From: Granulicella rosea
Lineage (GTDB): Bacteria; Acidobacteriota; Terriglobia; Terriglobales; Acidobacteriaceae
Assembly: GCF_900188085.1 (NCBI RefSeq)
Contig: NZ_FZOU01000001.1
Location: forward strand, 1 to 64,000
Reading direction: 5' to 3'
Length of the DNA: 64,000 nt
Shown here: piece by piece, positions 1-64,000 of the stretch
How the letters are laid out: every line of letters starts with the position of its first letter
Numbering within the stretch: position 1 is the stretch's first letter
The notes under the pieces: model-generated
Told to the model about the DNA's origin: nothing
The model's input: only the letters and a program-made list of their open reading frames with translations
Databases searched by the model: none
Position numbers and translations under genes: made by a program

Positions 1-74
1 CAGAACCTCGTCCCACTGCCGCCAGCCAAAATCACCGGCGCAAACCGGATCCCGGAACCTGCTTCTATGCTCAT
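1..74 (-). CDS. Sugar-nucleotide transferase, N-terminal fragment (mannose-1-phosphate guanylyltransferase type)
   Basis: Reading the minus strand from an ATG at 74 gives 24 residues that run off the left edge, containing APVILAGGSGTRF. This is the nucleotide-binding signature (GGSGTR) at the start of the NTP_transferase family, whose members join a sugar-1-phosphate to a nucleotide. The F directly after the arginine, with a partial TG(G) codon for W following, fits the mannose-1-phosphate guanylyltransferase branch (GTRFWP), which makes GDP-mannose. An AAGG sequence lies 5-8 bases before the ATG. Only the first turn of the fold is visible, so the exact substrate is inference. Confidence 0.75.
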   Translation of the reverse strand, partial: MSIEAGSGIRFAPVILAGGSGTRF

Positions 75-209
75 AGCGCCTTATCTTATTGGAAAGTTGG
101 GCCCAGCGCAGATGAAAACTCGCACTCTCGTCTGCCACCAACGATGCAGATCAAGAATTTGGCGCCATCCGGCTCCGAAGATCGAGGCCGGACGGCGCCG
201 CAACACGCT

Positions 210-1412
210 TTACGCCAGCTTCGCGAAGAACTCGCGCATCCGCTTCACGCCCTCGTCGATCACGTCCGGCGAGACCGCATAGGACAGGCGAATGTGCTCG
301 CTCGTACCGAAGGCCTCACCCGGAACGACGACCACGTGGGCCTCGCTCAGCAGACGCGCAGCCACGTCGGAGGCCGTCTTGATGCCGCCCTTGCCGAAGA
401 ACGCGCTGACGTTCGGATATACGTAGAACGCGCCCTGCGGCGTCGTGCAGGTGAGGCCGGGGATCGTCTTGAAGCCTTCGAGGATGCGGTCGCGCAGCTC
501 GATGTAGTTCGCGCGCATCTCCGCCACGCACTCCTGCGGGCCGGTCAGCGCGGCGATCGACGCCTTCTGCACCATGCTCGCCGCGTTCGACGTGCTCTGC
601 GACTGCAGCTTGCTCATCGCCGAGATGATCTGCTTCGGCCCCAGCGCGAAGCCCGCGCGCCAGCCCGTCATCGCATACGTCTTGGACAAAGACCCGAGGA
701 TGATGATGTGCTCCTTGCAATCGAGCAGCGAGCCGCCCGAGACGATGTCGCCCTGGAAGGTCAGGTACGAGTACGTCTCGTCCAGCAGCAGGTAGATGCC
801 GCGCTCATGCGCCATGCGCACGATCGACTCCAGGTCCGCCTGCTCGATGATCGAGCCGGCCGGGTTCGAGGGCGAGTTCAGGATGATCGCCTTGGTCTTC
901 TCGGTCACCTGCGCGGCGATCATCTCCGCCGTGATGCGGAAGTTTTCGCTCTCCTTGCTCTCGACCAGCTTCACCACGCCGCCGGCGTACTGAATGATGT
1001 CGAGGAACGAGACCCAGTACGGGACTGGCAAGATCACTTCATCGCCGTGGTCGATCAGCACCTGCACCGCGTTGAACAACGCCAGCTTGCCGCCGGTGGT
1101 GAAGACGCACTCATCGACCGTGTACTGCGAGCCGAAGTCGGCTGCGTGGCGATCCACGATCGCCTGCCGCACCTGCGGCACGCCGGCGACGGCGGTGTAA
1201 CGCGTGAAGTTGGCCTCAATGGCGGCAATCGCGGCATCTTTAATGTGTCGCGGAGTCGCAAAGTGCGGCTCGCCGGCGCCAAAGTCCGCCAGGTTTACGC
1301 CTTCGGCCTTCAGCTTCAAAGCCGCGGCCGTGATGGCCATCGTTGCAGAGACCTCAATCCGGTTGATCCGGTCCGTCAAAACCTTCTTCGCTACCAACGT
1401 CGCTGTGCTCAT
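210..1412 (-). CDS. Pyridoxal-phosphate aminotransferase, aspartate aminotransferase class I
   Basis: A 400-residue fold-type I aminotransferase that should transfer the amino group between aspartate (or a similar amino acid) and 2-oxoglutarate in the cytoplasm. The PLP-binding lysine is K244 in SLSKTYAMTGWR. SPSNPAG (about 180-186) and DETY (211-214) are the other cofactor and carboxylate-binding signatures. Length and the short N-terminus match the bacterial subgroup Ib enzymes, some of which also accept prephenate. The gene is alone, with about 135 bp to the divergent-edge fragment and 65 bp to the phosphodiesterase upstream. It could feed aspartate to the lysine genes at 27-40 kb, but nothing in the sequence links them. 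Family call is firm; substrate is not proven. Confidence 0.92.
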   Translation of the reverse strand: MSTATLVAKKVLTDRINRIEVSATMAITAAALKLKAEGVNLADFGAGEPHFATPRHIKDAAIAAIEANFTRYTAVAGVPQVRQAIVDRHAADFGSQYTVDECVFTTGGKLALFNAVQVLIDHGDEVILPVPYWVSFLDIIQYAGGVVKLVESKESENFRITAEMIAAQVTEKTKAIILNSPSNPAGSIIEQADLESIVRMAHERGIYLLLDETYSYLTFQGDIVSGGSLLDCKEHIIILGSLSKTYAMTGWRAGFALGPKQIISAMSKLQSQSTSNAASMVQKASIAALTGPQECVAEMRANYIELRDRILEGFKTIPGLTCTTPQGAFYVYPNVSAFFGKGGIKTASDVAARLLSEAHVVVVPGEAFGTSEHIRLSYAVSPDVIDEGVKRMREFFAKLA

Positions 1413-1477
1413 GTCTATAGTCTTTCAGATTTGGCGGCGCAGAGAAAGGCCTGAACCCGACTTACCCGGTCAAAAAG

Positions 1478-2815
1478 TCACTTCTCCAGCAGGTTTGCGC
1501 CTTCGACCTCCGGCATCCCGAACCCCAGCAACGCCGCCACCGTAGGCGCAACATCCACCAGCCGCTTTCGTCCCAGTCGTTTCGCCGGAACAGACCGCCC
1601 AAAGGCCACAAACGCCGCATCGAGCCGCGCATCGCCCGGCGCATTCCCATGCATCCCCCGCGCGCCACCGGTCGAAGTCACCCGTGGGCCAGCGGTCTTA
1701 CGCCCCACCATGAACCCCGGCTGCATCGTCGCGGCGAGAAACGTATTGCCGTAGCCGCCGGTCGCCGCCAGCTCCGCGCCGGTGTAGATCTTCGCGATCC
1801 CCGACGCCGTCGCTATCCTCTTGAAGGCGTTCGTTGCGAGTGCGACCGCCGCCGTATCCTTCGGGTCGTGAACGATCAACCCGAACGAAGACCCGCTGTC
1901 GAAGACCGCCACCCGCCACCGGTCGGGATGCCCTGCCGGAGCGCCCAGCCCCAGCCCCGCCAGCACCGCCGCCGGCTGAAACGCTTTATCCACCGCCAGA
2001 AAGCCATGGTCGCTGACGACGACGAAATCCACCTCGTCCGAATCTCCAAACGAGGCAGAGACAGCCGCTCGAATCTGCCCTATCAGCCCGTCGATGTGCT
2101 CGAGCGCCCGGTACGCCTCCGCGCTGTCCGGCCCATGCGCGTGTTGCTGGTGGTCCATGTCGAGGAAGTGCACCAGCATCAGGTCCGGCTTGCGCGTCTC
2201 GATCAGGAACGCCGCCATCTTCGCCCGCGTATCGTCGTTCACGCCCAGCAGCTCGTCCGCGTCGTCGAGCGTCAACGGCCCGGCGCTCCGCTCGAACTCC
2301 GCCGCCAGCCCCGGCGTACACAGCCCCCGGTAGAGCCGCAGGTCGTCCTCGCTCTCCCACTCGCGATACTCGGGAAAGTTGGCGTCGATCGCCGCCCCGA
2401 CCGTCACCGGCCACGAGACCGCCCCGGTCCGCAGCCCCGCCGCGCGCGCCACATCCCACAGCGCCGGCGCGTGCATCTGCTCCGCATACCAGAACCACGC
2501 GTCGCGGCCCGTGTGCTCGGGGTCGAACTCCAGGTTGCTCCGAATGCCGTGCCGGTCCGGCGAGACGCCCGTCACCAGCGTCGTATGGCTGGGATAGGTC
2601 ACGGTCGGAAACACTCCAACCAACCCATCCGCCACCGCGCCGCCCGCCACGAACTCCAGCAGATTCGGCGTTTTCAGATGGCGCTGCGGCAGGTCCGCCA
2701 GCGTCGTGCCGCGCAGCCCGTCGATCGAGATCACCACCACCCGCCGCCGGGCCTCCGCCCTCCCGCAGCAGAGCGCCAACAACAGCAGAACAACCCATCG
2801 AGCGCGCAGGCCCAT
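1478..2815 (-). CDS. Secreted alkaline-phosphatase-superfamily phosphodiesterase (nucleotide pyrophosphatase type)
   Basis: About 445 residues starting MGLRARWVVLL; the preceding GAGGTG spaced 5 bases supports this start over a longer one at 2869. The first 25 residues are a signal peptide ending near AEA. The mature protein has the type I phosphodiesterase/NPP pattern: metal-binding VVVISIDGLR, the nucleophile region FPTVTYPSHTTLVTG, DMDHQQHAHGP and VVVSDHGF, which together bind two zinc ions. It likely hydrolyses phosphodiester or pyrophosphate bonds outside the cytoplasm. The substrate cannot be read from sequence. The upstream gene on the same strand begins 75 bp away, so the two may be cotranscribed. 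Confidence 0.88.
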   Translation of the reverse strand: MGLRARWVVLLLLALCCGRAEARRRVVVISIDGLRGTTLADLPQRHLKTPNLLEFVAGGAVADGLVGVFPTVTYPSHTTLVTGVSPDRHGIRSNLEFDPEHTGRDAWFWYAEQMHAPALWDVARAAGLRTGAVSWPVTVGAAIDANFPEYREWESEDDLRLYRGLCTPGLAAEFERSAGPLTLDDADELLGVNDDTRAKMAAFLIETRKPDLMLVHFLDMDHQQHAHGPDSAEAYRALEHIDGLIGQIRAAVSASFGDSDEVDFVVVSDHGFLAVDKAFQPAAVLAGLGLGAPAGHPDRWRVAVFDSGSSFGLIVHDPKDTAAVALATNAFKRIATASGIAKIYTGAELAATGGYGNTFLAATMQPGFMVGRKTAGPRVTSTGGARGMHGNAPGDARLDAAFVAFGRSVPAKRLGRKRLVDVAPTVAALLGFGMPEVEGANLLEK

Positions 2816-2890
2816 CGGCTCACCTCGGAGCCTCCAGCATAACCCGCCGCGAACCCCGCGGAAGTCCACGCTCCATCGAGATCGGCGCCC

Positions 2891-3352
2891 TTACCGCCGC
2901 CCGCGCATCACCCGAAGGATCACCGGCGAAAACGTAGCCAGCGCCGAAATCGCCAGCAGCGCCTCCAACACAATATGCCGCCGGTCGAGCGCCGCCGCCG
3001 TCCACGTCAGCAGCACCCAAAACGCCATATCGGCCGACGCCGCGACATACACCCAGTCCGAAAACTTGTGCTGATCGCGAAAGAAGTCCATCTCAGCCAG
3101 CCTCGGATAGACGGTCCGAGGGCCGATCGTCAACCGCAGCAGAACCACCGGCAGCAGATTCACGGCCAACACCGCCGCCACCCACGCGCCGGCCAGCGCC
3201 GGCCAGCGCGCCTCCACCCACCACGTCGCGGCGATCGTCGCCAGCACGTTGAACGTCGCGCCGGCGTTGACCATCGCCGGAAAGTGCCCCATATCGCTGA
3301 GCCGGTTCATCTCGTTCAGCCGTTTTTCGTCGGATCGTAACGCTGTGCTCAT
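2891..3352 (-). CDS. Small four-helix membrane protein, unknown
   Basis: 153 residues from MSTALRSDEKRLNEM, chosen because a GGAG lies about 9 bases upstream and the longer ORF would run through the divergent intergenic region. Hydrophobic stretches near residues 30-45, 55-75, 105-125 and 130-147 suggest four membrane spans, with a positively charged C-terminus (VMRGRR). I do not recognise the family. It is divergent from the DUF427 gene (59-bp gap) and upstream of the phosphodiesterase on the same strand. Confidence 0.7.
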   Translation of the reverse strand: MSTALRSDEKRLNEMNRLSDMGHFPAMVNAGATFNVLATIAATWWVEARWPALAGAWVAAVLAVNLLPVVLLRLTIGPRTVYPRLAEMDFFRDQHKFSDWVYVAASADMAFWVLLTWTAAALDRRHIVLEALLAISALATFSPVILRVMRGRR

Positions 3353-3410
3353 CGTCCACACTCCGTCTCCGAAGAAGTCTATCCTCAGCCCAGGGAGCGC
3401 CTTCGACGTC

Positions 3411-3890
3411 ATGAACAAAACCACTGAGTCCGTTTGGGACTATCCCCGGCCGCCGCGTCTCGAACCCAGCCCGCGCCGCATCCGGATCCTGCACGCCGGC
3501 CGCACCGTCGCCGACAGCACCCGCGCCCTGCGCATCCTCGAGACCAGCCACCCGCCGGTCTACTACCTGCCACCCGCCGACCTCGACCTGAGCCTGCTGA
3601 CCCGGTCGAACGGTTACGGCAGCTTCTGCGAGTTCAAAGGCACGGCTGGATACTGGGATCTCGCCGTACCCGGCTCACCCGCCGTCGTCCAGGCCGCCTG
3701 GAGCTACAGCCAGCCCACCGCCCGCTATGCCGCGCTCGCCGGCTATCTCGCCTTCTACGCCAGCAAAGTCGACGAGTGCTGGGTCGACGACGAACTCGTC
3801 CAGCCCCAGCCCGGCGACTTCTACGGCGGATGGATCACCCGCGACCTGCGCGGCCCCTTCAAGGGAGCACCCGGCACACGCGGCTGGTAG
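3411..3890 (+). CDS. DUF427 domain protein
   Basis: 159 residues. The sequence has the DUF427 pattern: a β-strand HAGRTVADSTRALRILET, the PPVYYLPPADLDLSLL stretch, SFCEFKGTAGYWDL, and a C-terminal half rich in aromatic residues with AFYASKVDECWVDDELV followed by PGDFYGGWITRDL. Family members are small cytoplasmic β-fold proteins of unknown biochemical role. A single domain is present, as in most members. The ATG at 3411 is the first in-frame methionine that keeps the domain complete and avoids the divergent gene. The stop lies 2 bp from the end of the convergent methyltransferase. Confidence 0.85.
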   Translation: MNKTTESVWDYPRPPRLEPSPRRIRILHAGRTVADSTRALRILETSHPPVYYLPPADLDLSLLTRSNGYGSFCEFKGTAGYWDLAVPGSPAVVQAAWSYSQPTARYAALAGYLAFYASKVDECWVDDELVQPQPGDFYGGWITRDLRGPFKGAPGTRGW

Positions 3891-3892
3891 TT

Positions 3893-4498
3893 TTACTCCA
3901 GCCGCTTGCGCAGCACCCACGTCGTCATGCAGCGGTGATCCTGCACGATCGTCGTCTTCAGCGGATCGACCATCACCGCATCCATCTGTTGGGTCATCTT
4001 CATCAGCACGCGCTCGTCGACCAGGAACCACTCCGACCCGTCGCCGATGCGGTAGACATGGCCGCGCACCTGCTCGAAGTCCATGCCGATCCTCGAACCC
4101 AGCCGGCAGAAGAGCATCCCGCCCGGGCGCAGCACGCGCCAAAGCTCGCCTACCATCGCCAGAAAGTGCTGCTCATCCCTGGCGAAGTGCAGGACCGAGT
4201 TGCAGAGGACCACATCCGCGAAGCCATCCGGAAACGGCATCTTCTCGATCGGCGCGACCTGAAAGTTTTCGGGCGGCAGGCCCGGCGCCAGTCCCGCCGC
4301 CAACTGCCGCACATGGCCGACACCCTCCGCGCTCTGGTCCACCGCGAAGACCTCGCAGCCCTGCCGCAGCAGATAGACGAGGTTCCGCCCAAAGCCGCAG
4401 CCCGCGTCCAGCACCCGCATTCCCGGCGCAATGTTGCCCCGCAGAATCTGGTCGAAGACATAGATGTCGATCTGCCCGAAGGTCTCCTGAATCGTCAT
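3893..4498 (-). CDS. Class I SAM-dependent methyltransferase
   Basis: 201 residues. Motif I is RVLDAGCGFGRNL (about residues 28-40), followed by VFAVDQSAEGV (motif II, acidic D) and DVVLCNSVLHF (motif IV), then the LRPGGMLFCR strand typical of Methyltransf_11. It should use S-adenosylmethionine on an unidentified small substrate. Its ATG overlaps the stop of coaD by four bases (ATGA, 4495-4498), so translation is probably coupled to coaD. The C-terminal third (EWFLVDERVLMKMTQQ onward) is not a recognised domain. No nearby pathway suggests a substrate. Confidence 0.85.
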   Translation of the reverse strand: MTIQETFGQIDIYVFDQILRGNIAPGMRVLDAGCGFGRNLVYLLRQGCEVFAVDQSAEGVGHVRQLAAGLAPGLPPENFQVAPIEKMPFPDGFADVVLCNSVLHFARDEQHFLAMVGELWRVLRPGGMLFCRLGSRIGMDFEQVRGHVYRIGDGSEWFLVDERVLMKMTQQMDAVMVDPLKTTIVQDHRCMTTWVLRKRLE

Positions 4499-4989
4499 CC
4501 AGCGGCCGGCTTCTTCGCCTTCAATCGCTCGAAGACCAGCGGCGGGACCAGCGACGACACATCGCCGTTCAGCATGAAGACGCCCTTGATCAGCCGCGAG
4601 CTGACGTAGGTGTACTTCTCGGCCGGCATCATGAACAGGGTCTCGAGCTCCGGGTCGAGCTTGCGGTTCATCATCGCCATCTGGAACTCGTACTCGTAGT
4701 CCGAGATGGCGCGGATGCCGCGCACGACCGCCTTGGCCCCCTGCATCCGGGCAAAATCCACCAGCAGCCCGTCGAAGGTCTCGACCCGCACGTTGGGAAA
4801 CGGCGCGACGGCCTCGCGAATCATCTCCAGCCGTTCGGCCACGGTGAACAGCGTCGATTCCTTCTCCGCGTTGCGCAGAATCGCCACCACCAGCTCGTCG
4901 ACGATCTTCGACGCGCGCGCAATCAGGTCCAGATGGCCGTTCGTCAGCGGGTCGAAGGTGCCCGGGTAGATCGCTCTCAGGGTTTGCAT
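4495..4989 (-). CDS. coaD: Phosphopantetheine adenylyltransferase
   Basis: 164 residues, the usual CoaD length. It transfers AMP from ATP to 4'-phosphopantetheine, the fourth step in coenzyme A synthesis. The nucleotidyltransferase signature YPGTFDPLTNGHLDL is at residues 7-21. The second signature region is KYTYVSSRLIKGV near residues 118-130, and VVRGIRAISDYEYE lies between them. The start at MQTLRAIYPG is chosen because all CoaD proteins begin just before this strand; a longer reading to 5022 would run into the repeat-filled gap. First gene of a pair with the overlapping methyltransferase. Confidence 0.96.
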   Translation of the reverse strand: MQTLRAIYPGTFDPLTNGHLDLIARASKIVDELVVAILRNAEKESTLFTVAERLEMIREAVAPFPNVRVETFDGLLVDFARMQGAKAVVRGIRAISDYEYEFQMAMMNRKLDPELETLFMMPAEKYTYVSSRLIKGVFMLNGDVSSLVPPLVFERLKAKKPAAG

Positions 4990-5017
4990 ACCTCCAGCAG
5001 CATATCCTCTTTTGCTT

Positions 5018-5044
5018 GTCATTCCCGAAGGGAATCTGCTTCTG
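5018..5044. repeat. Short palindromic repeat, ATTCCCGAAGGGAAT family
   Basis: Contains the palindrome ATTCCCGAAGGGAAT followed by CTGCTTCT. A near-identical copy in the opposite orientation is at 23821-23846 and a modified one lies inside the DUF3999 gene near 54957-54980. It sits between coaD and the large nested palindrome. Confidence 0.7.
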
Positions 5045-5068
5045 TCTTTGTCTCTTCAATCGTCTTGC

Positions 5069-5238
5069 TTAAGGGCACGGCTTCAGCCGTGCCACAAAGG
5101 CTTCCTTGCCTTTCGGCTTTAGCCGCTGGGGTACGGTTTTCGTCAGAATTGCCTGCCATCTCAAACAAGAACCGTACCTCAGCGGCTAAAGTCGCTCTGC
5201 AATCTTTCCTTGCGGCACGGCTGAGGCCATGCCCTTAA
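5069..5238. repeat. Large nested palindromic element, copy 1 of 3
   Basis: About 170 bp bounded by TTAAGGGCACGGCTTCAG on the left and the inverted GGCACGGCTGAGGC...GCCCTTAA on the right. Inside is a second inverted pair (GGCTTTAGCCGCTGGGGTACG and CCGTACCTCAGCGGCTAAAG). Each outer arm is itself a hairpin (GGCACGGCTTCAGCCGTGCC). Copies 2 and 3 at 10944 and 18065 have the same plan. It resembles a BIME/REP composite; no RAYT transposase gene is in the window. Confidence 0.85.
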
Positions 5239-5350
5239 CAAAACGAATCCGCTCCTGCCTCTGCGATGATGCGAGCCGAAACAAAGAAAATGCAGCCGTT
5301 GTAGTCTTCTCCCATCGCATCGCGTCAATCACTGCAGAAGACAAGAGACC

Positions 5351-5971
5351 ATGCCACCATCCGCTCTCACCACCGCCGGCTTGCCCCTCGAACTGGAGCA
5401 GAACACCGCCGAGGGCAGTCTCGAGTCGATCGAAACGCTTCACCAGCTCTACCAGCCGCGCATCTTCCGCTTTCTGCTTTCGTCGGTGCGGGATCGCGAT
5501 CTGGCCGAGTCGCTCACGCAGGACACCTTCATGCGCGCCTGGGGCGCACGGGCCAGCTTTCGCGGCGAATGCGCCATCTCCACCTGGCTCATGCGCATCG
5601 CGCTCAATCTCCTGCGGGATCACACCCGCACCAACCGTTTCAAGTTCTGGAAGCGCGCCGGCAGCACCGCCGTCGACGCAGGCGAGCTCGCCGGACAGCT
5701 TGCACATCCGGATAGCTCGTCCGAGTCCCGCCTGATCGCACGCGAACAGGTCGCGCTTGTCGCCCGCAGCGTCGCCAAACTCTCCGAGCGCCAGCGGACC
5801 GTCTTTTTACTTCGCTTCGTCGAAGAGCTGGAGCTGACTCAGATCGCCGCCATCACCGACCTGCCCGTCAGCACGGTCAAAACGCACCTCTACCGCGGAC
5901 TCGCCATCATCCGCGCGCAGCACATGCCCACATCCCCCGGCCCGAGCACCTCCGGAAAGGAATCCCGATGA
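5351..5971 (+). CDS. RNA polymerase ECF sigma factor
   Basis: 206 residues with sigma-70 region 2 (IFRFLLSSVRDRDLAESL followed by TQDTFMRAW, about 36-66) and region 4 (LSERQRTVFLLRFVEELELTQIAAITDLPVSTVKTHLYRGL, about 140-182), and no regions 1 or 3, which defines the ECF class. It directs RNA polymerase to a small regulon. The last four bases (ATGA) overlap the start of the next gene, which has an anti-sigma-like zinc motif, and a Spy-like periplasmic protein follows. This order suggests envelope-stress control in which the third gene is part of the response. The start ATG at 5351 is the only one preserving region 2. Confidence 0.92.
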   Translation: MPPSALTTAGLPLELEQNTAEGSLESIETLHQLYQPRIFRFLLSSVRDRDLAESLTQDTFMRAWGARASFRGECAISTWLMRIALNLLRDHTRTNRFKFWKRAGSTAVDAGELAGQLAHPDSSSESRLIAREQVALVARSVAKLSERQRTVFLLRFVEELELTQIAAITDLPVSTVKTHLYRGLAIIRAQHMPTSPGPSTSGKESR

Positions 5972-6528
5972 ACCTTCAAACCGATCACCTGACGCACGAG
6001 CAGCTCTCGAACCTCCTCATCGCCGACCCAACCGTCTGCGACCTCGACCTTCCGGCCAGCGATTTGGACTCCCAGGCCGCCGCGCACCTGCACCTGTGCG
6101 CCGCATGCTCGCTCGAACTCGACGGACTTCGCCAGGCCATCGGCGGCTTCCGCGAAGCCTCCGTCGCCTACGCCGCGCGCCAGCCGCAGCGACAGGCCGT
6201 ATCTCGCCCGGAAAAGTTCGGCTTCGGACGCGTCTCGCTCTGGGCCGCAACCGCCGCGGCAGCCGTCGTCGTCGCCATCGCCGTCCCGGCGGGCATCCAC
6301 CGGCAGCAGCCCGTCGCGCCCATTGCCGTGGCCGCGCCGGAGACAGTACGGACGGACGAGCCGTCGGCTCAGGTGGCGCACACCGTCGAATCCGACGAGG
6401 CGCTGCTCGCCAGCATCGACCAGGATATCTCCGCGTCCATCCCTTCTTCCATGGCTCCGCTCGACAACCCCACACCGAGCGCCACGAACTCCACTCCAAC
6501 CGTCACCTCGACCGCACAATCCAAGTAA
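5968..6528 (+). CDS. Membrane-anchored anti-sigma-factor-like protein
   Basis: 186 residues. The cytoplasmic N-terminus carries AAHLHLCAACSLEL (about 34-48), an H-x3-C-x2-C arrangement like the zinc-binding anti-sigma domain. One transmembrane helix follows (about 90-110: LWAATAAAAVVVAIAVPAG), then a periplasmic tail rich in P, T, S and A with no known domain. It overlaps the sigma gene by four bases, which is how many cognate anti-sigma factors are arranged. Inference: it holds the ECF factor at the membrane until a periplasmic signal releases it. Confidence 0.78.
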   Translation: MNLQTDHLTHEQLSNLLIADPTVCDLDLPASDLDSQAAAHLHLCAACSLELDGLRQAIGGFREASVAYAARQPQRQAVSRPEKFGFGRVSLWAATAAAAVVVAIAVPAGIHRQQPVAPIAVAAPETVRTDEPSAQVAHTVESDEALLASIDQDISASIPSSMAPLDNPTPSATNSTPTVTSTAQSK

Positions 6529-6549
6529 TTCATTTCAAAGGACAAAACC

Positions 6550-7155
6550 ATGAACCGTAAGCCTCTCCTCGCCTCCGTGTGCCTGTTTGCCGCAAGCCTC
6601 GTCCTCTCCACTCCCACCTTCGCCCAGATGGGCGGCCCCGGCATGGGCGGCGGCGAACACCGCGAGATGCGCGGCGGCCCCGGCGGCGGCATGCACATGG
6701 GCCCCGGCGGCATGTGGTGGAAGAATCCCCGCATCGTCACCGCGCTTGCACTTACGCCCGAGCAGCAGAAGAAGATGAGCGACATCTTCGAGTCCAGCCG
6801 CATCCAGTTGATCGACGCGCATGCCAACGTCGAAAAGGCCGAGGTGCCGATGCAGTCCATGCTCGCCGCCAACCCACCCGAAACCTCCAAGGTGCTCGCC
6901 CAGATCGACAAGATCGCCCAGGCCCGCGCCGAGCTCGAAAAGGCCAACGCCAAGATGCTGCTCGGCATCCGCGGCGTCCTGACCCCCGACCAGTGGACCA
7001 AGCTGCAGGCCGAGGAGCACTCCCACCGCGGCGGCATGGAAAAGGGGCGTGGCGAGATGAAGGGTCGCGAAGGCAGAGGCCCCGGCGGTCCCGGCGGCAT
7101 GGGCCACGGCCCCATGGGCAACGGCCAGATGCCGCCCGCGCCGCCAACGGAATAA
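6550..7155 (+). CDS. Spy/CpxP-like periplasmic protein
   Basis: 201 residues with a signal peptide ending TPTFAQ (about residue 25). A Gly/Met/His-rich segment (about 26-55) could bind metal. The central helical part contains two LTxxQ repeats, LTPEQQKKMSDIF and LTPDQWTKLQAEE, the signature of the LTXXQ Spy/CpxP family of ATP-independent periplasmic chaperones and metal sensors. The C-terminus is again Gly/Met-rich. It is the third gene of the sigma/anti-sigma operon (21-bp gap) and is followed by a strong terminator, so it may be both target and sensor of the ECF system. That role is inference from position. Confidence 0.83.
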   Translation: MNRKPLLASVCLFAASLVLSTPTFAQMGGPGMGGGEHREMRGGPGGGMHMGPGGMWWKNPRIVTALALTPEQQKKMSDIFESSRIQLIDAHANVEKAEVPMQSMLAANPPETSKVLAQIDKIAQARAELEKANAKMLLGIRGVLTPDQWTKLQAEEHSHRGGMEKGRGEMKGREGRGPGGPGGMGHGPMGNGQMPPAPPTE

Positions 7156-7174
7156 CCTCACGTTTTGAACCCAA

Positions 7175-7207
7175 AGAGGCCGGTGCATTTTGCACCGGCC
7201 TTTTTCT
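7175..7207 (+). terminator. Rho-independent terminator after the ECF operon
   Basis: An 11-bp perfect stem, AGGCCGGTGCA and TGCACCGGCCT, with a TTT loop is followed by TTTTCTG. It ends the sigma / anti-sigma / Spy-like transcript 20 bp after its last stop codon. Confidence 0.92.
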
Positions 7208-7227
7208 GTTGAACACTTAACAAATCT

Positions 7228-7361
7228 GTCATCCTGAGCGAAGCGCAGCGAAGTCGAAGAACCTGCGTTTTACCTGCAGCGGCGACGGCTCTACAAGCAA
7301 GACGCAGGTCCTTCGGCTGCGCGTCTCGCGAAAAGCCGCGAGACGCTTCGCTCAGGATGAC
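7228..7361. repeat. GTCATCCTGAGCG inverted repeat pair
   Basis: GTCATCCTGAGCGAAGCG at the left and its inverse CGCTTCGCTCAGGATGAC at the right enclose GAACCTGCGTTTT and its inverted variant. The same family occurs at 13385, 31364, 34307, 46446 and 53215. It fills the gap between the terminator and recA and encodes nothing credible. Confidence 0.85.
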
Positions 7362-7428
7362 AGCATTGGTTGTGGCCTGAAACAAAGCCAGGGGCTGAAC
7401 CTCATCCCTAAGCCCTATTCCCTGCTTT

Positions 7429-8496
<1,068 letters not shown>

Positions 8497-8567
8497 GTAA
8501 AATCTCCTTTGAATCGTCAAGCCAAATACTAAAGCACGAATTTCCCGATAGCAAACAAAAAGCGAAA

Positions 8568-9179
8568 CTAAAAATTCCGCTCGAACGCCCGGCAACAGAT
8601 TGCGTCCGCCCACAAGTACCGGTAGCCCCGCACGCCGGCCAGCGACGACACGCCGCGATCCGGCTGGCGCTCGCTGACCCGCACCATGCTGCCCTCCATA
8701 TGCGGGTAGATGGTCGCGATGCCGACCTCGTTATACGAGTGCATCATCTCGCGCGCCTCGCGCATATTGCCGTCGCAGTAGTCGAACAGATAGCTCCACA
8801 ACGACTTCGTATTCGCCACCCAGCACAGAGACGGGCGCAGCATGCAGGCCAGCTCCGAACCGACGCCGATCTTCATGGAGTACAGATCCGCCTGCGCCAC
8901 GATCTGCGGCAACTCCGCCGGCGTGTTCAGGGCGAGCATCTTTCCGGCCAACTCGAAGATGCGATCGACCGCGTTCCGGTTCAGGTCGAGAATCATCGGT
9001 CCCAGGCCGAAGTCGCTGGCGCTGCAGTTGGCGATGGGGTCGCTGTCGCCCACGGCAAGCTCCGCGAACTTCAGCCTGGCGCCGTCGCGGTGATACTGCT
9101 TCAGGGTGTGATGCACCTTCAACCGGCGCGCAAAATGGGCGCCGATCCACGCCCAATCCGCTTCGTCCAGAGCCAGCAT
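8568..9179 (-). CDS. Unknown protein downstream of the thymidylate synthase-like gene
   Basis: 203 residues, no signal peptide and no clear membrane span. It opens with an acidic helix ([17 protein letters not shown]) and has a Cys-rich second half ([35 protein letters not shown]). [19 protein letters not shown] in the middle may be a ligand loop, but I do not recognise a family. It starts 13 bp after the ThyX-like gene on the same strand, so the two are probably cotranscribed. Codon use looks like its neighbours. The ATG at 9179 follows GGAAGAGGGAAG closely. Confidence 0.75.
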
Positions 9180-9192
9180 CTTCCCTCTTCCT

Positions 9193-10740
9193 TTATCTCC
9201 TCAGCAGATCGACAGGCACATTCACGTCCTCGATACGGAACAGCTTCGCCAGTTCCGGATGCGCCTTGGCCACCGCAAGATACATCTCCCATGCCACTCG
9301 CCGATAGCTGAAGTGGCCCGCCACGCCCGAACGCAGCTCGGCGATGTACAGCGCCTCGGCGAAGTCCATTTTAAACATAGCCCGGCAACGCGTCCCCAGC
9401 GGCAGCAGATACTGGGCGGACTCAGCAGCCTCAACAATATCGCTATCCCGCAGCGTACGATACGCAACAAAGGCCGCATCCATCGCCGCCTTGTACTCCA
9501 CCGCGATGCCCGCCTCGGCCAGCGTCGGCTGTCCGGGGCAGACCGGCTCCTCGTATCCGTGAAGGTCGGTGAAGCTCTGCAGCAACTGCGTACACTTGCG
9601 GTGACGATGCATGTCGCGGAAGCCGCCGATATCCATCAGGATGTCGAAGCGCAGGCCCTTGCCCGCGCTGAATCCGCGCAGCAGCTCGTCGTGCCGGCCG
9701 CGATCCTTCGCGCCCAGCGCGATGATCTCCAGCCGCTTCGCCTCGCCCAGATTGGCGATCGTATCGCGCAACTGCCGATACGGATAGTGACAGTGCGGGT
9801 AGAGCAGGGACGTCGCCAGCTCGACCTCCAGCGGCTCGTAGCCGTCGATCAGGTCGACCACCGGCGCCGGAGCAATCGCCCGCCCGGCCATCAGCTCCGC
9901 CGCATAGGCCGTCAGCTCCGCCCGGCTCTTCGCCTGGTAGTCGTTCGCGGCGGCGTACTTCACCAGCGTCGGCGCGGACTTCACGGGACGCAGCAACGCC
10001 TCCCGCGCGCGGGCGCCCAGCTCCGGATTCAACGCGGCGATCTCGTCCACTAAGGATTGCGCCGGAGCATGCGTCACATTCCAGGCCGGTTCGGACGCCG
10101 CCTCACGCAGCCGGTCGCCAATCATACGAATCTCGGCGAACTCGCTCGTCAGCAGCCGCGAAACCTGCGTCTCGAGCGTCCGCGCATTCACGATCTGGCC
10201 CAGCGAGGTGTTGGTCGCGAGCGGTAGCAGATACCGCGCCACGTCGAAGGCCCGCGCCTTCAATGTCCGGTCGTAGGCGTCCGGCTTCATCGTCTCGGGC
10301 GTCGGGATAGCCGCCTTCAAGGCCGTCAGCATCTCCGCGCCGACACGGTCGTACCCGGCAAACAGCGCCTCGACCGCGCGGGTATAGGTCGCTGCCTGCT
10401 CCCCGAGTACAGGCGTGTACCAGCCGGACTTGCGGAAGTTCTGGTAGCGCGTCGACCGCTCCTGCCCGTCCCAGCGCTGTTCGTCGACCAGCGCGATCGC
10501 GGCCAGCAGGCTCAGCCGCTCGATGGCGAAGGGCAGATGCGCCAGGTCGGCGATGGACCGGTGGCCGTACTGGAAGTAAAAGGTGTTGAGAAACTGCTCC
10601 GCCCGCTGCGAGCTGATCTCGGCCAGCGAGTCGCGCATGTTCAGCGCCGACCGCGAGTACTTCGCCATCGCGTAGGCCAGCACCTCGGGGTCCGCCCCGT
10701 GAATCGCGTATACGTCGGTTTCGTTCGTCTTGTCCGGCAT
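9193..10740 (-). CDS. FAD-dependent thymidylate synthase-like protein with two ThyX regions
   Basis: About 515 residues, roughly twice the ThyX length. The N-terminal half has YFQYGHRSIADLAHLPFAIE and DGQERSTRYQNF (about 54-102). The C-terminal half has DIGGFRDMHRHRKCTQ (about 370-385), which carries the RHR of the ThyX FAD/dUMP-binding motif, and GHFSYRRVAWEMYLAVAKAHP near the end, like the second ThyX substrate helix. ThyX methylates dUMP to dTMP using FAD and methylene-tetrahydrofolate. I infer that an internal duplication has shared the active site between the halves. Start is ATG 10740 (a GTG at 10743 is also possible). Whether it is the cell's real thymidylate synthase is not shown here. 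Confidence 0.8.
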   Translation of the reverse strand: MPDKTNETDVYAIHGADPEVLAYAMAKYSRSALNMRDSLAEISSQRAEQFLNTFYFQYGHRSIADLAHLPFAIERLSLLAAIALVDEQRWDGQERSTRYQNFRKSGWYTPVLGEQAATYTRAVEALFAGYDRVGAEMLTALKAAIPTPETMKPDAYDRTLKARAFDVARYLLPLATNTSLGQIVNARTLETQVSRLLTSEFAEIRMIGDRLREAASEPAWNVTHAPAQSLVDEIAALNPELGARAREALLRPVKSAPTLVKYAAANDYQAKSRAELTAYAAELMAGRAIAPAPVVDLIDGYEPLEVELATSLLYPHCHYPYRQLRDTIANLGEAKRLEIIALGAKDRGRHDELLRGFSAGKGLRFDILMDIGGFRDMHRHRKCTQLLQSFTDLHGYEEPVCPGQPTLAEAGIAVEYKAAMDAAFVAYRTLRDSDIVEAAESAQYLLPLGTRCRAMFKMDFAEALYIAELRSGVAGHFSYRRVAWEMYLAVAKAHPELAKLFRIEDVNVPVDLLRR

Positions 10741-10795
10741 CACCCGTTAACCATAAATCCGGCGCCTGGCTCTTGCTGTGGACAAAGAGGCGCTT

Positions 10796-10917
10796 GGGCG
10801 CCCATCCATCGCGGCCTCATCGCGATGGGTGGGACGTATACAGCTCGGAGCCGGAAGAGGGTAGCACGGTCAGCTTACGTCCCACCCTTCGCAAAGGCGC
10901 GAAGGATGGGGCGCCCG
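10796..10917. repeat. GGGCGCCCATCC inverted repeat
   Basis: GGGCGCCCATCCATCGCG at the left and GCGAAGGATGGGGCGCCC at the right enclose two GGTGGGACGTA / TACGTCCCACCC arms. Related copies are at 45241, 58517, 59540 and 63851. With the adjoining nested palindrome it fills the 350-bp gap between the ThyX-like gene and the methyltransferase, where no gene is seen. Confidence 0.8.
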
Positions 10918-10943
10918 AACATCTGAGGGACGCCGTAAGTTTG

Positions 10944-11109
10944 TTAAGGGCACGGCTTCAGCCGCGCCACTGATCTTCGGTCGGAACGCGGCTTTAGCCG
11001 CTGGGGTACGCTTTGGCGGGCCTCCGTGGCGGCGCTTGAACCGCATCTCAGCGGCTGAAGCCGCAAAGCAAATACAGCATTTACGGCACGGCTCAAGCCG
11101 TGCCCTTAA
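10944..11109. repeat. Large nested palindromic element, copy 2 of 3
   Basis: Begins TTAAGGGCACGGCTTCAGCC and ends GGCACGGCTCAAGCCGTGCCCTTAA, with the inner pair GCTTTAGCCGCTGGGGTACG and CATCTCAGCGGCTGAAG. Same architecture as copies at 5069 and 18065. Its right end overlaps the last codons and stop of the DNA methyltransferase gene. Confidence 0.85.
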
Positions 11110-12004
11110 TAACGCCTGCCACTTGCGCAGTCTCAACGATCTTCTTCGCCGCCCGCTTCCTCGGCTTCTTCGTGCGCTCGGCCACCAGCCCCAGACGCTT
11201 CTCCATCACCGCGATCGCCTCGTCGCTCTCGTCGATCAGCAAAAATTCCCGGCCATTCTTCGAAGCCGCGGCCCCGGTCGTCCCACTGCCGGCGAAGAAG
11301 TCCAGCACCACATCCCCCGGCTTCGAGTGGACGCGGACGATCCGTTCCAGCATTCCCAGCGGCTTCTGCGTCGCATAGCCGGTCTTCTCCTTGCCCGTGG
11401 GCGAGACGATCGTGTGCCACCAGACATCGGTCGGCGTCTTGCCGCGAGCGGCCTTGGCCGCGCCCACCAGCTTCGGCGCCATGTACGGGATGCGGTCGCT
11501 GGCGTTCAGGTCGAACGTATACCGCTTGGGGTGGTTCGTGTACCAGAGGATGTTGTCGTGCTTGGCCGGCCAGCTCTTGCTCGAACGAGCGCCATAGTCG
11601 TAGGCCCAGATGATCTCGTTCCGAAAGCACGGGCGGCCGAAGACCTCGTCCAGCATCACCTTGCAGTAGTGCACCTCGCGCGGGTCGACGTGCAGAAAGA
11701 ACGAACCCTCCGGCTTGAGAATCCGGCGAGCCTCTTCGACGCGCGGCCGCAGAAAGCCGATGTAGTCGTCGAAGCTGTCGAGATACCCCGCCGCCAGCTC
11801 CGGAGACCCGGCGACCAGCTCCGTACGGTAGCGGTTGCCGCCAAAGCCGGTCCGGTCGCCCTCCACGTCGCGGATGGTCTTGATTCTTGGCCTTTTCTGC
11901 CTGCGACCCGTGTTGAAGGGCGGGTCGATATAGATCAGATCGACCGATTCCGTGGCGAGCGTCCGCAACACCGACAGGTTTTCGCCATGCACAATCCGAT
12001 TCAT
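11093..12004 (-). CDS. Site-specific DNA methyltransferase (adenine-N6 or cytosine-N4), probable beta class
   Basis: 303 residues. Catalytic motif IV DPPFNTG is at about residues 27-33 and the SAM-binding FAGSGTTG comes late (about 243-250). Motif IV before motif I is the beta-class order. It methylates an exocyclic amino group in a specific DNA sequence. YATQKPLGMLERIV just before motif I is also characteristic. No restriction endonuclease gene lies nearby, so it looks like an orphan that could act in regulation or replication timing. The last residues (KGTA) and the stop are encoded by the arm of the nested palindrome at 10944-11109, so the ancestral C-terminus may have been slightly different. 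Confidence 0.92.
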   Translation of the reverse strand: MNRIVHGENLSVLRTLATESVDLIYIDPPFNTGRRQKRPRIKTIRDVEGDRTGFGGNRYRTELVAGSPELAAGYLDSFDDYIGFLRPRVEEARRILKPEGSFFLHVDPREVHYCKVMLDEVFGRPCFRNEIIWAYDYGARSSKSWPAKHDNILWYTNHPKRYTFDLNASDRIPYMAPKLVGAAKAARGKTPTDVWWHTIVSPTGKEKTGYATQKPLGMLERIVRVHSKPGDVVLDFFAGSGTTGAAASKNGREFLLIDESDEAIAVMEKRLGLVAERTKKPRKRAAKKIVETAQVAGVIKGTA

Positions 12005-12097
12005 TCAAAAGCCTCGTATGATTCTAAGGATATGGCCGTCCTTGGAGTCGTGCGCAGTTGCGTGTATCGTTTTCGCCAGCGCTACTTTCCGCCCAAG

Positions 12098-12877
12098 ATG
12101 GTCTCCTACCCCTTCAGCTTCGCGATGCTTACCGACATTGGCCGTGCCCGCACCGGCAACGAGGACGCCTGTGGCGCGTCGCCGACGGCCGGCGCCTTCG
12201 TCGTCTGCGACGGCATGGGCGGCGCCGCCGCGGGCGAGATCGCCAGCCAACTCGCGACCGACACCTTCCTCGGCCACCTGACCCCGCACGGCGACACGCC
12301 GCGCACCGGCACGCCCGACATCCAGCTCGACTCCGCCATCCAGGCCGCGAACACAGCCGTCTACCGCCAGGCCCGGCACAGTCGCAATCTGCGCGGCATG
12401 GGCACGACGCTGGTCTCGCTGCTGCTCGAATCCGACGCCTCCGCCGTCACGCTGGCCCATGTCGGCGACAGCCGCTGTTACCTGCTGCGCGAGAACGAAC
12501 TCCACCTGCTCACCCGCGACCACTCGCTCGTCGAGGAGCAGATCCAGTCCGGCGAGATTACGCCCGAACAGGCCGAACTCTCGCCGCTGCGCAACATCAT
12601 CACCCGCGCCGTCGGCTCCATGCCCACGGTCGAACCGGAGATTCGCCGCTTCGAGTCCTATCCCGGCGACCTGTTCCTGCTGGCCTCCGACGGCCTGACC
12701 CGCGAGCTGAACGACCACAACCTGCTGACGGTCATGCGGCGCTGCGAACAGCACCAGCTTCCGCTCGAAGAAACCTGCAAGGAGTTCATCGACGAAGCCA
12801 ACGACGCCGGCGGCGGCGACAACATCACCGTGCTGCTCGTCCGTATACTCAAGTTGCCGGTATCGACCGAGAATTAG
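12098..12877 (+). CDS. PP2C-type serine/threonine protein phosphatase
   Basis: 259 residues. Conserved PP2C motifs appear in order: DIGRARTGNEDA, VCDGMGGAAAGEIAS, RGMGTTLVSLLL, AHVGDSRCYLL, TRDHSLV, LASDGLTREL and GGGDNITVLLV. Their aspartates bind the two catalytic metal ions. Bacterial relatives (PrpC/Stp) dephosphorylate targets of Hanks-type kinases; no kinase gene is in this window. The start at MVSYPFSF is chosen because the domain begins right there; an in-frame ATG at 12032 would add 22 residues and cannot be excluded. The gene is divergent from the DNA methyltransferase and 19 bp upstream of the hotdog gene. Confidence 0.93.
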   Translation: MVSYPFSFAMLTDIGRARTGNEDACGASPTAGAFVVCDGMGGAAAGEIASQLATDTFLGHLTPHGDTPRTGTPDIQLDSAIQAANTAVYRQARHSRNLRGMGTTLVSLLLESDASAVTLAHVGDSRCYLLRENELHLLTRDHSLVEEQIQSGEITPEQAELSPLRNIITRAVGSMPTVEPEIRRFESYPGDLFLLASDGLTRELNDHNLLTVMRRCEQHQLPLEETCKEFIDEANDAGGGDNITVLLVRILKLPVSTEN

Positions 12878-12896
12878 CGAACACGCAAGGAGACGC

Positions 12897-13349
12897 ATGC
12901 CCAAGGAACTGTATTTCGAAGACTTCTACGTCGGCCAGACCTTCAACTCGCTCGGCGGCGCGAAGGTGACTGCCGAAGAGATCAAGGAGTTCGGCCAGAA
13001 GTACGACCCGCAGCCCTTCCACCTGGACGAGGCCGCCGGCGAAGGCTCGTTTTTCAAGGGTCTCGCCGCCTCCGGCTGGCTGACCGCGGCGATCGTGATG
13101 CGCATGCGCGTCCAGACCGTGCCGGTCGTTGGCGGCATGATCGGCGCAGGCGTCGAGGAGATTCGCTGGACGCTGCCCGTCCGCCCGAACGACATCATCC
13201 GCAGCGAGATCGAGGTGCTGGGCGTGCGCCAGTCCAGCTCGCGCAAGGGCTTCGGCATCGTCCGCACCCGCACGCTGGTCTACAACCAGCGCAACGAACA
13301 GGTGATGCGCTCGGTGGTCAACTTCCTGGCGCCGATGAAGACGGCTTAG
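12897..13349 (+). CDS. MaoC-family hotdog dehydratase
   Basis: 150 residues, a complete single MaoC-like domain. YDPQPFHLDEAAG near residues 40-52 holds the D and H that hydrate enoyl thioesters in R-specific enoyl-CoA hydratases, and GLAASGWLTAAIVMR forms the central hotdog helix. It probably acts on an acyl-CoA or acyl-ACP. A purine-rich AAGGAGA lies 6 bases before the ATG. It lies 19 bp after the PP2C gene and may be cotranscribed, though no functional link is evident. Confidence 0.9.
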   Translation: MPKELYFEDFYVGQTFNSLGGAKVTAEEIKEFGQKYDPQPFHLDEAAGEGSFFKGLAASGWLTAAIVMRMRVQTVPVVGGMIGAGVEEIRWTLPVRPNDIIRSEIEVLGVRQSSSRKGFGIVRTRTLVYNQRNEQVMRSVVNFLAPMKTA

Positions 13350-13384
13350 TCCGCCTTCTGGGGAGATGGTCGCAGCCCCGAACA

Positions 13385-13526
13385 AAACGCAGGTCCTTCG
13401 GCTCCGCTCAGGATGACAGATATTTTGGTTCGGAGCGTAGCGGGATCACCTCCAGACTCTGTCATCCTGAGCGAAGCGTATCACCCCAACTTTGTCATCC
13501 TGAGCGGAGCCGAAGGACCTGCGTTT
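13385..13526. repeat. GTCATCCTGAGCG repeats, three arms
   Basis: AAACGCAGGTCCTTCGGCTC and TCCGCTCAGGATGAC at the left are mirrored at the right by GTCATCCTGAGCGGAGCC and GAAGGACCTGCGTTT. An extra GTCATCCTGAGCGAAGCG lies between. Together they could fold into a long cruciform. Confidence 0.85.
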
Positions 13527-13563
13527 CGTTCGGATCGCCGACGATCTTCATGAAAGAGAACCA

Positions 13564-13806
13564 ATGCCCCCCGAAGACCTCGAACTCCTTCTAGCCAGCG
13601 AAGACCGCATCGTCGCCATCCAGCTCGTCACCGGCGAGATGTTCTTCGCAGAAATCGTCATGGTCGTCGACCAGCCGCCGACGCCCGACGTCTTCCTGCT
13701 GAAGGTCGACCGCGAGCCGGACGGCGCCTTCGTCGCGACCAGCACCACCGGGGAGTCGATCCTGCTGGCCGACGTCGCCCGCGTGGCTGCCCTACCCTCC
13801 GTATAG
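13564..13806 (+). CDS. Small acidic protein, unknown
   Basis: 80 residues, no signal peptide or membrane span. Predicted mostly β: DRIVAIQLVTGEMFFAEIVMV, then PDVFLLKVDREP and ESILLADVARVAAL. The alternating pattern resembles a small SH3-like or Sm-like barrel, but I do not recognise a family. GAAAGAGAA lies just before the ATG, and a terminator follows the stop directly, so it is a credible stand-alone gene. Confidence 0.65.
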   Translation: MPPEDLELLLASEDRIVAIQLVTGEMFFAEIVMVVDQPPTPDVFLLKVDREPDGAFVATSTTGESILLADVARVAALPSV

Positions 13807-13808
13807 GA

Positions 13809-13843
13809 AGGCTTAACACCGATCGGTGTTAGGCCTCTTTTCT
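13809..13843 (+). terminator. Rho-independent terminator
   Basis: AGGCTTAACACCG and CGGTGTTAGGCCT form a 13-bp stem with one wobble pair around an AT loop, followed by CTTTTCT. It ends the small unknown gene. Its arms share TTAACAC/GTGTTAG with the longer hairpin at 17277. Confidence 0.85.
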
Positions 13844-13872
13844 CCACTCCGCAAAAGCGTATTGTTAACCAG

Positions 13873-14922
13873 ATGCGCATGACCGTACTAGCCTCGGGTT
13901 CCAAGGGGAACAGTACCGTGATCGCCTCCGGCCGCACCCGCGTGCTGGTGGACGCCGGCCTATCCTGCCGCGAGCTGCTGCGCCGCATGGCCATCGTCCA
14001 CGAAGATCCTGCAAAGCTCGACGCCATCCTGATCACGCATGAGCACTCCGATCACGTGGCCGGCCTGTCGGTCCTGGCGCGCCGCCTGGGCATCCCCGTC
14101 TACTTCACCGAGCAGACGCACCGCGCTTGGGTGCGGATGCTAACTCCCCGCACCACCATGACTTACGCGAAGTGGCTGGATCGCCTTCAATCAGACAAAG
14201 CCCAGCAGGAAAAGGCCGCTAAAGCCGCCGCCGCAATCCCAACCTACCTCGCGCCCGAAGAGGCCGAGGCCATCGCCAGCATCTCCGCCGAGGCAGCCGC
14301 CTTCGACCCCAGTCTCAACCGGTCCGACGATCCGAACGCCTCCATGGAGCTGCCGCTCGAACTTGAACCCTGCGATCCGGTCGAGGCGTCCAAGGAGAAA
14401 GACCCCGCGACCCTGCCCTCGGTCGAGTATTTCAAGGCCGGAACCAACTTCGTCATCGGCGACCTCGAGGTCGCGCCCTTCACCATTCCGCACGACGCGG
14501 CCGACCCCTGCGGATTCGTCTTCGAGTCGCGCGAGGAGGGCGTCCGCATGGCCGTCGCGACCGACCTCGGCTACATGCCGCCGAACGTCAAGGCGGCGCT
14601 CAAGCGGATCGACGTGCTGCTGCTGGAGTCGAACCACGACCTCGAGATGCTGCGCGACGGCCCGTATCCCTGGTCGGTGAAGCAGCGCGTGCTCTCGCGC
14701 GTCGGCCACCTGTCGAATGTCTCGGCGGCGGAGTTTCTGCAGAAGGACTACGACGGCGGCGCGGCGTACATCGTGCTGGGGCATCTCTCGGAGTCGAACA
14801 ATCAGCCGGAGCTGGCCCGCATCACGGCCGAGCAGGCCATCGGCGACCGGATGACTCTGCTGGGCAATCGTATCCTGCTCGCCGAGCAGGCGTTTCCGCT
14901 CGATCCGATCCACGTCGGTTGA
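13873..14922 (+). CDS. Metallo-beta-lactamase-fold hydrolase, WalJ/YycJ-like, with a large insert
   Basis: 349 residues against about 265 for typical WalJ/YycJ proteins. The N-terminus MTVLASGSKGNSTVI and the metal site THEHSDHVAG (about 55-64) are diagnostic, with PHDAADPCGFVF, ATDLGYM, LESNHD and LGHLSESNN giving the later ligands. Relatives are exonuclease-like hydrolases linked to cell-wall signalling or DNA repair. Residues about 100-185 are an extra Ala/Glu-rich, low-complexity insert placed after the first metal-binding half; it probably lies outside the fold. No WalK/WalR genes are nearby. Confidence 0.87.
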   Translation: MRMTVLASGSKGNSTVIASGRTRVLVDAGLSCRELLRRMAIVHEDPAKLDAILITHEHSDHVAGLSVLARRLGIPVYFTEQTHRAWVRMLTPRTTMTYAKWLDRLQSDKAQQEKAAKAAAAIPTYLAPEEAEAIASISAEAAAFDPSLNRSDDPNASMELPLELEPCDPVEASKEKDPATLPSVEYFKAGTNFVIGDLEVAPFTIPHDAADPCGFVFESREEGVRMAVATDLGYMPPNVKAALKRIDVLLLESNHDLEMLRDGPYPWSVKQRVLSRVGHLSNVSAAEFLQKDYDGGAAYIVLGHLSESNNQPELARITAEQAIGDRMTLLGNRILLAEQAFPLDPIHVG

Positions 14923-15073
14923 AAGCGGGGCCGCGCCCGCGGGGATGCAGTTCGTCATCGATTCGCTGCCTCACTTCCTGCATCTTTCGCGTTACAGGAG
15001 CGTCAAACAGGTTAGAATGGAAGTTACCCAAGGTATGGAAGCCGCATCTATTCGATCTTCGAGGAACACCCGC

Positions 15074-15523
15074 ATGCATGATTCCGGCTGCACGGACCAG
15101 GTCGTCGGCGACATCCTATCCGGTTGGCGCTACGACATTTCAATGCTCTCGCCCACGATGCGCGTCGACTACGAACAGCACCTGCATGAGTGCGGCCATT
15201 GCCGCCGCCGTCAGGCCGCCGCCCGCGGCATCGACGTGCTGCTGCTCGCCGTTTCGACGCTTTCGACCATCGCCTTCGCGCTCGCCGCCGTGATCGTTCA
15301 CCGGCTGGAGACGCTGGCCCGCATCTCCTCCGTTCACCTGCACCTGCGTCAGAACGCCGTCACGGTCTCGCTCGAAGGCGTCGCCATCACCGGCCTGATC
15401 ATCTCGATGGTCCTGTGGGTGTTGGTCGCCATCGCGACTCCGCTGCCGGGCTTCCTGGGCAGCCTGCTGCAACAGCGTCTGCCGGAAGACATCCGCGAGC
15501 GCTTCACTCGCCGCCACGCCTAG
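15074..15523 (+). CDS. Small membrane protein with zinc-finger-like N-terminus
   Basis: 149 residues from MHDSGCTDQVVGD. GAGGA with an 8-base gap precedes this ATG, so the longer ORF from 14945 is not used. YEQHLHECGHCRRRQ (about 36-50) is an H-x3-C-x2-C motif like anti-sigma zinc domains. Two hydrophobic segments follow (about 57-75 LLLAVSTLSTIAFALAAV and about 103-122 GLIISMVLWVLVAIATPL). No sigma factor gene is adjacent, so the anti-sigma-like reading is only a resemblance. A strong terminator follows. Confidence 0.7.
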   Translation: MHDSGCTDQVVGDILSGWRYDISMLSPTMRVDYEQHLHECGHCRRRQAAARGIDVLLLAVSTLSTIAFALAAVIVHRLETLARISSVHLHLRQNAVTVSLEGVAITGLIISMVLWVLVAIATPLPGFLGSLLQQRLPEDIRERFTRRHA

Positions 15524-15538
15524 ACTGTTTGTTGAAAG

Positions 15539-15573
15539 GAAAGGCCCGAGCCTCCCGGTTCGGGCCTTTTTTA
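15539..15573 (+). terminator. Rho-independent terminator
   Basis: AAGGCCCGA and TTCGGGCCTT form a stem around a CG-rich loop, followed by TTTTAT. It ends the small membrane-protein gene 16 bp after the stop. Confidence 0.92.
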
Positions 15574-15646
15574 TCGTTTCCAACACCAAAAGCAGCCGGT
15601 TAGCGCATACAATTTGCCCCTCGCGCGCGTCGCGGTTAGGCTGAAG

Positions 15647-16516
15647 ATGCGCCTCATGCCGGACTCGATCCAACACGAAGACCTTATCGCGGCCGAATCC
15701 GCCACGCCTGCCTCCGGCTTCGAAGCGCCCAGCTCCGCGCACCACGAGCGCAGCGACTTCAACCCGCTCGCCGCTCCGGCCACCTACACCCTGATCGCCA
15801 TCAACCTGGCCGTCTTTGGCATCATGTTTCCGCGCAGCCCCGCGCCGGAGGTCTGGCGCAGCCATCATCCGGGCATGGCCTTCCTCGCCAGCTTCTCACC
15901 CGAGGATCTCGTCCGCTACGGCGCGGTCTCGGGCGCCCTTGTGCTGGGCGGGCAGTGGTACCGGCTGGTCACGGCCGCCTTCGTCCACATCAATCCCGCG
16001 CACATCCTGACGAACCTCTGGTGCCTTTGGAATCTCGGCCTGCTCGGCGAGCCGCTGCTCGGCCCCATGGGCCTGATCGCCGTCTACATCCTTACCGGCG
16101 TCGCTGGCTATCTGCTTTCGATTGCATGGGATATCCTCTTCCACCCGGCGCTCGCCAACTCCCTGACCGCGGGCGCGTCCGGCGCCATCTTCGGCATCGC
16201 CGGCATCCTGATCGTGCTGCTTTCGAACCGCCGCCTGCCGATTCCGTGGAAGGAGCTGCGCGGCCACCGCAACGCCGTGCTGCTCTTCGCCGTGGTCAAC
16301 CTCGCGCTCGGCGGCGTCAGCATCTACTTCAGCGCGGTGCGGATCAACAACTCGGCGCACCTGGGCGGCGTGCTGAGCGGACTGTTGCTGGGGTTGCCGC
16401 TGGTCCCGCGCATGACCGCCGGCCGCCTGCGCTACCTGCGCCGGCAGAAGATCGTCTTCGCCGGGGCGGCGTTCGTCCTATCCCTCTTCGGGTACTGGAT
16501 CTCCAGAGTGGGCTAG
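15647..16516 (+). CDS. Rhomboid-family intramembrane serine protease
   Basis: About 289 residues with six to seven hydrophobic spans. The nucleophile is in GASGAIFG and the paired histidine in NNSAHLGGVLSG. Between the first two core spans is FVHINPAHILTNLWCLW, the rhomboid HxxxxHxxxN-like membrane motif. It should cleave single-span membrane proteins inside the bilayer. The Asp/Glu-rich N-terminal 45 residues are cytoplasmic and unassigned. The start is uncertain: ATG 15647 or ATG 15656 are both close to the domain. It lies 67 bp upstream of the Bax-inhibitor-like gene, possibly one transcript. Confidence 0.9.
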   Translation: MRLMPDSIQHEDLIAAESATPASGFEAPSSAHHERSDFNPLAAPATYTLIAINLAVFGIMFPRSPAPEVWRSHHPGMAFLASFSPEDLVRYGAVSGALVLGGQWYRLVTAAFVHINPAHILTNLWCLWNLGLLGEPLLGPMGLIAVYILTGVAGYLLSIAWDILFHPALANSLTAGASGAIFGIAGILIVLLSNRRLPIPWKELRGHRNAVLLFAVVNLALGGVSIYFSAVRINNSAHLGGVLSGLLLGLPLVPRMTAGRLRYLRRQKIVFAGAAFVLSLFGYWISRVG

Positions 16517-16583
16517 AGTCCAAAGCAAAATCTGCGCGTCCAATACTCAGGTATCTGTATCGAAGGATCACGGAGTCACCCAC

Positions 16584-17267
16584 ATGAACTACGACGTAAA
16601 TCGCCAGATCGACCCTCGCACCGGCACTTGGTCGACGACCATCGATGTACCCCGCGAAGAGACCGTGCCCCTGCTGGCCAAGGTGCTCGGCATCACCTCG
16701 GCCGGTTTCCTCGTTACCGCCTTCGGCGTGGCGTCCGCGCCGGAGTGGGGTTCGACGGTCGGCTTCATCGCCGTGCTCGGGCTGATCTTCGCCATCAACA
16801 CGGCGCGCCGCCGGAATGCCGGATTGGCGCTCGGCCTGTTCTTCGCCCTGACCTACTTCATGGGCTGGGAGATTGGCCCGCTGATCCACCACTACATCCG
16901 CGCCATCGGCATCGACATGGTCTTCCAGGCCGCCGCGACGACTGGCGTCGGCATGGCCGCGATGGGCCTGGTCGCCTATCTTTTCTCGATCGACTACCGC
17001 AAGGTGCTCGGCCTTGGATTCGCCGCGCTGATCGTGCTGGTGCTGGCCGGCATACTCAGCATCTTCTTCCACTTCATGCAGCCGAGCACCTACTCCTGGC
17101 TGACGCTCGGCGTCTTCACCCTGCTGACCGTCGGCGACTTCGCCCGCATTCGCGCTGGCGGCAACGGACAGCCGGCGGTCTCGCTCGCCCTGTCGATCTA
17201 CCTCGACGCCGTCAATATCTTCCTCGCCGTACTGCAGCTCATGGCTGGCGGACGCCGCCGCAACTGA
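16584..17267 (+). CDS. Bax-inhibitor-1/YccA-like membrane protein
   Basis: 227 residues with about seven transmembrane spans after a 30-residue cytoplasmic leader. The segments NTARRRNAGLALGLFFALTYFMGWEIGPLI and QAAATTGVGMAAMGLVAYL fit the BI-1 fold, and the final span is followed by a basic tail. YccA-type members modulate the FtsH membrane protease or leak calcium. Sequence alone does not tell which applies. AAGGA about 15 bases and CGGAG 8-12 bases upstream precede the ATG. The gene ends just before the long hairpin at 17277. Confidence 0.83.
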   Translation: MNYDVNRQIDPRTGTWSTTIDVPREETVPLLAKVLGITSAGFLVTAFGVASAPEWGSTVGFIAVLGLIFAINTARRRNAGLALGLFFALTYFMGWEIGPLIHHYIRAIGIDMVFQAAATTGVGMAAMGLVAYLFSIDYRKVLGLGFAALIVLVLAGILSIFFHFMQPSTYSWLTLGVFTLLTVGDFARIRAGGNGQPAVSLALSIYLDAVNIFLAVLQLMAGGRRRN

Positions 17268-17276
17268 TAGAAACGA

Positions 17277-17357
17277 AAGACTTAACACGGATCTGCACGG
17301 AAGACCACGGATTGGATCCGTGTCATCCGCGCAGATCCGTGTTGAGTCTTCGCTTTT
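17277..17357. terminator. Long 20-bp stem hairpin between convergent genes
   Basis: AAGACTTAACACGGATCTGC at the left pairs with GCAGATCCGTGTTGAGTCTT at the right (19 of 20), and a second GGATCCGTG lies in the loop. Followed by CGCTTTT on the plus strand. It sits between two convergent genes and could terminate both. Related in plan to the hairpins at 13809 and 42406. Confidence 0.65.
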
Positions 17358-17763
17358 AGCTCATGGCGCTCGAGGCGAACTTGCGCACCATCGCCAGCAG
17401 CAGCCGGCGGTCGGAGTCCGACAGGTGCGCCGAGTAGCGTTGCACCTGCGTCAGGAACTTGATCTCCTCCTCGCTCAGGTGCAGGGTCGAGACCTCGCGG
17501 CTCACCTGCTCCTCGGCGAAGAACTGTGAAAGCTGTAGGTCGAGCGCGCCCGCGATCTTCTGCAGCGTTTCGAGCGACGGCACCGTGTGCCCGTTTTCCA
17601 CGCGCGACAGATAGCAGCGCAGCAGCCCGGTGCGCTTTTCGATGTCGCCCTGCGACATCCCCTTCTGCAGGCGATAGTCGCGGATCGTGGTCCCGATATT
17701 TCTCGATATTGACTTCACTGGGGCATCCGCCTGCACAGGAAGAACGATTTGCATGTCAGCCAT
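17356..17763 (-). CDS. XRE-family transcriptional regulator
   Basis: About 135 residues. The helix-turn-helix is IGTTIRDYRLQKGMSQ to VPSLETLQKIAGALDL (about 24-78), with LLRCYLSRVENGHTV as the recognition helix region. The C-terminal 60 residues (LSEEEIKFLTQVQRYSAHLSDSDRRLLLAMVRKFA) look like a helical dimerisation tail without a known ligand pocket. MADMQIV at 17763 is the chosen start; MQIV at 17754 is also possible, and the Shine-Dalgarno is weak for both. No neighbour is an obvious target. It probably represses a gene elsewhere or itself. Confidence 0.85.
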   Translation of the reverse strand: MADMQIVLPVQADAPVKSISRNIGTTIRDYRLQKGMSQGDIEKRTGLLRCYLSRVENGHTVPSLETLQKIAGALDLQLSQFFAEEQVSREVSTLHLSEEEIKFLTQVQRYSAHLSDSDRRLLLAMVRKFASSAMS

Positions 17764-18064
17764 TAGCCACAAAGTAACTAGCTCCGAAGACACTAGCAAG
17801 CGCAAACTTCAGACCGGGTCCGAATCTCGCACCTGCGCAGATTCCTGCTGAACCAGATACCTTCCGAACCCTGAACCGCCACTTGAACTCCGTCTGTGGG
17901 TTGAACCAGGGTAAGTATTAACTACTTCGGCAACTTTACACCACGCTTCAGCTAAATACCTGCGAAAAAGGCGATTCTCGCAACCTCGCGTCTTCGCCCG
18001 GCAGATTGTGAACTCAGACATATTGCACTTGCGCGGAATGCCTTTGGCATGGAGGAGATTTAGC
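17764..18064. other. Intergenic region upstream of the XRE regulator
   Basis: About 300 bp without a credible gene. It should hold the promoter of the XRE gene on the minus strand. AT-richer than the neighbourhood; no clear palindrome or Shine-Dalgarno-preceded ORF was seen before the nested palindrome that begins at 18065. Confidence 0.5.
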
Positions 18065-18231
18065 TTAAGGGCACGGCTTCAGCCGTGCCACTATCGCCGC
18101 ATCTGCTTGGCGGCTTCAGCCGCTGAGGTACGCTTTGAAGCCCGAGTCGCCCGAACCAAAACCGTACCTCAGAGACTGAAGCCGCGTATCTCGTACAGGC
18201 TTCTACGGCACGGCTGAAGCCGTGCCCTTAA
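18065..18231. repeat. Large nested palindromic element, copy 3 of 3
   Basis: Begins TTAAGGGCACGGCTTCAGCC and ends GGCACGGCTGAAGCCGTGCCCTTAA; inner pair GCGGCTTCAGCCGCTGAGGTACG and CCGTACCTCAGAGACTGAAGCC. 167 bp, same plan as copies 1 and 2. The outer arms match at nearly every base. Confidence 0.88.
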
Positions 18232-18266
18232 CAAGACAGCTTCTCGAAGCGGACTCCGAACGGCCG

Positions 18267-19013
18267 TTACCCCATGTACATGCCGCCGTTGACGTCCAGC
18301 GTATGCCCGGTAATGTAGCTTGCGCCCTCGGACGCCAGGAACGCGACGGCAGCGGCGATGTCCTTGTCCGTGCCCGCGCGCTGCAGCGGAACCTGCGAGG
18401 TCATGGCGGTCTTCTGCTCTTCGGTCAGCACGGCGGTCATGGCGGTCTCGATGTAGCCCGGCGCGACGGCGTTGACCGTAATGCCTCGGCTGCCCAGCTC
18501 GCGCGCCAGCGACTTCGTCAGGCCGATCAGCCCGGCCTTCGACGCGGCGTAGTTCGCCTGCCCCGCCTGTCCGGTCTCGCCCACCACCGAGGTGATGTTG
18601 ATGACGCGGCCCCACCGGGCCTTCAGCATCGCCGACATGCAGGCCTGCGTCAGCAGAAATGCGCCCGTCAGGTTGGTCGTCAACACGTCGTCCCAATCCT
18701 TGCGCTTCATCCGCATGGCCAGCGTGTCGCGCGTGATGCCGGCGTTGTTCACCAGAATCTCCACCTTGCCGAAGTGCGCGATCACCGCCTTGGCGCAGGC
18801 CTTGATGGACTCCTCGTCGCCTACATCGAGGGCGAAGACATGCGCTGTCCCGCCAACCGCGGCAATCTCGGCCGCGACCTCGGCCAGCTTCTCCACATTG
18901 CGCGCCGCCAGCGCGACCGACGCGCCCGACGCGGCCAGCTCCAACGCGCAGGCGCGGCCGATGCCCTGCGATGCTCCGGTTACGAATGCGACCCGACCTG
19001 CCAGTGTGCTCAA
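18267..19013 (-). CDS. fabG: 3-oxoacyl-[acyl-carrier-protein] reductase
   Basis: 248 residues, the usual FabG length. It reduces 3-oxoacyl-ACP with NADPH in fatty-acid elongation. The cofactor loop TGASQGIGRA is at about 12-21, NNAGITRDTLAMRM near 88-101 and the catalytic S..YAASK (ITSVVGETGQAGQANYAASKAG) near 138-160. The C-terminal GHTLDVNGGMYMG is typical. The start is TTG at 19013: GAGGAGA lies 6 bases upstream and the protein aligns from that residue; no ATG fits. Flanked downstream by the nested palindrome. Other short-chain reductases are possible, but the motif set is FabG-like. Confidence 0.92.
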   Translation of the reverse strand: MSTLAGRVAFVTGASQGIGRACALELAASGASVALAARNVEKLAEVAAEIAAVGGTAHVFALDVGDEESIKACAKAVIAHFGKVEILVNNAGITRDTLAMRMKRKDWDDVLTTNLTGAFLLTQACMSAMLKARWGRVINITSVVGETGQAGQANYAASKAGLIGLTKSLARELGSRGITVNAVAPGYIETAMTAVLTEEQKTAMTSQVPLQRAGTDKDIAAAVAFLASEGASYITGHTLDVNGGMYMG

Positions 19014-19051
19014 ACGATATCTCCTCTGCCTGTACCGGTCGATTATACGAA

Positions 19052-19828
19052 TCAGGCGCGGTCCGGGTCACGGTCGAATGCGAGCGGCCAGATCGTGACC
19101 TCGAGCGCGCGGGAGAAGTGAAGAATCGGCGGACGATCCGGCAGCGCGATGCCGTGCGCGGCGGGCAGCGTGTTCACGCGAATCTCCGCCTCCGCCGATT
19201 CAAGCGGCCACATGGCATGGTGGATGTCGCCGACGAGCGTCCGACCGGCGAAGGTCGTGAAGAGGCAGTAGCGTTCGGTGAGGAAGTGCTGCAGCGTGCC
19301 CGGCACACTCGCCGGCAGCGCGCCGGTGGGCCGGTAGCTGGCCTCGAACTCCGCCAACCGCCGCGTCGGCAGACGCCGGCTCGCGTAGTCGATCCCGCCG
19401 CCAGCGCCCTGCGAGCGCCGCATCGCCGCCAGAAAGTAGGGCAGCCGAAACAGCGTCCGAGCACCCAGGACCGCCAGAGCGCTCGAGGCGTCGAGCGAAA
19501 AGAAGTACACGCCGGCCTTGCCCGACCGGGGCGACCGCACATACGTCCGCAGGTTCAGTTCGTTGAAGCTGCCCATCGTCGGAACCCCGATGGTCGCCTC
19601 CCCGGCGAGCCGGTTGCGCACACGGTCCATCCAGAACGGCACGACGCCCACCCATGCCTGCCCCTCGAACGTATCCAGCGCCAGCCCCGCCGGGATCAAC
19701 GGTCGCATCGCCTCCGGTGCGATCGGCCAGTGGGCGAAGAGCAGGTCGTTCCAGCGCTGGCGCATGATCCACCGGCCCTGAGGTAGAGGATAAGGGCGGT
19801 GAGCGATGTCCAGCAGTGGGTCATGCAT
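19052..19828 (-). CDS. DUF2071 (YqjF-like) protein
   Basis: 258 residues from MHDPLLDIAHRPYPLPQ, selected because the family domain opens with the QRWNDLLFAHWPI helix that follows. WVGVVPFWMDRVR, FNELNLRTYVR and FFSLDASSALAVLGAR are family signatures. Members resemble acetoacetate-decarboxylase folds but lack a proven activity; the role here is unknown. The longer ORF to 19963 has no ribosome-binding site. It precedes fabG on the same strand with a 38-bp gap, so cotranscription is likely. Confidence 0.87.
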   Translation of the reverse strand: MHDPLLDIAHRPYPLPQGRWIMRQRWNDLLFAHWPIAPEAMRPLIPAGLALDTFEGQAWVGVVPFWMDRVRNRLAGEATIGVPTMGSFNELNLRTYVRSPRSGKAGVYFFSLDASSALAVLGARTLFRLPYFLAAMRRSQGAGGGIDYASRRLPTRRLAEFEASYRPTGALPASVPGTLQHFLTERYCLFTTFAGRTLVGDIHHAMWPLESAEAEIRVNTLPAAHGIALPDRPPILHFSRALEVTIWPLAFDRDPDRA

Positions 19829-19990
19829 GTCTACATTAGACACCCAGAAGCCCGTCATCTCGACCGGAGCGAAGAGTCCCCGCATTTCGCTTCTGGAATC
19901 GGATGCTACCCACACAATAACTTTCAGTCCGACGAAGCTTGCTGGGGTTAAAATCAATGCCACTGCGTCACAAAGGAAGAAGAGGACCTG

Positions 19991-20584
19991 ATGAGTTGCG
20001 ACTTTCCCAAGACGGCAGAAGGAAACTTAGCTCTCGCATTTAAGCTAGTCCACCATCTGAGTGATAGCTTGAAGGACACGCACGGGCGCTACGACTGGAC
20101 TACAGAAAATCTGAGCGCGTTGCGAGCATTCGCTGATTCAACTCAGCACCCTTATACTTTGAAATCCTACCCGCCCGTCGGGTCGAATCAGAAAGGCGCA
20201 TTCCTCTGGGATTATGTTGCATATCAGCAGGGTACAGGCATCCTAATCACAGCGGAGAGCGAATTTGACAACTTGCCGGGCAAGCTCAGGGAAGATTTCG
20301 ACAAGCTTCTCTACGTGCACTCGCCGATCAAACTATTCATCTTCCGCATGGAGAAAAATTTAGATAAGATTGCGCGCGTAGTTGATGACCTCACGACCCA
20401 CATGGACAGTTGCAAAACTTATTCTCCTGCTGATGTCTACGTGCTTTATTGCAGAACGTGGCGTAACAATGACCAATCGAGCGGCGACCTTGCCTGGCTA
20501 CAGCAGATTGGGGGCAAGCCAATGCATCGTGACGTGTGTGGTAAAGGCTTCGTTCAAGTTCTTCCGCAGAAGACTCCAGATTGA
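19991..20584 (+). CDS. Unknown protein, possible PD-(D/E)XK-like fold
   Basis: 197 residues with visibly lower GC and different codon use from neighbours, suggesting transfer. The central part reads LWDYVAYQQGTGILITAESEF, then 9 residues, then DFDKLLYVHSPIKLFIFR. An acidic residue, E-x-E, then D-F-x-K-L-L followed by a hydrophobic strand resembles restriction-endonuclease-like folds seen in uncharacterised proteins. This is a pattern impression, not a family call. AAGGAAGAAGAGG lies a few bases upstream of the ATG. It lies between a DUF2071 gene (divergent) and a palindromic element. Confidence 0.6.
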   Translation: MSCDFPKTAEGNLALAFKLVHHLSDSLKDTHGRYDWTTENLSALRAFADSTQHPYTLKSYPPVGSNQKGAFLWDYVAYQQGTGILITAESEFDNLPGKLREDFDKLLYVHSPIKLFIFRMEKNLDKIARVVDDLTTHMDSCKTYSPADVYVLYCRTWRNNDQSSGDLAWLQQIGGKPMHRDVCGKGFVQVLPQKTPD

Positions 20585-20612
20585 ACGCGATCTTTATCCA
20601 GCCACGTATCCC

Positions 20613-20727
20613 TAGGGAACCTCTGATTAAGATAGGTCCGGGCTTTAGCCCGGACAATAAGCCCCGCAGAGTCAGTGGGGCTTTAGCCCCTGGGATATGG
20701 GGTGCGGACTTAATCAGAGCACCCCTA
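20613..20727. repeat. 115-bp element with long terminal inverted repeats
   Basis: Left end AGGGAACCTCTGATTAAG is nearly mirrored at the right end by CTTAATCAGAGCACCCCT (14 of 18 pairs, with CTCTGATTAAG perfect over 11). Inside are two short hairpins, CCGGGCTTTAGCCCGG and GGGGCTTTAGCCCC. The plan is that of a small non-autonomous element. It lies just beyond the foreign-looking unknown gene at 19991. Confidence 0.75.
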
Positions 20728-20769
20728 GACGATCACGCTAACTGCCTACCGGGGTGAGCACTAGCCGCT

Positions 20770-22299
20770 CTACGGCTTCAAAATATCCGCCGTCCCCATC
20801 CGCCCATTCACCGCGTCGCGCACCACGAAGCGCAGCCGCGTAGCGCCGGGAGGCACGACCAGCGGCATCGTCAGCGTGGCATCCCCCGCCGAGCCCACGG
20901 GACGCGTCGCCAGCAGCTCCTTGCCCGCGTGGCCCAGCAGCTTCATCCCATCCTTGCCGCCGTACCAGGCCGCGATCACGGTCGCCTCGGTGCGCTCGGT
21001 CTTCTCGTCGACCATCTTCCACTCCAGCCCGGCGCCCTTCACCGTCAGGGTGTAATCCGCGCCGGCCTTGACCGCCGTAACGCCCAGGCCGTTGTAGCTG
21101 ATCGCGGAGTTCACCGCGTTCGAGATCTCCATCTGCAACTGCGCCTTGGCCTGCTTCGGTGCCTCGCCGACGGTCGGGTTCGCGGTGGAGGCGGTAGGCG
21201 GATAGTAGCCGTCGCGCGTCGTCGCATGCAGGTTCGGATCCTTCATCACGATGCGGATGTTGCGGTACTTCGCCGCGTCGGCCGAGCCGTTTACCGGCGC
21301 ATACGACATGGTGTAGTAGTTCGCGCCCTGCGAGATGCCCTCGGCGATCTCGTTATTGATGTCGTTGCGCGAGAGGAACGCCCGGCCTCCAGTGGCCGGA
21401 CCAAAGGTGCTGAACTGCACCGAGCCGGAGAACGGTTCGCCGCCGGTATCGGTCTCCGCCATGGTCAGGTCGTCCGGCGTCTCGACGTCGAGCGTCACGG
21501 TCGAGTTCATCGTCGGATTGATCGTATACATGGTGATGCGCGCGGCCAGCAGCATATCCGTCACCTGCTTGATCGCCGCCTCGATCGTCGCCGCCGTCTT
21601 GTCGTCGAGCCCGACCAGGTCGGCCGAGGGAAAGCCGTTCCCCACCCAGATGACGTTCTTGCGCCCCGGCGTGCCGCCGCTGGCTTGGGCAATCTGTTCG
21701 AGCGACGCGAGGCCCTGCGCCATGCGCTCCACCGCCGCCGAACCGCCGCGGCCGGCCATCATCTTCGTCGGCAGCTCGGGCTTCTCGTTCTTCACCTGCG
21801 CGATCAATGCATCGCGATCCTGCGTGTAGTCGTGCAACTGCTTGAAGCGCGTGTTGGTCGCGAGCAGCAGAACGGTCGGCAGCTTCAACACGGCGGGCTG
21901 CGCGTTCAGATACTTCAGCATGGAGTAGCGAACGTACGCCATGTCCTCGAAGCGCGTATTCAGCTCGTCCAGCACCAGAATGTTCACCGGCGCGTCGCCG
22001 ATCTTCTTCAGGTCGTCGACGCCGTTGACGACCACATTCGGCGGCATCACATGCGCCGAGGGCGGCTCGAACGAGCGCATCTTCTGCGGAACCCTGTCCT
22101 CGACGATCGTGAAGTCGTCGCGCGTCTTGTCCAGCACCAGGTTGCCCTTCTTGTCCGTCACGACCACGTCCAGCACGACGATGCTGGTGGAGAGCTTGAG
22201 CGTCGGCAGCGGCGGCATCTCCTGCGCCGGCTCCTGCGCGAAGAGCGTGACGGCAGACAGAAGGACGGCGGCGAGCGAGAGTGTACGGCGCAGATGCAT
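20770..22299 (-). CDS. Secreted VWFA-domain protein of Acidobacterial type
   Basis: 509 residues from MHLRRTLSLAAVLL, a signal peptide ending TLFAQ. The next section KLSTSIVVLDVVVTDKKGNLV with DDFTIVEDRVPQKMRSFE is the hallmark opening of the Acidobacterial VWFA-related family. The VWA core has NILVLDELNTRFEDMAYVR, RKNVIWVGNGFPS and later NYYTMSYAPVNGS. The C-terminal 150 residues form β-rich sandwich-like sequence. Function is unknown; many paralogues occur in Acidobacteriota. The longer reading to 22428 runs into the next gene's promoter region and is rejected. Confidence 0.88.
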   Translation of the reverse strand: MHLRRTLSLAAVLLSAVTLFAQEPAQEMPPLPTLKLSTSIVVLDVVVTDKKGNLVLDKTRDDFTIVEDRVPQKMRSFEPPSAHVMPPNVVVNGVDDLKKIGDAPVNILVLDELNTRFEDMAYVRYSMLKYLNAQPAVLKLPTVLLLATNTRFKQLHDYTQDRDALIAQVKNEKPELPTKMMAGRGGSAAVERMAQGLASLEQIAQASGGTPGRKNVIWVGNGFPSADLVGLDDKTAATIEAAIKQVTDMLLAARITMYTINPTMNSTVTLDVETPDDLTMAETDTGGEPFSGSVQFSTFGPATGGRAFLSRNDINNEIAEGISQGANYYTMSYAPVNGSADAAKYRNIRIVMKDPNLHATTRDGYYPPTASTANPTVGEAPKQAKAQLQMEISNAVNSAISYNGLGVTAVKAGADYTLTVKGAGLEWKMVDEKTERTEATVIAAWYGGKDGMKLLGHAGKELLATRPVGSAGDATLTMPLVVPPGATRLRFVVRDAVNGRMGTADILKP

Positions 22300-22516
22300 C
22301 GATTCCCCTAAGGTACTGGTTAGACCAATTCGGTTCGAACTGGGCGCCCGGCAGGCGCTTTTTCGGGAGCATGAGGATTGTAACGGCCTTGCCGCTCCCT
22401 TTTCCAACACATTCGCCGCGCATTCCACTCGGTCAAGAGCCGTAACGACTTACCTTGACCGCGCATACCCCGTTTGTGGACTGGCAGGCGTCCGGCGGAA
22501 GTGGATACTCAGACGC

Positions 22517-23104
22517 ATGAGCCTCTCCCAGCCTCTCGAAGAGCTTCACCAGGCGCAATCCGCTCACTCGGTCCACGCGTTCCACACCCCGGCCGTGCTC
22601 GACGCGGAGTCGCTCGGCCGTCCGCTGGGCGTCACCGTCGTCGCGGGCTTTCAGTTCTTCAAGGCCGGCATCCTGCTGCTGGCGGGGCTTCTGCTGCGCG
22701 TCGCGCCGGACTATGTTTCCAGCCCCCGGAGCCTGCTCTATCCGCTGCTCTTCATCGCCACCCGCGGCAAGTTCACCGCCATGCACGACGCGGCGCCCGA
22801 TAGCGGTCTGCTGCCCGCGCTGCTGACCTTTCTGGGCGTCTACCTGGCCGTGATCGGCTTCGGCATGTGGCGCGTGCGACTGTGGGCGCGCAAATCCACG
22901 CTGTTGAACGCCGGGCTGACGCTGCTGCTCTTCGCCCAGACGCAGCTTTCCGCCCCGCCGCCCACCAGCGCCGCCGCAGCCTCGCCAGACCTGAACTTCT
23001 TCCACGCCGTGCTGGCGGTCGACGCACTCATCTTCCTCTATCTGGTGCGCGGCAATACGCTTGAGTTCTTCGAGGCGGTCGACTGGCGGCGGAAGCACTC
23101 GTAG
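22517..23104 (+). CDS. Four-span membrane protein, unknown
   Basis: 195 residues. A 40-residue cytoplasmic leader is followed by GVTVVAGFQFFKAGILLLAGLLLRV, then PALLTFLGVYLAVIGFGMWRV, NAGLTLLLFAQTQ and FHAVLAVDALIFLYLV. The ATG at 22517 is the first after the divergent VWFA gene and lies in sequence consistent with a leader. No known domain. Start and strand are supported by codon bias. Confidence 0.68.
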   Translation: MSLSQPLEELHQAQSAHSVHAFHTPAVLDAESLGRPLGVTVVAGFQFFKAGILLLAGLLLRVAPDYVSSPRSLLYPLLFIATRGKFTAMHDAAPDSGLLPALLTFLGVYLAVIGFGMWRVRLWARKSTLLNAGLTLLLFAQTQLSAPPPTSAAAASPDLNFFHAVLAVDALIFLYLVRGNTLEFFEAVDWRRKHS

Positions 23105-23159
23105 AGCGGCCAGTCTCTATTCCCCACCTTACCGGCTGCTAGAATGAGGACAATATCCG

Positions 23160-23645
<486 letters not shown>

Positions 23646-23727
23646 GGGGTCGGAGCCTGAGAGGAATAGGGTCTAGGGAATATAAGGCCGAGGAATGGGG
23701 ATTGCTTCGGCAGACTTTGGCTTCCAG

Positions 23728-23795
23728 GTAGGCCAAGGCTTTAGCCTTGGCAACGTGGGGCTGGCAGGAAGGGGGCTTTAGCCCCTGGGGTATGC
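23728..23795. repeat. GGGGCTTTAGCCCC-type hairpins
   Basis: Two hairpins: GCCAAGGCTTTAGCCTTGGC and GGGGGCTTTAGCCCCTGGGG. The GCTTTAGC core is shared with elements at 20613, 30110 and 62804. It lies between nrdR and the isocitrate dehydrogenase gene. Confidence 0.75.
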
Positions 23796-23820
23796 ACTCT
23801 TGCCCCACAGCACAAAAGCG

Positions 23821-23846
23821 AGAAGCAGATTCCCTTCGGGAATGAC
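23821..23846. repeat. Short palindromic repeat, ATTCCCTTCGGGAAT family
   Basis: AGAAGCAGATTCCCTTCGGGAATGAC, the reverse of the copy at 5018-5044. It ends about 20 bp before the isocitrate dehydrogenase start codon, and so lies in its 5' leader. Confidence 0.7.
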
Positions 23847-23866
23847 AAAAAAGAGATGAGGGACGC

Positions 23867-24889
23867 ATGACGACGAAGGCCGCACACAAGATCACACTGG
23901 TTCCCGGCGACGGGATTGGACCCGAGGTAACGGCAGCGGTGGTTTCGATTCTCGAGACCGCGGGCAAGTCCGAGGGCGTCACGTTCGACTGGCACACCTA
24001 CGACGCGGGCGCGGACGCCTTCGCCAAGACCGGCGAGTACATCCCCAAGGCGCTCTACGACTCGATCGAGCAGAACCGCGTCGCGCTCAAGGGACCGGTC
24101 ACCACGCCCATCGGCGGCGGCTTCTCGTCGATCAACGTCACCCTGCGCAAGAAGTTCGATCTCTACTCGAACTTCCGCCCGGTCAAGAGCCTGCCCGGAC
24201 TCGTGACCAAATACCCCGGCATCGACATGGTCATCTTCCGCGAGAACACCGAAGACCTCTACATCGGCCTCGAGGTCATGATCAACCCCGACATCGCGCA
24301 GTCGCTGAAGATCATCACGCGCAAGGGTTCGACCCGCATCGCCAAGTCCGCCTTCGACTTCGCCCGCAAGCTCGGGCGCAAGAAGGTGCACGCCATCCAC
24401 AAGGCGAACATCATGAAGCTCTCCGACGGCCTCTTCATCAAGTGTTGCAAGGAGGTCGCGGCCGAGTACCCGGAGATTACCTACGCCGAGCACATCGTCG
24501 ACAACACCTGCATGCAGCTGGTCATGAATCCCTACCAGTACGACGTCATCCTGACCGAGAACCTCTACGGCGACATCCTCTCGGACCTCTGCTCCGGCCT
24601 GATCGGCGGCCTGGGCCTGGTCCCGGGCGCGAACCTCGGCGCCGAGTGCGCGATCTTCGAGGCGGTACACGGCTCCGCGCCGGACATCGCCGGCCAGGAC
24701 AAGGCCAACCCCACCGCCCTGCTGCAGAGCGCAGTGCTGATGCTCCACCACATCGACGAACCGGTCGTCGCCGAGAAGGTCCAGAAGGCGCTCGAAGCGG
24801 TCTACGCCGAGGGCAAGACCCTGACCCGCGACGTAGGCGGCACGAGCGGCACCAAGGCCTTCGCCGACGCTGTGATCGCTGCGCTGTAA
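23867..24889 (+). CDS. Isocitrate/isopropylmalate dehydrogenase family protein, probable NAD-dependent isocitrate dehydrogenase
   Basis: 340 residues. [12 protein letters not shown] begins the fold; [23 protein letters not shown] carries the SxN and arginines that bind isocitrate (a leucine pocket loop would suggest isopropylmalate). [41 protein letters not shown] and [13 protein letters not shown] follow in order. It oxidatively decarboxylates isocitrate to 2-oxoglutarate in the citric acid cycle. The cofactor is inferred as NAD from subgroup. Preceded by two repeats and GATGAGGGACGC. A hairpin-like GGGCCTGAGTTTGGGCCC follows the stop. Confidence 0.88.
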
Positions 24890-24975
24890 ACGATTGATAT
24901 GATGGATCGAGGGCCTGAGTTTGGGCCCTCGATTCGCTTGCGCGACGAACTTCGAGACTTCGAGAGGAGCGCCTC

Positions 24976-25206
24976 ATGTTGGACTTCGACCGCATCACCA
25001 TACAACCCAGCGTCATGAGCGGTCGAGCGTGCATCCGGGGAATGCGGGTGACGGTTGGCATGGTCGTCGGTCAGATCGGCGCCGGCGTCGGGATCGACGA
25101 GCTTCTGGCCGACTATCCCTATCTTGAGCGCGAAGACGTTCTGCAGGCGCTGCGTTACGCTGCCTGGCGCTCCAACGAGCGTGAGGTCCTGTTGCCGACC
25201 GCATGA
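24976..25206 (+). CDS. DUF433 antitoxin-like protein
   Basis: 76 residues, a complete DUF433 domain: ITIQPSVMSGRACIRGMRVTV, then VGIDELLADYPYLEREDVLQALRYA. The domain is a winged helix often paired with PIN-like toxins. GAGAGGAGCGCCTC precedes the ATG. The stop overlaps the next start by four bases (ATGA). Likely the antitoxin and DNA-binding autorepressor of the pair. Confidence 0.9.
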   Translation: MLDFDRITIQPSVMSGRACIRGMRVTVGMVVGQIGAGVGIDELLADYPYLEREDVLQALRYAAWRSNEREVLLPTA

Positions 25207-25574
25207 AGATTCTGATCGATATGAATCTCGCGCCCGCCTGGTGCGAGTTCCTCCAGAATGACGGCATCTCAGCAATACATTGGTCCGAGATCGGCCTGGG
25301 CAATGCACCCGACTCGACGATCATGGCCTACGCCGCCGAGAACAAATTTGTCGTTCTGACTCACGATCTGGACTTTGGCATTGCTGTAGCGATGTCGAAT
25401 CAAGACGGCCCGAGCGTAGCGCAGATACGCGGCGAAGACCTGCGATTCTCCTCTATCGGTCGTCAGGTCGTGTACGCTTTGCGTCAAATGCAGACGGAAC
25501 TTGAAAGAGGTGCGCTGCTGACGATCGATCCCCAACGGGTGCGCGTCCGTTATCTGCCGTTACGCGAGAGATAG
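25203..25574 (+). CDS. DUF5615 PIN-like toxin
   Basis: 123 residues. MKILIDMNLAPAWCEFL is the PIN-like acidic opening (D6), VVLTHDLDFGIAVAMS holds the second acidic cluster, and PSVAQIRGEDLRF follows. This DUF5615/Mut7-C-like fold is proposed to be a ribonuclease. It overlaps its DUF433 partner by four bases, which is the usual toxin-antitoxin order. Biochemical activity of the family is only partly proven. Confidence 0.87.
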   Translation: MKILIDMNLAPAWCEFLQNDGISAIHWSEIGLGNAPDSTIMAYAAENKFVVLTHDLDFGIAVAMSNQDGPSVAQIRGEDLRFSSIGRQVVYALRQMQTELERGALLTIDPQRVRVRYLPLRER

Positions 25575-25724
25575 CGCCGCCGTCACCGGCGGGAGTGTTC
25601 CCTTCAAACGGAAACGCCTGACCCACATTTAAAGCTTTTATGACATCCTGAAGAGAAGGCCGCAATCGGCCACAAAGAACCTCGGAAACCGTTTGTAGCA
25701 CGTTGAAGAGCATTGGGAGATGAG

Positions 25725-26564
25725 ATGAAGCGACTGGCGATTGGCGTATTTGCTGGACTGAGCGTATTGGCGGGAATCACCGGCTGCAAGCCGGACGCAG
25801 CGGTGCAAAAGGCCGAAGTCCTCGGCCGCGGCAGCAAGGACCCCGGCCCGGCGCCCGTCGTTCCCTCGCAGTCCACGCCCGACAGCGCCCCCGTTGCGGC
25901 GCTCGACCCCGCGACGCTCGGCTCCGCGAGCGGCGTCGTCCTCTTCCACGGCAAGGCGCCCGCGCCGGTCCTGATCGACACCAGCATGGACCCCGCCTGC
26001 GGCATGGGTCCGGCCAAAGGCCCCGTCCACTCCGAGCAGATCGTCGTCTCGGGCGACAAACTGGCGAACGTCTTCGTCTACGTGAAGAGCGGCCCGCCAC
26101 AGATCGCCTCCGCCCCTCGACCGACGACTCCTGTCGTGCTCGATCAGCAGGGCTGCAAATATGTGCCGCATGTGATCGGCGTCGTGCATGGCGGATATGT
26201 CGAGTTCCACAACTCCGACATCACCATGCACAACATCCACACCATGCCGACCGTCGTAGGCAACGAGACCATCGACGTCTCGCAGGGACCGAAGGGCACG
26301 CCGAAGGTCAAGCAGATGCAGCTCTCCGAGCTGATGGTGCCCGTCCGCTGCAACAACCACCCCTGGATGAACGCCTACATCAACATCGCGCCGACGCCCT
26401 TCTTTGCCGTCACGGACGCGACCGGCAAGTTCGAGATCAAGGGTCTGCCCGCGGGCGACTACGTGCTGGCCGCCGTGCAGGAGAAGCTCGGCGAGCAGGA
26501 CCTGAACATCACCGTACCCGCACAGGGCACGGCCAAGGCGGACTTCGCCTTCGCCGCCAAATAA
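25725..26564 (+). CDS. Blue-copper-like lipoprotein with C-terminal carboxypeptidase-regulatory domain
   Basis: 279 residues. The lipobox LAGITGC (about 15-21) predicts lipidation at Cys. After a P/S-rich linker (40-70), a cupredoxin-like region has the candidate ligand histidine in DITMHNIHTMP and CNNHPWM, the C-x2-H-x2-M copper pattern. KFEIKGLPAGDYVLAAVQEK is a carboxypeptidase-regulatory-like strand pair. It may carry electrons or copper at the membrane. GGGAGA lies 5 bases before ATG 25725. The next gene is a small membrane protein with a 15-bp gap, probably cotranscribed. Confidence 0.8.
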   Translation: MKRLAIGVFAGLSVLAGITGCKPDAAVQKAEVLGRGSKDPGPAPVVPSQSTPDSAPVAALDPATLGSASGVVLFHGKAPAPVLIDTSMDPACGMGPAKGPVHSEQIVVSGDKLANVFVYVKSGPPQIASAPRPTTPVVLDQQGCKYVPHVIGVVHGGYVEFHNSDITMHNIHTMPTVVGNETIDVSQGPKGTPKVKQMQLSELMVPVRCNNHPWMNAYINIAPTPFFAVTDATGKFEIKGLPAGDYVLAAVQEKLGEQDLNITVPAQGTAKADFAFAAK

Positions 26565-26579
26565 CTCGGAGGGTCTCCC

Positions 26580-26891
26580 ATGGCCGGTTCGATCGTCATC
26601 TACACGCACGGGCTGCCGCTCTGGTTCCTGGTGCTGTCGCTCTTTCTGCCGCGCGTCTCGCTGGCGCTGGCGTGGTTCTGGGGAGACCTCGTACGCTTCC
26701 ACCTCAGCCGGCTAATCGCACCGATCGTCGCGCCGCTGCTCTGGCTGCTGCTGCCGCGCGTGTTGGTTCTATTGATGATCTACCGCGACATGGGCGTCGG
26801 CTTCTGGTTCGTCGTGCATCTGGTCGTCGCCATCATGGTCTGGAGCGGCGGCGGGCATCAGGCCAACAAGCGCCGGCGGGACTGGGACTGA
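26580..26891 (+). CDS. Small membrane protein, unknown
   Basis: 103 residues with three hydrophobic stretches (PLWFLVLSLFLPRVSLALAWFW, LIAPIVAPLLWLLLPRVLVLLMI and FWFVVHLVVAIMVW) and a basic tail, KRRRDWD. GGAGGG lies 8 bases before the ATG. It directly follows the copper lipoprotein, which suggests a shared membrane role. No family is recognised. Confidence 0.72.
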   Translation: MAGSIVIYTHGLPLWFLVLSLFLPRVSLALAWFWGDLVRFHLSRLIAPIVAPLLWLLLPRVLVLLMIYRDMGVGFWFVVHLVVAIMVWSGGGHQANKRRRDWD

Positions 26892-26960
26892 AGCGCAACG
26901 ACTGGTCAACCGAGCCGCCCTGCCCTTATAGTGATCCATATTTCGCGACCGGGGTGTAGC

Positions 26961-27425
26961 GTGAACTTTCGTCATATACAGCGCGTTCTAACGATCGCCT
27001 TTGTTTTGGCGCTGTCCGTCATGGCGCCCCCCATCACCGCTCAGGATGTCTCGGCGCCCCACAAAACCCCGCTCGACGCAGGCATCGAGATGTCGGGGCC
27101 GCATATCGACGGGGATTGGACGAACGTCGATCCCAAGACACGCGGACTGGTTCGCATCCTCATCGACGGCAGAACGGTTCATCCCTTTGGAGCTTGCCAC
27201 CCCACGGCATGCGATCAGGGCGTTACCGAGGCGCAGCCCTTCGCCTCCAAGGTGGAAAACCACGATGTCGTCGCGCTTCTCGCCAGCGTGATCACATCGT
27301 TCAACAAGACGCTGCTCATTGCCTCGCTCGAGGCCGATGGAAGGCTTCGCGTACAAACCCTGACCCATTTCACCGACAGGAGCAACCGCGCGGACTACGC
27401 AACGATTCAGTACTTCAGCCGCTAG
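26961..27425 (+). CDS. Exported protein, unknown
   Basis: About 154 residues from a GTG start, with GGGG spaced about 7 bases; an in-frame ATG at 26931 has no ribosome-binding site. The first 30 residues are a signal peptide (VLTIAFVLALSVMAPPITAQ). The mature part has two cysteines in GACHPTACDQG that may form a disulfide, and a YATIQYFSR end. IDGDWTNVDPKTRGLVRI opens the mature domain. I do not recognise the family. Confidence 0.65.
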   Translation: MNFRHIQRVLTIAFVLALSVMAPPITAQDVSAPHKTPLDAGIEMSGPHIDGDWTNVDPKTRGLVRILIDGRTVHPFGACHPTACDQGVTEAQPFASKVENHDVVALLASVITSFNKTLLIASLEADGRLRVQTLTHFTDRSNRADYATIQYFSR

Positions 27426-27571
27426 CGTGTCGTGGCCACGCGGGTTTCCTGGCCCGCTCGCACGGAAAACGCGCCATCCTTCCCATTTCATGCAGAATCT
27501 TTCTAAATCGACACCTTCTGTGCTCCACACGCCTACCCCTTAACCCCCAGCCGAGTTATCCTAGAAGGATT

Positions 27572-28678
27572 ATGGAACGGCGCAAAGTTGGGATTCTGGG
27601 CGCGACCGGCATGGTCGGGCAGCGATTCATTCAGTTGATGCACAACCACCCCTGGTTCGAGATCGCGTGGCTTGCCGCCAGCGACCGCAGCGCGGGCAAA
27701 ACCTATGGCGAAGCCTGCAAATGGAAGCTCGACACCGAGCTTCCGGCACGGATCGCCGGCATGACCGTGATGCCGAACGTGCCGGAGGGCACCCCCGAGG
27801 GCGAGCTGCCGAAGATTATCTTCGCCGCGCTCGACTCGGACATTGCCAAGGAGCTGGAGCCGAAGTTCGCCGCCGCCGGATGCGCGGTCATCTCGAACTC
27901 CTCCGCCTTCCGCATGACGACGGATGTGCCTCTGGTCGTGCCGGAGGTCAACGCCGACCACCTCGCCATGATCGAGAAGCAGAGCTGGCGCCATGAGTCC
28001 GGCGGCTACATCGTGACCAACCCGAACTGCTCGGCCATCGGGCTCGTGCTCGCGCTCAAGCCGCTGGAGCAGAAGTTCGGCATCGAGAGCCTCTTCGTCA
28101 GCACCATGCAGGCGATCAGCGGCGCGGGCTATCCCGGCGTGCCTTCGCTCGACATCCTCGGCAACGTCGTCCCGTTCATCAAGAACGAGGAGGAGAAGCT
28201 GCAGGAGGAGGTCGGCAAGCTGCTCGGCACGCTCGCGGGCGATCACGTCGAGATGCTTCCCGCCAAGGTCAGCGCGCACTGCAACCGCGTCGCGGTCGAG
28301 GACGGGCACACCGAGTGCGTCAGCATCAAGTTCAAGCAGCCCGCGACCTACGAGCAGATTCTGGCCGCGTGGGCGGAGTTCAAGCCGCTCTCGGATCTCG
28401 TCCACCTGCAGGCGTGGGGACACGGTCTGCCGACGGCGCCGGATGAGCCGGTCGTCTACATCGACGCCATCGACCGTCCGCAGCCGCGCCTGGACCGCAT
28501 GCGCGGCAAGGGCATGGCCGCGACCGTCGGACGTCTGCGCGAGTGCCCGCTGCTCGACTGGAAGTTCGTCGTCCTGTCGCACAACACGATCCGCGGAGCC
28601 GCAGGCGCCGCAGTTTTGAACGCCGAGGTGCTCGCCATGATGGGCAAGCTGGACCCGGTGAAGAAGGTGGCAAGGTAA
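27572..28678 (+). CDS. asd: Aspartate-semialdehyde dehydrogenase
   Basis: 368 residues. It reduces aspartyl phosphate with NADPH to aspartate semialdehyde, the branch point to lysine, threonine and methionine. GILGATGMVGQRF is the cofactor loop (about 7-19); the nucleophile is C in TNPNCSAIGL, and SGAGYPG and HCNRVAVEDGHTE supply the substrate arginine and histidine regions. AGAAGGAT lies just before the ATG. The stop TAA and the lysC ATG share one base (TAATG), so the two genes are translationally coupled. Confidence 0.95.
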   Translation: MERRKVGILGATGMVGQRFIQLMHNHPWFEIAWLAASDRSAGKTYGEACKWKLDTELPARIAGMTVMPNVPEGTPEGELPKIIFAALDSDIAKELEPKFAAAGCAVISNSSAFRMTTDVPLVVPEVNADHLAMIEKQSWRHESGGYIVTNPNCSAIGLVLALKPLEQKFGIESLFVSTMQAISGAGYPGVPSLDILGNVVPFIKNEEEKLQEEVGKLLGTLAGDHVEMLPAKVSAHCNRVAVEDGHTECVSIKFKQPATYEQILAAWAEFKPLSDLVHLQAWGHGLPTAPDEPVVYIDAIDRPQPRLDRMRGKGMAATVGRLRECPLLDWKFVVLSHNTIRGAAGAAVLNAEVLAMMGKLDPVKKVAR

Positions 28679-30102
28679 TGAGCGTCGCAAGGAATGATGT
28701 AGTCGTGATGAAGTTCGGCGGAACCTCGGTCGAGGATGCCGTCGCGATGAACCGCACGGCGGCGATCGTGAAGGGTCGCCGCGACCGCGGGTTGAAGGCT
28801 GTCGTGGTTGTCTCGGCGATGGCGAAGGTGACGGACCAGTTGCTGGCCTGCGCCGCCGCTGCCGGCGTCGACGACCGCAAGGGCGCGATTTCGCTGGCGG
28901 TGAAGCTGCGCGAGCGGCATCTCGACACCGCCGCAAGGCTGGTCGAAGGCGAACGCCTGACGCAGCTTGCGTCCGAGCTGCATGTGGAGTTCGACGCGCT
29001 GGACGACCTGCTGCGCGGCATCGCCGCCGTCGGCGAGCTGACCCCCCGGACGAACGACCTCGTCGTCAGCTTCGGCGAGCGCTGTTCGAGCCGCATGGTC
29101 GCCGCGGCCTTCGCCCAGGCCGGGCTGCGTGGCACGCACGTCGACGCGCGCACCTGCATCATTACGGACGACCACTACGGCAAGGCGGCGCCCATCGAGC
29201 CGGCGATCGAAGCGAAGCTGCTCGAACACGTCCTGCCGCTGATCGAGGCTGGCCTGACGCCGGTGATGGGCGGCTTCATCGGCTCGAACGAGCTGGGCAT
29301 CACCACGACGCTCGGCCGCGGCGGTTCGGACTACACCGCGGCGCTGGTCGGCGGCGGGCTTCACGCGGGCGCCATCGAGATCTGGACGGACGTCAACGGC
29401 ATCATGACGACGGACCCGCGCATCGTCCCCGAGGCGCTGCGCGTGAAGACGATCAGCTTCGAAGAGGCCGCCGAACTCGCCTACTTCGGCGCCAAGGTGC
29501 TGCACCCGGCGACGATCCTGCCGGCGGTGCAGAAGAGCATTCCGGTCTACGTGCTGAACTCGCGCAACGCCGAGAATGAAGGCACCAAGATCACCGCTCT
29601 GATGGCGAAGTGCAAGAGCCCCTTCAAGAGCATCGCGGCGAAGAAGCGGCTGACCATCATCGACGTGGTCGCAAGTCGCATGCTGATGTCGCACGGCTAC
29701 CTGAAGGCCGTCTTCGACGTCTTCGACAAGTACCACTGCGCGATCGACATGGTCTCGACCAGCGAGGTGAGCATCTCGGTGACGGTGGACTCGAACGAGC
29801 GCCTGCCGGAGATCTGCGCCGAGCTGTCGAAGATCGCGGACGTGAAGTACGAGAGCAAGAAGGCGCTGATCTGTCTCGTCGGCGAGGATATTCGCGGACA
29901 CAACGGCATCGCCGGACGGGTCTTCTCGGCGGTCAGCCACGTGAACATCCGCATGATCTCGCAGGGCGCCAGCGAGATCAACATGAGCTTCATGATCGAC
30001 GAGGAAGACGTGGAAGAGGCGGTCCGCTCGCTGCACCGCGCCTTCTTCGCCGACCCGGATGAGGCTGTGTTCGATGTGGCGGCGCGGCTGGTGCAGGCGT
30101 AG
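28678..30102 (+). CDS. lysC: Aspartate kinase
   Basis: 474 residues. The kinase domain begins MKFGGTSVEDAVAM and includes FGERCSSRMVAAAF, LGRGGSDYTAALVG and EIWTDVNGIMTTDPR. Two ACT domains follow (from about residue 325: LTIIDVVASRML and then ALICLVGEDIRG), the site of feedback control by lysine and/or threonine. It phosphorylates aspartate, the first step of the aspartate family. It overlaps asd by one base. The single-gene form with two ACT units is the usual monofunctional enzyme; which amino acid inhibits cannot be read. Confidence 0.95.
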   Translation: MSVARNDVVVMKFGGTSVEDAVAMNRTAAIVKGRRDRGLKAVVVVSAMAKVTDQLLACAAAAGVDDRKGAISLAVKLRERHLDTAARLVEGERLTQLASELHVEFDALDDLLRGIAAVGELTPRTNDLVVSFGERCSSRMVAAAFAQAGLRGTHVDARTCIITDDHYGKAAPIEPAIEAKLLEHVLPLIEAGLTPVMGGFIGSNELGITTTLGRGGSDYTAALVGGGLHAGAIEIWTDVNGIMTTDPRIVPEALRVKTISFEEAAELAYFGAKVLHPATILPAVQKSIPVYVLNSRNAENEGTKITALMAKCKSPFKSIAAKKRLTIIDVVASRMLMSHGYLKAVFDVFDKYHCAIDMVSTSEVSISVTVDSNERLPEICAELSKIADVKYESKKALICLVGEDIRGHNGIAGRVFSAVSHVNIRMISQGASEINMSFMIDEEDVEEAVRSLHRAFFADPDEAVFDVAARLVQA

Positions 30103-30109
30103 GTTTTCA

Positions 30110-30259
30110 GGTGGAAGTGTGGGGCTTCAGCCCCACGGAAAACGCTCGAGCGAAAGGGGCTTCAGCCCTGGGCATACTTCGATCCTTTCGAAAGCCCAGG
30201 GCTAAGGCCCCTTTCGATTCAGGTTTCTTATTCACGCGGCTGAAGCCCCATGCTCCACC
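30110..30259. repeat. GGTGGAAG...GGGGCTTCAGCCCC palindromic element
   Basis: Begins GGTGGAAGTGTGGGGCTTCA and ends TGAAGCCCCATGCTCCACC, with inner arms AAAGGGGCTTCAGCCCTGGG and CCCAGGGCTAAGGCCCCTTT. It lies between lysC and dapB; its smaller relative is at 62804. Confidence 0.82.
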
Positions 30260-30334
30260 CGAAACGCCGATTATCGGCAAGCATGGAGCCGATACTGTAA
30301 AGTAGGCAGTCTAGAGGTTTGGAGAGGTCTGGCG

Positions 30335-31021
30335 ATGCGCGTATTGGTTCTGGGTGTGGGGAAGACCGGCAAGCTGGTGGCTCAGGTAGCCGCCGAACAC
30401 GGACACAGCGTTCACGTACTCGACGCCAAGGAGAACAAGGACGGCGCGGGGCTGACGCATCCGTTCGTCGCCGGCTTCGACGTCATCATCGACTTCACCG
30501 CGCCCGAGGCGGTCGTGCAGAACATGCGCGCGTGCCTGGCGACCGGGGCGAAGATGGTCATCGGCACCACGGGCTGGTACGACAAGCTGGCCGATATGCG
30601 CGGCCTGGCCGAGCGCAAGGGCGCGGCCCTGCTCTACGGCACGAACTACTCGGTCGGCGTGCAGGTGATGTTCCAGGTGGCGGCGCAGATGACCAAGGCG
30701 CTCGAAGGCGCGGGCTACACCTTCTCGATCGAGGAGACGCACCACGTCACCAAGCTCGATTCTCCCTCCGGCACGGCGCTGAGCCTGGCCGAGGCAGTCG
30801 AAAAGGCAGGCGGTCTGGGCAAGATCCCGATCGAGGCCCACCGCTCCGGCGACGCCGCCGGAACTCACGTGCTGGTCGCGCAGTCCGCCGCCGACAAGCT
30901 CATCCTGACGCACGAGTCGCACTCTCGCAGGGGCTTCGCCGAAGGCGCCGTGCGCGCGGCCGAGTGGCTTTCGACCAGAACCGGGTGCTACGACTTTCGG
31001 GATGTGTGGATGAAGCTGTAG
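30335..31021 (+). CDS. dapB: 4-hydroxy-tetrahydrodipicolinate reductase
   Basis: 228 residues, slightly short for DapB. MRVLVLGVGKTGKLVAQVA is the NAD(P)-binding loop, IIDFTAPEAVVQN and MVIGTTGWYDKL follow, and the signature ETHHVTKLDSPSGTAL holds the catalytic H-H and K. ESHSRRGFAEGAV is near the C-terminus. It reduces hydroxy-tetrahydrodipicolinate to tetrahydrodipicolinate. GGAGAGG lies about 8 bases before the ATG. It is separated from lysC by the palindromic element, so it may have its own promoter. Confidence 0.94.
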   Translation: MRVLVLGVGKTGKLVAQVAAEHGHSVHVLDAKENKDGAGLTHPFVAGFDVIIDFTAPEAVVQNMRACLATGAKMVIGTTGWYDKLADMRGLAERKGAALLYGTNYSVGVQVMFQVAAQMTKALEGAGYTFSIEETHHVTKLDSPSGTALSLAEAVEKAGGLGKIPIEAHRSGDAAGTHVLVAQSAADKLILTHESHSRRGFAEGAVRAAEWLSTRTGCYDFRDVWMKL

Positions 31022-31073
31022 GAAGTTTGGGCCTGGTTAAAGATATTTTCAGCATCGCTTCTACGAGGTGCCG

Positions 31074-31334
31074 ATGGCTCGCGTAACAGGATCTAACTGC
31101 TTCAAAAGCGATGGTGAGTCCGTTCCTTGCCATGCATTTGGCAACAACGTTGCTTTCATGTGTCCTGAATGTAAATACCCAATTCTAGCTGTCATACGAC
31201 CCGGCTTTCCCGGTTACGATGAAGCACACCCCACAAAGTGCCGGAATTGCGGGTCTGAATCATGGTTGGAGCTAACCTCAACCGATGGGGACTTGCTATG
31301 CAGATTTAAATCAGCTTCGATCGGATTACATTGA
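31074..31334 (+). CDS. Small zinc-ribbon-like protein, unknown
   Basis: 86 residues with CPEC and CRNC pairs about 25 residues apart (FMCPECKYPIL and TKCRNCGSESW), a likely four-cysteine zinc site. Lower GC than neighbours. GAGG precedes the ATG by about 6 bases. The start at MARVTGSN is preferred over 31068. Not a recognised family; it may be an accessory insertion. Confidence 0.6.
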   Translation: MARVTGSNCFKSDGESVPCHAFGNNVAFMCPECKYPILAVIRPGFPGYDEAHPTKCRNCGSESWLELTSTDGDLLCRFKSASIGLH

Positions 31335-31849
31335 GGCATGAAGCGCACTCGCCTACACTGCTTGTCATCCTGAACGCAGTGAAGGACCTGCTTTGGTCTT
31401 TGTTGTTGCTTATTCCTGCTCCAGTCCAAAGCAAAACGAGCAACATCAAGAACGAAAAGCAGGTTCTTCGGCTACGCTCAGGATGACTGGCAGTTTGGGT
31501 TGCTAGACAGCAGAAGGTAAACCGCTCTAGGGAGTGACCGCCACCGCCGCTCAACCGCACCTCACGCTTTGCAGCAACTGCTTCTGGTTTAGTGATGTGT
31601 CGATGAATTTCTATGCGTCTTCCCCGTGAGGTTGGGGCAGTGGACTCTCACGTAAAGGCGCTCAGGGGTATTAGCCCGTAGGCCCGTAGTACTCGGCTTT
31701 GAGCTCTTGCCTTTCCCGCTCCCGCCACGGAATACGCTCTGCCAGTATCGCATCGCCAGTGTCCTCGCTAAGCGAAATAGGGGTTTGTCGGCTCTAAGGG
31801 TTTCCCAGTTTAGGAATTCTCCGGGCGGCAACGACCTCTCCCAGCAGGC
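31335..31849. other. 515-bp region without a credible gene
   Basis: The first part holds the GTCATCCTGAACG/GCTCAGGATGAC repeat pair (31364-31487). From about 31520 the sequence has lower GC and many short self-complementary segments, for example GTGAGGTTGG with GGACTCTCAC. An 80-codon minus-strand reading has no ribosome-binding site and an unnatural composition. It could be a structured RNA or decayed DNA. Confidence 0.5.
31364..31487. repeat. GTCATCCTGAACG inverted repeat pair
   Basis: GTCATCCTGAACGCAGTG and GAAGGACCTGCTTTGG on the left are mirrored by AAAGCAGGTTCTTCGGC and ACGCTCAGGATGAC on the right. Member of the same family as 7228 and 13385. Confidence 0.82.
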
Positions 31850-32917
31850 CTAACGCCCCACCAACAACCGCAGCCATGGATACGCCTTCACCCCGGTGTT
31901 CGCCTCGACCTTCTCAAGCTCCGGCCGGTACTTCGGGTCCATCCACGCCGCCAGTCCCATCAACTCCACGCTCGTCTTCGGGTCCCACGGGCCGGAGTAG
32001 CCCTTCTCCCCGGCCTTATCCCGCGCCGCGTCGAAGGCGACGGTCGAGTGGACGAACTCCTCATGCGTCTTTGTCCCGGTGGCATACGGCAGCAGCCAGT
32101 CGACGCCCATCTCCACCGACGGCGACCCGGTCGCGGCCGTGTGGAACCAGTCCTGTCCATGCGCCTTTGCGGCCAGCGCCGCGGTGGTCAACGGCTCCAG
32201 ATCGTAGACCACGTAGTGCAGCGCGTCGCGCTTGTAGAAGTCGTTCACAGAGCCATCCGGATGGATGTTGACCTTCACCTGCCGGCTATAGGCCGCCGTC
32301 GCCCGCTCGATCAGCGCCTTATCGCCCGAGACATAGGCGCCCAGCACGGCCAGCTTCACGCGATGGCTGCTCCAGTTCTCGTGGTCCTTATCGTGGTTCG
32401 CGTCCAGCCAGTCGAGATACTGCAGGGCCATCGCGCGGAAGAGCGCAGCCGTATGCTCGGCGACCTCGGGCGGCAGATCCGCGCGCGTGAGGTCCAGCGC
32501 CAGCACCAGATTGCCGAAGTTGGTCTCGTCGATCGGGTTGCGGCTGGGCTTGTAGACCGTCGCCCAGGCGTCGAGAAACTTCGCCGTCTGGGCCAAATAG
32601 CGCTTGTCGCCGGTCAGCCGGTAGGCAAAGGCAAGGTTCAGCGTCAGCGGCCAGTCTTTTTCCGCCGCCGCGCTCTCGTCGTGGATGCCCTTGCCCGGCA
32701 GCGTGCCCTCGGTGTGAACGCGCTCCATCGGATGCGGCGTCTGCTTCAGCGCAGCCTCGGCGTCGCGGACGATCTTGCCTGCCTCGGGCGTCCCGCGCTG
32801 CGCCTTCAGGCTGGCAGCGGTTGCGGGCGAGACGATTGCGAAGTTCTGCGCCCAGGCAGGCATGGCAAGCAGGCAGCAAAGAACGGCGGAACGGCGAAGC
32901 AGAACGGCTCGGTTCAT
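31850..32917 (-). CDS. Alginate-lyase-family polysaccharide lyase (PL5-like), secreted
   Basis: 355 residues, signal peptide ending MPAWAQ. Internal helical repeats as in the alginate-lyase (α/α)-toroid: PLTLNLAFAYRLTGDKRYLAQ; NPIDETNFGNLVLAL; DKDHENWSSHRVKLAVLGAYV; PDGSVNDFYKRDALHYVVYDLEPL. NWSSHR replaces the NNHSYW-like active-site loop, and HYVVYDL holds a candidate catalytic Tyr/His pair. It would cleave a uronic acid polysaccharide by β-elimination in the periplasm or outside. Substrate is uncertain. Divergent from the M29 peptidase gene. Confidence 0.82.
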   Translation of the reverse strand: MNRAVLLRRSAVLCCLLAMPAWAQNFAIVSPATAASLKAQRGTPEAGKIVRDAEAALKQTPHPMERVHTEGTLPGKGIHDESAAAEKDWPLTLNLAFAYRLTGDKRYLAQTAKFLDAWATVYKPSRNPIDETNFGNLVLALDLTRADLPPEVAEHTAALFRAMALQYLDWLDANHDKDHENWSSHRVKLAVLGAYVSGDKALIERATAAYSRQVKVNIHPDGSVNDFYKRDALHYVVYDLEPLTTAALAAKAHGQDWFHTAATGSPSVEMGVDWLLPYATGTKTHEEFVHSTVAFDAARDKAGEKGYSGPWDPKTSVELMGLAAWMDPKYRPELEKVEANTGVKAYPWLRLLVGR

Positions 32918-32983
32918 GCCGGAATTCTACCCCACCCGCGCCGCCACTTGCGTTTCGATTCCCCGCCGCCTAACCTTGAGCGC

Positions 32984-34255
32984 ATGAGTACTTCCGTTCC
33001 CGCCCCCTTCGATTTCGCCTCGCTTCCCTTTGAAGAAAAGCTGGACCGCTTCGCCAAGGTCGCCGTCCATGTCGGCCTGAACCTGCAGGCCGGACAGGAG
33101 TTGTTGATCTCCGCCTCCATCGAGATGCTGCCGCTCGTCCGCCGCATCACCGAGCACGCCTACAAGGCCGGCGCGCTGCTTGTCACCACCTTCTACGGCG
33201 ACGATGAGACCGTGCTCGCGCGCTACAAGTATGCGCAGGACGCGAGCTTCGACCACGCCGCGCAGTGGATGGCCGACGGCATCGCCGCCGCATTCAAGTC
33301 GGGTGCCGCCCGCCTCGCGCTCGCCGGGTCGAACCCCGCGCTGCTCGCCGGACAGGATCCGGCCAAGGTCTCCCGCGCCAACATCGCCGGGTCGAAGGCC
33401 AATAAGCCCGCGATGGAGCTGATCACCCGCCACGCGATCAACTGGTCGATCCTGGCCGCGGCCACTCCGGCCTGGGCGAAGCTCGTCTTCCCCGGCCTCG
33501 AAGAGAAAGAGGCCGTCGCCAAGCTGTGGGATGCGATCTTCATCGCCTCGCGTGCGACGTCGGAAGATCCGGTCGCGGCCTGGAAGGCGCACTCCAAACA
33601 CCTCCACGAAAGAGTTGCTTACTTGAATGCCAAGCGCTTCCACTCCCTGCGCTTCCACTCCGCCGACGGCGAGACCGACCTGACCGTCGGTCTCGCGGAC
33701 GACCACCTCTGGGCCGGTGGCGGCGGCGAGGCCGGTAACGGCGTCTTCTGCAACGCCAACATCCCGACCGAGGAGTGCTTCACCACGCCGCACAAGGACC
33801 GTGTGAATGGCAAGGTCAAGGCGTCCAAGCCGCTCTCGCATCAGGGCACGCTGATCGAGAACATTCAGTGCGTCTTCGAGGGCGGCAAGATCGTCTCCGC
33901 CAGGGCGACCGCGGGCGAGGACGTGCTTAACCGCCTGATCTCCACCGACGAGGGCGCGCGCCGCCTCGGCGAGGTCGCGCTGGTGCCGCACTCATCGCCC
34001 ATCGCGCAGAGCGGCGTGCTCTTCTGGAACACGCTGTTCGACGAGAACGCCGCGAGCCACATCGCGCTCGGCCAGGCCTACGCCACCTGCCTGAAGGAGG
34101 GCGAGCACATGGACGAGGCGGCACTGGCCGCGCTCGGGGCCAACTCCAGCCTCATCCACGTCGACTGGATGATCGGCTCGGGCCAGATGGACGTGGACGG
34201 ACTCGCGGCCGATGGCTCAAGCGAACCGCTGATGCGCAAGGGCGAGTGGGTTTAG
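32984..34255 (+). CDS. M29-family leucyl/aminopeptidase
   Basis: 423 residues. Family M29 signatures: KVAVHVGLNLQAGQELLI near the start, NIPTEECFTTPHKDRVNG (metal-binding E and H), and ASHIALGQAYATCL and HVDWMIGS at the C-terminus, with GSGQMDVDG. These coordinate two divalent metal ions for removal of N-terminal residues from peptides. The start at MSTSVPAPFDF is chosen because it lies just ahead of the domain; the longer ORF from 32048 is a shadow of the convergent lyase. No signal peptide, so cytoplasmic. Confidence 0.9.
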   Translation: MSTSVPAPFDFASLPFEEKLDRFAKVAVHVGLNLQAGQELLISASIEMLPLVRRITEHAYKAGALLVTTFYGDDETVLARYKYAQDASFDHAAQWMADGIAAAFKSGAARLALAGSNPALLAGQDPAKVSRANIAGSKANKPAMELITRHAINWSILAAATPAWAKLVFPGLEEKEAVAKLWDAIFIASRATSEDPVAAWKAHSKHLHERVAYLNAKRFHSLRFHSADGETDLTVGLADDHLWAGGGGEAGNGVFCNANIPTEECFTTPHKDRVNGKVKASKPLSHQGTLIENIQCVFEGGKIVSARATAGEDVLNRLISTDEGARRLGEVALVPHSSPIAQSGVLFWNTLFDENAASHIALGQAYATCLKEGEHMDEAALAALGANSSLIHVDWMIGSGQMDVDGLAADGSSEPLMRKGEWV

Positions 34256-34306
34256 CGATAAGGCCTCAAAACCCTGCCCATGCCACTACGACAACCCAGC
34301 GAAAAT

Positions 34307-34341
34307 GCTCGTCATCCTGAACGTAGTGAAGGATGACGAGC
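34307..34341. repeat. Perfect 12-bp inverted repeat of the GTCATCCTGA family
   Basis: GCTCGTCATCCT and AGGATGACGAGC are perfect inverted arms around GAACGTAGTGA. A compact version of the GTCATCCTGAGCG family, here able to form a hairpin. Confidence 0.8.
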
Positions 34342-34344
34342 GTT

Positions 34345-34382
34345 TGTGGTGATTTCCCAAAGATGTGGTGATTTCTTAAAGA
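34345..34382. repeat. Two tandem 19-bp repeats
   Basis: TGTGGTGATTTCCCAAAGA is followed directly by TGTGGTGATTTCTTAAAGA (17 of 19 identical). It starts four bases after the inverted repeat and ends just downstream of the minus-strand stop codon at 34396. Confidence 0.85.
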
Positions 34383-34395
34383 TACGACGCTCCGA

Positions 34396-35538
34396 CTATT
34401 CCTTCACCTGCGCGTACTTCGGCGCATGCGGCGTCAGGTGCTTGAAGACGAACTCCTGGATCAGATTTCCCACGCCATCCGACGCGGCCGCGAGTAATCC
34501 CGTCTCCACCGTCGTCGACACCCCGTTCCGGTTGCTCGCCGGATAGTACGCATTCGAGATCGCGCCCGACGTCAGGTCGCCCAGCACGCTCGAGTAGTTC
34601 GGCTCCCACTTGCCCTTGTCGCTGCGGCAGATGAACGCCGACGACAGCGCATAGAGTCCGCGTTTGACGATGCCGTGCCCGCTCTCGCTGCCCATATAGA
34701 AGTACCGCGGATCCTGCCGGAAGAGGATCGGGTAGAGCACGCCGCCGATCATCGTGCCCGAGACGAAGTCCGCGTTCGCCGCGCCCAGCCGCTTGCCATA
34801 TCCCGCCGCGCCCTGGCCGTAGCCTTTGAAGTCGTTCAATCCCTGCTCCACGCCGGCGGTCGCGGCGTTTACGACGAAGTTCGCCGGATCGATCAGCGTC
34901 CGGGTCGCCAGCTTCAGCTTCTGCTTTGGACTCAACGCCGGCGCGTGCCAGTCGTAGACCACGTAGAAGTTCGGCAGGAATCCGCCCAGCCGCTGCGTCT
35001 CCTCCTCGTGCATCTCCTCTTCGGCGATCTCCTTGCGCGAGATCGTCACGTTCACGTCCGCGGTGGAGGCCGCGATCTGCAGGGCGATCTGCGGAACCTC
35101 ATACTTTTCGCCCGGCTTCAGCACGCCCGAGGCCATGCCGGTCGCCAGGCCGTCCAGGTTGATCGTCAACTGGTATTTGCCCGGCGGAACCTCTTCGAAC
35201 TCGAACTTGCCCTCCGCGTCCGAGACCGCCTCGCGATCCTCCGACAAGGCGTCGCTCGCCAGCGTCACCCGCGCGCCGATCACCACCTTGCCGTCGCGAT
35301 CGATGACCGCTCCGCTGACGCTGCCCACCGCATGCGAGGGCGAATCCGGTAACTTTTCCTGAATCGGAGAGACGGCGGCAGGAATCTGTGTAGCATTGGC
35401 CGGTTGTTCGGGTTGAGGAACGCTCTGCGCCGAGGCCGCGCGATGGCAGGCGAGCCACGAGAAGAGCAGCGCGCACAGGCAGCAGAGTCCTCTCCGCTGC
35501 GGCGTCGCCGGTCCATCCACTCGCTTCGGTACTGACAT
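34396..35538 (-). CDS. Secreted carboxypeptidase-regulatory-like domain protein
   Basis: 380 residues with an N-terminal hydrophobic signal (CCLCALLFSWLACHRAASAQ, about 19-38). VGSVSGAVIDRDGKVVIGARV and GKFEFEEVPPGKYQLTINLDG are the carboxypeptidase-regulatory β-sandwich (about 70-140). The C-terminal half (NFYVVYDWHAPALSPKQKLKL to SDGVGNLIQEFVF) is a domain I do not recognise, common beside such β-sandwich domains in Acidobacteriota. Probably an envelope or outer-membrane-associated protein. Confidence 0.75.
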   Translation of the reverse strand: MSVPKRVDGPATPQRRGLCCLCALLFSWLACHRAASAQSVPQPEQPANATQIPAAVSPIQEKLPDSPSHAVGSVSGAVIDRDGKVVIGARVTLASDALSEDREAVSDAEGKFEFEEVPPGKYQLTINLDGLATGMASGVLKPGEKYEVPQIALQIAASTADVNVTISRKEIAEEEMHEEETQRLGGFLPNFYVVYDWHAPALSPKQKLKLATRTLIDPANFVVNAATAGVEQGLNDFKGYGQGAAGYGKRLGAANADFVSGTMIGGVLYPILFRQDPRYFYMGSESGHGIVKRGLYALSSAFICRSDKGKWEPNYSSVLGDLTSGAISNAYYPASNRNGVSTTVETGLLAAASDGVGNLIQEFVFKHLTPHAPKYAQVKE

Positions 35539-35710
35539 CGGAGCAAAGCCCTTTCGGCCTGGAGTTACAACCCGGCAACCTTCGCTGGCGGTTTTGCGCA
35601 GAGATGGCCGCGAACAGGCGCACAGCCTCCTGTCCTCCCTATCGGCAATCTGCGCGGAAAGCCGGACGGCCGCGATACCCGGCTAGGCTAGAATACGCTG
35701 GAAAAGGGTA

Positions 35711-35756
35711 CTTGCCATCACCCATCCGGGGGCGGATTTCCGCAGGTGGTGACAAG
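35711..35756 (+). promoter_or_regulatory. Structured 5' leader of dapA
   Basis: CTTGCCATCACC (35711-35722) pairs with GGTGGTGACAAG (35745-35756) over 12 positions, allowing wobble pairs; within the loop GGCGGATTTCCGC forms a small hairpin. The structure ends 20 bases before the dapA ATG, which has no clear Shine-Dalgarno. A possible -10 (TAGAAT, 35689-35694) lies upstream. A cis-acting control of lysine synthesis is plausible but unproven. Confidence 0.45.
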
Positions 35757-35776
35757 GCTGTAAACTCATCTCTGTC

Positions 35777-36700
35777 ATGGAACTTAATGGATGTGGAACG
35801 GCGCTCGTAACCCCCTTCCGGGCGGATGGCGCGGTCGACGAACCCGCGCTGCACGCGCTGGTCAACTGGCAGATCGAATCGGGCATTGAACTGCTCATCC
35901 CCTGCGGCACGACGGGCGAAGCCTCAACCCTGACCGACGCCGAATGGCTGCGCGTCATCGAGGTCACGGTCGGCGCGGCGGCCGGGCGCGCGGCGGTCTT
36001 CGCCGGTTGCACCCACAACGCAACCCGCGTCGCCGTCGAACGCGTCCAGCGCGTCTCCGAGGTGCATGGTCTCACCGGCGTCCTCACCGCCAACCCGTTC
36101 TACAACCGGCCCGGACAGGAGGGTCAGTACGCCCACTTCCGCGCCATCGCCGAAGCCACCAGCCTGCCCGTAATGCTCTACAACATCCCCGGGCGCACCG
36201 GCGCGAACCTCGAGCCGGCCACCGTTCTGCGGCTCGCCGAACTGGATAATGTCGTCGCGATCAAGGAATCGAGCGGCAATCTGGCCCAGATCACCGAACT
36301 CCTGACGACCGCGCCGCGCAGCTTCAAGGTCTTCGCCGGCGACGACGGCCTCGCCCTGCCGATCCTTGCGCTCGGCGGCGCTGGGTTGATCTCCGTCGCC
36401 TCGAACGCCATTCCGCAGCAGATGGCCGAGATGGTCAACGCCGCGCTGAACAACGACTGGGTCACCGCCCGCCGCATCAACCGCCGCTTTTACCGGCTGA
36501 TGCAGGCCCACTTCTGGGAGCCCAGCCCCGCCCCGGTCAAGGCCGTGCTGGCGATGCTCGGCCGCGGCGAAGACGTGCTGCGCCTGCCGATGGTCCCCGT
36601 CGGCAAGGCGACCAGGCGCAAGCTCGACCTGCTGCTCGGCGAACTGGGCCTGCTGGTCGGAGCCGCGCCCGGACCGATGGACAACCTCCGCGTCTTCTAG
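35777..36700 (+). CDS. dapA: 4-hydroxy-tetrahydrodipicolinate synthase
   Basis: 307 residues. It condenses pyruvate with aspartate semialdehyde, the first lysine-specific step. CGTTGEASTLTDAEW and NPFYNRPGQEG (catalytic Tyr) precede YNIPGRTG and the Schiff-base lysine in VAIKESSGNL. GDDGLALPILALGGAGLISVASNA closes the barrel. Family members with slightly different motifs do other aldol reactions, but dapD, dapB, asd and lysC nearby support lysine. The ATG lacks a strong Shine-Dalgarno and follows the structured leader. Confidence 0.94.
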   Translation: MELNGCGTALVTPFRADGAVDEPALHALVNWQIESGIELLIPCGTTGEASTLTDAEWLRVIEVTVGAAAGRAAVFAGCTHNATRVAVERVQRVSEVHGLTGVLTANPFYNRPGQEGQYAHFRAIAEATSLPVMLYNIPGRTGANLEPATVLRLAELDNVVAIKESSGNLAQITELLTTAPRSFKVFAGDDGLALPILALGGAGLISVASNAIPQQMAEMVNAALNNDWVTARRINRRFYRLMQAHFWEPSPAPVKAVLAMLGRGEDVLRLPMVPVGKATRRKLDLLLGELGLLVGAAPGPMDNLRVF

Positions 36701-36762
36701 TCCACCACGAAAGCGGGCGCTCTTCGGCGGCGAGTCCCTTCAGGGCGGCAAGGTCGCCGCCA

Positions 36763-37368
36763 TCATAGAAACAGCGTGTCGAAGACCTCGCCCACCACGC
36801 GTTCGATCGCCTCTTCCCCCACGTGCGCGGGGTCGAAGGCGTGCTCCAGCAACAGCCCCGTAATCATCGCCGGCAAGGCATGGATGGCGTCGGTGCGGCT
36901 GATCCCGCCCGGCGCCGGACCGATCGCATCCATGTAACGCCGCTCCTCGTTTCCGCCGTAAACCGTCGCATAGAAGCTCTGCAGCCGGGCCTGCGACTCC
37001 GGACGCCGGATGGAGAAGAGCTTGAACTCAAGCAGCAGCAGCGTCCACTCCCTTTCCTTCGACATCTGGAGCATGAAGGCGCGCGTCGCAGCCAGATTTC
37101 CCTCCAGGGTCGTCGACCGCGCCAGCGCCTCCTGCATGCGCGCCCGGTGATGCAGGGAGCGGCTCTCCACCAACGCCAGAAAGATGTCCTCCTTGCTCTT
37201 GAACTGTGCGTAAATCGCGCCCTTGGTCCGGCCGGCGAGCGTGGCGATCTCGCCCAGCTCGGCTCCCTCGTAGCCGTCGCGCGTAAAGACCGTCTCCGCC
37301 GCCGCGAGCAGCAGATCGCGCGTCTCGCGGGTGCGCAGCTCGTGTTTGTTGGCTTTCTTCTCCGTCAT
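36763..37368 (-). CDS. TetR-family transcriptional regulator
   Basis: 201 residues. The N-terminal helix-turn-helix is LLLAAAETVFTRDGYEGAELGEIATLAGRTKGAIYAQFKSKEDIF (about 20-65). The rest is an all-helical ligand domain without an assignable ligand. It starts 6 bp after the stop of the exported-protein gene on the same strand, so they share a transcript. A palindrome at 38431-38448 upstream of that transcript is a candidate operator. Confidence 0.92.
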   Translation of the reverse strand: MTEKKANKHELRTRETRDLLLAAAETVFTRDGYEGAELGEIATLAGRTKGAIYAQFKSKEDIFLALVESRSLHHRARMQEALARSTTLEGNLAATRAFMLQMSKEREWTLLLLEFKLFSIRRPESQARLQSFYATVYGGNEERRYMDAIGPAPGGISRTDAIHALPAMITGLLLEHAFDPAHVGEEAIERVVGEVFDTLFL

Positions 37369-37374
37369 CGATTC

Positions 37375-38412
37375 CTATCTTACCGATGCGGGGTGAGCCG
37401 ACGCGGCCTCGAAGCTCTTTTGCGTCTTCAGGAAGTGCTTCGCGATGTTCTTCGCCACGCCGTCAGCGACCTTCGTGCTCTCTCCCTCGCCGCGCACGGT
37501 GGACTTGATCTGCTCGCGCTCGTCCAGCCTGCCGGTTGCGTCGGTCATGCGGGCGTCGAAGCTGATCTGCGTCGTCCCGACGAACATCCCCACGGGCCCC
37601 AGAACCGCGCGTTTGACTTGGCTGCCGGGCTTGAAACCCGCAATCGACAGGTGAACGACATACTGCGGGCAACTGACGTTGCCTTCGCCGTCCTTCCCCA
37701 TGCTTTCGCCGTCGCGATAGATGTGTCCCGCGGCGTCTTCCTTGCGCAGCCGGTCCACCAGACGCTCGTACACCAGGGCACGATAGGCCGCCGGAACCTC
37801 AGCCTCTTCCCACACCGGCGCGGCGACCAGCACGCTCTTCGGCCGAACCGATCCAGCCAGGCAGGCCGCCGGCGCCGTCTCGCGGTGTACCGGAGGCATG
37901 CCGGCGAAGCTCTTCAGCGCCTGTTCCGCCTCGTTCGCCGGCAGTAGAAACACCGCGCCGTGATAGCCACCGCGACTGTCCGTGAACTCCACCGTCAGCA
38001 TGTCCTGCCGGTGGTGCATGAAGCCCGCCGCCGCAATCCCACCACCATCCGGAATCAACATCCGCAGGACGCGGCCCTTCGTTCCCCAAAGCTCCACACG
38101 CTGATTGCCTGCGCTCACCGCGACAATCGAGCCGCGCGGAATCGCCGAGCTGCTCGCCTTCGCCGTAAACACGACGCCATCGTGGTCGATCAGCAGCGTA
38201 CCCTTCGCGTTCGGCTTCGTATCCGGCAGGCCATAGGCGTGCTGCACGGCGGTGGATCGCCAGTCGGCAAAGGTGGGCTGCGCGCCGTCAGGCTGCGACA
38301 AAGGACGAACGGCGGGCCGATTGACAGCCGCCGCGGCCACTGCTGGAGAGTAAAGCGGCGAGAGGGCAAAAAGCACGATAGGAAGAAAGATGCGGGTCAG
38401 TCTTGGATTCAT
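37375..38412 (-). CDS. Exported protein, unknown, in operon with TetR
   Basis: 345 residues with a signal peptide ending SPAVAAAA. The mature part is mixed α/β, with DHDGVVFTAKASSSAIPRG and a C-terminal STKVADGVAKNIAKHFLKTQ. No family is recognised. It is the first gene of a two-gene unit with the TetR regulator, and so is probably what that regulator controls. Confidence 0.72.
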   Translation of the reverse strand: MNPRLTRIFLPIVLFALSPLYSPAVAAAAVNRPAVRPLSQPDGAQPTFADWRSTAVQHAYGLPDTKPNAKGTLLIDHDGVVFTAKASSSAIPRGSIVAVSAGNQRVELWGTKGRVLRMLIPDGGGIAAAGFMHHRQDMLTVEFTDSRGGYHGAVFLLPANEAEQALKSFAGMPPVHRETAPAACLAGSVRPKSVLVAAPVWEEAEVPAAYRALVYERLVDRLRKEDAAGHIYRDGESMGKDGEGNVSCPQYVVHLSIAGFKPGSQVKRAVLGPVGMFVGTTQISFDARMTDATGRLDEREQIKSTVRGEGESTKVADGVAKNIAKHFLKTQKSFEAASAHPASVR

Positions 38413-38430
38413 GGGTTCACCTTTTGTAAA

Positions 38431-38448
38431 ATTCGTACTAGTAGGTAT
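38431..38448. promoter_or_regulatory. Candidate TetR operator
   Basis: ATTCGTACTAGTAGGTAT, centred on the palindrome TACTAGTA, with AT and C/G partially mirrored outside. It lies 19-36 bp upstream of the exported-protein start at 38412 and between it and the divergent RcnB-like gene, in an AT-rich stretch. Confidence 0.5.
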
Positions 38449-38556
38449 TTATATTGAGAGCTTTCCAAAAGTCAATCGAAAACCTCCATGAATCACGATT
38501 CACATCTCCGGAACAACGCCCCCGCTCGGTTACGAATCGAACGCAGTGGAGGAATC

Positions 38557-38865
38557 ATGAACGCTACCCGCAAAGTTCTCTCGCTCGTCCTCGCCGTCTC
38601 GACCCTTGCCCCGGTTGCAGCCTTCGCCCAGGATCATCACGACGCCCCGCACGACAACCACGCCTATGTGGAGCACAAGGAGTGGAAGAAGGGCTACCAC
38701 ATGAACAAGGCCGACTGGGCTCGCGGCGAGAAGGTGGATTACAACCAGTACCACCTCGCGCCGCCGCCGCGCGGATACGAATGGCGTCAGGTCGACGGCA
38801 ACTACGTCATGGCCGCCATCGCCACGGGCGTGATCGCATCGACGATCGTCGCCGCTTCTCGCTGA
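38557..38865 (+). CDS. RcnB-family periplasmic protein
   Basis: 102 residues, signal peptide ending AAFAQ. The RcnB domain is recognised from KEWKKGYHMNKADWARGEKV, YHLAPPPRGYEWRQVDGNYV and AAIATGVIASTIVA. Characterised members affect nickel/cobalt homeostasis. GGAGGAATC precedes the ATG. An N-terminal His/Asp-rich stretch (DHHDAPHDNHAYVEH) could bind metal. Divergent from the TetR-controlled exported protein; whether the TetR site also controls it is unknown. Confidence 0.85.
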   Translation: MNATRKVLSLVLAVSTLAPVAAFAQDHHDAPHDNHAYVEHKEWKKGYHMNKADWARGEKVDYNQYHLAPPPRGYEWRQVDGNYVMAAIATGVIASTIVAASR

Positions 38866-38882
38866 AGACTATTCTCGTGTCC

Positions 38883-38916
38883 GCAAAAACGCCGGGGCCT
38901 GTGCCTCGGCGTTTTG
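38883..38916 (+). terminator. Hairpin terminator after the RcnB-like gene
   Basis: GCAAAAACGCCGGGGCC and its inverse GGCCTCGGCGTTTTGC-like arm (CCTCGGCGTTTTGC) form a strong stem around CTGT. The right arm carries the T run. It lies 18 bp after the stop. Confidence 0.8.
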
Positions 38917-38949
38917 CCATTCCACAGCAAAACGACCGGCGAAGGTAAA

Positions 38950-39807
38950 ATGAAGGTATTCATGAATACCTTAGAGACTTCCATCGAACAGTTTTTCGCG
39001 CTTGGCGCGGCCGTCTTCGGCAACAAGGACGCCGAAGCTGCATTCCTCGAACTACGCGCCGCGCTTGAGGCCGGCACGCTCCGCTCGGCCGAACCGGACG
39101 CCGCATCGCCGCTTGGCTGGAAGGTGAACGCGTGGGTCAAGCGCGGCATTCTGCTCGGCTTCCGGCTGGGCGCGATGACCGAAATGGGCTGCCCCACCGG
39201 CGCCTCCTTCGTCGACAAGGCGACCTACCCGGCCCGCAAGTTTTCCGTCGCCGATGGCGTACGCGTCGTTCCCGGCGGCTCGTCCGTGCGCTCGGGCGCA
39301 TACCTCGCCAAGGGCGTCGTGATGATGCCACCCGCGTATGTCAACGTCGGCGCCTATGTCGACGAGGGCACGATGATCGACTCGCACGCGCTGGTCGGAA
39401 GCTGCGCGCAGATCGGCAAGCGGGTCCATCTCTCGGCCGCGGCGCAGATCGGCGGCGTGCTCGAACCCGTCAACGCCACCCCGGTCATCATTGAAGACGA
39501 TGCGCTCATCGGCGGCAACACGGGCGTCTACGAGGGCACGATCGTCCGTTCGCGCGCCGTCCTGGCCGCCGGAACGGTGCTGACACGCGGCACACCGGTC
39601 TACGACCTCGTCCGCGGCGAGGTCTACAAGGCCACTGCCGAGACCCCGCTGATCATCCCGTCCGGCGCCGTCGTCGTTCCCGGTTCGCGCGCCATCACCA
39701 GCGGCAAGGGCAAGGAGTGGGGGCTGTCGGTCGCAACGCCGGTCATCGTGAAGTATCGCGACGAGAAGACGGAGCTTTCGCTGGCGCTTGAAGATCTGCT
39801 GCGGTAA
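38950..39807 (+). CDS. dapD: 2,3,4,5-tetrahydropyridine-2,6-dicarboxylate N-succinyltransferase
   Basis: 285 residues. Left-handed β-helix hexapeptides are seen in [20 protein letters not shown] and [20 protein letters not shown], with the DapD-specific [23 protein letters not shown] and [13 protein letters not shown]. It succinylates tetrahydrodipicolinate, so lysine is made by the succinylase route here. Start [11 protein letters not shown] follows GAAGG; MNTLETS at 38962 is also possible. It follows the RcnB-like gene and its terminator, so it probably has its own promoter. Confidence 0.94.
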
Positions 39808-39826
39808 ACCCCTGCAGCGGTCAGAC

Positions 39827-40558
39827 CTACTGGCCGCTGCACGCTCCCGGCCCCGAGCACTTCACCGGCTGGCCGCAGACGAACTGCACGAACTTCGGCA
39901 GAAACCCGTCCCGCTGCGCCGCCTCCAGAAAGCCCACATTCCCGCAGCCCGAGCCGACGATCGCCCCATCGCAGCGCTGCGTGGTGGCGCGGTCGACGCT
40001 CTTGTGCTGCTCCGGCGTCAACCGAGGCTCAAACTTTTCGATCTGGAAGCTCAACTGCGCCGGCGGCAGATGCTGTAGATTGCGGTCTGGACACGACGCG
40101 TTCAGCGCGCGGAAATACGGCTCGTTGGCGGACTCCAACGGCGTTGGCGCAACCCGCCCGGTGTGGCTTATCCAGTAGCTGGGCCGTTGCGGCAGGGTCT
40201 GCGACTGGCCGTCCGGCCCGCGCAGGTCGAGTCCGTCCTCATGCAGCGTCGCGCTGTAGACGCCGTTGCAGGCGTGGTTCGGCTGCTGAATCTCGAAGCT
40301 GATCGTATCGCCCATGCGATGTACCGGCGCGAGCACCGGCGTCGACGGCGCACCCTGCGCGCACTGCAACACGGCATACGTTCCGCCTGCCTGCGGCAGC
40401 AGCGTCAGCTCGTATCCGTTCAGATCGCCGGCCCCGGCGCCCGGACTCAGGTTGCTGTAGGTGCCTGCGAGTGACGGCGCACCCTGCGCCAGCGCCATGC
40501 TGGCGATGCACGACAGCGCCACGGCAGACGCCGCGCGAAGAACTCCGGCAAAGTCCAT
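39827..40558 (-). CDS. Exported Cys-containing protein, unknown
   Basis: 243 residues. The start MDFAGVLRAASAVALSC is preceded by AGGAGGAGGA, better than the earlier ATG at 40609. The signal peptide ends ASMALAQ. The mature part includes GDLNGYELTLLPQAGGTYAVL, a run with conserved cysteines (LQCAQG; NHACNG; ASCPDR; CDGAIVGSGCGN; CGQPVKCSGPGACSG) suggesting several disulfides. No family is recognised. Convergent with dapD. Confidence 0.68.
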   Translation of the reverse strand: MDFAGVLRAASAVALSCIASMALAQGAPSLAGTYSNLSPGAGAGDLNGYELTLLPQAGGTYAVLQCAQGAPSTPVLAPVHRMGDTISFEIQQPNHACNGVYSATLHEDGLDLRGPDGQSQTLPQRPSYWISHTGRVAPTPLESANEPYFRALNASCPDRNLQHLPPAQLSFQIEKFEPRLTPEQHKSVDRATTQRCDGAIVGSGCGNVGFLEAAQRDGFLPKFVQFVCGQPVKCSGPGACSGQ

Positions 40559-40721
40559 AAAATCAGTCTCCTCCTCCTTGGACGAAGCAAAAGACGATGC
40601 GGGATGCATCGCGTCCGCGCCCGACTATACGGGCTGGGCGGGGCGGGTTTGCCTGCTCATTTCGCCGAGTCCGTCACTCCGGAAAGCCTCGAATCAACTT
40701 AGCTGATAGACTTTGTGATTG

Positions 40722-42386
40722 ATGGCTCAAGATAAATTACGCATGATTCCGCTGGGTGGCCTCGGCGAGTTCGGTATGAACTGCATGGCCCTCCGCTGGC
40801 AGGACGACATTATTGTCATCGACGCCGGCCTGATGTTCCCTGAAGAGGAGCTGCTGGGCGTCGACATCGTCGTGCCCGACATCTCTTACCTGACCGAAAA
40901 CCGTTCCAAGGTGAAGGCGATCGTCCTCACCCACGGGCACGAGGATCACATCGGCGGCCTGCCGTGGATCCTCTCCGAGCTGAACGTACCGGTCTATGGG
41001 ACTGAATTCACCCTCGCCTACGTCGAAGGAAAGCTCGACGAGCACCGGCTGCTCGACGACGCCGACCTGATCGAGATGCTGCCCGGCAAGCGCTTCACGC
41101 TGGGGCCGTTCTCGATCATGCCCATCCGCGTCACGCACTCGCTGGTGGACTGCGTCGCGCTGGCGATCCATACCCCGGTCGGCGTCATTCTGCACACGGG
41201 CGACTTCAAGGTCGATCTCGCGCCGCCGGACGGCAAGCCCTTCGATCTGCAGGCCTTCGCCGAGCTGGGCAAGAACGGCGGCGTCCTCGCGCTGCTGCAG
41301 GACTCGACCAACGTCGACCGCAAGGGCTGGACGCCAGGCGAAAAGGCCGTGCGCCCGCGCCTCGACGAGCTCTTTGCCCAGACCAAGAAGAAGCTCTTTT
41401 TCAGTTGCTTCTCGTCGTCGATTCATCGCGTCAGCCTGGCGCTGGAACTGGCGCACAAGCATGGCCGCAAGGTCGCGATCATCGGCCGCTCGCTCGACAA
41501 CTCCAGCGAGATCGCGCAGGACCTCGGCTACCTCAAGGTTCCGCAGGGCCTCATCATCAACCCCGGCCAGATCCGCGACTTCCCGCCCGAGAAGCTCTGC
41601 ATCATGATCTCCGGCACGCAGGGCGAGCCAATGAGCGCGCTCAGCCGCGCGGCGGTGAACAACCACAAGTTCGCCAAAATCGACGCCGGCGACACCGTCC
41701 TGATGAGCTCGCGCGTCATCCCCGGCAACGAGAAGTCGATCTATCGCGTAATCGACCACCTCGAACGCCGCGACGCCAAGGTCATCCACGACGACGGCAC
41801 GAACGGCCTCATCCACGTCTCCGGACACGGCAGCCAGGAAGAGCTAAAGCTCATGATCAACCTGGTCAAGCCGAAGTTCTTCATCCCCGTCCACGGCGAC
41901 TACCGCCACCTGAAGCGGCACATCGAACTGGCCGCCTCGACCGGCATCCCCGAGAAGAATATTCTGCTCGAAGACGGCGAAATCCTTGAATTTACGAAGG
42001 ATACGGCGACCAAGAACGGCAAGGTCACCACCGGCCGCGTCTGCATCGACTCCGGCGGATCGATCGAAGTGGTCGAGGATGTGGTCATCCGCGATCGCCA
42101 GCACCTCTCCGAGGACGGCATCATCCTGCCCATCATCGCGATCAACAAGCGCTCCGGCAAGGTGGAGTCGCTGCCTGAGATCGTCATGCGCGGCTTCGGC
42201 GTCGACGACCCGCAGGTGATCGCCGAGGCTCGCCAGATCGTCCAGCGCACCCTCGAAAGCTCGAACATCGAGGAGAAGCAGGACTACGGCGTGATGAAGG
42301 AGAAGGTCCGCAACGACCTGAAGCGCTTCATCCAGAAGAGCACCAGCCGCCGGCCGCTGATTATGCCTGTGATCATGGAGATCTAA
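40722..42386 (+). CDS. rnj: Ribonuclease J
   Basis: 554 residues. It acts as 5'-3' exoribonuclease and endoribonuclease in RNA maturation and decay. The metallo-β-lactamase site is THGHEDHIGGLPW (about 70-82), with TGDFKVD and DSTNVDR. The β-CASP part has FFSCFSSSIHRVSLALELA, IIGRSLDNSSEIA and SGTQGEPMSAL, then SGHGSQEELKLMINLVKPKFF and PVHGDYRHL, the most specific signature. The start is ATG 40722; a TTG just before it is also possible. A long hairpin follows. Confidence 0.95.
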   Translation: MAQDKLRMIPLGGLGEFGMNCMALRWQDDIIVIDAGLMFPEEELLGVDIVVPDISYLTENRSKVKAIVLTHGHEDHIGGLPWILSELNVPVYGTEFTLAYVEGKLDEHRLLDDADLIEMLPGKRFTLGPFSIMPIRVTHSLVDCVALAIHTPVGVILHTGDFKVDLAPPDGKPFDLQAFAELGKNGGVLALLQDSTNVDRKGWTPGEKAVRPRLDELFAQTKKKLFFSCFSSSIHRVSLALELAHKHGRKVAIIGRSLDNSSEIAQDLGYLKVPQGLIINPGQIRDFPPEKLCIMISGTQGEPMSALSRAAVNNHKFAKIDAGDTVLMSSRVIPGNEKSIYRVIDHLERRDAKVIHDDGTNGLIHVSGHGSQEELKLMINLVKPKFFIPVHGDYRHLKRHIELAASTGIPEKNILLEDGEILEFTKDTATKNGKVTTGRVCIDSGGSIEVVEDVVIRDRQHLSEDGIILPIIAINKRSGKVESLPEIVMRGFGVDDPQVIAEARQIVQRTLESSNIEEKQDYGVMKEKVRNDLKRFIQKSTSRRPLIMPVIMEI

Positions 42387-42405
42387 GCAGAACCCGAAGT
42401 AAGAC

Positions 42406-42478
42406 AAAGGCCTGACACCGATTTTCACCGCAGCCACCGATTGATCGGGGGCTCCATAAAAATCGATGTCAGGCCTTT
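42406..42478 (+). terminator. Long hairpin after the RNase J gene
   Basis: AAAGGCCTGACACCGATTTT pairs with AAAAATCGATGTCAGGCCTTT (20 positions, one wobble), followed by CGCCTTTTC. Inside, CCGATTGATCGG may form an extra hairpin. Same plan as 17277 but different sequence. Confidence 0.7.
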
Positions 42479-42530
42479 CGCCTTTTCTCTCGGGCCGGGC
42501 GACGACCTCCGTTTGCTATCCTCAAGCCAG

Positions 42531-43754
42531 ATGCCACCGCACGACTCACCACGCAATCCCGACCGCTCCGGTATACGCCGCCTGGCCGCTCGTCTCACCC
42601 GGCCCAGCGAACTGACGCTGCAGCGCCGGATTCTCCGTGCGGGCGTCTTCCTTGTCGTTCTGATATTCCTTGGAATCGCCCTGTGGCCAACGGTGAAGTC
42701 GCACCTGCAGTCCTACGCGGTGCTGCAGCTCGTCGCCGGCAAGCCGCTCTCGCCCCAGCTCGCCGCTCTGGTTACCGAACCGATCGTCACCACCGAGGCA
42801 GACTTCCAGACGCCCTCCGGCACGGTGCGCGCGCGCAGCTACCTGCCGGTGAATCACCCGAACGCGCCCGGCATGGTCGTCCTGCACGGCGTCCACCACC
42901 TTGGCATCGAAGAACCGCGCATGCGAAGCCTGGCGACGGCGATCGCCAGCTGCGGCGTCCGCGTCCTCACGCCCGAGCTGCCGGGCATCAAGGACTACCA
43001 CGTCGACTCCGCCTCCATCCGCACGATTGGCGAATCGACCCAGTGGCTGGCGAAGCAGACCGGCGCACCCGTTGGCGTACTCGCCCTCAGCTTCTCGGGC
43101 GGTCTGGCGCTGGTGGCCGCGGCCGATCCAGCCTACCGACCCTCGTTCCGGTTCGTCTTCGCCATCGGCTCGCAGGACTCTCTGCCGCGCGTCGCCCAGT
43201 ATTTCCGCACAGGCGAGGACGCGCGCCCGGACGGCTCCATCGAGAAGCTCGCCGCGCATGAGTACGGCCCGCTGGTGCTGGAGTACGAGTACATCGAAGA
43301 CTACGTCCCTGCCCCGGACGTCCCGGCCCTGAAGGCCGTTCTGCGCGCGCACCTGTATGAAGACGGCCCGGCGGAGAAGCTCGCCATCGCCGCGCTTACG
43401 CCCGCGCAAGTGGAAGAAACGAAAGCCCTGTTGAACGCCAGCCTGCCCGCCACGCACACACTGCTCGCCGCCTCCGCCGCGAAGCACAACGCGGAGATGG
43501 TGGCGCTTTCGCCCAGCAGCAAGCTGCGCACGCTGACCACGCCGGTCTACCTGCTGCACGGCCAGGGCGACAACATCATCCCCGCCGCCGAAACCCTGTG
43601 GATGGCCAGCGAACTGCCGCCGCACACCCTGAAGGCCGCGCTCGTCAGCCCGATTCTTTCGCACGTGAACTTCGACGGCGGCAAGCCTACGCTGGGGGAT
43701 CAGTGGCGGCTGCTGCACTTCTTTGCGCTCGTGATGCAGGCGGCCGGAGATTGA
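42531..43754 (+). CDS. Membrane-anchored alpha/beta hydrolase
   Basis: 407 residues. A cytoplasmic leader is followed by one transmembrane segment (RAGVFLVVLIFLGIALWPTV, about 37-56). The hydrolase core has MVVLHGVHHLG, the nucleophile elbow LALSFSGGLAL (GxSxG variant LSFSGG), and the late acid/His region with LLHGQGDNIIPAAETLW and SHVNFDGG. The orientation suggests an enzyme facing the periplasm. Substrate is unknown. The next, low-GC gene begins 10 bp later. Confidence 0.82.
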   Translation: MPPHDSPRNPDRSGIRRLAARLTRPSELTLQRRILRAGVFLVVLIFLGIALWPTVKSHLQSYAVLQLVAGKPLSPQLAALVTEPIVTTEADFQTPSGTVRARSYLPVNHPNAPGMVVLHGVHHLGIEEPRMRSLATAIASCGVRVLTPELPGIKDYHVDSASIRTIGESTQWLAKQTGAPVGVLALSFSGGLALVAAADPAYRPSFRFVFAIGSQDSLPRVAQYFRTGEDARPDGSIEKLAAHEYGPLVLEYEYIEDYVPAPDVPALKAVLRAHLYEDGPAEKLAIAALTPAQVEETKALLNASLPATHTLLAASAAKHNAEMVALSPSSKLRTLTTPVYLLHGQGDNIIPAAETLWMASELPPHTLKAALVSPILSHVNFDGGKPTLGDQWRLLHFFALVMQAAGD

Positions 43755-43764
43755 GAGAGACAGT

Positions 43765-44208
43765 ATGGCCGAACCAGGTGTCGAGATCCTTGGCGTTTAC
43801 ACGCCACTTATCAGCGACGAAATGTATCGACTACGTTGGCTGGTTACGGGCGACGATCAAAAGACCGACGAACATTTCAAGGATCTGGTCCTGATCGAAG
43901 GATTTATTCACAACGCGGACAGCAAGTTGAAGCTCCGAGATTTTGGACAGCAACCCTTGTTCGACCCAAATCCAAGAAGTTTTCAAGTGCCCTGCAGCGA
44001 AGCGCTGCTTTCCGTCGACGGAGCGACCCTGATCCAACAAAAGCGCGGCTGCATCCACGGCGCGGGAACCCTGCGTTTTGCGTTCTACCTGCACTTCTAC
44101 GATCCAACTCGGCCTTTGATGACTTCGTACGGAGAAATCCTATGTCCCCCCGTCAAGCCTGTCCCGGTCCGGCTGAGTTTGCTCGTTCCATACAGGGCAT
44201 TTTGGTAG
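43765..44208 (+). CDS. Unknown protein with lower GC, between hydrolase and threonine dehydratase
   Basis: 147 residues, β-rich: VEILGVYTPLISDEMYRLRWLV, FKDLVLIEGFIHNADSKLKL, GAGTLRFAFYLHFYDPTRP. No signal peptide and no known family. Composition is AT-richer than flanking genes, hinting at recent arrival. The gene ends 11 bp before the threonine dehydratase start, so cotranscription is likely. Confidence 0.6.
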   Translation: MAEPGVEILGVYTPLISDEMYRLRWLVTGDDQKTDEHFKDLVLIEGFIHNADSKLKLRDFGQQPLFDPNPRSFQVPCSEALLSVDGATLIQQKRGCIHGAGTLRFAFYLHFYDPTRPLMTSYGEILCPPVKPVPVRLSLLVPYRAFW

Positions 44209-44219
44209 AAAATCGAGTC

Positions 44220-45230
44220 ATGTCTGAATTCGTCACCCTCGAAGAGATTCAAACCACCGCCGTCCGCATCGCCGGCGTCGCCGTCCGCACCCCGCTGGTC
44301 CGCGTGAACACCGGCCGCCTCGCCGCCGCCATCGGCTTCGAGCCACCCTTCGAGCTCTTCATCAAGGACGAGTCCGCGCAGCCCATCGGCAGCTTCAAGC
44401 TCCGCGGCGCCTTCAACATGGTCTCGCAGCTCGCGCCCGCGCAGTTGAAGCGCGGCGTGATCACCTACTCCAGCGGCAACCACGCGCAGGGCGTCGCCTA
44501 CGCGGCCCGCGCGCTCGGGTCGAAGGCCGTCATCGTCATGCCGGACAACGCGCCGGCCATCAAGCAGGCGGCCACGGCGGCGCTCGGCGCGGAGATCGTC
44601 CTCGTCGGCACGGCCAGCTCCGCGCGCAAGCTGAAGGCGGAGGAACTCGCCGCCGAGCACGGCTACACCATCATCCCGCCGTACGACCATCCGCACATCA
44701 TCGCCGGACAGGCTACCTGCGGGCTCGAAATCCTGGAGCAGTGCCCGGAGGTCGACCTCGTTTTATCGCCCGTCAGCGGCGGAGGCCTGCTCAGCGGCAC
44801 GGCGACGGCGGTCAAGCAGGCGAAGCCGGGCGTGCAGGTCTGGGGCTGCGAACCGGAGCTTGCGGCCGACGCCAAGGAGAGCTTTGACACCAAAACACTG
44901 GTCGAGTGGCCCGCCGCCATGACTACACGCACCATCGGCGACGGCCTGCGCACGCAGTCGCTCGGCCAACTGAACTTCGAGCACATCCTGAAATACGTCG
45001 ACGGCATCGTCACCGTCTCCGAGGACGAGATCTTCCGCGCCATGCGCGCGATACTGGCCGCCACCAACCTGATCCCCGAGCCGAGCGGCGCCGTGACGCT
45101 CGCCGCCGCGCTCTTCCACGCGCACGAACTGCCCCCGGCGACGAAGGTCGCGGTCATCCTGAGCGGCGGCAACGTGGAGCCGGCGCTGCTCGAACGGCTC
45201 GAAGCCGAGCTGGCCGCAACCGGCGTTTGA
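44220..45230 (+). CDS. Threonine ammonia-lyase, short form
   Basis: 336 residues. The PLP lysine is in IGSFKLRGAFNM, followed by YSSGNHAQGVAYAA and the glycine-rich phosphate loop SGGGLLSG. It deaminates L-threonine (or serine) to 2-oxobutyrate. Unlike the biosynthetic IlvA (about 510 residues), it lacks the C-terminal regulatory domain, so isoleucine feedback is not expected; a catabolic or serine-racemase-like activity is an alternative. The ATG at 44220 is chosen as the first with a complete PLP domain. Confidence 0.9.
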   Translation: MSEFVTLEEIQTTAVRIAGVAVRTPLVRVNTGRLAAAIGFEPPFELFIKDESAQPIGSFKLRGAFNMVSQLAPAQLKRGVITYSSGNHAQGVAYAARALGSKAVIVMPDNAPAIKQAATAALGAEIVLVGTASSARKLKAEELAAEHGYTIIPPYDHPHIIAGQATCGLEILEQCPEVDLVLSPVSGGGLLSGTATAVKQAKPGVQVWGCEPELAADAKESFDTKTLVEWPAAMTTRTIGDGLRTQSLGQLNFEHILKYVDGIVTVSEDEIFRAMRAILAATNLIPEPSGAVTLAAALFHAHELPPATKVAVILSGGNVEPALLERLEAELAATGV

Positions 45231-45240
45231 ACAAAAGCCG

Positions 45241-45341
45241 GGGTGCCCCATTCATCGCAGTCGCATCGCGATGAGTGGGACGTAAGCCGCCCGAGCTTCG
45301 TACCTCCCACCCATCGCAAAGGCGCGATGGATGGGGCACCC
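45241..45341. repeat. GGGTGCCCCATTC inverted repeat
   Basis: GGGTGCCCCATTCATCGC at the left and GCGATGGATGGGGCACCC at the right, with inner ATGAGTGGGACGTA / TACCTCCCACCCATCG arms. Same family as the copy at 10796. Confidence 0.8.
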
Positions 45342-45389
45342 AGGCGTCGGTGTCTCCACTCGGCGAGAATAGGCGTCTAATATCTCGAT

Positions 45390-46397
45390 ATGACTCGAAG
45401 CTCCCTTGCCGCCGCCGCGTTGTTGTTTTGTCTTCCGCTTACCGGCATGGCGCAGAAGAAAGACAAGCGCTCCGGCTACGATCGCTCCGCGCGCGCGACC
45501 GTCCTGCATGACGCGGTCGTTTACGTCGCGCCGGATGAGAACGGCGGCAAGCTGACCGAGGTCACGCCCGGCCACGAGGTCGTGATCGTCGCGCGCTCCG
45601 GCCCCTGGGTCAAGGTCTTCGCCAACACCGACACCCCCGACGACGCCGATCCCGACGCGAATGCCGATCTGATCGAGACCGAGCAGGCCTCGCCCGCCTC
45701 CGGCTGGATCAAGGACAAGGGCGTCGTCACCCTGAACACGCCCGCCGGCGACGTCGTCATGTTCGGCGCCGCCGCGAACCTCGAAGCCGAGGCCGCCGAG
45801 CCGCACGCGCCCAAGAACGCCGCAGCCTCCGCCCATCTGCTCTACCGGCGCGTCTACCAGTACTTCCCCGACTCGAAGCTGGCAGCCGACGCCGCCTGGC
45901 GCTCGGCCGACATCCGCTGGCAGATCGACCGCGCCGACATCCGCACGCTGCCCTCGGCCAAGGAGCAGGAGGCCTACCTGCGCCCACAGATCTTCGAGGG
46001 CGAGATGAAGCGCGTCATGAAGCTCTACCCGCGGACGAAGTTCGCAGCGCTGGCCGCCTACAGCCTGATCGACAACAAGCTGTGCGGCGACTGGCAGGGT
46101 CTGCCCAAATGCCCGGAGATGGAGACCACCCTCTACCTGAAGTACGCCGACCAGTACCCCGACTCGCCCAAGGCCGCCGAGGCTGAGTACAACGCCGTGT
46201 ACCGCCAGGGCGTGCTCGTCTCCATGTACCAGGTCAACGACGACCGCAAACGGTCGGACGCCGCCGTGAAGCGCACGGTCCAGTTGGCGGATGAGATGAA
46301 GGAACGATTCCCCGACTCCGACTACTCCGCCCGCGCAGCGAGCGTGGCTTATCGCGTGCGGCAGGGGATTTCGATCTTTGGGTCGGACAGGGACTAA
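45390..46397 (+). CDS. Secreted SH3-like and tetratrico-type repeat protein
   Basis: 335 residues with a signal peptide ending LTGMAQ. After the KKDKRSG linker comes an SH3-like β-domain (RATVLHDAVVYVAPDENGGKL to SGWIKDKGVVTL, about 35-115). Helical repeats follow: ASAHLLYRRVYQYFPDSKLAAD, FEGEMKRVMKLYPRTKFAALA and TLYLKYADQYPDSPKAAEAEY, TPR-like units of the YfiO/outer-membrane-assembly type. Probably a periplasmic scaffold or peptidoglycan-binding protein. Exact role is unknown. Confidence 0.78.
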   Translation: MTRSSLAAAALLFCLPLTGMAQKKDKRSGYDRSARATVLHDAVVYVAPDENGGKLTEVTPGHEVVIVARSGPWVKVFANTDTPDDADPDANADLIETEQASPASGWIKDKGVVTLNTPAGDVVMFGAAANLEAEAAEPHAPKNAAASAHLLYRRVYQYFPDSKLAADAAWRSADIRWQIDRADIRTLPSAKEQEAYLRPQIFEGEMKRVMKLYPRTKFAALAAYSLIDNKLCGDWQGLPKCPEMETTLYLKYADQYPDSPKAAEAEYNAVYRQGVLVSMYQVNDDRKRSDAAVKRTVQLADEMKERFPDSDYSARAASVAYRVRQGISIFGSDRD

Positions 46398-46445
46398 AAG
46401 CAGGAATAGGGAATGACGTTCAGAGCAGGACCACCTAAAAATCCT

Positions 46446-46538
46446 GTCATCCTGAGCGGAGCCGAAGGACCTGCTTTCTTCCGGGGCGTCATAACCGCTT
46501 CGGGCCAACGGCAGATCCTTCGCTCCGCTCAGGATGAC
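46446..46538. repeat. GTCATCCTGAGCG inverted pair
   Basis: GTCATCCTGAGCGGAGCCG and GAAGGACCTGCTTTC at the left; GCAGATCCTTCGCTCCG and CTCAGGATGAC at the right. Same family as 7228, 13385 and 31364. Confidence 0.82.
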
Positions 46539-46621
46539 ACCTTTTTTTCAGGAGGCCCGAGAATTAGTTAGCAATCGGATTCCTTCATCCCCCATGCAGC
46601 CGCGCCGGATAGAATATCCGT

Positions 46622-47524
46622 ATGCCGATCTACAAAGTCATCATCCTTGCCATCGTGCAGGGTCTTGCCGAACTTCTCCCCGTGTCGAGCTCCGCTCACG
46701 TCGTCGTCGCCGAAAAGCTGCTGGGGCTGGACCCCTCCTCGCCCGAGATGACGCTGCTGCTGGTGATGCTCCATACCGGCACCATGTTCGCGGTGATCGT
46801 CTACTTCTGGAAGACCTGGGGCAAGACCTACTTCTCCTCGGCGGACGCCTTCAAGCGTGTCGCCATCCGCATCATCTGGGCGACCGCGCTCACCGGCATC
46901 ATCGGCGAGGCGCTGGTCAAGCTGATCGAAAAGACCGCCTTCGCTGGTCAGCCCAAGGCCGAGATCGAGCTGCTCTTCAGCCGCCTGGACCTGATCGCAC
47001 CCGCACTTTTCGCCGCCGGACTGGTCATCCTGATCGCCGGGCTGAAGGAGCGCGGCGAAATCGCCTCCACCGTCAAGGAGTCCATCACCGGCATCGGCGG
47101 CGGCGGCAGCGTGACCATGAAGCAGGCCGGCGTCATCGGCGCCGTGCAGGGTCTGGCGCTTCCCTTCCGCGGCTTCTCGCGTTCAGGTTCGACCATCTCC
47201 GCCGGCATGCTGGTCGGCGCCACCCGCGAGCGCGCCGAACGCTTCAGCTTCGCACTGGCCGTCGTGCTCACGCCGCCGGTCGTCGCGCGCGAAGCCATGC
47301 GCCTGCTGAAGGCCTCGCACGAGGCCGCAGCCGCCGGTACGCCGATCGACCTGCACGCGAGCCTGGTGTCCAGCCTGCTGGGCATGGTCTTCGCCTTCTT
47401 CGGCGGCCTGATCGGGCTGAAGTGGCTTTCGGTCTGGCTTGAGTCGGGCAAGTGGTATCTGTTCGGGATTTACTGCATCGTCGCAAGCTGTGTCGTGTTT
47501 TACCTGCACACGCAGGGCTACTAA
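46622..47524 (+). CDS. uppP: Undecaprenyl-diphosphatase
   Basis: 300 residues with eight or so membrane spans. The signatures are VQGLAELLPVSSSAHVV (near residues 12-28) and GFSRSGSTISAGML (near residues 185-198), each with the conserved Ser and Arg needed for catalysis. It removes the terminal phosphate from undecaprenyl diphosphate, regenerating the lipid carrier for peptidoglycan synthesis, and confers bacitracin tolerance. Ends 142 bp before a lower-GC minus-strand gene. Confidence 0.95.
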   Translation: MPIYKVIILAIVQGLAELLPVSSSAHVVVAEKLLGLDPSSPEMTLLLVMLHTGTMFAVIVYFWKTWGKTYFSSADAFKRVAIRIIWATALTGIIGEALVKLIEKTAFAGQPKAEIELLFSRLDLIAPALFAAGLVILIAGLKERGEIASTVKESITGIGGGGSVTMKQAGVIGAVQGLALPFRGFSRSGSTISAGMLVGATRERAERFSFALAVVLTPPVVAREAMRLLKASHEAAAAGTPIDLHASLVSSLLGMVFAFFGGLIGLKWLSVWLESGKWYLFGIYCIVASCVVFYLHTQGY

Positions 47525-47665
47525 ACTGCGACTCCAGCAATTAGTGAAAGACCGTAGCTGGAAAACATTTGAAAACTTAATGTTCTTGTTGATTGAACCT
47601 CCTGATGGAGCGGGCGGAACAGAGCAAGTATTACTTGAGGCAACAACAGTGCCTGATTAATGCCC

Positions 47666-48181
47666 TCATCTGGCCTTCGCCGCGTTGCGGCGGTACCTCG
47701 CAGAGAAGATTGCTAATGGGAGATTGTTCAAGAGTATGAGCGTGCTGCGATTGAAGATGTTCTCAGGTCTATATGCCCAATGAATCACGAAATAGACCCC
47801 ATTTAGCCAGAGGAAACTGCCGGCCAATCGAAAAACTAACGAGCTAGATACGGGCCCTGAAATCAGCCGAGTCAATAGCGCAACAAGAAAAAACGATCCG
47901 AAAGTCAAAATCGATAGCCAGATGGAAAAATGTGAAGCTTTCCTTTGTGTGCTGCTTACTTCGATAAGTGGTTTCCACTCGGAGCGCACGCGATAGACCG
48001 GAAAAGTGAAAATCGTCGTCAGTGCGTAGCCGATCAGCAGCGGGGTTGCTATCACTAGTTCCTGATCCGTGGTTCCAACAGGACTCCAACCAATCAGCAG
48101 CGAAAGACCAAGCACACTAATAACAGCACCGTAGCAGAAGCAAAACTTTGCGAATATCGTCCTCATGGTGTTGTCACACAT
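47666..48181 (-). CDS. Four-span membrane protein, unknown, low GC
   Basis: 171 residues with spans near MRTIFAKFCFCYGAVISVLGLSLLI, LVIATPLLIGYALTTIFTFPV, FSIWLSILTFGSFFLVALL and FRLAGSFLWLNGVYFVIHWAY. The composition is clearly AT-richer than the surroundings, marking a transferred gene. The start may also be M6 (48166). Not a recognised family. It sits between uppP and a toxin-antitoxin pair. Confidence 0.65.
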   Translation of the reverse strand: MCDNTMRTIFAKFCFCYGAVISVLGLSLLIGWSPVGTTDQELVIATPLLIGYALTTIFTFPVYRVRSEWKPLIEVSSTQRKASHFSIWLSILTFGSFFLVALLTRLISGPVSSSLVFRLAGSFLWLNGVYFVIHWAYRPENIFNRSTLILLNNLPLAIFSARYRRNAAKAR

Positions 48182-48259
48182 TTGTATATATCGATTCGTC
48201 GGGGGCCTTTGCTTTTCTGGTTTGTCATCCTCGCAGAGAATCTGCTTTTCCAGGAGCAG

Positions 48260-48679
48260 CTAAGAATCCCACGGATTATGGAGCCTAACGCCGGTAGAGG
48301 CAAAGTCGGTGACATTTCTGGTAACGACCGTCAACCCATGCACCAAAGCCGTCGCCGCGATCATGGCGTCACGCTCCGGCTTTGGGTTCGGAACGTGAAG
48401 AGCCGCGCAACATTGTGCGACCTCCACGTCGAGGGATAGGATGCGCCCCTCAAATCCCGGCAATACGCGATCTTCGATCCATGTCCGCAGAAGAGAAGAC
48501 TGTAGGGGATCATGCCGTTCCAACCGCAGCATCCCTAGCTGCAGTTCAAAAATCGTCACGGTCGACAGATAAAGGAAGATCGACGGAACACCTTGCGCCC
48601 AGCGAAGAACCCCAGGATCGGCCTTGCGAGATCTTGGGGAACGCAACTCCGAAATGACGTTTGTGTCGAGAAGGTACAT
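48260..48679 (-). CDS. PIN-domain ribonuclease toxin, VapC/FitB type
   Basis: 139 residues. The four acidic PIN residues are visible in MYLLDTNVISEL (D5), FELQLGML (E), KPERDAMIAATAL (D) and TRNVTDF (D). VapC toxins cleave tRNA or rRNA; here the target is unknown. Its ATG overlaps the antitoxin stop by one base (TGATG), the standard order for Phd-type pairs. Confidence 0.92.
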   Translation of the reverse strand: MYLLDTNVISELRSPRSRKADPGVLRWAQGVPSIFLYLSTVTIFELQLGMLRLERHDPLQSSLLRTWIEDRVLPGFEGRILSLDVEVAQCCAALHVPNPKPERDAMIAATALVHGLTVVTRNVTDFASTGVRLHNPWDS

Positions 48680-48927
48680 CAGGAGAGATCGATCTCGCGA
48701 GGATAACCGCTCAGGCGGGGTGGATCGAAATCGAACTCGGGCGTCCCTTCGGGCATGGCAAGCAGTTCGAGGATACTCTTGCCTCGCCCGTACAGCTTCT
48801 GGTACTCCGCCATGGTGAGAAGCACGTGCGTATAGATGCCTTTGTCTGCGATGTAGACCGGCCCCGAATGCGCCGATTTCATCGCATCTTCCATTTCAAT
48901 CTCAGAACCGGTAAAGGTCGTGGCCAC
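48679..48927 (-). CDS. Phd/YefM-like antitoxin
   Basis: 82 residues from a GTG at 48927: GGAGGTGTCGCC precedes it, with a clear SD at 6 bases. The N-terminus VATTFTGSEIEMEDAMKSA and the segment PVYIADKGIYTHVLLTMAEYQKLYG are the Phd/YefM fold that binds DNA and the toxin. The tail (FDFDPPRLSGYPREIDLS) would wrap the PIN toxin. It also probably represses the operon. Confidence 0.82.
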   Translation of the reverse strand: MATTFTGSEIEMEDAMKSAHSGPVYIADKGIYTHVLLTMAEYQKLYGRGKSILELLAMPEGTPEFDFDPPRLSGYPREIDLS

Positions 48928-48958
48928 GGCGACACCTCCGATATGACAACAGCGCTTC

Positions 48959-49312
48959 CTACCGCCGAGTATAAACCCACGCCCACCATACCAGCGGCAC
49001 CTGTAACGGCAGCCTCGCCCACAAAGCCCATTGCGGGATTTGCGCCCAGCTTGCGTGGTCCAGCGCCATCTGGATGTTTGCGGGCATGACGCAAAGGAGC
49101 AGCGCGATGATTCCCCACGCAGCAGCCATCCGCGTCGGCGGATACAGCAGACCGACTCCCCCGGCGATCTCCGCAACGCCGCTGATCTGGACGAGCAGAC
49201 GCGGGTCCGACAGGTACGGCGGCATGATCTTCATATAGATAGGCGTAAAGACGAAGTGTAGGATGCCCGCGACGATGAAGATGGCTGCGTACAGGAGGCG
49301 GGCTGGGGTCAT
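48959..49312 (-). CDS. DoxX-family membrane protein
   Basis: 117 residues, four spans: LLYAAIFIVAGILHFVF, LLVQISGVAEIAGGVGLLY, MAAAWGIIALLLCVMPANI and ALWARLPLQVPLVWWAWVY. IVAGILHFVFTPIYMKIMPPYL is the typical DoxX opening with the conserved P-Y. Members have been linked to redox stress in Mycobacterium and to thiosulfate oxidation in Acidianus, but the role varies. 31 bp upstream of the antitoxin on the same strand. Confidence 0.85.
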   Translation of the reverse strand: MTPARLLYAAIFIVAGILHFVFTPIYMKIMPPYLSDPRLLVQISGVAEIAGGVGLLYPPTRMAAAWGIIALLLCVMPANIQMALDHASWAQIPQWALWARLPLQVPLVWWAWVYTRR

Positions 49313-49420
49313 GGCTTGAATCGTGGCAGCTTAGCGACTGAAATGCAAAAGCAGTTCCTCCGCTGCGCGAAGGATGACAAACAAATTGCGGCGGATGAAA
49401 ACAAGAAGATAAGCAGACGA

Positions 49421-49450
49421 AAGCGGCGGCAGGCCTGGGCCCGCCGCCGC
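49421..49450. terminator. GC-rich hairpin between DoxX and the four-helix protein
   Basis: AGCGGCGGC at 49421-49429 pairs with GCCGCCGCT at 49442-49450, with CTTTT after it on the plus strand. It lies about 20 bp beyond the stop of the four-helix-bundle gene on the minus strand. Confidence 0.6.
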
Positions 49451-49468
49451 TCTTTTCCAGCAAAAAAA

Positions 49469-49936
49469 CTACTTCTTCGCCAGCGCATCCCGATGGTCGC
49501 GCACATAGTCGTGCGAGCTGAGGATGTGTGCCGCCTGCTCCGACAGCAACTGGTGCAGCGGCAGCGGAAGCTCCTGCGAGAGAGCGTCCTTGTAAGTCTT
49601 CTTTGCCTCGTCCTCGCCCTGTTCGGCGGTGGCGAGCAGGCTGTGATCGTCCGGCGTGGAGAGCTTGGCCTTCAGGTCGCCCCACGCGCGGTGCAGCTTG
49701 CCGGCCGTCGTGCCGGTCTCGTGGACATCGGCGACGCCGTGGCGGTGCAGCTCGTTTTCCAGCTCGCCGCGGAACTGGGCGCGCTTCAGAGACTCAGCCA
49801 GAAAATAACGCTTCAGCGTCTCGTCCTTCAGGTGCTCGCCGAGGTCGGCAAAGCCCTTCTGTCCATCGATGAGGACGTTGATGACTTCTTTGATGGCGAG
49901 TTCCACTTCGTGGGTCTTGGCGGTATCGGTCGGCAT
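49469..49936 (-). CDS. PA2169-type four-helix-bundle protein (DUF2383)
   Basis: 155 residues: EVELAIKEVINVLIDGQKGF, DLGEHLKDETLKRYFLAESL, QFRGELENELHRHGVADVHE, then HRAWGDLKAKLSTPDDHSLLATAEQGEDEAKKTYKDAL. This is the ferritin-like four-helix family with conserved E and H in a possible metal site. Members are general-stress proteins; PA2169 is one. The start MPTDTAKTHEVEL is chosen by position of the first helix. The longer ORF across ftsK is an antisense shadow. It is alone, upstream of a structured leader region. Confidence 0.85.
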   Translation of the reverse strand: MPTDTAKTHEVELAIKEVINVLIDGQKGFADLGEHLKDETLKRYFLAESLKRAQFRGELENELHRHGVADVHETGTTAGKLHRAWGDLKAKLSTPDDHSLLATAEQGEDEAKKTYKDALSQELPLPLHQLLSEQAAHILSSHDYVRDHRDALAKK

Positions 49937-50290
49937 AGTGATAATCCTTCTCTGGATATGACGTGTTTGCGGCTGATGCAGGGTCCGCCGGCTGAGTGCG
50001 ATTCTCCTTCGCCGGCGGCAGTCGGGAGAAATCGCGAAAACCCCGATCCCCTGACAGCCGTATGTTGTGTCCGGGCGGCGACTTGGCCGCCCCATCCGTA
50101 CTGAGCTACTAGATGCCGCTACCCTCTCAGGGTTTGCATCCTGATTCCGGCATTTCGGGAGTTGCCCCCACGCTTGCGCGCTCTGGTGTAATGGCGTTAG
50201 TCCGTACAGCCAGCGAAAGTCTTCCCTGTACGCCGGTTTTCCGCCTTCAGCGCCCGCCGCTGGAGGTCTTGGGCCATTTGAGGAAATGCG
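49937..50290. other. 354-bp intergenic region upstream of ftsK and the four-helix gene
   Basis: Holds the promoters of both divergent genes. A strong hairpin, GGGCGGCgacttgGCCGCCC, lies at 50073-50092, with complementary segments around it. The minus-strand text GATCGGGGTTTTCGCGATTTCTCCC nearby is also palindromic-looking. A riboswitch or leader RNA is possible; I could not assign it to any known class. GAGGAA lies 8 bases before the ftsK ATG. Confidence 0.5.
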
Positions 50291-53140
50291 ATGAACTCTC
50301 TCCGACTCGTCTCGACGCCGACCCGCTACCGCCGCCTGAATGAGATTCTCGGCATGACCGTCCTCGTCGCGGCCACGCTGCTGCTGCTGGCGCTGGCAAG
50401 TTATACCCCGTCGGACCCCTCGCTCGACACGGTCGGCGGATACGCGACCGGCCGGCCCGCGCACAACTGGACCGGCATGCTGGGCGCCTATCTCTCGGAC
50501 GGCACGCTGCAGCTCTTCGGCGTCGCCGCGTTCCTGCTGCCGCTGATGCTCGCCCGCGTGGGCGCCTGCTGGGTCCGGTCGAAGCCCGCCGGCTCGCCGC
50601 TGGCAAAGACCGTCGGCCTCGGCCTTTGGCTGGTCTTCGGCACCGCCGCGATCGCCCTGCTGCCTGGCCATGCTCTCTGGCGCGGCGCGCTGCCGGTCGA
50701 AGGCGTCATCGGCCGCCTGGTCGCCGACTTCATGATCCTGCTGCTGAACCTGCCGGGAACCTGCGTCGTCGTCGCCCTGATGGTCGTGCTTTCGCTCTAC
50801 CTCGCAACTACCTTTACCTTCAACACCGCGCAGGAGTGGGCGACGACCCGGCTGTCGTTCGTCGGCACGGCCCGCGAGTGGTGGACGAACTGGCGCGGCA
50901 AGCGCAAGGGCGCCGCCATCGACCCCGCCCTGATCATGGAGGACGGCGAGATCATCGGCAGCAAGCGCGAGAAGATCGACGCCGAGCTGCATCGCGAGAG
51001 CGAGCTGGCCGCCCAGCGCGCCGCGAAGGAGGGCGTCCTCGAACCCGAGACCACCCTGCTCGGCGGTCTCTTCTCCTGGTGGAACCGCCGTCGCGGCAAG
51101 GAAGACGTCGTCTCGATCGTCCCGGACGAGCACGAGGAGACCCCGGCGAGCGCCTCCATGTGGCGCGGCATGCCCCGCACGAACGTCGACGCGCCGCCGG
51201 TCACCGCGCTCAGCACCGCCGCCGCCGCCGCCGCGCCGTTCGCGCAGGCGCTGGCCGCCGCCGCCGCTCCCCTGCCGCCGCAGCCGGACGAGATCGACTT
51301 CTTCCAGCCCTCGCACGACGCGCACCCGCATGACCTCTACGCCCGCAACGTGCAGTATGGCGAACCGGAGGAGGAAGAGCCGTTCAGCTTCGTCAGCCAG
51401 CGCGCGACAGAGCCGGAGCCCGTGCAGGCCATCTTCGAGCGGGAGTTCCCCCGCGAGATAGCACGCGAAATGCCCAGGGAAGCGCCGCGCGAGTTGCCCG
51501 CCGCCCTCCCGGAGCCGGTCGCCTACACGCCGCCGCTCCCGCGCGCCGTGCCGCTCTCCGCGCCCATTGCCGCCGCGCCGCCGCTGCCGCAGCTTCCCCA
51601 GACCAACGAGAACATCTCCTTCGGCCGCCGCGCCGACACCGACGTGAAGGCCGTCGCCATGACCGCCAAGTCGGTTCGCGGCTACAAGCTGCCGCCGTCC
51701 TCGCTGCTCTTCCAGAGCGAGGAACAGGCCGTCGTCCGCGAAGAGGCCCTGCGCGAAGAGGCCAAGGTGCTGGTCGAAAAGTGCGGTGAGTTCGGCGTCG
51801 ACGGGCAGGTCGTCCAGATCAACCCCGGCCCCGTCGTCACCACCTTCGAGTTCCGCCCGGACGCCGGCGTCAAGGTCGCCCGCATCACCGGCCTGGCCGA
51901 CGACCTCTGCCTCGCCATGGCGGCCGAGTCCATCCTGATCGAGCGCATGGCCGGCAAGTCCACCGTCGGCATCCAGGTGCCGAACACCGACCGCGAAACC
52001 ATCTGGCTGCGCGACGTCGTCGAGTGCGAGTCCTTCGCCCAGAGTAAGAGCAAACTTGCGATTGCTCTGGGAAAAGACATCAACGGCCGCATCGTCACCG
52101 CCGACCTCGCCAGCATGCCGCACGTACTGATCGCCGGTTCGACCGGCTCGGGTAAATCGGTCGCGATCAACGCGATGATCATGTCGGTCCTCTTCAAGAG
52201 CACGCCCGAGCAGGTCCGCATGATCCTCGTCGACCCCAAACGCGTCGAGCTGGGCATGTACGAGGGCATCCCGCACCTCTTCACCCCGATCATCACCGAG
52301 GCCAAGCTCGCCGCCAACGCCCTGCGCAACGCGGTGAAGGAGATGGAGCGCCGGCTGAAGCTGCTGGCCGCCAACCACGTCCGCAACATCGACCAGTTCA
52401 ACAAGCTCTTCGACAACGGCAGCGAATACCTCTTCGAGGACGTCAACCAGGAGCCGCTGCCCTACATCATCATCATCATCGACGAGCTCGCCGACCTGAT
52501 GATGCTCGACCGCTCGAACGTCGAAGAGTCCATCACGCGCCTCGCGCAGATGGCGCGCGCGGTCGGCATCCACCTGATCCTCGCGACGCAGCGGCCCTCG
52601 GTCGACGTCATCACCGGCCTCATCAAGGCCAACGTGCCGACGCGTATGAGCTTCCGCCTCGCCACCAAGGTCGACTCCCGCACCATCATCGACTCGAACG
52701 GCGCCGAGAGCCTGCTGGGCCGCGGCGACATGCTCTACCTGCCGCCGGGAACCAGCCGTCTGCAACGCGTCCACGCACCCTTCGTGACGGAGAAAGAGAT
52801 CTCCGCCGTCACCGAGTTCTGGCGCGCACAGGGCGAAGCCGAGTACGTCGAAGGCTTCCTCGAAGGTCCGAAGGATGAGAACGGCAAGCCCGAGAGCGGC
52901 GAGAGCGACGGCAACGACGACGACCCGATGTACGACGACGCCGTCAAACTGGTCTTCGAGTTCGGCAAGGCCAGCACGTCCCTGCTGCAGCGCCGTCTGC
53001 GCATCGGCTACGGTCGCGCTGCCCACCTGGTGGACATGATGTACAACGACGGCCTGGTCGGTCCGGCCGACGGCTCCAAGCCCCGCGAGCTGCTGAAACC
53101 GCAGAGCTGGCTGGCGGAGATGGAATCATCGGTGCGGTAA
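50291..53140 (+). CDS. ftsK: DNA translocase FtsK
   Basis: 949 residues. Four membrane spans in the first 190 residues anchor it at the division septum. A Pro/Ala/Glu-rich linker (about 200-440) follows. The motor has Walker A GSTGSGKSVAINAM near residue 617 and Walker B IIIIDELADLMM near 728, plus LATQRPSVDVITGLIKANVP and FRLATKVDSRTIID. The C-terminal winged-helix γ domain (DDAVKLVFEFGKASTSLLQRR onward) binds KOPS-like sites. It pumps chromosome ends apart and activates XerCD. Start is supported by GAGGAA upstream. Confidence 0.96.
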   Translation: MNSLRLVSTPTRYRRLNEILGMTVLVAATLLLLALASYTPSDPSLDTVGGYATGRPAHNWTGMLGAYLSDGTLQLFGVAAFLLPLMLARVGACWVRSKPAGSPLAKTVGLGLWLVFGTAAIALLPGHALWRGALPVEGVIGRLVADFMILLLNLPGTCVVVALMVVLSLYLATTFTFNTAQEWATTRLSFVGTAREWWTNWRGKRKGAAIDPALIMEDGEIIGSKREKIDAELHRESELAAQRAAKEGVLEPETTLLGGLFSWWNRRRGKEDVVSIVPDEHEETPASASMWRGMPRTNVDAPPVTALSTAAAAAAPFAQALAAAAAPLPPQPDEIDFFQPSHDAHPHDLYARNVQYGEPEEEEPFSFVSQRATEPEPVQAIFEREFPREIAREMPREAPRELPAALPEPVAYTPPLPRAVPLSAPIAAAPPLPQLPQTNENISFGRRADTDVKAVAMTAKSVRGYKLPPSSLLFQSEEQAVVREEALREEAKVLVEKCGEFGVDGQVVQINPGPVVTTFEFRPDAGVKVARITGLADDLCLAMAAESILIERMAGKSTVGIQVPNTDRETIWLRDVVECESFAQSKSKLAIALGKDINGRIVTADLASMPHVLIAGSTGSGKSVAINAMIMSVLFKSTPEQVRMILVDPKRVELGMYEGIPHLFTPIITEAKLAANALRNAVKEMERRLKLLAANHVRNIDQFNKLFDNGSEYLFEDVNQEPLPYIIIIIDELADLMMLDRSNVEESITRLAQMARAVGIHLILATQRPSVDVITGLIKANVPTRMSFRLATKVDSRTIIDSNGAESLLGRGDMLYLPPGTSRLQRVHAPFVTEKEISAVTEFWRAQGEAEYVEGFLEGPKDENGKPESGESDGNDDDPMYDDAVKLVFEFGKASTSLLQRRLRIGYGRAAHLVDMMYNDGLVGPADGSKPRELLKPQSWLAEMESSVR

Positions 53141-53156
53141 GGAACGCGGCAATCAG

Positions 53157-53187
53157 CGATGGGCACGGGATCATCCCGTGCCCATCG
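53157..53187 (+). terminator. Perfect hairpin after ftsK
   Basis: CGATGGGCACGGGAT is followed by CATCCCGTGCCCATCG, a 13-14-bp stem with almost no loop, 17 bp after the ftsK stop. It lacks a good T run, so rho-independent function is likely but not certain. Confidence 0.65.
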
Positions 53188-53214
53188 CTTTGCCGTTCGT
53201 AGCCATCGATGCCG

Positions 53215-53241
53215 GTCATCCTGAGCAGAGCGAAGGACCCC
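53215..53241. repeat. GTCATCCTGAGCAGAGCG single arm
   Basis: GTCATCCTGAGCAGAGCG and AAGGACCCC, one arm of the GTCATCCTGAGCG family without its inverse. The remaining 130 bases before the possible small gene hold no other feature I recognise. Confidence 0.7.
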
Positions 53242-53378
53242 TGTATTGGCTTTTGTCGTTGCCTGTTCTCACTCCGAATTTTCAATCAATCATGCAATAC
53301 TGAAGCCGCCGACTCACAGGCTAGACGCTCAACGGGCACCACGAGGACAGAAAAGTTTCGCCCTGAAAAGCGAAACGC

Positions 53379-53402
53379 CTCGGGGTAGCAGCCCCGAGGC
53401 GA
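53379..53402 (+). promoter_or_regulatory. GC-rich stem-loop in front of a possible small gene
   Basis: CGCCTCGGGG and CCCCGAGGCG pair perfectly around TAGCAG. 12 bases later comes AAGGAGGTG, the Shine-Dalgarno of the 35-codon gene. This hairpin is short enough to affect ribosome access or RNA stability. Confidence 0.6.
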
Positions 53403-53426
53403 TCCTGTGAGAAGGAGGTGCGGCCC

Positions 53427-53534
53427 ATGGGACTTGTCAAAGTCAAATGGGGGAAGTGCAGTCTTGAATTCCCAGGAGAGATTCTTCTCTTCCTGATACT
53501 CAAGATCTTCCAAGCAATTCACCTGGACGCGTAA
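53427..53534 (+). CDS. Possible 35-residue membrane-associated peptide
   Basis: ATG at 53427 is preceded by AAGGAGGTG with about 6 bases of spacing, a near-perfect Shine-Dalgarno. The N-terminal half is basic (MGLVKVKWGKCSLEF), then EILLFLILKIFQAIHLDA is a hydrophobic stretch long enough to insert in a membrane. One cysteine at position 11. The unit has a stem-loop before and a hairpin after. It is too small for ordinary gene finding, so existence is inferred from the ribosome-binding site and composition; a type I toxin-like or signalling peptide is possible but not shown. Confidence 0.5.
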   Translation: MGLVKVKWGKCSLEFPGEILLFLILKIFQAIHLDA

Positions 53535-53549
53535 ACGTTCCGTACACCC

Positions 53550-53575
53550 TTGGATGGTTCCAGCCGTCCAAGGGC
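53550..53575 (+). terminator. Possible terminator after the small gene
   Basis: CCCTTGGAtgg and ccgTCCAAGGG form an 8-bp stem with extra pairing, followed by CTTATTCCT. It begins about 15 bp after the TAA. T run is weak. Confidence 0.5.
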
Positions 53576-53664
53576 TTATTCCTCATCGGCGCCGACGTTC
53601 CGGTTCGGCACTTATTAGAAGAATAATCCAACTCTTGGATTCTTGAGGAGAAAATCGCTGTCGA

Positions 53665-55074
53665 TCAGCCTTGCGCCCCCATCTGCCGCCCCGACCGAAA
53701 CGCCACCATCGCCAGCACACCCACCGCGACCACCAGCGCGACCCAAAGCAGATCGGGATGCCGGTCTGTAAAAGGCCGGTCATCCGGGCGCGGCGCGTAG
53801 AGCGGATTCGCGATCTCCGGCCCCAGCGTCGCCACGCGGACCGCGGCCGTCGGCGTGAAGAAGCGGGCATAGTCGTACACGGGCGCGCGCAGGCCAGGGT
53901 CGCCGTAGAACAGCGCCGGAGGCTCTGCCGGGGCGTCGAAGCACAGCTTCCGCTCTCTCATCTCCAGCATCACCGAAGCGATCTGCAAGGGCCGGTCATT
54001 CCCATCCTCGACCGCGACCACGACACTCGCCCCGGTCTGCATATTCGCACCCAGCGTCGCCGGTACAGTCAGTTGCAGCTCATGGATCGGCCTGCCCGCG
54101 CGCACCATGTCGACGCGGCTGATCTCTCCCGCCAACTCCTCTTCCACCGGCCGACGCCCTGCGTCCGGCACGCCATCCGGCCGCGCCGACACCCGCACCG
54201 CGCGGCTGAAGTTCGCCTTGAATCCCGGCTCCAGCACAAACCGCACCCGCTCCACCGGCACGTGCGCCGGAAGACGAAAGGTCGCCACCTCCTCCTGTCC
54301 GGCGCTCGGGCCCACCGACGGCGCCGCCGAGGCAATCTCGGTATATAAGGTCTGCGCCTCGCGGCTCGGCGGAATCTCCGCGCCCTGCACCATCGCGGCT
54401 GTCACGGGCAGCGAGGCCCCAGCCGCGGGCGTCATCGTCAGCTCTACATGCAGGTACCGAAAGGTCGACTCCTGCAACGCAATCGTCGTCGACCGGGAAA
54501 GCCGCTGGCCCGTCAGGTCGAAGAGCGTGAACTCCCCCAGTTCGGTCGCCGGCCCGGCCGGCGCGGCGCTGCCCGAGACCTTCGCCGTCGCGAGAAAGTC
54601 CTTCGCGTCCAAGTCGAGGTCAACCTCGGTGTAGGGCCGCTCCGGCATCTCGAGGTCGAAGACGACATGCCCGCCACGCATCCCCAGATTCAACACCCGC
54701 GCCGACTCGCTGCCCGGCGCGCTCGCCTGGCTCAGCGTCTCGGCATAGGGCACCTCCTGCCCGGCGGCGTAGAGCCGCAGATCGGTCAGCGACGGCGCCG
54801 CGTGCGCGAAGACCTGCGGGGTCAGCAGTGCGCAGGCCGCCGGCCCGGCGCCGGGGGCGATCTTTACCGGCGATTCGTAGCGGAAGTAGCGTGGCTCGGC
54901 GGCGGGTGCGGCGGGCTTCGACTGAGCGAAGGCGATTGGCGTCAGCAGCAAAGACAGAAGCAGATTCCCTGCGGGAATGACAAACAAAAGAAGAGGCGAC
55001 GGCAAAGGCAAATACAGGGGTCCTTCACTGCGTTCAGGATGACGGGCGTTCTTGCGGGCATGAAGAAAGTTCAA
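53665..55074 (-). CDS. DUF3999 family exported protein
   Basis: About 469 residues. The start is a TTG at 55074 that overlaps the DUF2339 stop (TTGA); GGAGGG lies 6 bases before it. Its first 50 residues contain HARKNARHPERSEGPL and FVIPAGNLLLSLLLTPIAFAQ, encoded by a GTCATCCTGAACG repeat and an ATTCCCGCAGGGAAT repeat. The latter supplies the signal peptide. The mature β-sandwich part includes YFRYESPVKIAPG and LRLYAAGQEVPYAE, and a C-terminal membrane span (LLWVALVVAVGVLAMVAF). Together with DUF2339 it forms a pair of unknown function. Confidence 0.8.
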   Translation of the reverse strand: MNFLHARKNARHPERSEGPLYLPLPSPLLLFVIPAGNLLLSLLLTPIAFAQSKPAAPAAEPRYFRYESPVKIAPGAGPAACALLTPQVFAHAAPSLTDLRLYAAGQEVPYAETLSQASAPGSESARVLNLGMRGGHVVFDLEMPERPYTEVDLDLDAKDFLATAKVSGSAAPAGPATELGEFTLFDLTGQRLSRSTTIALQESTFRYLHVELTMTPAAGASLPVTAAMVQGAEIPPSREAQTLYTEIASAAPSVGPSAGQEEVATFRLPAHVPVERVRFVLEPGFKANFSRAVRVSARPDGVPDAGRRPVEEELAGEISRVDMVRAGRPIHELQLTVPATLGANMQTGASVVVAVEDGNDRPLQIASVMLEMRERKLCFDAPAEPPALFYGDPGLRAPVYDYARFFTPTAAVRVATLGPEIANPLYAPRPDDRPFTDRHPDLLWVALVVAVGVLAMVAFRSGRQMGAQG

Positions 55075-56942
55075 GGCTGTCCCTCCGGCTGCGTGGGTAC
55101 ATCACTCTCCGCAACCTTCAACCCCAGCCAATCCTTCTGATAAGCGAAGCTGATCCCCATCAGCAGAGCGCCCAGCCCCAGAAAGCTCGCCACCCGATAC
55201 CCCTCGCTCAGGCTGCGCACGTCGTACAGAAACGTCTTGCCGATGGTGAACAACAGCAGCCCCAGCGCCTGCCAGCGCAGGAACGCGCTGCGCTGGCTGA
55301 ATCCCACCGCCAGCAAGCCCGCGCCGTACAGCATCAGGTAGCCCGAGATCGACAACGCCTCGGCCAGCGGCGCCGTGCCGCCCCAGTACGTGACGATCTC
55401 CAGAATCCCCGCCTGCAGCGCGATCAGGTTGATCGCCACCACGCCCAGCGCCGCGATCACGGGCCAGAGGTTCATCTCCGGAATCGACGGCGCGAGGTCG
55501 GCCTCCTCCGCGCGGCTGGCGATCCAGACCGTCAGCGCAAACGCCGCGATGCCCACCAGCGCCGTCGCGAAACGCGCGTTCGCAAGCGTTGTCTGCGGCT
55601 CGCGATAGAGCCACCACGGCAGACTCATCACCCCCGCAAAGCCCAGCGCCAGCGCGCCGAGACCCAGCAGGCGCAGCAGACGGTAGGCCGCGAAGCTCGT
55701 GCCGTCGGCAAACGCCTGCATCGCCGCCGCCCGGCTCAACCGCGACGAGAGCGCCAGCAGCGCCACGCCCTCCACCAGCCAGCCGACCGTAATCCAGCGT
55801 CCCGAAGCCTTCAGCGGGATCGCCACCGTCAGGAACACCACCGCCAGCGAGAGCGACACGCCCGCCGTCGCCGCATTCCTCTGCAACCGCATCAGCCCCA
55901 GGTAGACCGCCGCCAGCACGACCATCACCCACGGCAGCATGTCGCGGTGGCTGGCGTCGTCGAGCAGCGCATACGCCGCCACGGTCGTGAACCCGGCATT
56001 CGCCAGCGCCAGCACCAGCCGCAGCGTCTCGCCCGGCGCGCGCTTCGCCGCATCGGCGGGCAGATCGCCCAGGCTCGGCCCATGGAAGATGGTGAAGAAG
56101 ACCGCGATGAAGAACGCCGTCAGCCCGAACGAGTCCTCCCGGTAGTGCAGCGCGTACCAGCCGGCATAGTAGACGAACGTCACCGGTACGCAGCCCAGCA
56201 GCAGCCGCGACCACGGCTTGACCCGCAGCAGCGCGACCACGCCCAGGTCGATCGCCGCGAGATACGTGAACAGGAACAGCTCATGATCGCCGCCGGTCGA
56301 GAGCAGCGCAGGCGTCGCCATCGCGCCGATCAGCGCGTACCCGGCTAGCAGCTCGGCGTCCTGCACCCACGCCATCCACGCGTTCCACGCCGTCACCAGA
56401 ATCATCATGCCCAACGCCACCGGCGCCGGCAGCAGGTGGTACATCTGGAACGCGGCCCACAGCGACAGGTACAGCACACCCGTGCCCACCGCCTTCAACG
56501 CGTACGAAAACGCTGGGAAGCCTTTGCGCCGGAAGCGCTCCGACCATAGAACAACACCCGTTCCGACCGCCAGCCCAGCCAGAAGCCGCGTCATCGGCGT
56601 CGGGTTCAGCCAGCCGTTATCGACTGCCAGCTTTAGAAACGCCGCCACGCCGATCAACACCGCGACGATGCCTACGCGGCTGAATACCTGCGACCCCAGC
56701 CGGTTCTCAAGCGACTGCGGCGGCGGAGTCTTCGCGGCAAACGGGATCGTGGGCGGAGGCGGAGGCGTCTCCCGGCTCTCACGCTCCGCCGGAACAACCG
56801 GCGCACGCGGCGCGGGTCTGCTCGCCGGCCCCTGAAGCTCGGCCAACTGCCGCTCCAGCCACGCCACGCGCGCGGTCAACGCAGCCAGCTCGGCGGCGGT
56901 CGCGGTCCGTTCAGGCTTCTGCTCGGGCTCGGGCAAATCCAT
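55071..56942 (-). CDS. DUF2339 polytopic membrane protein
   Basis: About 623 residues from MDLPEPEQKPERT; the family coiled-coil region TAAELAALTARVAWLERQLAEL follows at once. A P-rich linker leads to ENRLGSQVFSRVGIVAVLIGVAAFLKLAVDNGWL, the DUF2339 signature, and then about 15-20 membrane spans. Its stop overlaps the DUF3999 start by four bases, the common pairing of these families. Role unknown; a cell-envelope process is likely from topology. Confidence 0.88.
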   Translation of the reverse strand: MDLPEPEQKPERTATAAELAALTARVAWLERQLAELQGPASRPAPRAPVVPAERESRETPPPPPTIPFAAKTPPPQSLENRLGSQVFSRVGIVAVLIGVAAFLKLAVDNGWLNPTPMTRLLAGLAVGTGVVLWSERFRRKGFPAFSYALKAVGTGVLYLSLWAAFQMYHLLPAPVALGMMILVTAWNAWMAWVQDAELLAGYALIGAMATPALLSTGGDHELFLFTYLAAIDLGVVALLRVKPWSRLLLGCVPVTFVYYAGWYALHYREDSFGLTAFFIAVFFTIFHGPSLGDLPADAAKRAPGETLRLVLALANAGFTTVAAYALLDDASHRDMLPWVMVVLAAVYLGLMRLQRNAATAGVSLSLAVVFLTVAIPLKASGRWITVGWLVEGVALLALSSRLSRAAAMQAFADGTSFAAYRLLRLLGLGALALGFAGVMSLPWWLYREPQTTLANARFATALVGIAAFALTVWIASRAEEADLAPSIPEMNLWPVIAALGVVAINLIALQAGILEIVTYWGGTAPLAEALSISGYLMLYGAGLLAVGFSQRSAFLRWQALGLLLFTIGKTFLYDVRSLSEGYRVASFLGLGALLMGISFAYQKDWLGLKVAESDVPTQPEGQP

Positions 56943-57010
56943 GGAAACCACTCTATCGCGTCGCACGTGGAATTGCCGCCGGAATCGAATGGCTGTTACC
57001 TTGACTTCGG

Positions 57011-57751
57011 ATGACTGATTCGGCGAACACCTCCCCGCACCGATCGCTCCGCCTCCACCTCGTCGACGACGACGAGGTCAGCCGCGAGCTGCTCACCCTG
57101 CTGCTCGACGCCGAGGGGTATCAGGTGGTCGCCTTCGCCAGCGGAGACGAACTGCTCGCCTGGCTTCGCCGGGCGGATTCAGTCGCCCCCGACGCCATCC
57201 TTGCCGATCTGCAGATGCCCGGCCTGACCGGCAATCCGCTGGCCGAGGCCATCCGCGCGGCGTGCAGGCCCGCGCCGCTGCTGCTCGCCATGAGCGGCAG
57301 CCAGCCCGCGCCCGAGGCGGTCTCCGCCTTCGACGGCTTCCTGCTCAAACCCTTCGCCATGGACGACCTCGCCGCCGCGCTTGCCAGCTGTGCCGCCGAA
57401 CCCTCCGAAGCCGCAGCGCGGAGCGGCATGGTCGACCTGGGAACCTACAACCTGCTGAAAAAAACCATGGGCGAAGCGCAGCTCGGCAAACTCTTCGAGA
57501 TGTGTCTCAGCGACGCCGCCAAACGCATCGCGATCATGCGCGACGCACAGGCGATCGACGATGCGGCCACCTACAAGGCCGCCGCACACGCGATCAAGGG
57601 CGGCTGCGGCCTCGTCGGCGCCACCCAGCTCTACGCGATCGCGAACGAGATGGAGATCGCCGGGCCGGACAGTACCAGCCTGGATGCCCTCGACCGATTC
57701 GTTGCGGCATCCGCCCAGCTTCAGCGTATGCTGGTCGGACAAGCCGGGTAA
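57011..57751 (+). CDS. Response regulator receiver with C-terminal histidine phosphotransfer domain
   Basis: 246 residues. Receiver domain residues 13-125: acidic pocket VDDDE, phospho-acceptor D66 in ADLQMPG, K113 in LLKPF. The HPt domain follows, with the phosphorylatable H193 in AAHAIKGGCGLVG. No kinase domain and no DNA-binding domain, so it is a phosphorelay intermediate: phosphate should move Asp66 to His193 or the reverse, and on to a partner receiver. The next gene, 49 bp downstream, is a NarL-type regulator that may be that partner. The kinase must be elsewhere. Confidence 0.9.
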   Translation: MTDSANTSPHRSLRLHLVDDDEVSRELLTLLLDAEGYQVVAFASGDELLAWLRRADSVAPDAILADLQMPGLTGNPLAEAIRAACRPAPLLLAMSGSQPAPEAVSAFDGFLLKPFAMDDLAAALASCAAEPSEAAARSGMVDLGTYNLLKKTMGEAQLGKLFEMCLSDAAKRIAIMRDAQAIDDAATYKAAAHAIKGGCGLVGATQLYAIANEMEIAGPDSTSLDALDRFVAASAQLQRMLVGQAG

Positions 57752-57800
57752 CACTTTTGTTGTAGTACTTTCGTTCGAACTGCCATTGGGGGGCACCACC

Positions 57801-58502
57801 ATGAAGACCGCCGTGAAAAGAACCGCCGCGTCCGCGCCGTCGATCCGCATCGTGGTCGCCGACGACCACCCCGTCGTGCGTTTTGGCGTAAAAAACATGC
57901 TGATGAACGAACCCGGCTTTGAGGTCGTCGGCGAGGCCGAGGACGGCGACGTCGCCATCCAGCAGACGCTCGAACTCGAACCCGACATCCTGCTGCTCGA
58001 CCTGCAGATGCCCCGGCTGCCAGGCCTCGAAGCCATGCGCGCCATCATGGCGAAGAGCCCGCGCGTGAAGATCATCCTGCTGACCAGCACGATCTCCACC
58101 CAGCAGATCATCGAGGCGCTGCAGATCGGCGCACGCGGCATCGTGCTGAAGGATTCGGTCGCCGGCGACCTGGCGCACTCCCTCCGGGCCGTGCTCGGCG
58201 GAGATTACTGGATCGGCGGCGAACGCGTCGCCAACCTGCTGAAAGCCCTGCACGAGCTGATGCAGAAGGCCGCCGCCGTCCCCGAACGCAAGACCTACGG
58301 CCTGACCCCGCGCGAGCTCGAAGTCGTCACCTGCATCGTCGAAGGCTGCAGCAACAAGGATATCGCCCGCCAGTTCACGATCTCCGAAGAGACGGTCAAG
58401 CGCCACCTGTCAAACATCTTCGACAAGACCGGCGTCTCGACCCGGCTGGAACTGGCGCTCTTCGCCATCGCGCACAAGCTGGTCATTCCGGATATGGCGT
58501 AG
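57801..58502 (+). CDS. NarL/LuxR-type response regulator
   Basis: 233 residues. Receiver: VVADDHPVVRFGVKNML, phospho-acceptor D67 in LLLDLQMP, and GIVLKDS. The C-terminal LuxR helix-turn-helix is LTPRELEVVTCIVEGCSNKD then IARQFTISEETVKRHLSNI. It should bind DNA when phosphorylated. It lies just after the REC-HPt protein, consistent with a phosphorelay output. GGGGGGCACCACC precedes the ATG. Its targets are unknown. Confidence 0.93.
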   Translation: MKTAVKRTAASAPSIRIVVADDHPVVRFGVKNMLMNEPGFEVVGEAEDGDVAIQQTLELEPDILLLDLQMPRLPGLEAMRAIMAKSPRVKIILLTSTISTQQIIEALQIGARGIVLKDSVAGDLAHSLRAVLGGDYWIGGERVANLLKALHELMQKAAAVPERKTYGLTPRELEVVTCIVEGCSNKDIARQFTISEETVKRHLSNIFDKTGVSTRLELALFAIAHKLVIPDMA

Positions 58503-58516
58503 GTACAACCGCGCGA

Positions 58517-58550
58517 GTGCCCCATCCTTCGCGCACTTGCGAAGGGTGGG
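58517..58550. repeat. CCCCATCCTTCGCGC short repeat
   Basis: GTGCCCCATCCTTCGCGCAC and GCGAAGGGTGGG form a hairpin-like unit of the GGGCGCCCATCC family. It sits between two convergent genes and may help end transcription. Confidence 0.65.
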
Positions 58551-58578
58551 AGTTAAGACGCCCGAGCGGTCCGACCGC

Positions 58579-59514
58579 TCAAATGCTGCGGCGCCTGATC
58601 CGTCCATCGATCGCCGTAAACGGAGCGTCGCTGAAGGTGATCTCGTATACCCGCCAGGCACCCACCTCCCAGTTCAGGACCACCTCCCGCAGGCTGCATC
58701 CCACGGGAAACTTCACAACGATGGTCGACGGTGCCTTGTCCTCATAGATACGAATGTCCTGCCAGGCATGGTCGAAGTTCACATGTTCCAGCGCCGCAAC
58801 CATTCGCGTGAGGCAGAGGCTGACCGGGCTATTGATCTCCTTCAACGCCGTTCGAGCCGCATTCTCTGAAAAACCTGTCCACTGCTTAGAGCTACAGAAG
58901 GCATCCCCAGACAGCGAAGACATCATTTCTTCCACACCTTTACTACGCGGCCGCTGCCTTGCGGCCAGAACGAATTCCTTCACCAGTGCGATGCCATCGG
59001 GTATTTTGACCGGAAATGGGCTGAGCGGATCGGCGATCTGGAAGCTGTAAACCTTCCCTGCCGGCGTCATCTCGAGCGAATAGTTCTTCTCCGGCCAGTC
59101 CCACAGGTCCACATTCACATCGTCTTCGTGCTTGACGGACGACGGCTTTCCCAGCTTTGCTGTCACCATCGCGGCAGAGTCACCCAGATGCAGCCCGAAG
59201 AATCCAGTCGGCCCTTTGTACTCGGTTCCTGTCAATTCCAGCGTAGTCGCCAATAGACGGTCTGGCATATTCGTCATCGGTCGAAAGTACACAACCAGAT
59301 AGTCCTCCTTTGTGCCGGGGATAGCGTAAGCCCAGTAGTGCGCGCCGTCCTCCCGAACCCCGTCTTTGAAGGGAGCACCCAGCGTCCTCTCAAATGCCTC
59401 GGGCGACTGACGCAGGAGGAACCCGAAGAGCTCATGCGGAACCGCAGAACCTTCGGCGCGTGCTGAAGCAGCCATCGACAGGATCAAGGTAAAAAACAAA
59501 GCGATGCGGCGCAT
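58579..59514 (-). CDS. Exported protein, unknown
   Basis: 311 residues with a signal peptide ending ASARAEG. Two similar β-type segments (FLLRQSPEAFERTLGAPFKDG and FFGLHLGDSAAMVTAKLGKPS) resemble SmpA/BamE-like strand-helix units, but the match is loose. The rest is unassigned. GC is lower than flanking genes. Ends at the NarL gene's convergent repeat. Confidence 0.7.
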   Translation of the reverse strand: MRRIALFFTLILSMAASARAEGSAVPHELFGFLLRQSPEAFERTLGAPFKDGVREDGAHYWAYAIPGTKEDYLVVYFRPMTNMPDRLLATTLELTGTEYKGPTGFFGLHLGDSAAMVTAKLGKPSSVKHEDDVNVDLWDWPEKNYSLEMTPAGKVYSFQIADPLSPFPVKIPDGIALVKEFVLAARQRPRSKGVEEMMSSLSGDAFCSSKQWTGFSENAARTALKEINSPVSLCLTRMVAALEHVNFDHAWQDIRIYEDKAPSTIVVKFPVGCSLREVVLNWEVGAWRVYEITFSDAPFTAIDGRIRRRSI

Positions 59515-59539
59515 GGCTACAATCTAACATCAGGCAAAA

Positions 59540-59646
59540 CGCCCGGGCCCCATCCTTCGCGCACTTGCGAAGCGTGGGATGGAAGACACCCGAGGAGTCT
59601 ACGTCCCACTCATTCGATGAAGCCGAATGAATGCGGCACCCGGGCG
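59540..59646. repeat. CGCCCGGG...CACCCGGGCG inverted repeat
   Basis: CGCCCGGGCCCCATCC at the left and GCGGCACCCGGGCG at the right, with inner CGTGGGATGGAAGAC and ACGTCCCACTCATTCG arms. The TetR stop codon begins at the next base, so this repeat borders the coding end. Confidence 0.8.
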
Positions 59647-60270
59647 TTATTGCAGCCGCGACGTCAGATACCCCAGCAGCACCAGCTTGAACTCCCGCAC
59701 GATCTCCCTGCGTTCCTCGGTCGAGGCGTCGGCGTAGAGCGGGTTCATCCCCTTCACCACCTGCACCGTTACGTTGGCGATGCGCAGCGCGGCTTCGGCG
59801 GTCAGCGCGGGCTGGCGTTCGCGGAAGAGCGCCGCGAAGAGCGCGCGCAGCCGGTGTCTTGCCGCCGGGTCGCGGGTGTAGGTTCTCGGCGCGCTCAGCA
59901 GCGGGATGTATGCCGGACGCCGGTCCATGAAGTCCACCATCACGTTGAAGATGCGATCCACCAGCTCCGTGACCGTGATGTGCGAATCGAGCGCCGCCAG
60001 CGGCGACCACACCGCCTCGATCTCATCCGCATACTGATGCCTGAGCGCGCGGACGATGGCCTCTTTATTCGGGAAATACTGGTACACCGCGCCGATGGAC
60101 GCGCCCGCGCGCTCGGCGATGGCGGTCATCGTCGCCGCCTCGTACCCTACCTCGGCGATCACCGCCGACGCCGCCTCCAGCACCTCCGCCACACGGCGCT
60201 CGCCGCGATCCTGCTGGGGCACCCTGCGTTTTGTTGGAGTTGCGACCGACTTTGACAGACCTGAGGACAT
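59647..60270 (-). CDS. TetR-family transcriptional regulator
   Basis: 207 residues from MSSGLSKSVATP. The helix-turn-helix is AEVLEAASAVIAEVGYEAATMTAIAERAGASIGAVYQYFPNKEAIV. A minus-strand TATAAT at 60282-60277 lies 6 bases upstream of this ATG, so the mRNA may be leaderless, which decides the start over 60276 and 60309. Two TGAGGnnnnCCTCA palindromes (60262-60275 and 60295-60308) overlap the start and the divergent promoter region, fitting autorepression and control of the isochorismatase-MFS genes. Confidence 0.9.
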   Translation of the reverse strand: MSSGLSKSVATPTKRRVPQQDRGERRVAEVLEAASAVIAEVGYEAATMTAIAERAGASIGAVYQYFPNKEAIVRALRHQYADEIEAVWSPLAALDSHITVTELVDRIFNVMVDFMDRRPAYIPLLSAPRTYTRDPAARHRLRALFAALFRERQPALTAEAALRIANVTVQVVKGMNPLYADASTEERREIVREFKLVLLGYLTSRLQ

Positions 60271-60308
60271 CCTCATATTATAGACACAGAAACATGAGGC
60301 TATCCTCA
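60262..60308. promoter_or_regulatory. Two TGAGGnnnnCCTCA operators, likely bound by the adjacent TetR
   Basis: TGAGGACATCCTCA (60262-60275) and TGAGGCTATCCTCA (60295-60308), centres 33 bp apart, about three helical turns. The first covers the TetR start; the second covers the region before the isochorismatase gene. The minus-strand TATAAT lies between them. Binding by this TetR is inferred from position. Confidence 0.75.
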
Positions 60309-60324
60309 TATGGAGAGTTCACCC

Positions 60325-60894
60325 ATGAGCACGCTTGCATTCGATCCCGCCGCCACCGCACTCATCCTCATCGACCTGCAGAACGCCATCAAGGCGCGGA
60401 ATCCGGTTCCGCACAGCTTCGACGATGTCGTGGCCCGATCCGTCGCGCTGGGCGATAAACTGCGCGCCGCGGGCGGCACGGTCGTCTACGTGAACGTCGA
60501 TGTCGCCGACATGCAGACGCACGTCGCCGACCGCTCCATGCGCAACCCGAACGATCCGCCGCCGCCGGCGATCATGTCGGAGCTGGTGCCCGAGTGCGGC
60601 ATCCAGCCCGGCGACCTGACCATCACCAAACGCTCCTGGGGCGCATTCCTCAAGACCACGCTCGACGAGCAGCTTCGCGCCAAGGGCGTTACGACGATCA
60701 TCCTGGGCGGCGTCGCGACGAACATCGGCGTGGAGTCGACCGCGCGCTCGGCCTACGACCTGGGCTACGACATCGTCTTCGCCGAGGACGCCATGGCCAC
60801 CCTGAGCCAGGAGATGCACGACTTCACCATCAAGGTTCACTTCCCCATGATGGGCCGCGTGCGCTCGACCGCCGAGATACTCGAGGCGCTCTAA
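60325..60894 (+). CDS. Isochorismatase-fold hydrolase without the nucleophile cysteine
   Basis: 189 residues. ALILIDLQNAI holds the catalytic Asp; the K-containing ITKRSWGAFLKTTLDEQL follows; and the usual ATNxCV motif is GVATNIGVESTAR, with Gly where cysteine-hydrolase members have Cys. Isochorismatase-type enzymes do not need that Cys, so vinyl-ether hydrolysis or another Cys-free reaction is more likely than amide hydrolysis. GGAGAG lies 7 bases before ATG 60325. The stop is directly followed by the MFS start. Confidence 0.85.
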   Translation: MSTLAFDPAATALILIDLQNAIKARNPVPHSFDDVVARSVALGDKLRAAGGTVVYVNVDVADMQTHVADRSMRNPNDPPPPAIMSELVPECGIQPGDLTITKRSWGAFLKTTLDEQLRAKGVTTIILGGVATNIGVESTARSAYDLGYDIVFAEDAMATLSQEMHDFTIKVHFPMMGRVRSTAEILEAL

Positions 60895-62181
60895 ATGGCG
60901 AAGGCCGTCGGAAAGACGCCGTTCTCGCACGCCTGGCGCGCGCTGCGGCATCGCAACTTCAAGCTCTACTTCGCCGGGCAGGGCACGTCGCTGATGGGGA
61001 CGTGGATGACGAAGCTGGCCACCGGCTGGCTCGTCTACCACCTCACCCATTCGGCGTGGATGCTCGGCGTCGTAGGCTTCGCCAGCCAGATTCCCGCCTT
61101 CGTGCTGACGCCCTTCGCCGGCGTCTGGATCGAGCGCGTCGACCGCCGCAAGCTGCTGGTCTGGACGCAGATCCTCGCGGCGATCCAGTCGCTTGGGCTC
61201 GCCGCGCTGACGCTCGCGCACATCATCACCATCCGCGAGGTCATCGCCCTCAGCGCGCTGCAGGGCCTGATCAACGCCTTCGACATCCCCGGCCGCCAGT
61301 CCTTCATCGTGCAGATGGTCGACGACAAGGCCGATCTGGGCAACGCCATCGCCGTCAACTCGTCCATGGTCAACGGCGCGCGGCTGGTAGGCCCGGCGGT
61401 CGCCGGCATGGTGATCGCGGCCACGGGCGAGGGCTGGTGCTTCCTGATCGACGGCGTCAGCTATCTCGCCGTCATCGCGTCGCTGCTGATGATGCGCATC
61501 CGGCCCATTACCATCAAACCGACGGCGCTCAGCAAGCTCGAACAGATGCGCGAGGGCTGGGACTACGTCCGCACCTTCCGCCCCATTCGCAGCATCCTCA
61601 TCCTCTTCGCCGTCGTCAGCCTGATGGGCTGGCCGTTCACCGTGCTACTGCCCATCTTCGCCGGAGACGTGTTGCACGGCGGCGCGCACACGCTGGGCTG
61701 GCTGACGGGAGCGTCCGGGCTGGGCGCGCTCATCTCGGCGTTCTCGCTCGCGCTGCGCAAGTCGGTCGTGGGCCTGACGCGCATGATCCCGATCGCCTCC
61801 GGCATCTTCGGTGTGGCGCTCATCTGCTTCGGGCTGTCGCATGTGTTGTGGCTGTCGCTCGTGCTGCTGCTCTTCGCGGGTTTCGGCATGATGCAGGCCG
61901 CGGCCGGCGCCAACACGGTCATCCAGACGCTGGTCTCGGAAGACAAGCGCGGCCGCGTGATGAGCTACTACACGATGGCCTTCGTCGGCTCCGCCCCGAT
62001 CGGCAGCCTGCTGGCCGGCGCGCTGGCCCGCGCCATCGGAGCGCCCACGACGGTCATGATCACCGGCGCATGCGTCGTCGCGGGCGCCGTCTGGTTCGCG
62101 TTCCAACTGCCGCGAATCCACCCCATCATACGGCCGATCTACGAAGAGATGGGCCTGCTGCCGGCGACCGAGCCGGTCTGA
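60895..62181 (+). CDS. MFS exporter, MFS_3/EntS-like
   Basis: 428 residues, about 12 spans: NFKLYFAGQGTSLMGTWMTKLATGWLVYHLT at the start, RVDRRKLLVWTQILAAIQSL (the MFS loop motif), GLINAFDIPGRQSFIVQMV and EDKRGRVMSYYTMAFVG. These match the MFS_3 branch that includes the enterobactin exporter EntS. Its ATG directly follows the isochorismatase stop, so the genes are translationally linked. It could export a product of the hydrolase; no siderophore biosynthesis genes are in the window. Confidence 0.9.
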   Translation: MAKAVGKTPFSHAWRALRHRNFKLYFAGQGTSLMGTWMTKLATGWLVYHLTHSAWMLGVVGFASQIPAFVLTPFAGVWIERVDRRKLLVWTQILAAIQSLGLAALTLAHIITIREVIALSALQGLINAFDIPGRQSFIVQMVDDKADLGNAIAVNSSMVNGARLVGPAVAGMVIAATGEGWCFLIDGVSYLAVIASLLMMRIRPITIKPTALSKLEQMREGWDYVRTFRPIRSILILFAVVSLMGWPFTVLLPIFAGDVLHGGAHTLGWLTGASGLGALISAFSLALRKSVVGLTRMIPIASGIFGVALICFGLSHVLWLSLVLLLFAGFGMMQAAAGANTVIQTLVSEDKRGRVMSYYTMAFVGSAPIGSLLAGALARAIGAPTTVMITGACVVAGAVWFAFQLPRIHPIIRPIYEEMGLLPATEPV

Positions 62182-62227
62182 GATTCCTGCGCCGCGGACG
62201 GCTTTCGCGGTACTCTCAACCATAGAC

Positions 62228-62794
62228 ATGGCACGCCTGAAGAGTCCCGAAAAGCGCACCGCCATCCTCGACGCCGCGGCGTGCGAGATCGCCGAGTCCG
62301 GTCTGGGCGCGCCCACGGCGAAGATCGCCGAACGCGCAGGCATCGCCGGCGGCACGCTCTTCACCTACTTCGCGACCAAGGAAGAACTCTTCAACGAGCT
62401 CTACATCGAGCTGAAACGCGAGGTCTACCTGCGGGTGAACGCGGAGTTCCCGCATCGCCGCAGCCTCGAGCGGCGCGCGCGTCATATCTGGACGACCTAT
62501 CTCGACTGGGCCATCGAATCGCCCGCGAAGCGCCGAGCCTCCGTGCAGCTCAACGTCTCCGACATCATCACGCCGGAGACCCGCGCACGCACCGCCGAAG
62601 GCCGGCAGGCGATCGACCTCACCCTGACCGAGCTGAGCAAGCGCGAAGCCCTGCGGAGCCTGCCCACCGGCTTCGTCGCCGCCGCCATGTCCGCCATGCA
62701 GGATGCGACGATGGAGTTCATCGCCCGGCAGCCGAAGCACCGCGAACGGCTGATCGAGCAGGCGTTTGCCGTCTTCTGGCGAGCCATGCGCTAA
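62228..62794 (+). CDS. TetR-family transcriptional regulator
   Basis: 188 residues. Helix-turn-helix: AILDAAACEIAESGLGAPTAKIAERAGIAGGTLFTYFATKEELFNELY. The ligand half is TetR_C-like, without an assignable inducer. It lies upstream of, and transcribed in the same direction as, an SDR gene whose leader contains an inverted repeat (62930-62953). A palindromic repeat element separates the two. Probably its own and the SDR repressor. Confidence 0.92.
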   Translation: MARLKSPEKRTAILDAAACEIAESGLGAPTAKIAERAGIAGGTLFTYFATKEELFNELYIELKREVYLRVNAEFPHRRSLERRARHIWTTYLDWAIESPAKRRASVQLNVSDIITPETRARTAEGRQAIDLTLTELSKREALRSLPTGFVAAAMSAMQDATMEFIARQPKHRERLIEQAFAVFWRAMR

Positions 62795-62803
62795 GTCCTT
62801 CCG

Positions 62804-62886
62804 GTGGAAGCGTGGGGCTTCAGCCCCACGAAACATACCGGGCCAACGAAAGCTCATTCATGGGGCTAAAGCCCCATGCTTCCACC
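62804..62886. repeat. GGTGGAAG...GGGGCTTCAGCCCC palindromic element, short copy
   Basis: GGTGGAAGCGTGGGGCTTCA and TGGGGCTAAAGCCCCATGC with CTTCCACC at the right. Smaller relative of the element at 30110. Confidence 0.82.
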
Positions 62887-62929
62887 AAGGACGTTTTCGG
62901 CCGTCATGGGAATTACAGATTCAATGAAT

Positions 62930-62953
62930 AAATGAGCATCCACTCACTCATTT
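62930..62953. promoter_or_regulatory. Candidate TetR operator in front of the SDR gene
   Basis: AAATGAG (62930-62936) and CTCATTT (62947-62953) form an inverted repeat 24 bp across; TTCAATGAA just upstream is also a small palindrome. It lies 30-53 bp before the SDR ATG. Confidence 0.5.
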
Positions 62954-62982
62954 CTACATCTCATTGCCAGGAGGATCTTGCC

Positions 62983-63846
62983 ATGGCAAAGGTCTGGTTG
63001 ATTACCGGCAGTGGAAATGGATTGGGACGCGACATCGCCGAAGCGGCGCTGGCCGCGGGAGACAGCGTCGTAGCCGGCGCGCGGCGCCCCGCGGAGCTTC
63101 ACGCGCTCGTCGCGCAGTATGGGGAACGCATCAAGCCCGTCACCTTGGAGGTCCGCGACGAAGCCGCCGCGCAGGCTGCCGTGCAGGCCGCGGTCGATAC
63201 CTTCGGCCGGTTGGACGTGCTTGTAAACAACGCCGGATACGGCCAGTTCGCGCCCTTCGAGCAGATGAGCCCGGAGGACTTCAAGGCCGTCGTCGACACC
63301 TGCTTCTACGGCGTCGTCTACACCACCCGCGCCGCCATCCCCGTCATGCGGAGACAGAAGAGCGGACACATCTTTCAAGTGTCGTCCGTCGGCGGGCGCA
63401 TGGCGATCGCGGGCAACTCGCCCTATCACGCGGCCAAGTGGGCCGTCGGCGGCTTCAGCGACTCGGTCGCCCAGGAGGTCGCGCCCTTCGGCGTAAGGAT
63501 CTGCACGCTCGAGCCCGGCGGCATCCGCACCAACTGGGCGCAGCGCGCGGGCGAAAACGTTCCCGAACTCATGCCTGAGTATCAAGGCTCGGTCGGCGCC
63601 ATTCTAAAGCTGCTCGAAAGCGTCCGGGGCAACGCCGAGGGCGACCCGCGCCGCATCGCCGATCTGATCGTAAAGCTGGCCAACAGCGAGGATATCCCGC
63701 TCCGCCTTATCCTCGGCGTGGACGCCGAAAGGCGTGTCCAGCGCGTGGAGGCCGCACGCGCAGCCGAGGCCGAAAAGCACCACGACCTCACCATCTCCAC
63801 CGTCTTCCCCGACGCCCCCGTCATACCCGGCCTGCTCAACCACTAA
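62983..63846 (+). CDS. Short-chain dehydrogenase/reductase
   Basis: 287 residues. TGSGNGLG is the cofactor glycine loop, NNAGYG follows, and QVSSVGGRMAIAGNSPYHAAKWA provides the Ser and Y-x3-K active site. C-terminal insert VRGNAEGDPRRIADLIVKLAN is longer than in FabG. AGGAGG precedes ATG 62983, so the longer ORF from 62932 is not used. Substrate unknown. TetR control from the upstream gene is probable. Confidence 0.9.
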   Translation: MAKVWLITGSGNGLGRDIAEAALAAGDSVVAGARRPAELHALVAQYGERIKPVTLEVRDEAAAQAAVQAAVDTFGRLDVLVNNAGYGQFAPFEQMSPEDFKAVVDTCFYGVVYTTRAAIPVMRRQKSGHIFQVSSVGGRMAIAGNSPYHAAKWAVGGFSDSVAQEVAPFGVRICTLEPGGIRTNWAQRAGENVPELMPEYQGSVGAILKLLESVRGNAEGDPRRIADLIVKLANSEDIPLRLILGVDAERRVQRVEAARAAEAEKHHDLTISTVFPDAPVIPGLLNH

Positions 63847-63850
63847 CGCG

Positions 63851-63893
63851 CGGGCGCTCCATCCTTCTCGATCCCGCGAAGGATGGGGCGCCC
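63851..63893. repeat. GGGCGCTCCATCC hairpin repeat
   Basis: CGGGCGCTCCATCCTTC and GAAGGATGGGGCGCCCC pair, a member of the GGGCGCCCATCC family. It separates the SDR stop from the convergent VOC gene fragment. Confidence 0.75.
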
Positions 63894-63919
63894 CGGCTGT
63901 TCAGAGTCCACAGGCCGCT

Positions 63920-64000
63920 TTACTCCCCCGTACCGATCAGCGAGAACATAGCCCCCTGCGGGTCCATCCCCTGGATGATCCATCCTCCGCCCGGAACCTG
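63920..64000 (-). CDS. VOC-family (glyoxalase-like) protein, C-terminal fragment
   Basis: The minus strand reads through the right edge and ends at a TAA at 63920-63922. The visible residues QVPGGGWIIQGMDPQGAMFSLI then GTGE contain DPQGAMFSL, the characteristic D-P-x-G-A-x-F strand that ends VOC/glyoxalase-bleomycin-resistance domains. About 26 residues only; substrate cannot be inferred. Confidence 0.7.
   Translation of the reverse strand, partial: QVPGGGWIIQGMDPQGAMFSLIGTGE

What the first reader, a model, noticed from the sequence alone, without database searches (positions are those of the whole stretch)
53379..53575. Compact unit: stem-loop, near-perfect Shine-Dalgarno, 35-codon hydrophobic peptide, hairpin
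The sequence shows a 10-bp GC stem, AAGGAGGTG at good spacing, an ATG-TAA reading frame whose C-terminal half is hydrophobic, and a second hairpin shortly after the stop. All parts are expected of a small expressed gene, and it fills an otherwise gene-free gap after ftsK. Peptides of this size with basic N-termini and one membrane-length segment include type I toxins, small membrane regulators and signals. It may be undescribed, but its reality rests on composition and the ribosome site.
Basis: partly seen in the sequence, partly recalled or inferred. Interest (0 to 1): 0.6.

Follow-up and report, generated by a model that had tools for sequence, protein, structure and literature searches.

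The report
Membrane micropeptide genes with pseudoknotted leaders
The tiny gene looks real: it belongs to a scattered, multi-copy family of genes in Acidobacteriaceae, each encoding a 31-44 residue, mostly membrane-type peptide behind a folded RNA leader that, in most copies but not clearly in this one, is predicted to hide the ribosome-binding site, a design familiar from some bacterial self-toxin genes.

Summary
Covariance-model, peptide-profile and pattern searches gave 33 units with an intact ORF in 14 genomes (1-4 each), all in one family or in records named Terriglobus. The leaders share helices P1, P2 and P3 with strong covariation, and a pseudoknot supported mainly by five variant copies. 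Pooled pN/pS is 0.50 in frame (other forward frames 0.91 and 1.78), but the one pair that includes this copy gives 0.89. A membrane-like stretch occurs in 31 of 33 peptides. Removing the 5' strand of P1 raises mean predicted SD accessibility from 0.19 to 0.44 (27 of 33 units); the window's copy is one of three exceptions. No match reached the curated cut-offs of Rfam, Pfam or NCBIfam, and nothing convincing appeared in PHROGs or PADLOC. The architecture resembles type I toxin mRNAs (timP, tisB), but no antitoxin RNA was found and toxicity is untested, so membership is not claimed. Best reading: an undescribed, type-I-toxin-like small membrane protein family.

The parts
53293..53301 (+). extended -10-like element (TG-n-AATACT), inferred promoter
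   Evidence: read; a hexamer with 4/6 or better to TATAAT lies upstream of P1 in 32 of 33 units (29% of shuffled stretches), also with TG in 14 of 33 (2% of shuffled)
53313..53320 (+). P1 5' strand (CTCACAGG), near the inferred transcript start
   Evidence: fold; pairs with 53404-53411; all 8 P1 pairs of the model show double changes in A10 (alignment fitted to the model); alignment-free swap test over 33 units 0 of 5000
53333..53337 (+). possible pseudoknot 5' strand in the P1-P2 joiner (CGGGC); only 4 bp in this copy
   Evidence: GGGC with GCCC of the P2 region; family-level permutation 94 of 20000
53355..53376 (+). P2 hairpin GTTTCGC [CCTGAAAA] GCGAAAC
53376..53401 (+). P3 hairpin CGCCTCGGGG ...
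53404..53411 (+). P1 3' strand (CCTGTGAG), directly 5' of the SD
53412..53418 (+). Shine-Dalgarno AAGGAGG
53427..53534 (+). ORF, 35 aa: MGLVKVKWGKCSLEFPGEILLFLILKIFQAIHLDA
53547..53574 (+). terminator-like hairpin followed by CTTATT
   Evidence: a stem of 8 bp or more within 75 nt of the stop in 31 of 33 units (15% of shuffled), with 3 or more T in the next 8 in 26 of 33 (4% of shuffled)

Best explanation
A free-standing gene for a single-pass, mostly N-terminally basic membrane micropeptide, read from its own promoter as a transcript of about 270 nt (inferred) and controlled at translation. The 5' end of the mRNA folds back (P1) onto the stretch that touches or contains the SD, so the full-length transcript of most copies is predicted to be poorly translated; the pseudoknot with P2 and P3 forms a compact upstream platform. 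Opening (5' trimming, a trans-acting RNA or protein, a ligand, or a pseudoknot-dependent standby ribosome) would release the SD and allow a burst of a peptide that inserts in the inner membrane. [quoted passage not shown] Supported by computation: the gene family, a promoter-like element, the helices, the pseudoknot (less strongly), coding selection, SD occlusion on average over the family. Inferred: membrane insertion, toxicity, the switch, and any antitoxin.
For: 33 units with intact ORF in 14 genomes. Structure on A10 (24 leaders, fitted to the model): 97.2% of cells paired, 21 of 24 pairs with double changes, 95 double-change cells against 20.5 in shuffles and 3-12 in slid controls. Unfitted checks: P2+P3 on MAFFT alignment A7 (18 leaders) 19 double-change cells against 4.5; P1 by swapping partners among 33 units 675.5 against 464.1, 0 of 5000. 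Pseudoknot: 94 of 20000 permutations over the 14 variant-loop units. SD unpaired 0.19 full length, 0.44 without the P1 5' strand, 0.39 with it shuffled; lower in 27 of 33, higher in 3; Wilcoxon 4e-6. Peptides: pN/pS below 1 in 12 of 12 chosen pairs, pooled 0.50; membrane-like stretch in 31 of 33, positive N-flank in 27 of 33. Free-standing: next gene convergent in 21 of 31 copies by a crude ORF caller, the window included. Parallels: SD-sequestering structure plus a translation-essential pseudoknot in timP (PMC11228461; abstract, opening of the introduction and first part of Results read) and a 5' pseudoknot in tisB (PMC7708055; abstract and Discussion read).
Against: No antitoxin was found: complementarity of flanks to the mRNA beats 8 shuffles in 8 of 60 tests, where about 7 are expected; antisense -10-like sites over the ORF occur in 3 of 33 units against 15.7 in shuffles (codon usage may add to this). 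By a crude ORF caller the upstream gene ends within 70 nt of the leader match in 17 of 30 copies, leaving little room for a divergent antitoxin. The window's own copy contradicts the sequestration model in this calculation: SD unpaired 0.66 full length, 0.29 truncated. An earlier run with another choice of transcript start and SD (stopped by an error after 24 units) gave a weaker picture: full length lower in 15, higher in 2 (one being the window's copy), within 0.02 in 7. The window's copy also gives the weakest selection (pN/pS 0.89, one pair) and a pseudoknot of only 4 bp. One reverse frame has pN/pS 0.59, not far above 0.50. The leader core is the same in paralogues of one genome, which fits a shared regulator or ligand as well as an antitoxin. 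Toxicity was not tested; folding ignored pseudoknots and used inferred starts.
Confidence: 0.5

Rival explanations
1. The leader is a ligand-, protein- or temperature-sensing RNA that switches on a small membrane regulator or stress protein that is not a toxin.
For: The joiner motif and the P2 loop are nearly the same across most paralogues although their peptides differ; the pseudoknot has support; the SD is occluded on average.
Against: No Rfam match at gathering score in the window and only weak unrelated ones with relaxed E-values in the unit and in nine other loci. In the 33 units the leader precedes only these micropeptides, which would be unusual for a metabolite riboswitch (general knowledge); peptide presence was partly a criterion for counting a unit.
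Confidence: 0.3
2. A dispersed, mobile-like repeat (REP-like element or terminator pair) with an incidental ORF.
For: Scattered positions; no leader at the ftsK end of 29 of 29 congeners examined; leader-only and truncated copies exist (G003a, G000c); P3 on the reverse strand resembles a terminator.
Against: In-frame purifying selection over the family; SD-preceded peptide of 31-44 aa in the 33 units (copies without one were not counted as intact); P1 pairing tied to the SD region.
Confidence: 0.08
3. A leader peptide or attenuator of a downstream gene.
For: Short ORF between hairpins.
Against: The next gene is convergent in the window and in 21 of 31 copies by a crude ORF caller; a terminator-like hairpin follows the stop in 31 of 33.
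Confidence: 0.02
4. A dual-function or mainly regulatory RNA whose peptide is secondary.
For: The leader is better conserved than the peptide: 85% DNA identity over the first 97 nt of the query between two copies of one genome, 43% peptide identity.
Against: pN/pS below 1 in 12 of 12 chosen pairs. A conserved single-stranded target-pairing seed was not looked for.
Confidence: 0.1

Closest known systems
timP/TimR type I toxin-antitoxin locus of enterobacteria (PMC11228461)
   Same: Small inner-membrane protein; conserved 5'UTR of several stem-loops; sequestered SD; a covarying pseudoknot between upstream elements.
   Different: There the SD sits in its own stem-loop, here in or beside a long-range stem with the mRNA 5' end; an antitoxin like TimR was not found here; toxicity is shown there, untested here. 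Sequences were not compared.
tisB/istR-1 of Escherichia coli (PMC7708055)
   Same: Structured 5'UTR with a pseudoknot, sequestered RBS, small toxin.
   Different: tisB mRNA is active only after 5' processing and uses an upstream standby site, and is induced by DNA damage; none of these was tested here. Sequences were not compared.
Helicobacter pylori type I toxin mRNA (PMC6733600, seen only as a search listing with the start of its abstract; the name AapA1/IsoA1 and its cis-antisense antitoxin are recalled)
   Same: Toxin mRNA folding controls translation.
   Different: Antisense antitoxin there (recalled); antisense -10-like sites are rarer than in shuffles here.
MsoT1/MsoA1 of Microcystis aeruginosa (PMC12390103, passages read)
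   Same: Type-I-like locus outside the classical phyla.
   Different: Cyanobacterial, reported with an antisense RNA antitoxin and tested in E. coli.

Membership tests
type I toxin-antitoxin system | toxin is a small, usually hydrophobic protein under 60 aa | tested here: met
   31-44 aa; 15-residue stretch with mean hydropathy 1.6 or more in 31 of 33, the window's copy included
type I toxin-antitoxin system | protein inhibits growth when expressed | not testable with these tools
   needs an expression assay
type I toxin-antitoxin system | an antisense RNA antitoxin | tested here: inconclusive
   none found: flank complementarity at chance level (8 of 60); antisense -10-like sites in 3 of 33 units against 15.7 in shuffles; a distant trans-encoded RNA was not searched for
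type I toxin-antitoxin system | structured toxin mRNA that hides the RBS (common, not universal) | tested here: inconclusive
   met on average (0.19 against 0.44; 27 of 33 units), not met by the window's own copy (0.66 against 0.29); weaker in the earlier run (15 of 24 units)
any Rfam RNA family | match at gathering score | tested here: not met
   0 matches in the window; weak unrelated matches at relaxed E-value in the unit and in nine other loci
any Pfam or NCBIfam protein family | match at curated cut-off | tested here: not met
   8 of the 33 peptides scanned, none near a cut-off; also nothing below E = 0.27 in PHROGs and nothing up to E = 1 in PADLOC
metabolite riboswitch | aptamer binds a ligand | not testable with these tools
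   needs probing
leader peptide / attenuator | co-directional regulated gene immediately downstream | tested here: not met
   next gene convergent in the window and in 21 of 31 copies by a crude ORF caller

The most novel reading that the evidence does not exclude
The leader is a new class of pseudoknotted RNA switch, shared by the paralogues of a cell, that controls a set of different membrane micropeptides at once without any dedicated antitoxin RNA: a structure-gated, antitoxin-free counterpart of type I toxins.
Probability: 0.25. Interest if true: 0.8.

Novelty: new variant of a known kind. Interest (0 to 1): 0.62.

Why it matters
A 2025 paper states that type I systems were known only from Proteobacteria, Firmicutes and Tenericutes before its cyanobacterial case (PMC12390103, passages read). 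A multi-copy family of type-I-like micropeptide genes in Acidobacteriota, with a leader conserved enough for covariance searching, would extend the kind to a very common soil phylum and offers a structural handle (P1, pseudoknot, P2, P3, SD) for finding more. The parallels with timP and tisB make it testable, in a named and sequenced strain such as Terriglobus roseus DSM 18391, whether unrelated toxin mRNAs converge on pseudoknot-gated translation.

Tried and rejected
Family f6: L181 and L182 carry P2- and P3-like hairpins, an SD and 30-31 aa ORFs, but follow the stop of a longer ORF, show no clear P1 by eye, and their peptides have no membrane segment by eye; I left them out. This is a judgement: R3 scores them 35.8 and 32 bits over its whole length, above accepted divergent units L179, L204 and L189 (28.4, 24.4, 19.9 bits). 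If they belong, the family spans two families and not every peptide is a membrane peptide. R3 matches of 31-32 bits in G483 had no such peptide, so R3 alone does not separate true from false at that level. Other weak hits (G282, G574, G568, G700, G706, G730, G093) showed no such peptide and were taken as chance.

Other negative searches: viral contigs, 0 hits with a 24-base pattern, 5 with an 18-base pattern, all matching the model only over those 18 bases. Hand-made type A consensus against plasmids and type B consensus against phages: no match (the other two combinations were not run). PHROGs and PADLOC: nothing convincing. Flank antitoxin search at chance level; antisense -10 search below shuffles. 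A pairing of CGCT..GGGC with GCCC..AGCG, which would exclude P2 and appears in the centroid, was not pursued.

Dropped before counts: of 39 matches, 29 were extracted and 10 weak or reverse-strand ones were not examined. Of the 29, G282a (chance), G003a (leader only) and G000c (ORF truncated) are outside the 33. Of 50 loci, 14 hold the 15 leader matches with E below 1e-6; weaker ones (best L116 and L091) were judged by printed flanks only. Of 12 matches, 4 are units and only one other (L172) was looked at; of 20, 8 are units and 12 were not examined. Four units came from peptide profiles or R3 (L163, L179, L204, L189), and copies without ORF were not counted, so 'leader with peptide' is partly by selection; L179, L204 and L189, found by peptide, do have leader-like hairpins. 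Models and searches sampled genomes, they did not see all of them. P1 and P2 strands were chosen by eye; controls are single-base shuffles. The 12 pairs were hand-picked and share some units.

Literature: one search found one paper holding both 'type I toxin-antitoxin' and 'Acidobacteri' (PMC12654330); its passages mention orphan toxins in Acidobacteriota without naming their type. PMC7074687 passages describe HigAB in a Granulicella.

Full report
What is there. Its extent is larger: a -10-like element (53293-53301), P1 5' strand (53313-53320), a joiner with a possible pseudoknot strand (53333-53337), P2 (53355-53376), P3 (53376-53401), P1 3' strand (53404-53411), SD (53412-53418), ORF (53427-53534) and terminator-like hairpin (53547-53574). 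The stretch 53300-53580 folds at -122.2 kcal/mol, z = -6.3.

Family. A DNA search of the own genome gave a second unit with a 36-aa peptide and a truncated copy whose leader is intact but whose ORF is cut just after the start, beside the end of a 496-aa ORF that looks like a TolC-type protein by eye; a fourth copy came from the covariance model. R1, built from four leaders, matched 19 of 298 order genomes at E up to 1. R2 matched 11 of 399 class genomes and R3 8 of 396 phylum genomes at E up to 0.1; the matches I accept are in family f1, and two in family f6 are left open. A scan of one genome for each of 84,980 species for an 18-base core returned 50 loci; the 15 leader matches with E below 1e-6, on 14 of them, are in records named Terriglobus, Granulicella or Acidobacteria, including two in Terriglobus roseus DSM 18391. 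Peptide profiles added L179 and L204 and L189; R3 added L163. In all 33 units with an intact ORF in 14 genomes: 26, three and these four.

Structure. On A10 (24 leaders, fitted to the model) 97.2% of cells pair, 21 of 24 pairs have double changes, and 95 cells change on both sides against 20.5 in shuffles; A9 (26 leaders, also fitted) is similar. Unfitted checks: P2+P3 on A7, 19 against 4.5, although the number of further pair types there is not above shuffles (210 of 500 reach it); P1 by swapping partners, 675.5 against 464.1, 0 of 5000 reaching it. In that last test only 7 of 33 units have their own 5' zone as best partner, and for the window's copy the own score is 21 against a mean of 15.8 and a maximum of 26 for foreign zones; I think SD-like purine runs pair with many pyrimidine runs. 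The pseudoknot rests on variant loops: of 33 units 19 have the main loop and 14 a variant; over the 14 the own sum is reached by 94 of 20000 permutations. Five variants (G313d, G085b, G257a, G184d, G186a) have a matching joiner that at most 1 of 31-32 foreign joiners equals; two (G196b, G102b) show no such helix of 4 bp or more; the others are not decisive. In the window's copy it is only 4 bp.

Gene evidence. A hexamer of 4/6 or better to TATAAT lies upstream of P1 in 32 of 33 (29% of shuffled), with TG in 14 of 33 (2%); a stem of 8 bp or more follows the stop in 31 of 33 (15%), with 3 or more T after it in 26 of 33 (4%). Over 12 chosen pairs pN/pS is below 1 in each (0.22-0.89), pooled 0.49-0.50; the other forward frames give 0.91 and 1.78, the reverse frames 0.90, 0.59 and 1.47. 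The only pair with the window's copy (against G196a) gives 0.89. By eye the peptides fall into types A (V-R/K-V-K-W-G-K..P-G-E, then a hydrophobic stretch), B (L-G-x-A-K-A-x-G-S-V) and C; G031c fits none well and G184c fits C poorly, and relatedness between types was not tested. Starts other than ATG occur, including CTG, TTG and an inferred ATT.

Position. Of 31 genomes searched with the end of ftsK (own genome and 30 congeners), 29 congener loci were read: none has a leader match at E up to 0.01, and 23 of 29 have the window's neighbour gene downstream, 14 of these 23 with a gap of 76 bases or less, where the window has 525. So the unit is specific to the window's lineage at this place among those examined. 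By a crude ORF caller the next gene is convergent in 21 of 31 copies (these include G000c and G003a and leave out the four latest units).

Mechanism. Folding without pseudoknots from an assumed start 5 nt before P1 gives a mean SD unpaired probability of 0.19; without the 5' strand of P1 0.44; with it shuffled 0.39. 27 of 33 units are lower in the full form, 3 higher (G000a, the window's own: 0.66 against 0.29; G184d; slightly G257a) and 3 equal within 0.02. A first version with another start and SD definition stopped after 24 units: lower in 15, higher in 2 (G000a, G031a), within 0.02 in 7. In the window the SD lies just 3' of P1, so occlusion there, if any, depends on the GCCGCC further 5', which the fold pairs in part with the SD region. 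Type I toxin mRNAs give the nearest working model: in timP a conserved structure sequesters the SD and a covarying pseudoknot is essential for translation; in tisB a 5' pseudoknot is needed for 30S and S1 binding.

What is missing. No antitoxin signal was found in the flanks or on the opposite strand. P3 read on the reverse strand is followed by 5 or more T in 8 bases in 22 of 33 units, which could end an antisense RNA, but these bases are also part of P2. I therefore say that it works like a type I toxin mRNA, not that it is a type I system.

Noticed in passing
window 53211-53269 and 54989-55047: A 59-nt inverted pair, 83% complementary, starting GCCGGTCATCCTGAGCAGAGCGAAGGACCC: looks like a dispersed intergenic repeat.
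   Followed up: no
L181:1501-1606 and L182:1501-1603 (minus strand): In another family of the class (f6), P2/P3-like hairpins after the stop of a 135-142 aa ORF are followed by an SD and similar 30-31 aa ORFs ending in VVT(I/V)EIP plus three residues, resembling the N-terminal half of type A peptides without the membrane part.
   Followed up: partly
L045:1501-1646 (G000:C7:493390-493535, minus strand): A decayed copy: leader and P1 pairing intact, ORF lost just after the start, beside the 3' end of a TolC-like gene.
   Followed up: partly
L054, downstream of the unit at 4730-4875: Unit G313b is followed by what looks like two near-identical terminator hairpins in tandem.
   Followed up: no
L055 (G313a), L054 (G313b, G313c), L025 (G250a): These units have CTG, TTG, ATT and CTG where most others have ATG, possibly weak starts.
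   Followed up: no
L059:7708-7753: Near-threshold Acido-Lenti-1 RNA match (36.1 bits, gathering 37), about 3.3 kb from the unit G031a.
   Followed up: no
window 53401-53355 (minus strand): Two consecutive terminator-like sites on the reverse strand, formed by P3 and P2.
   Followed up: partly
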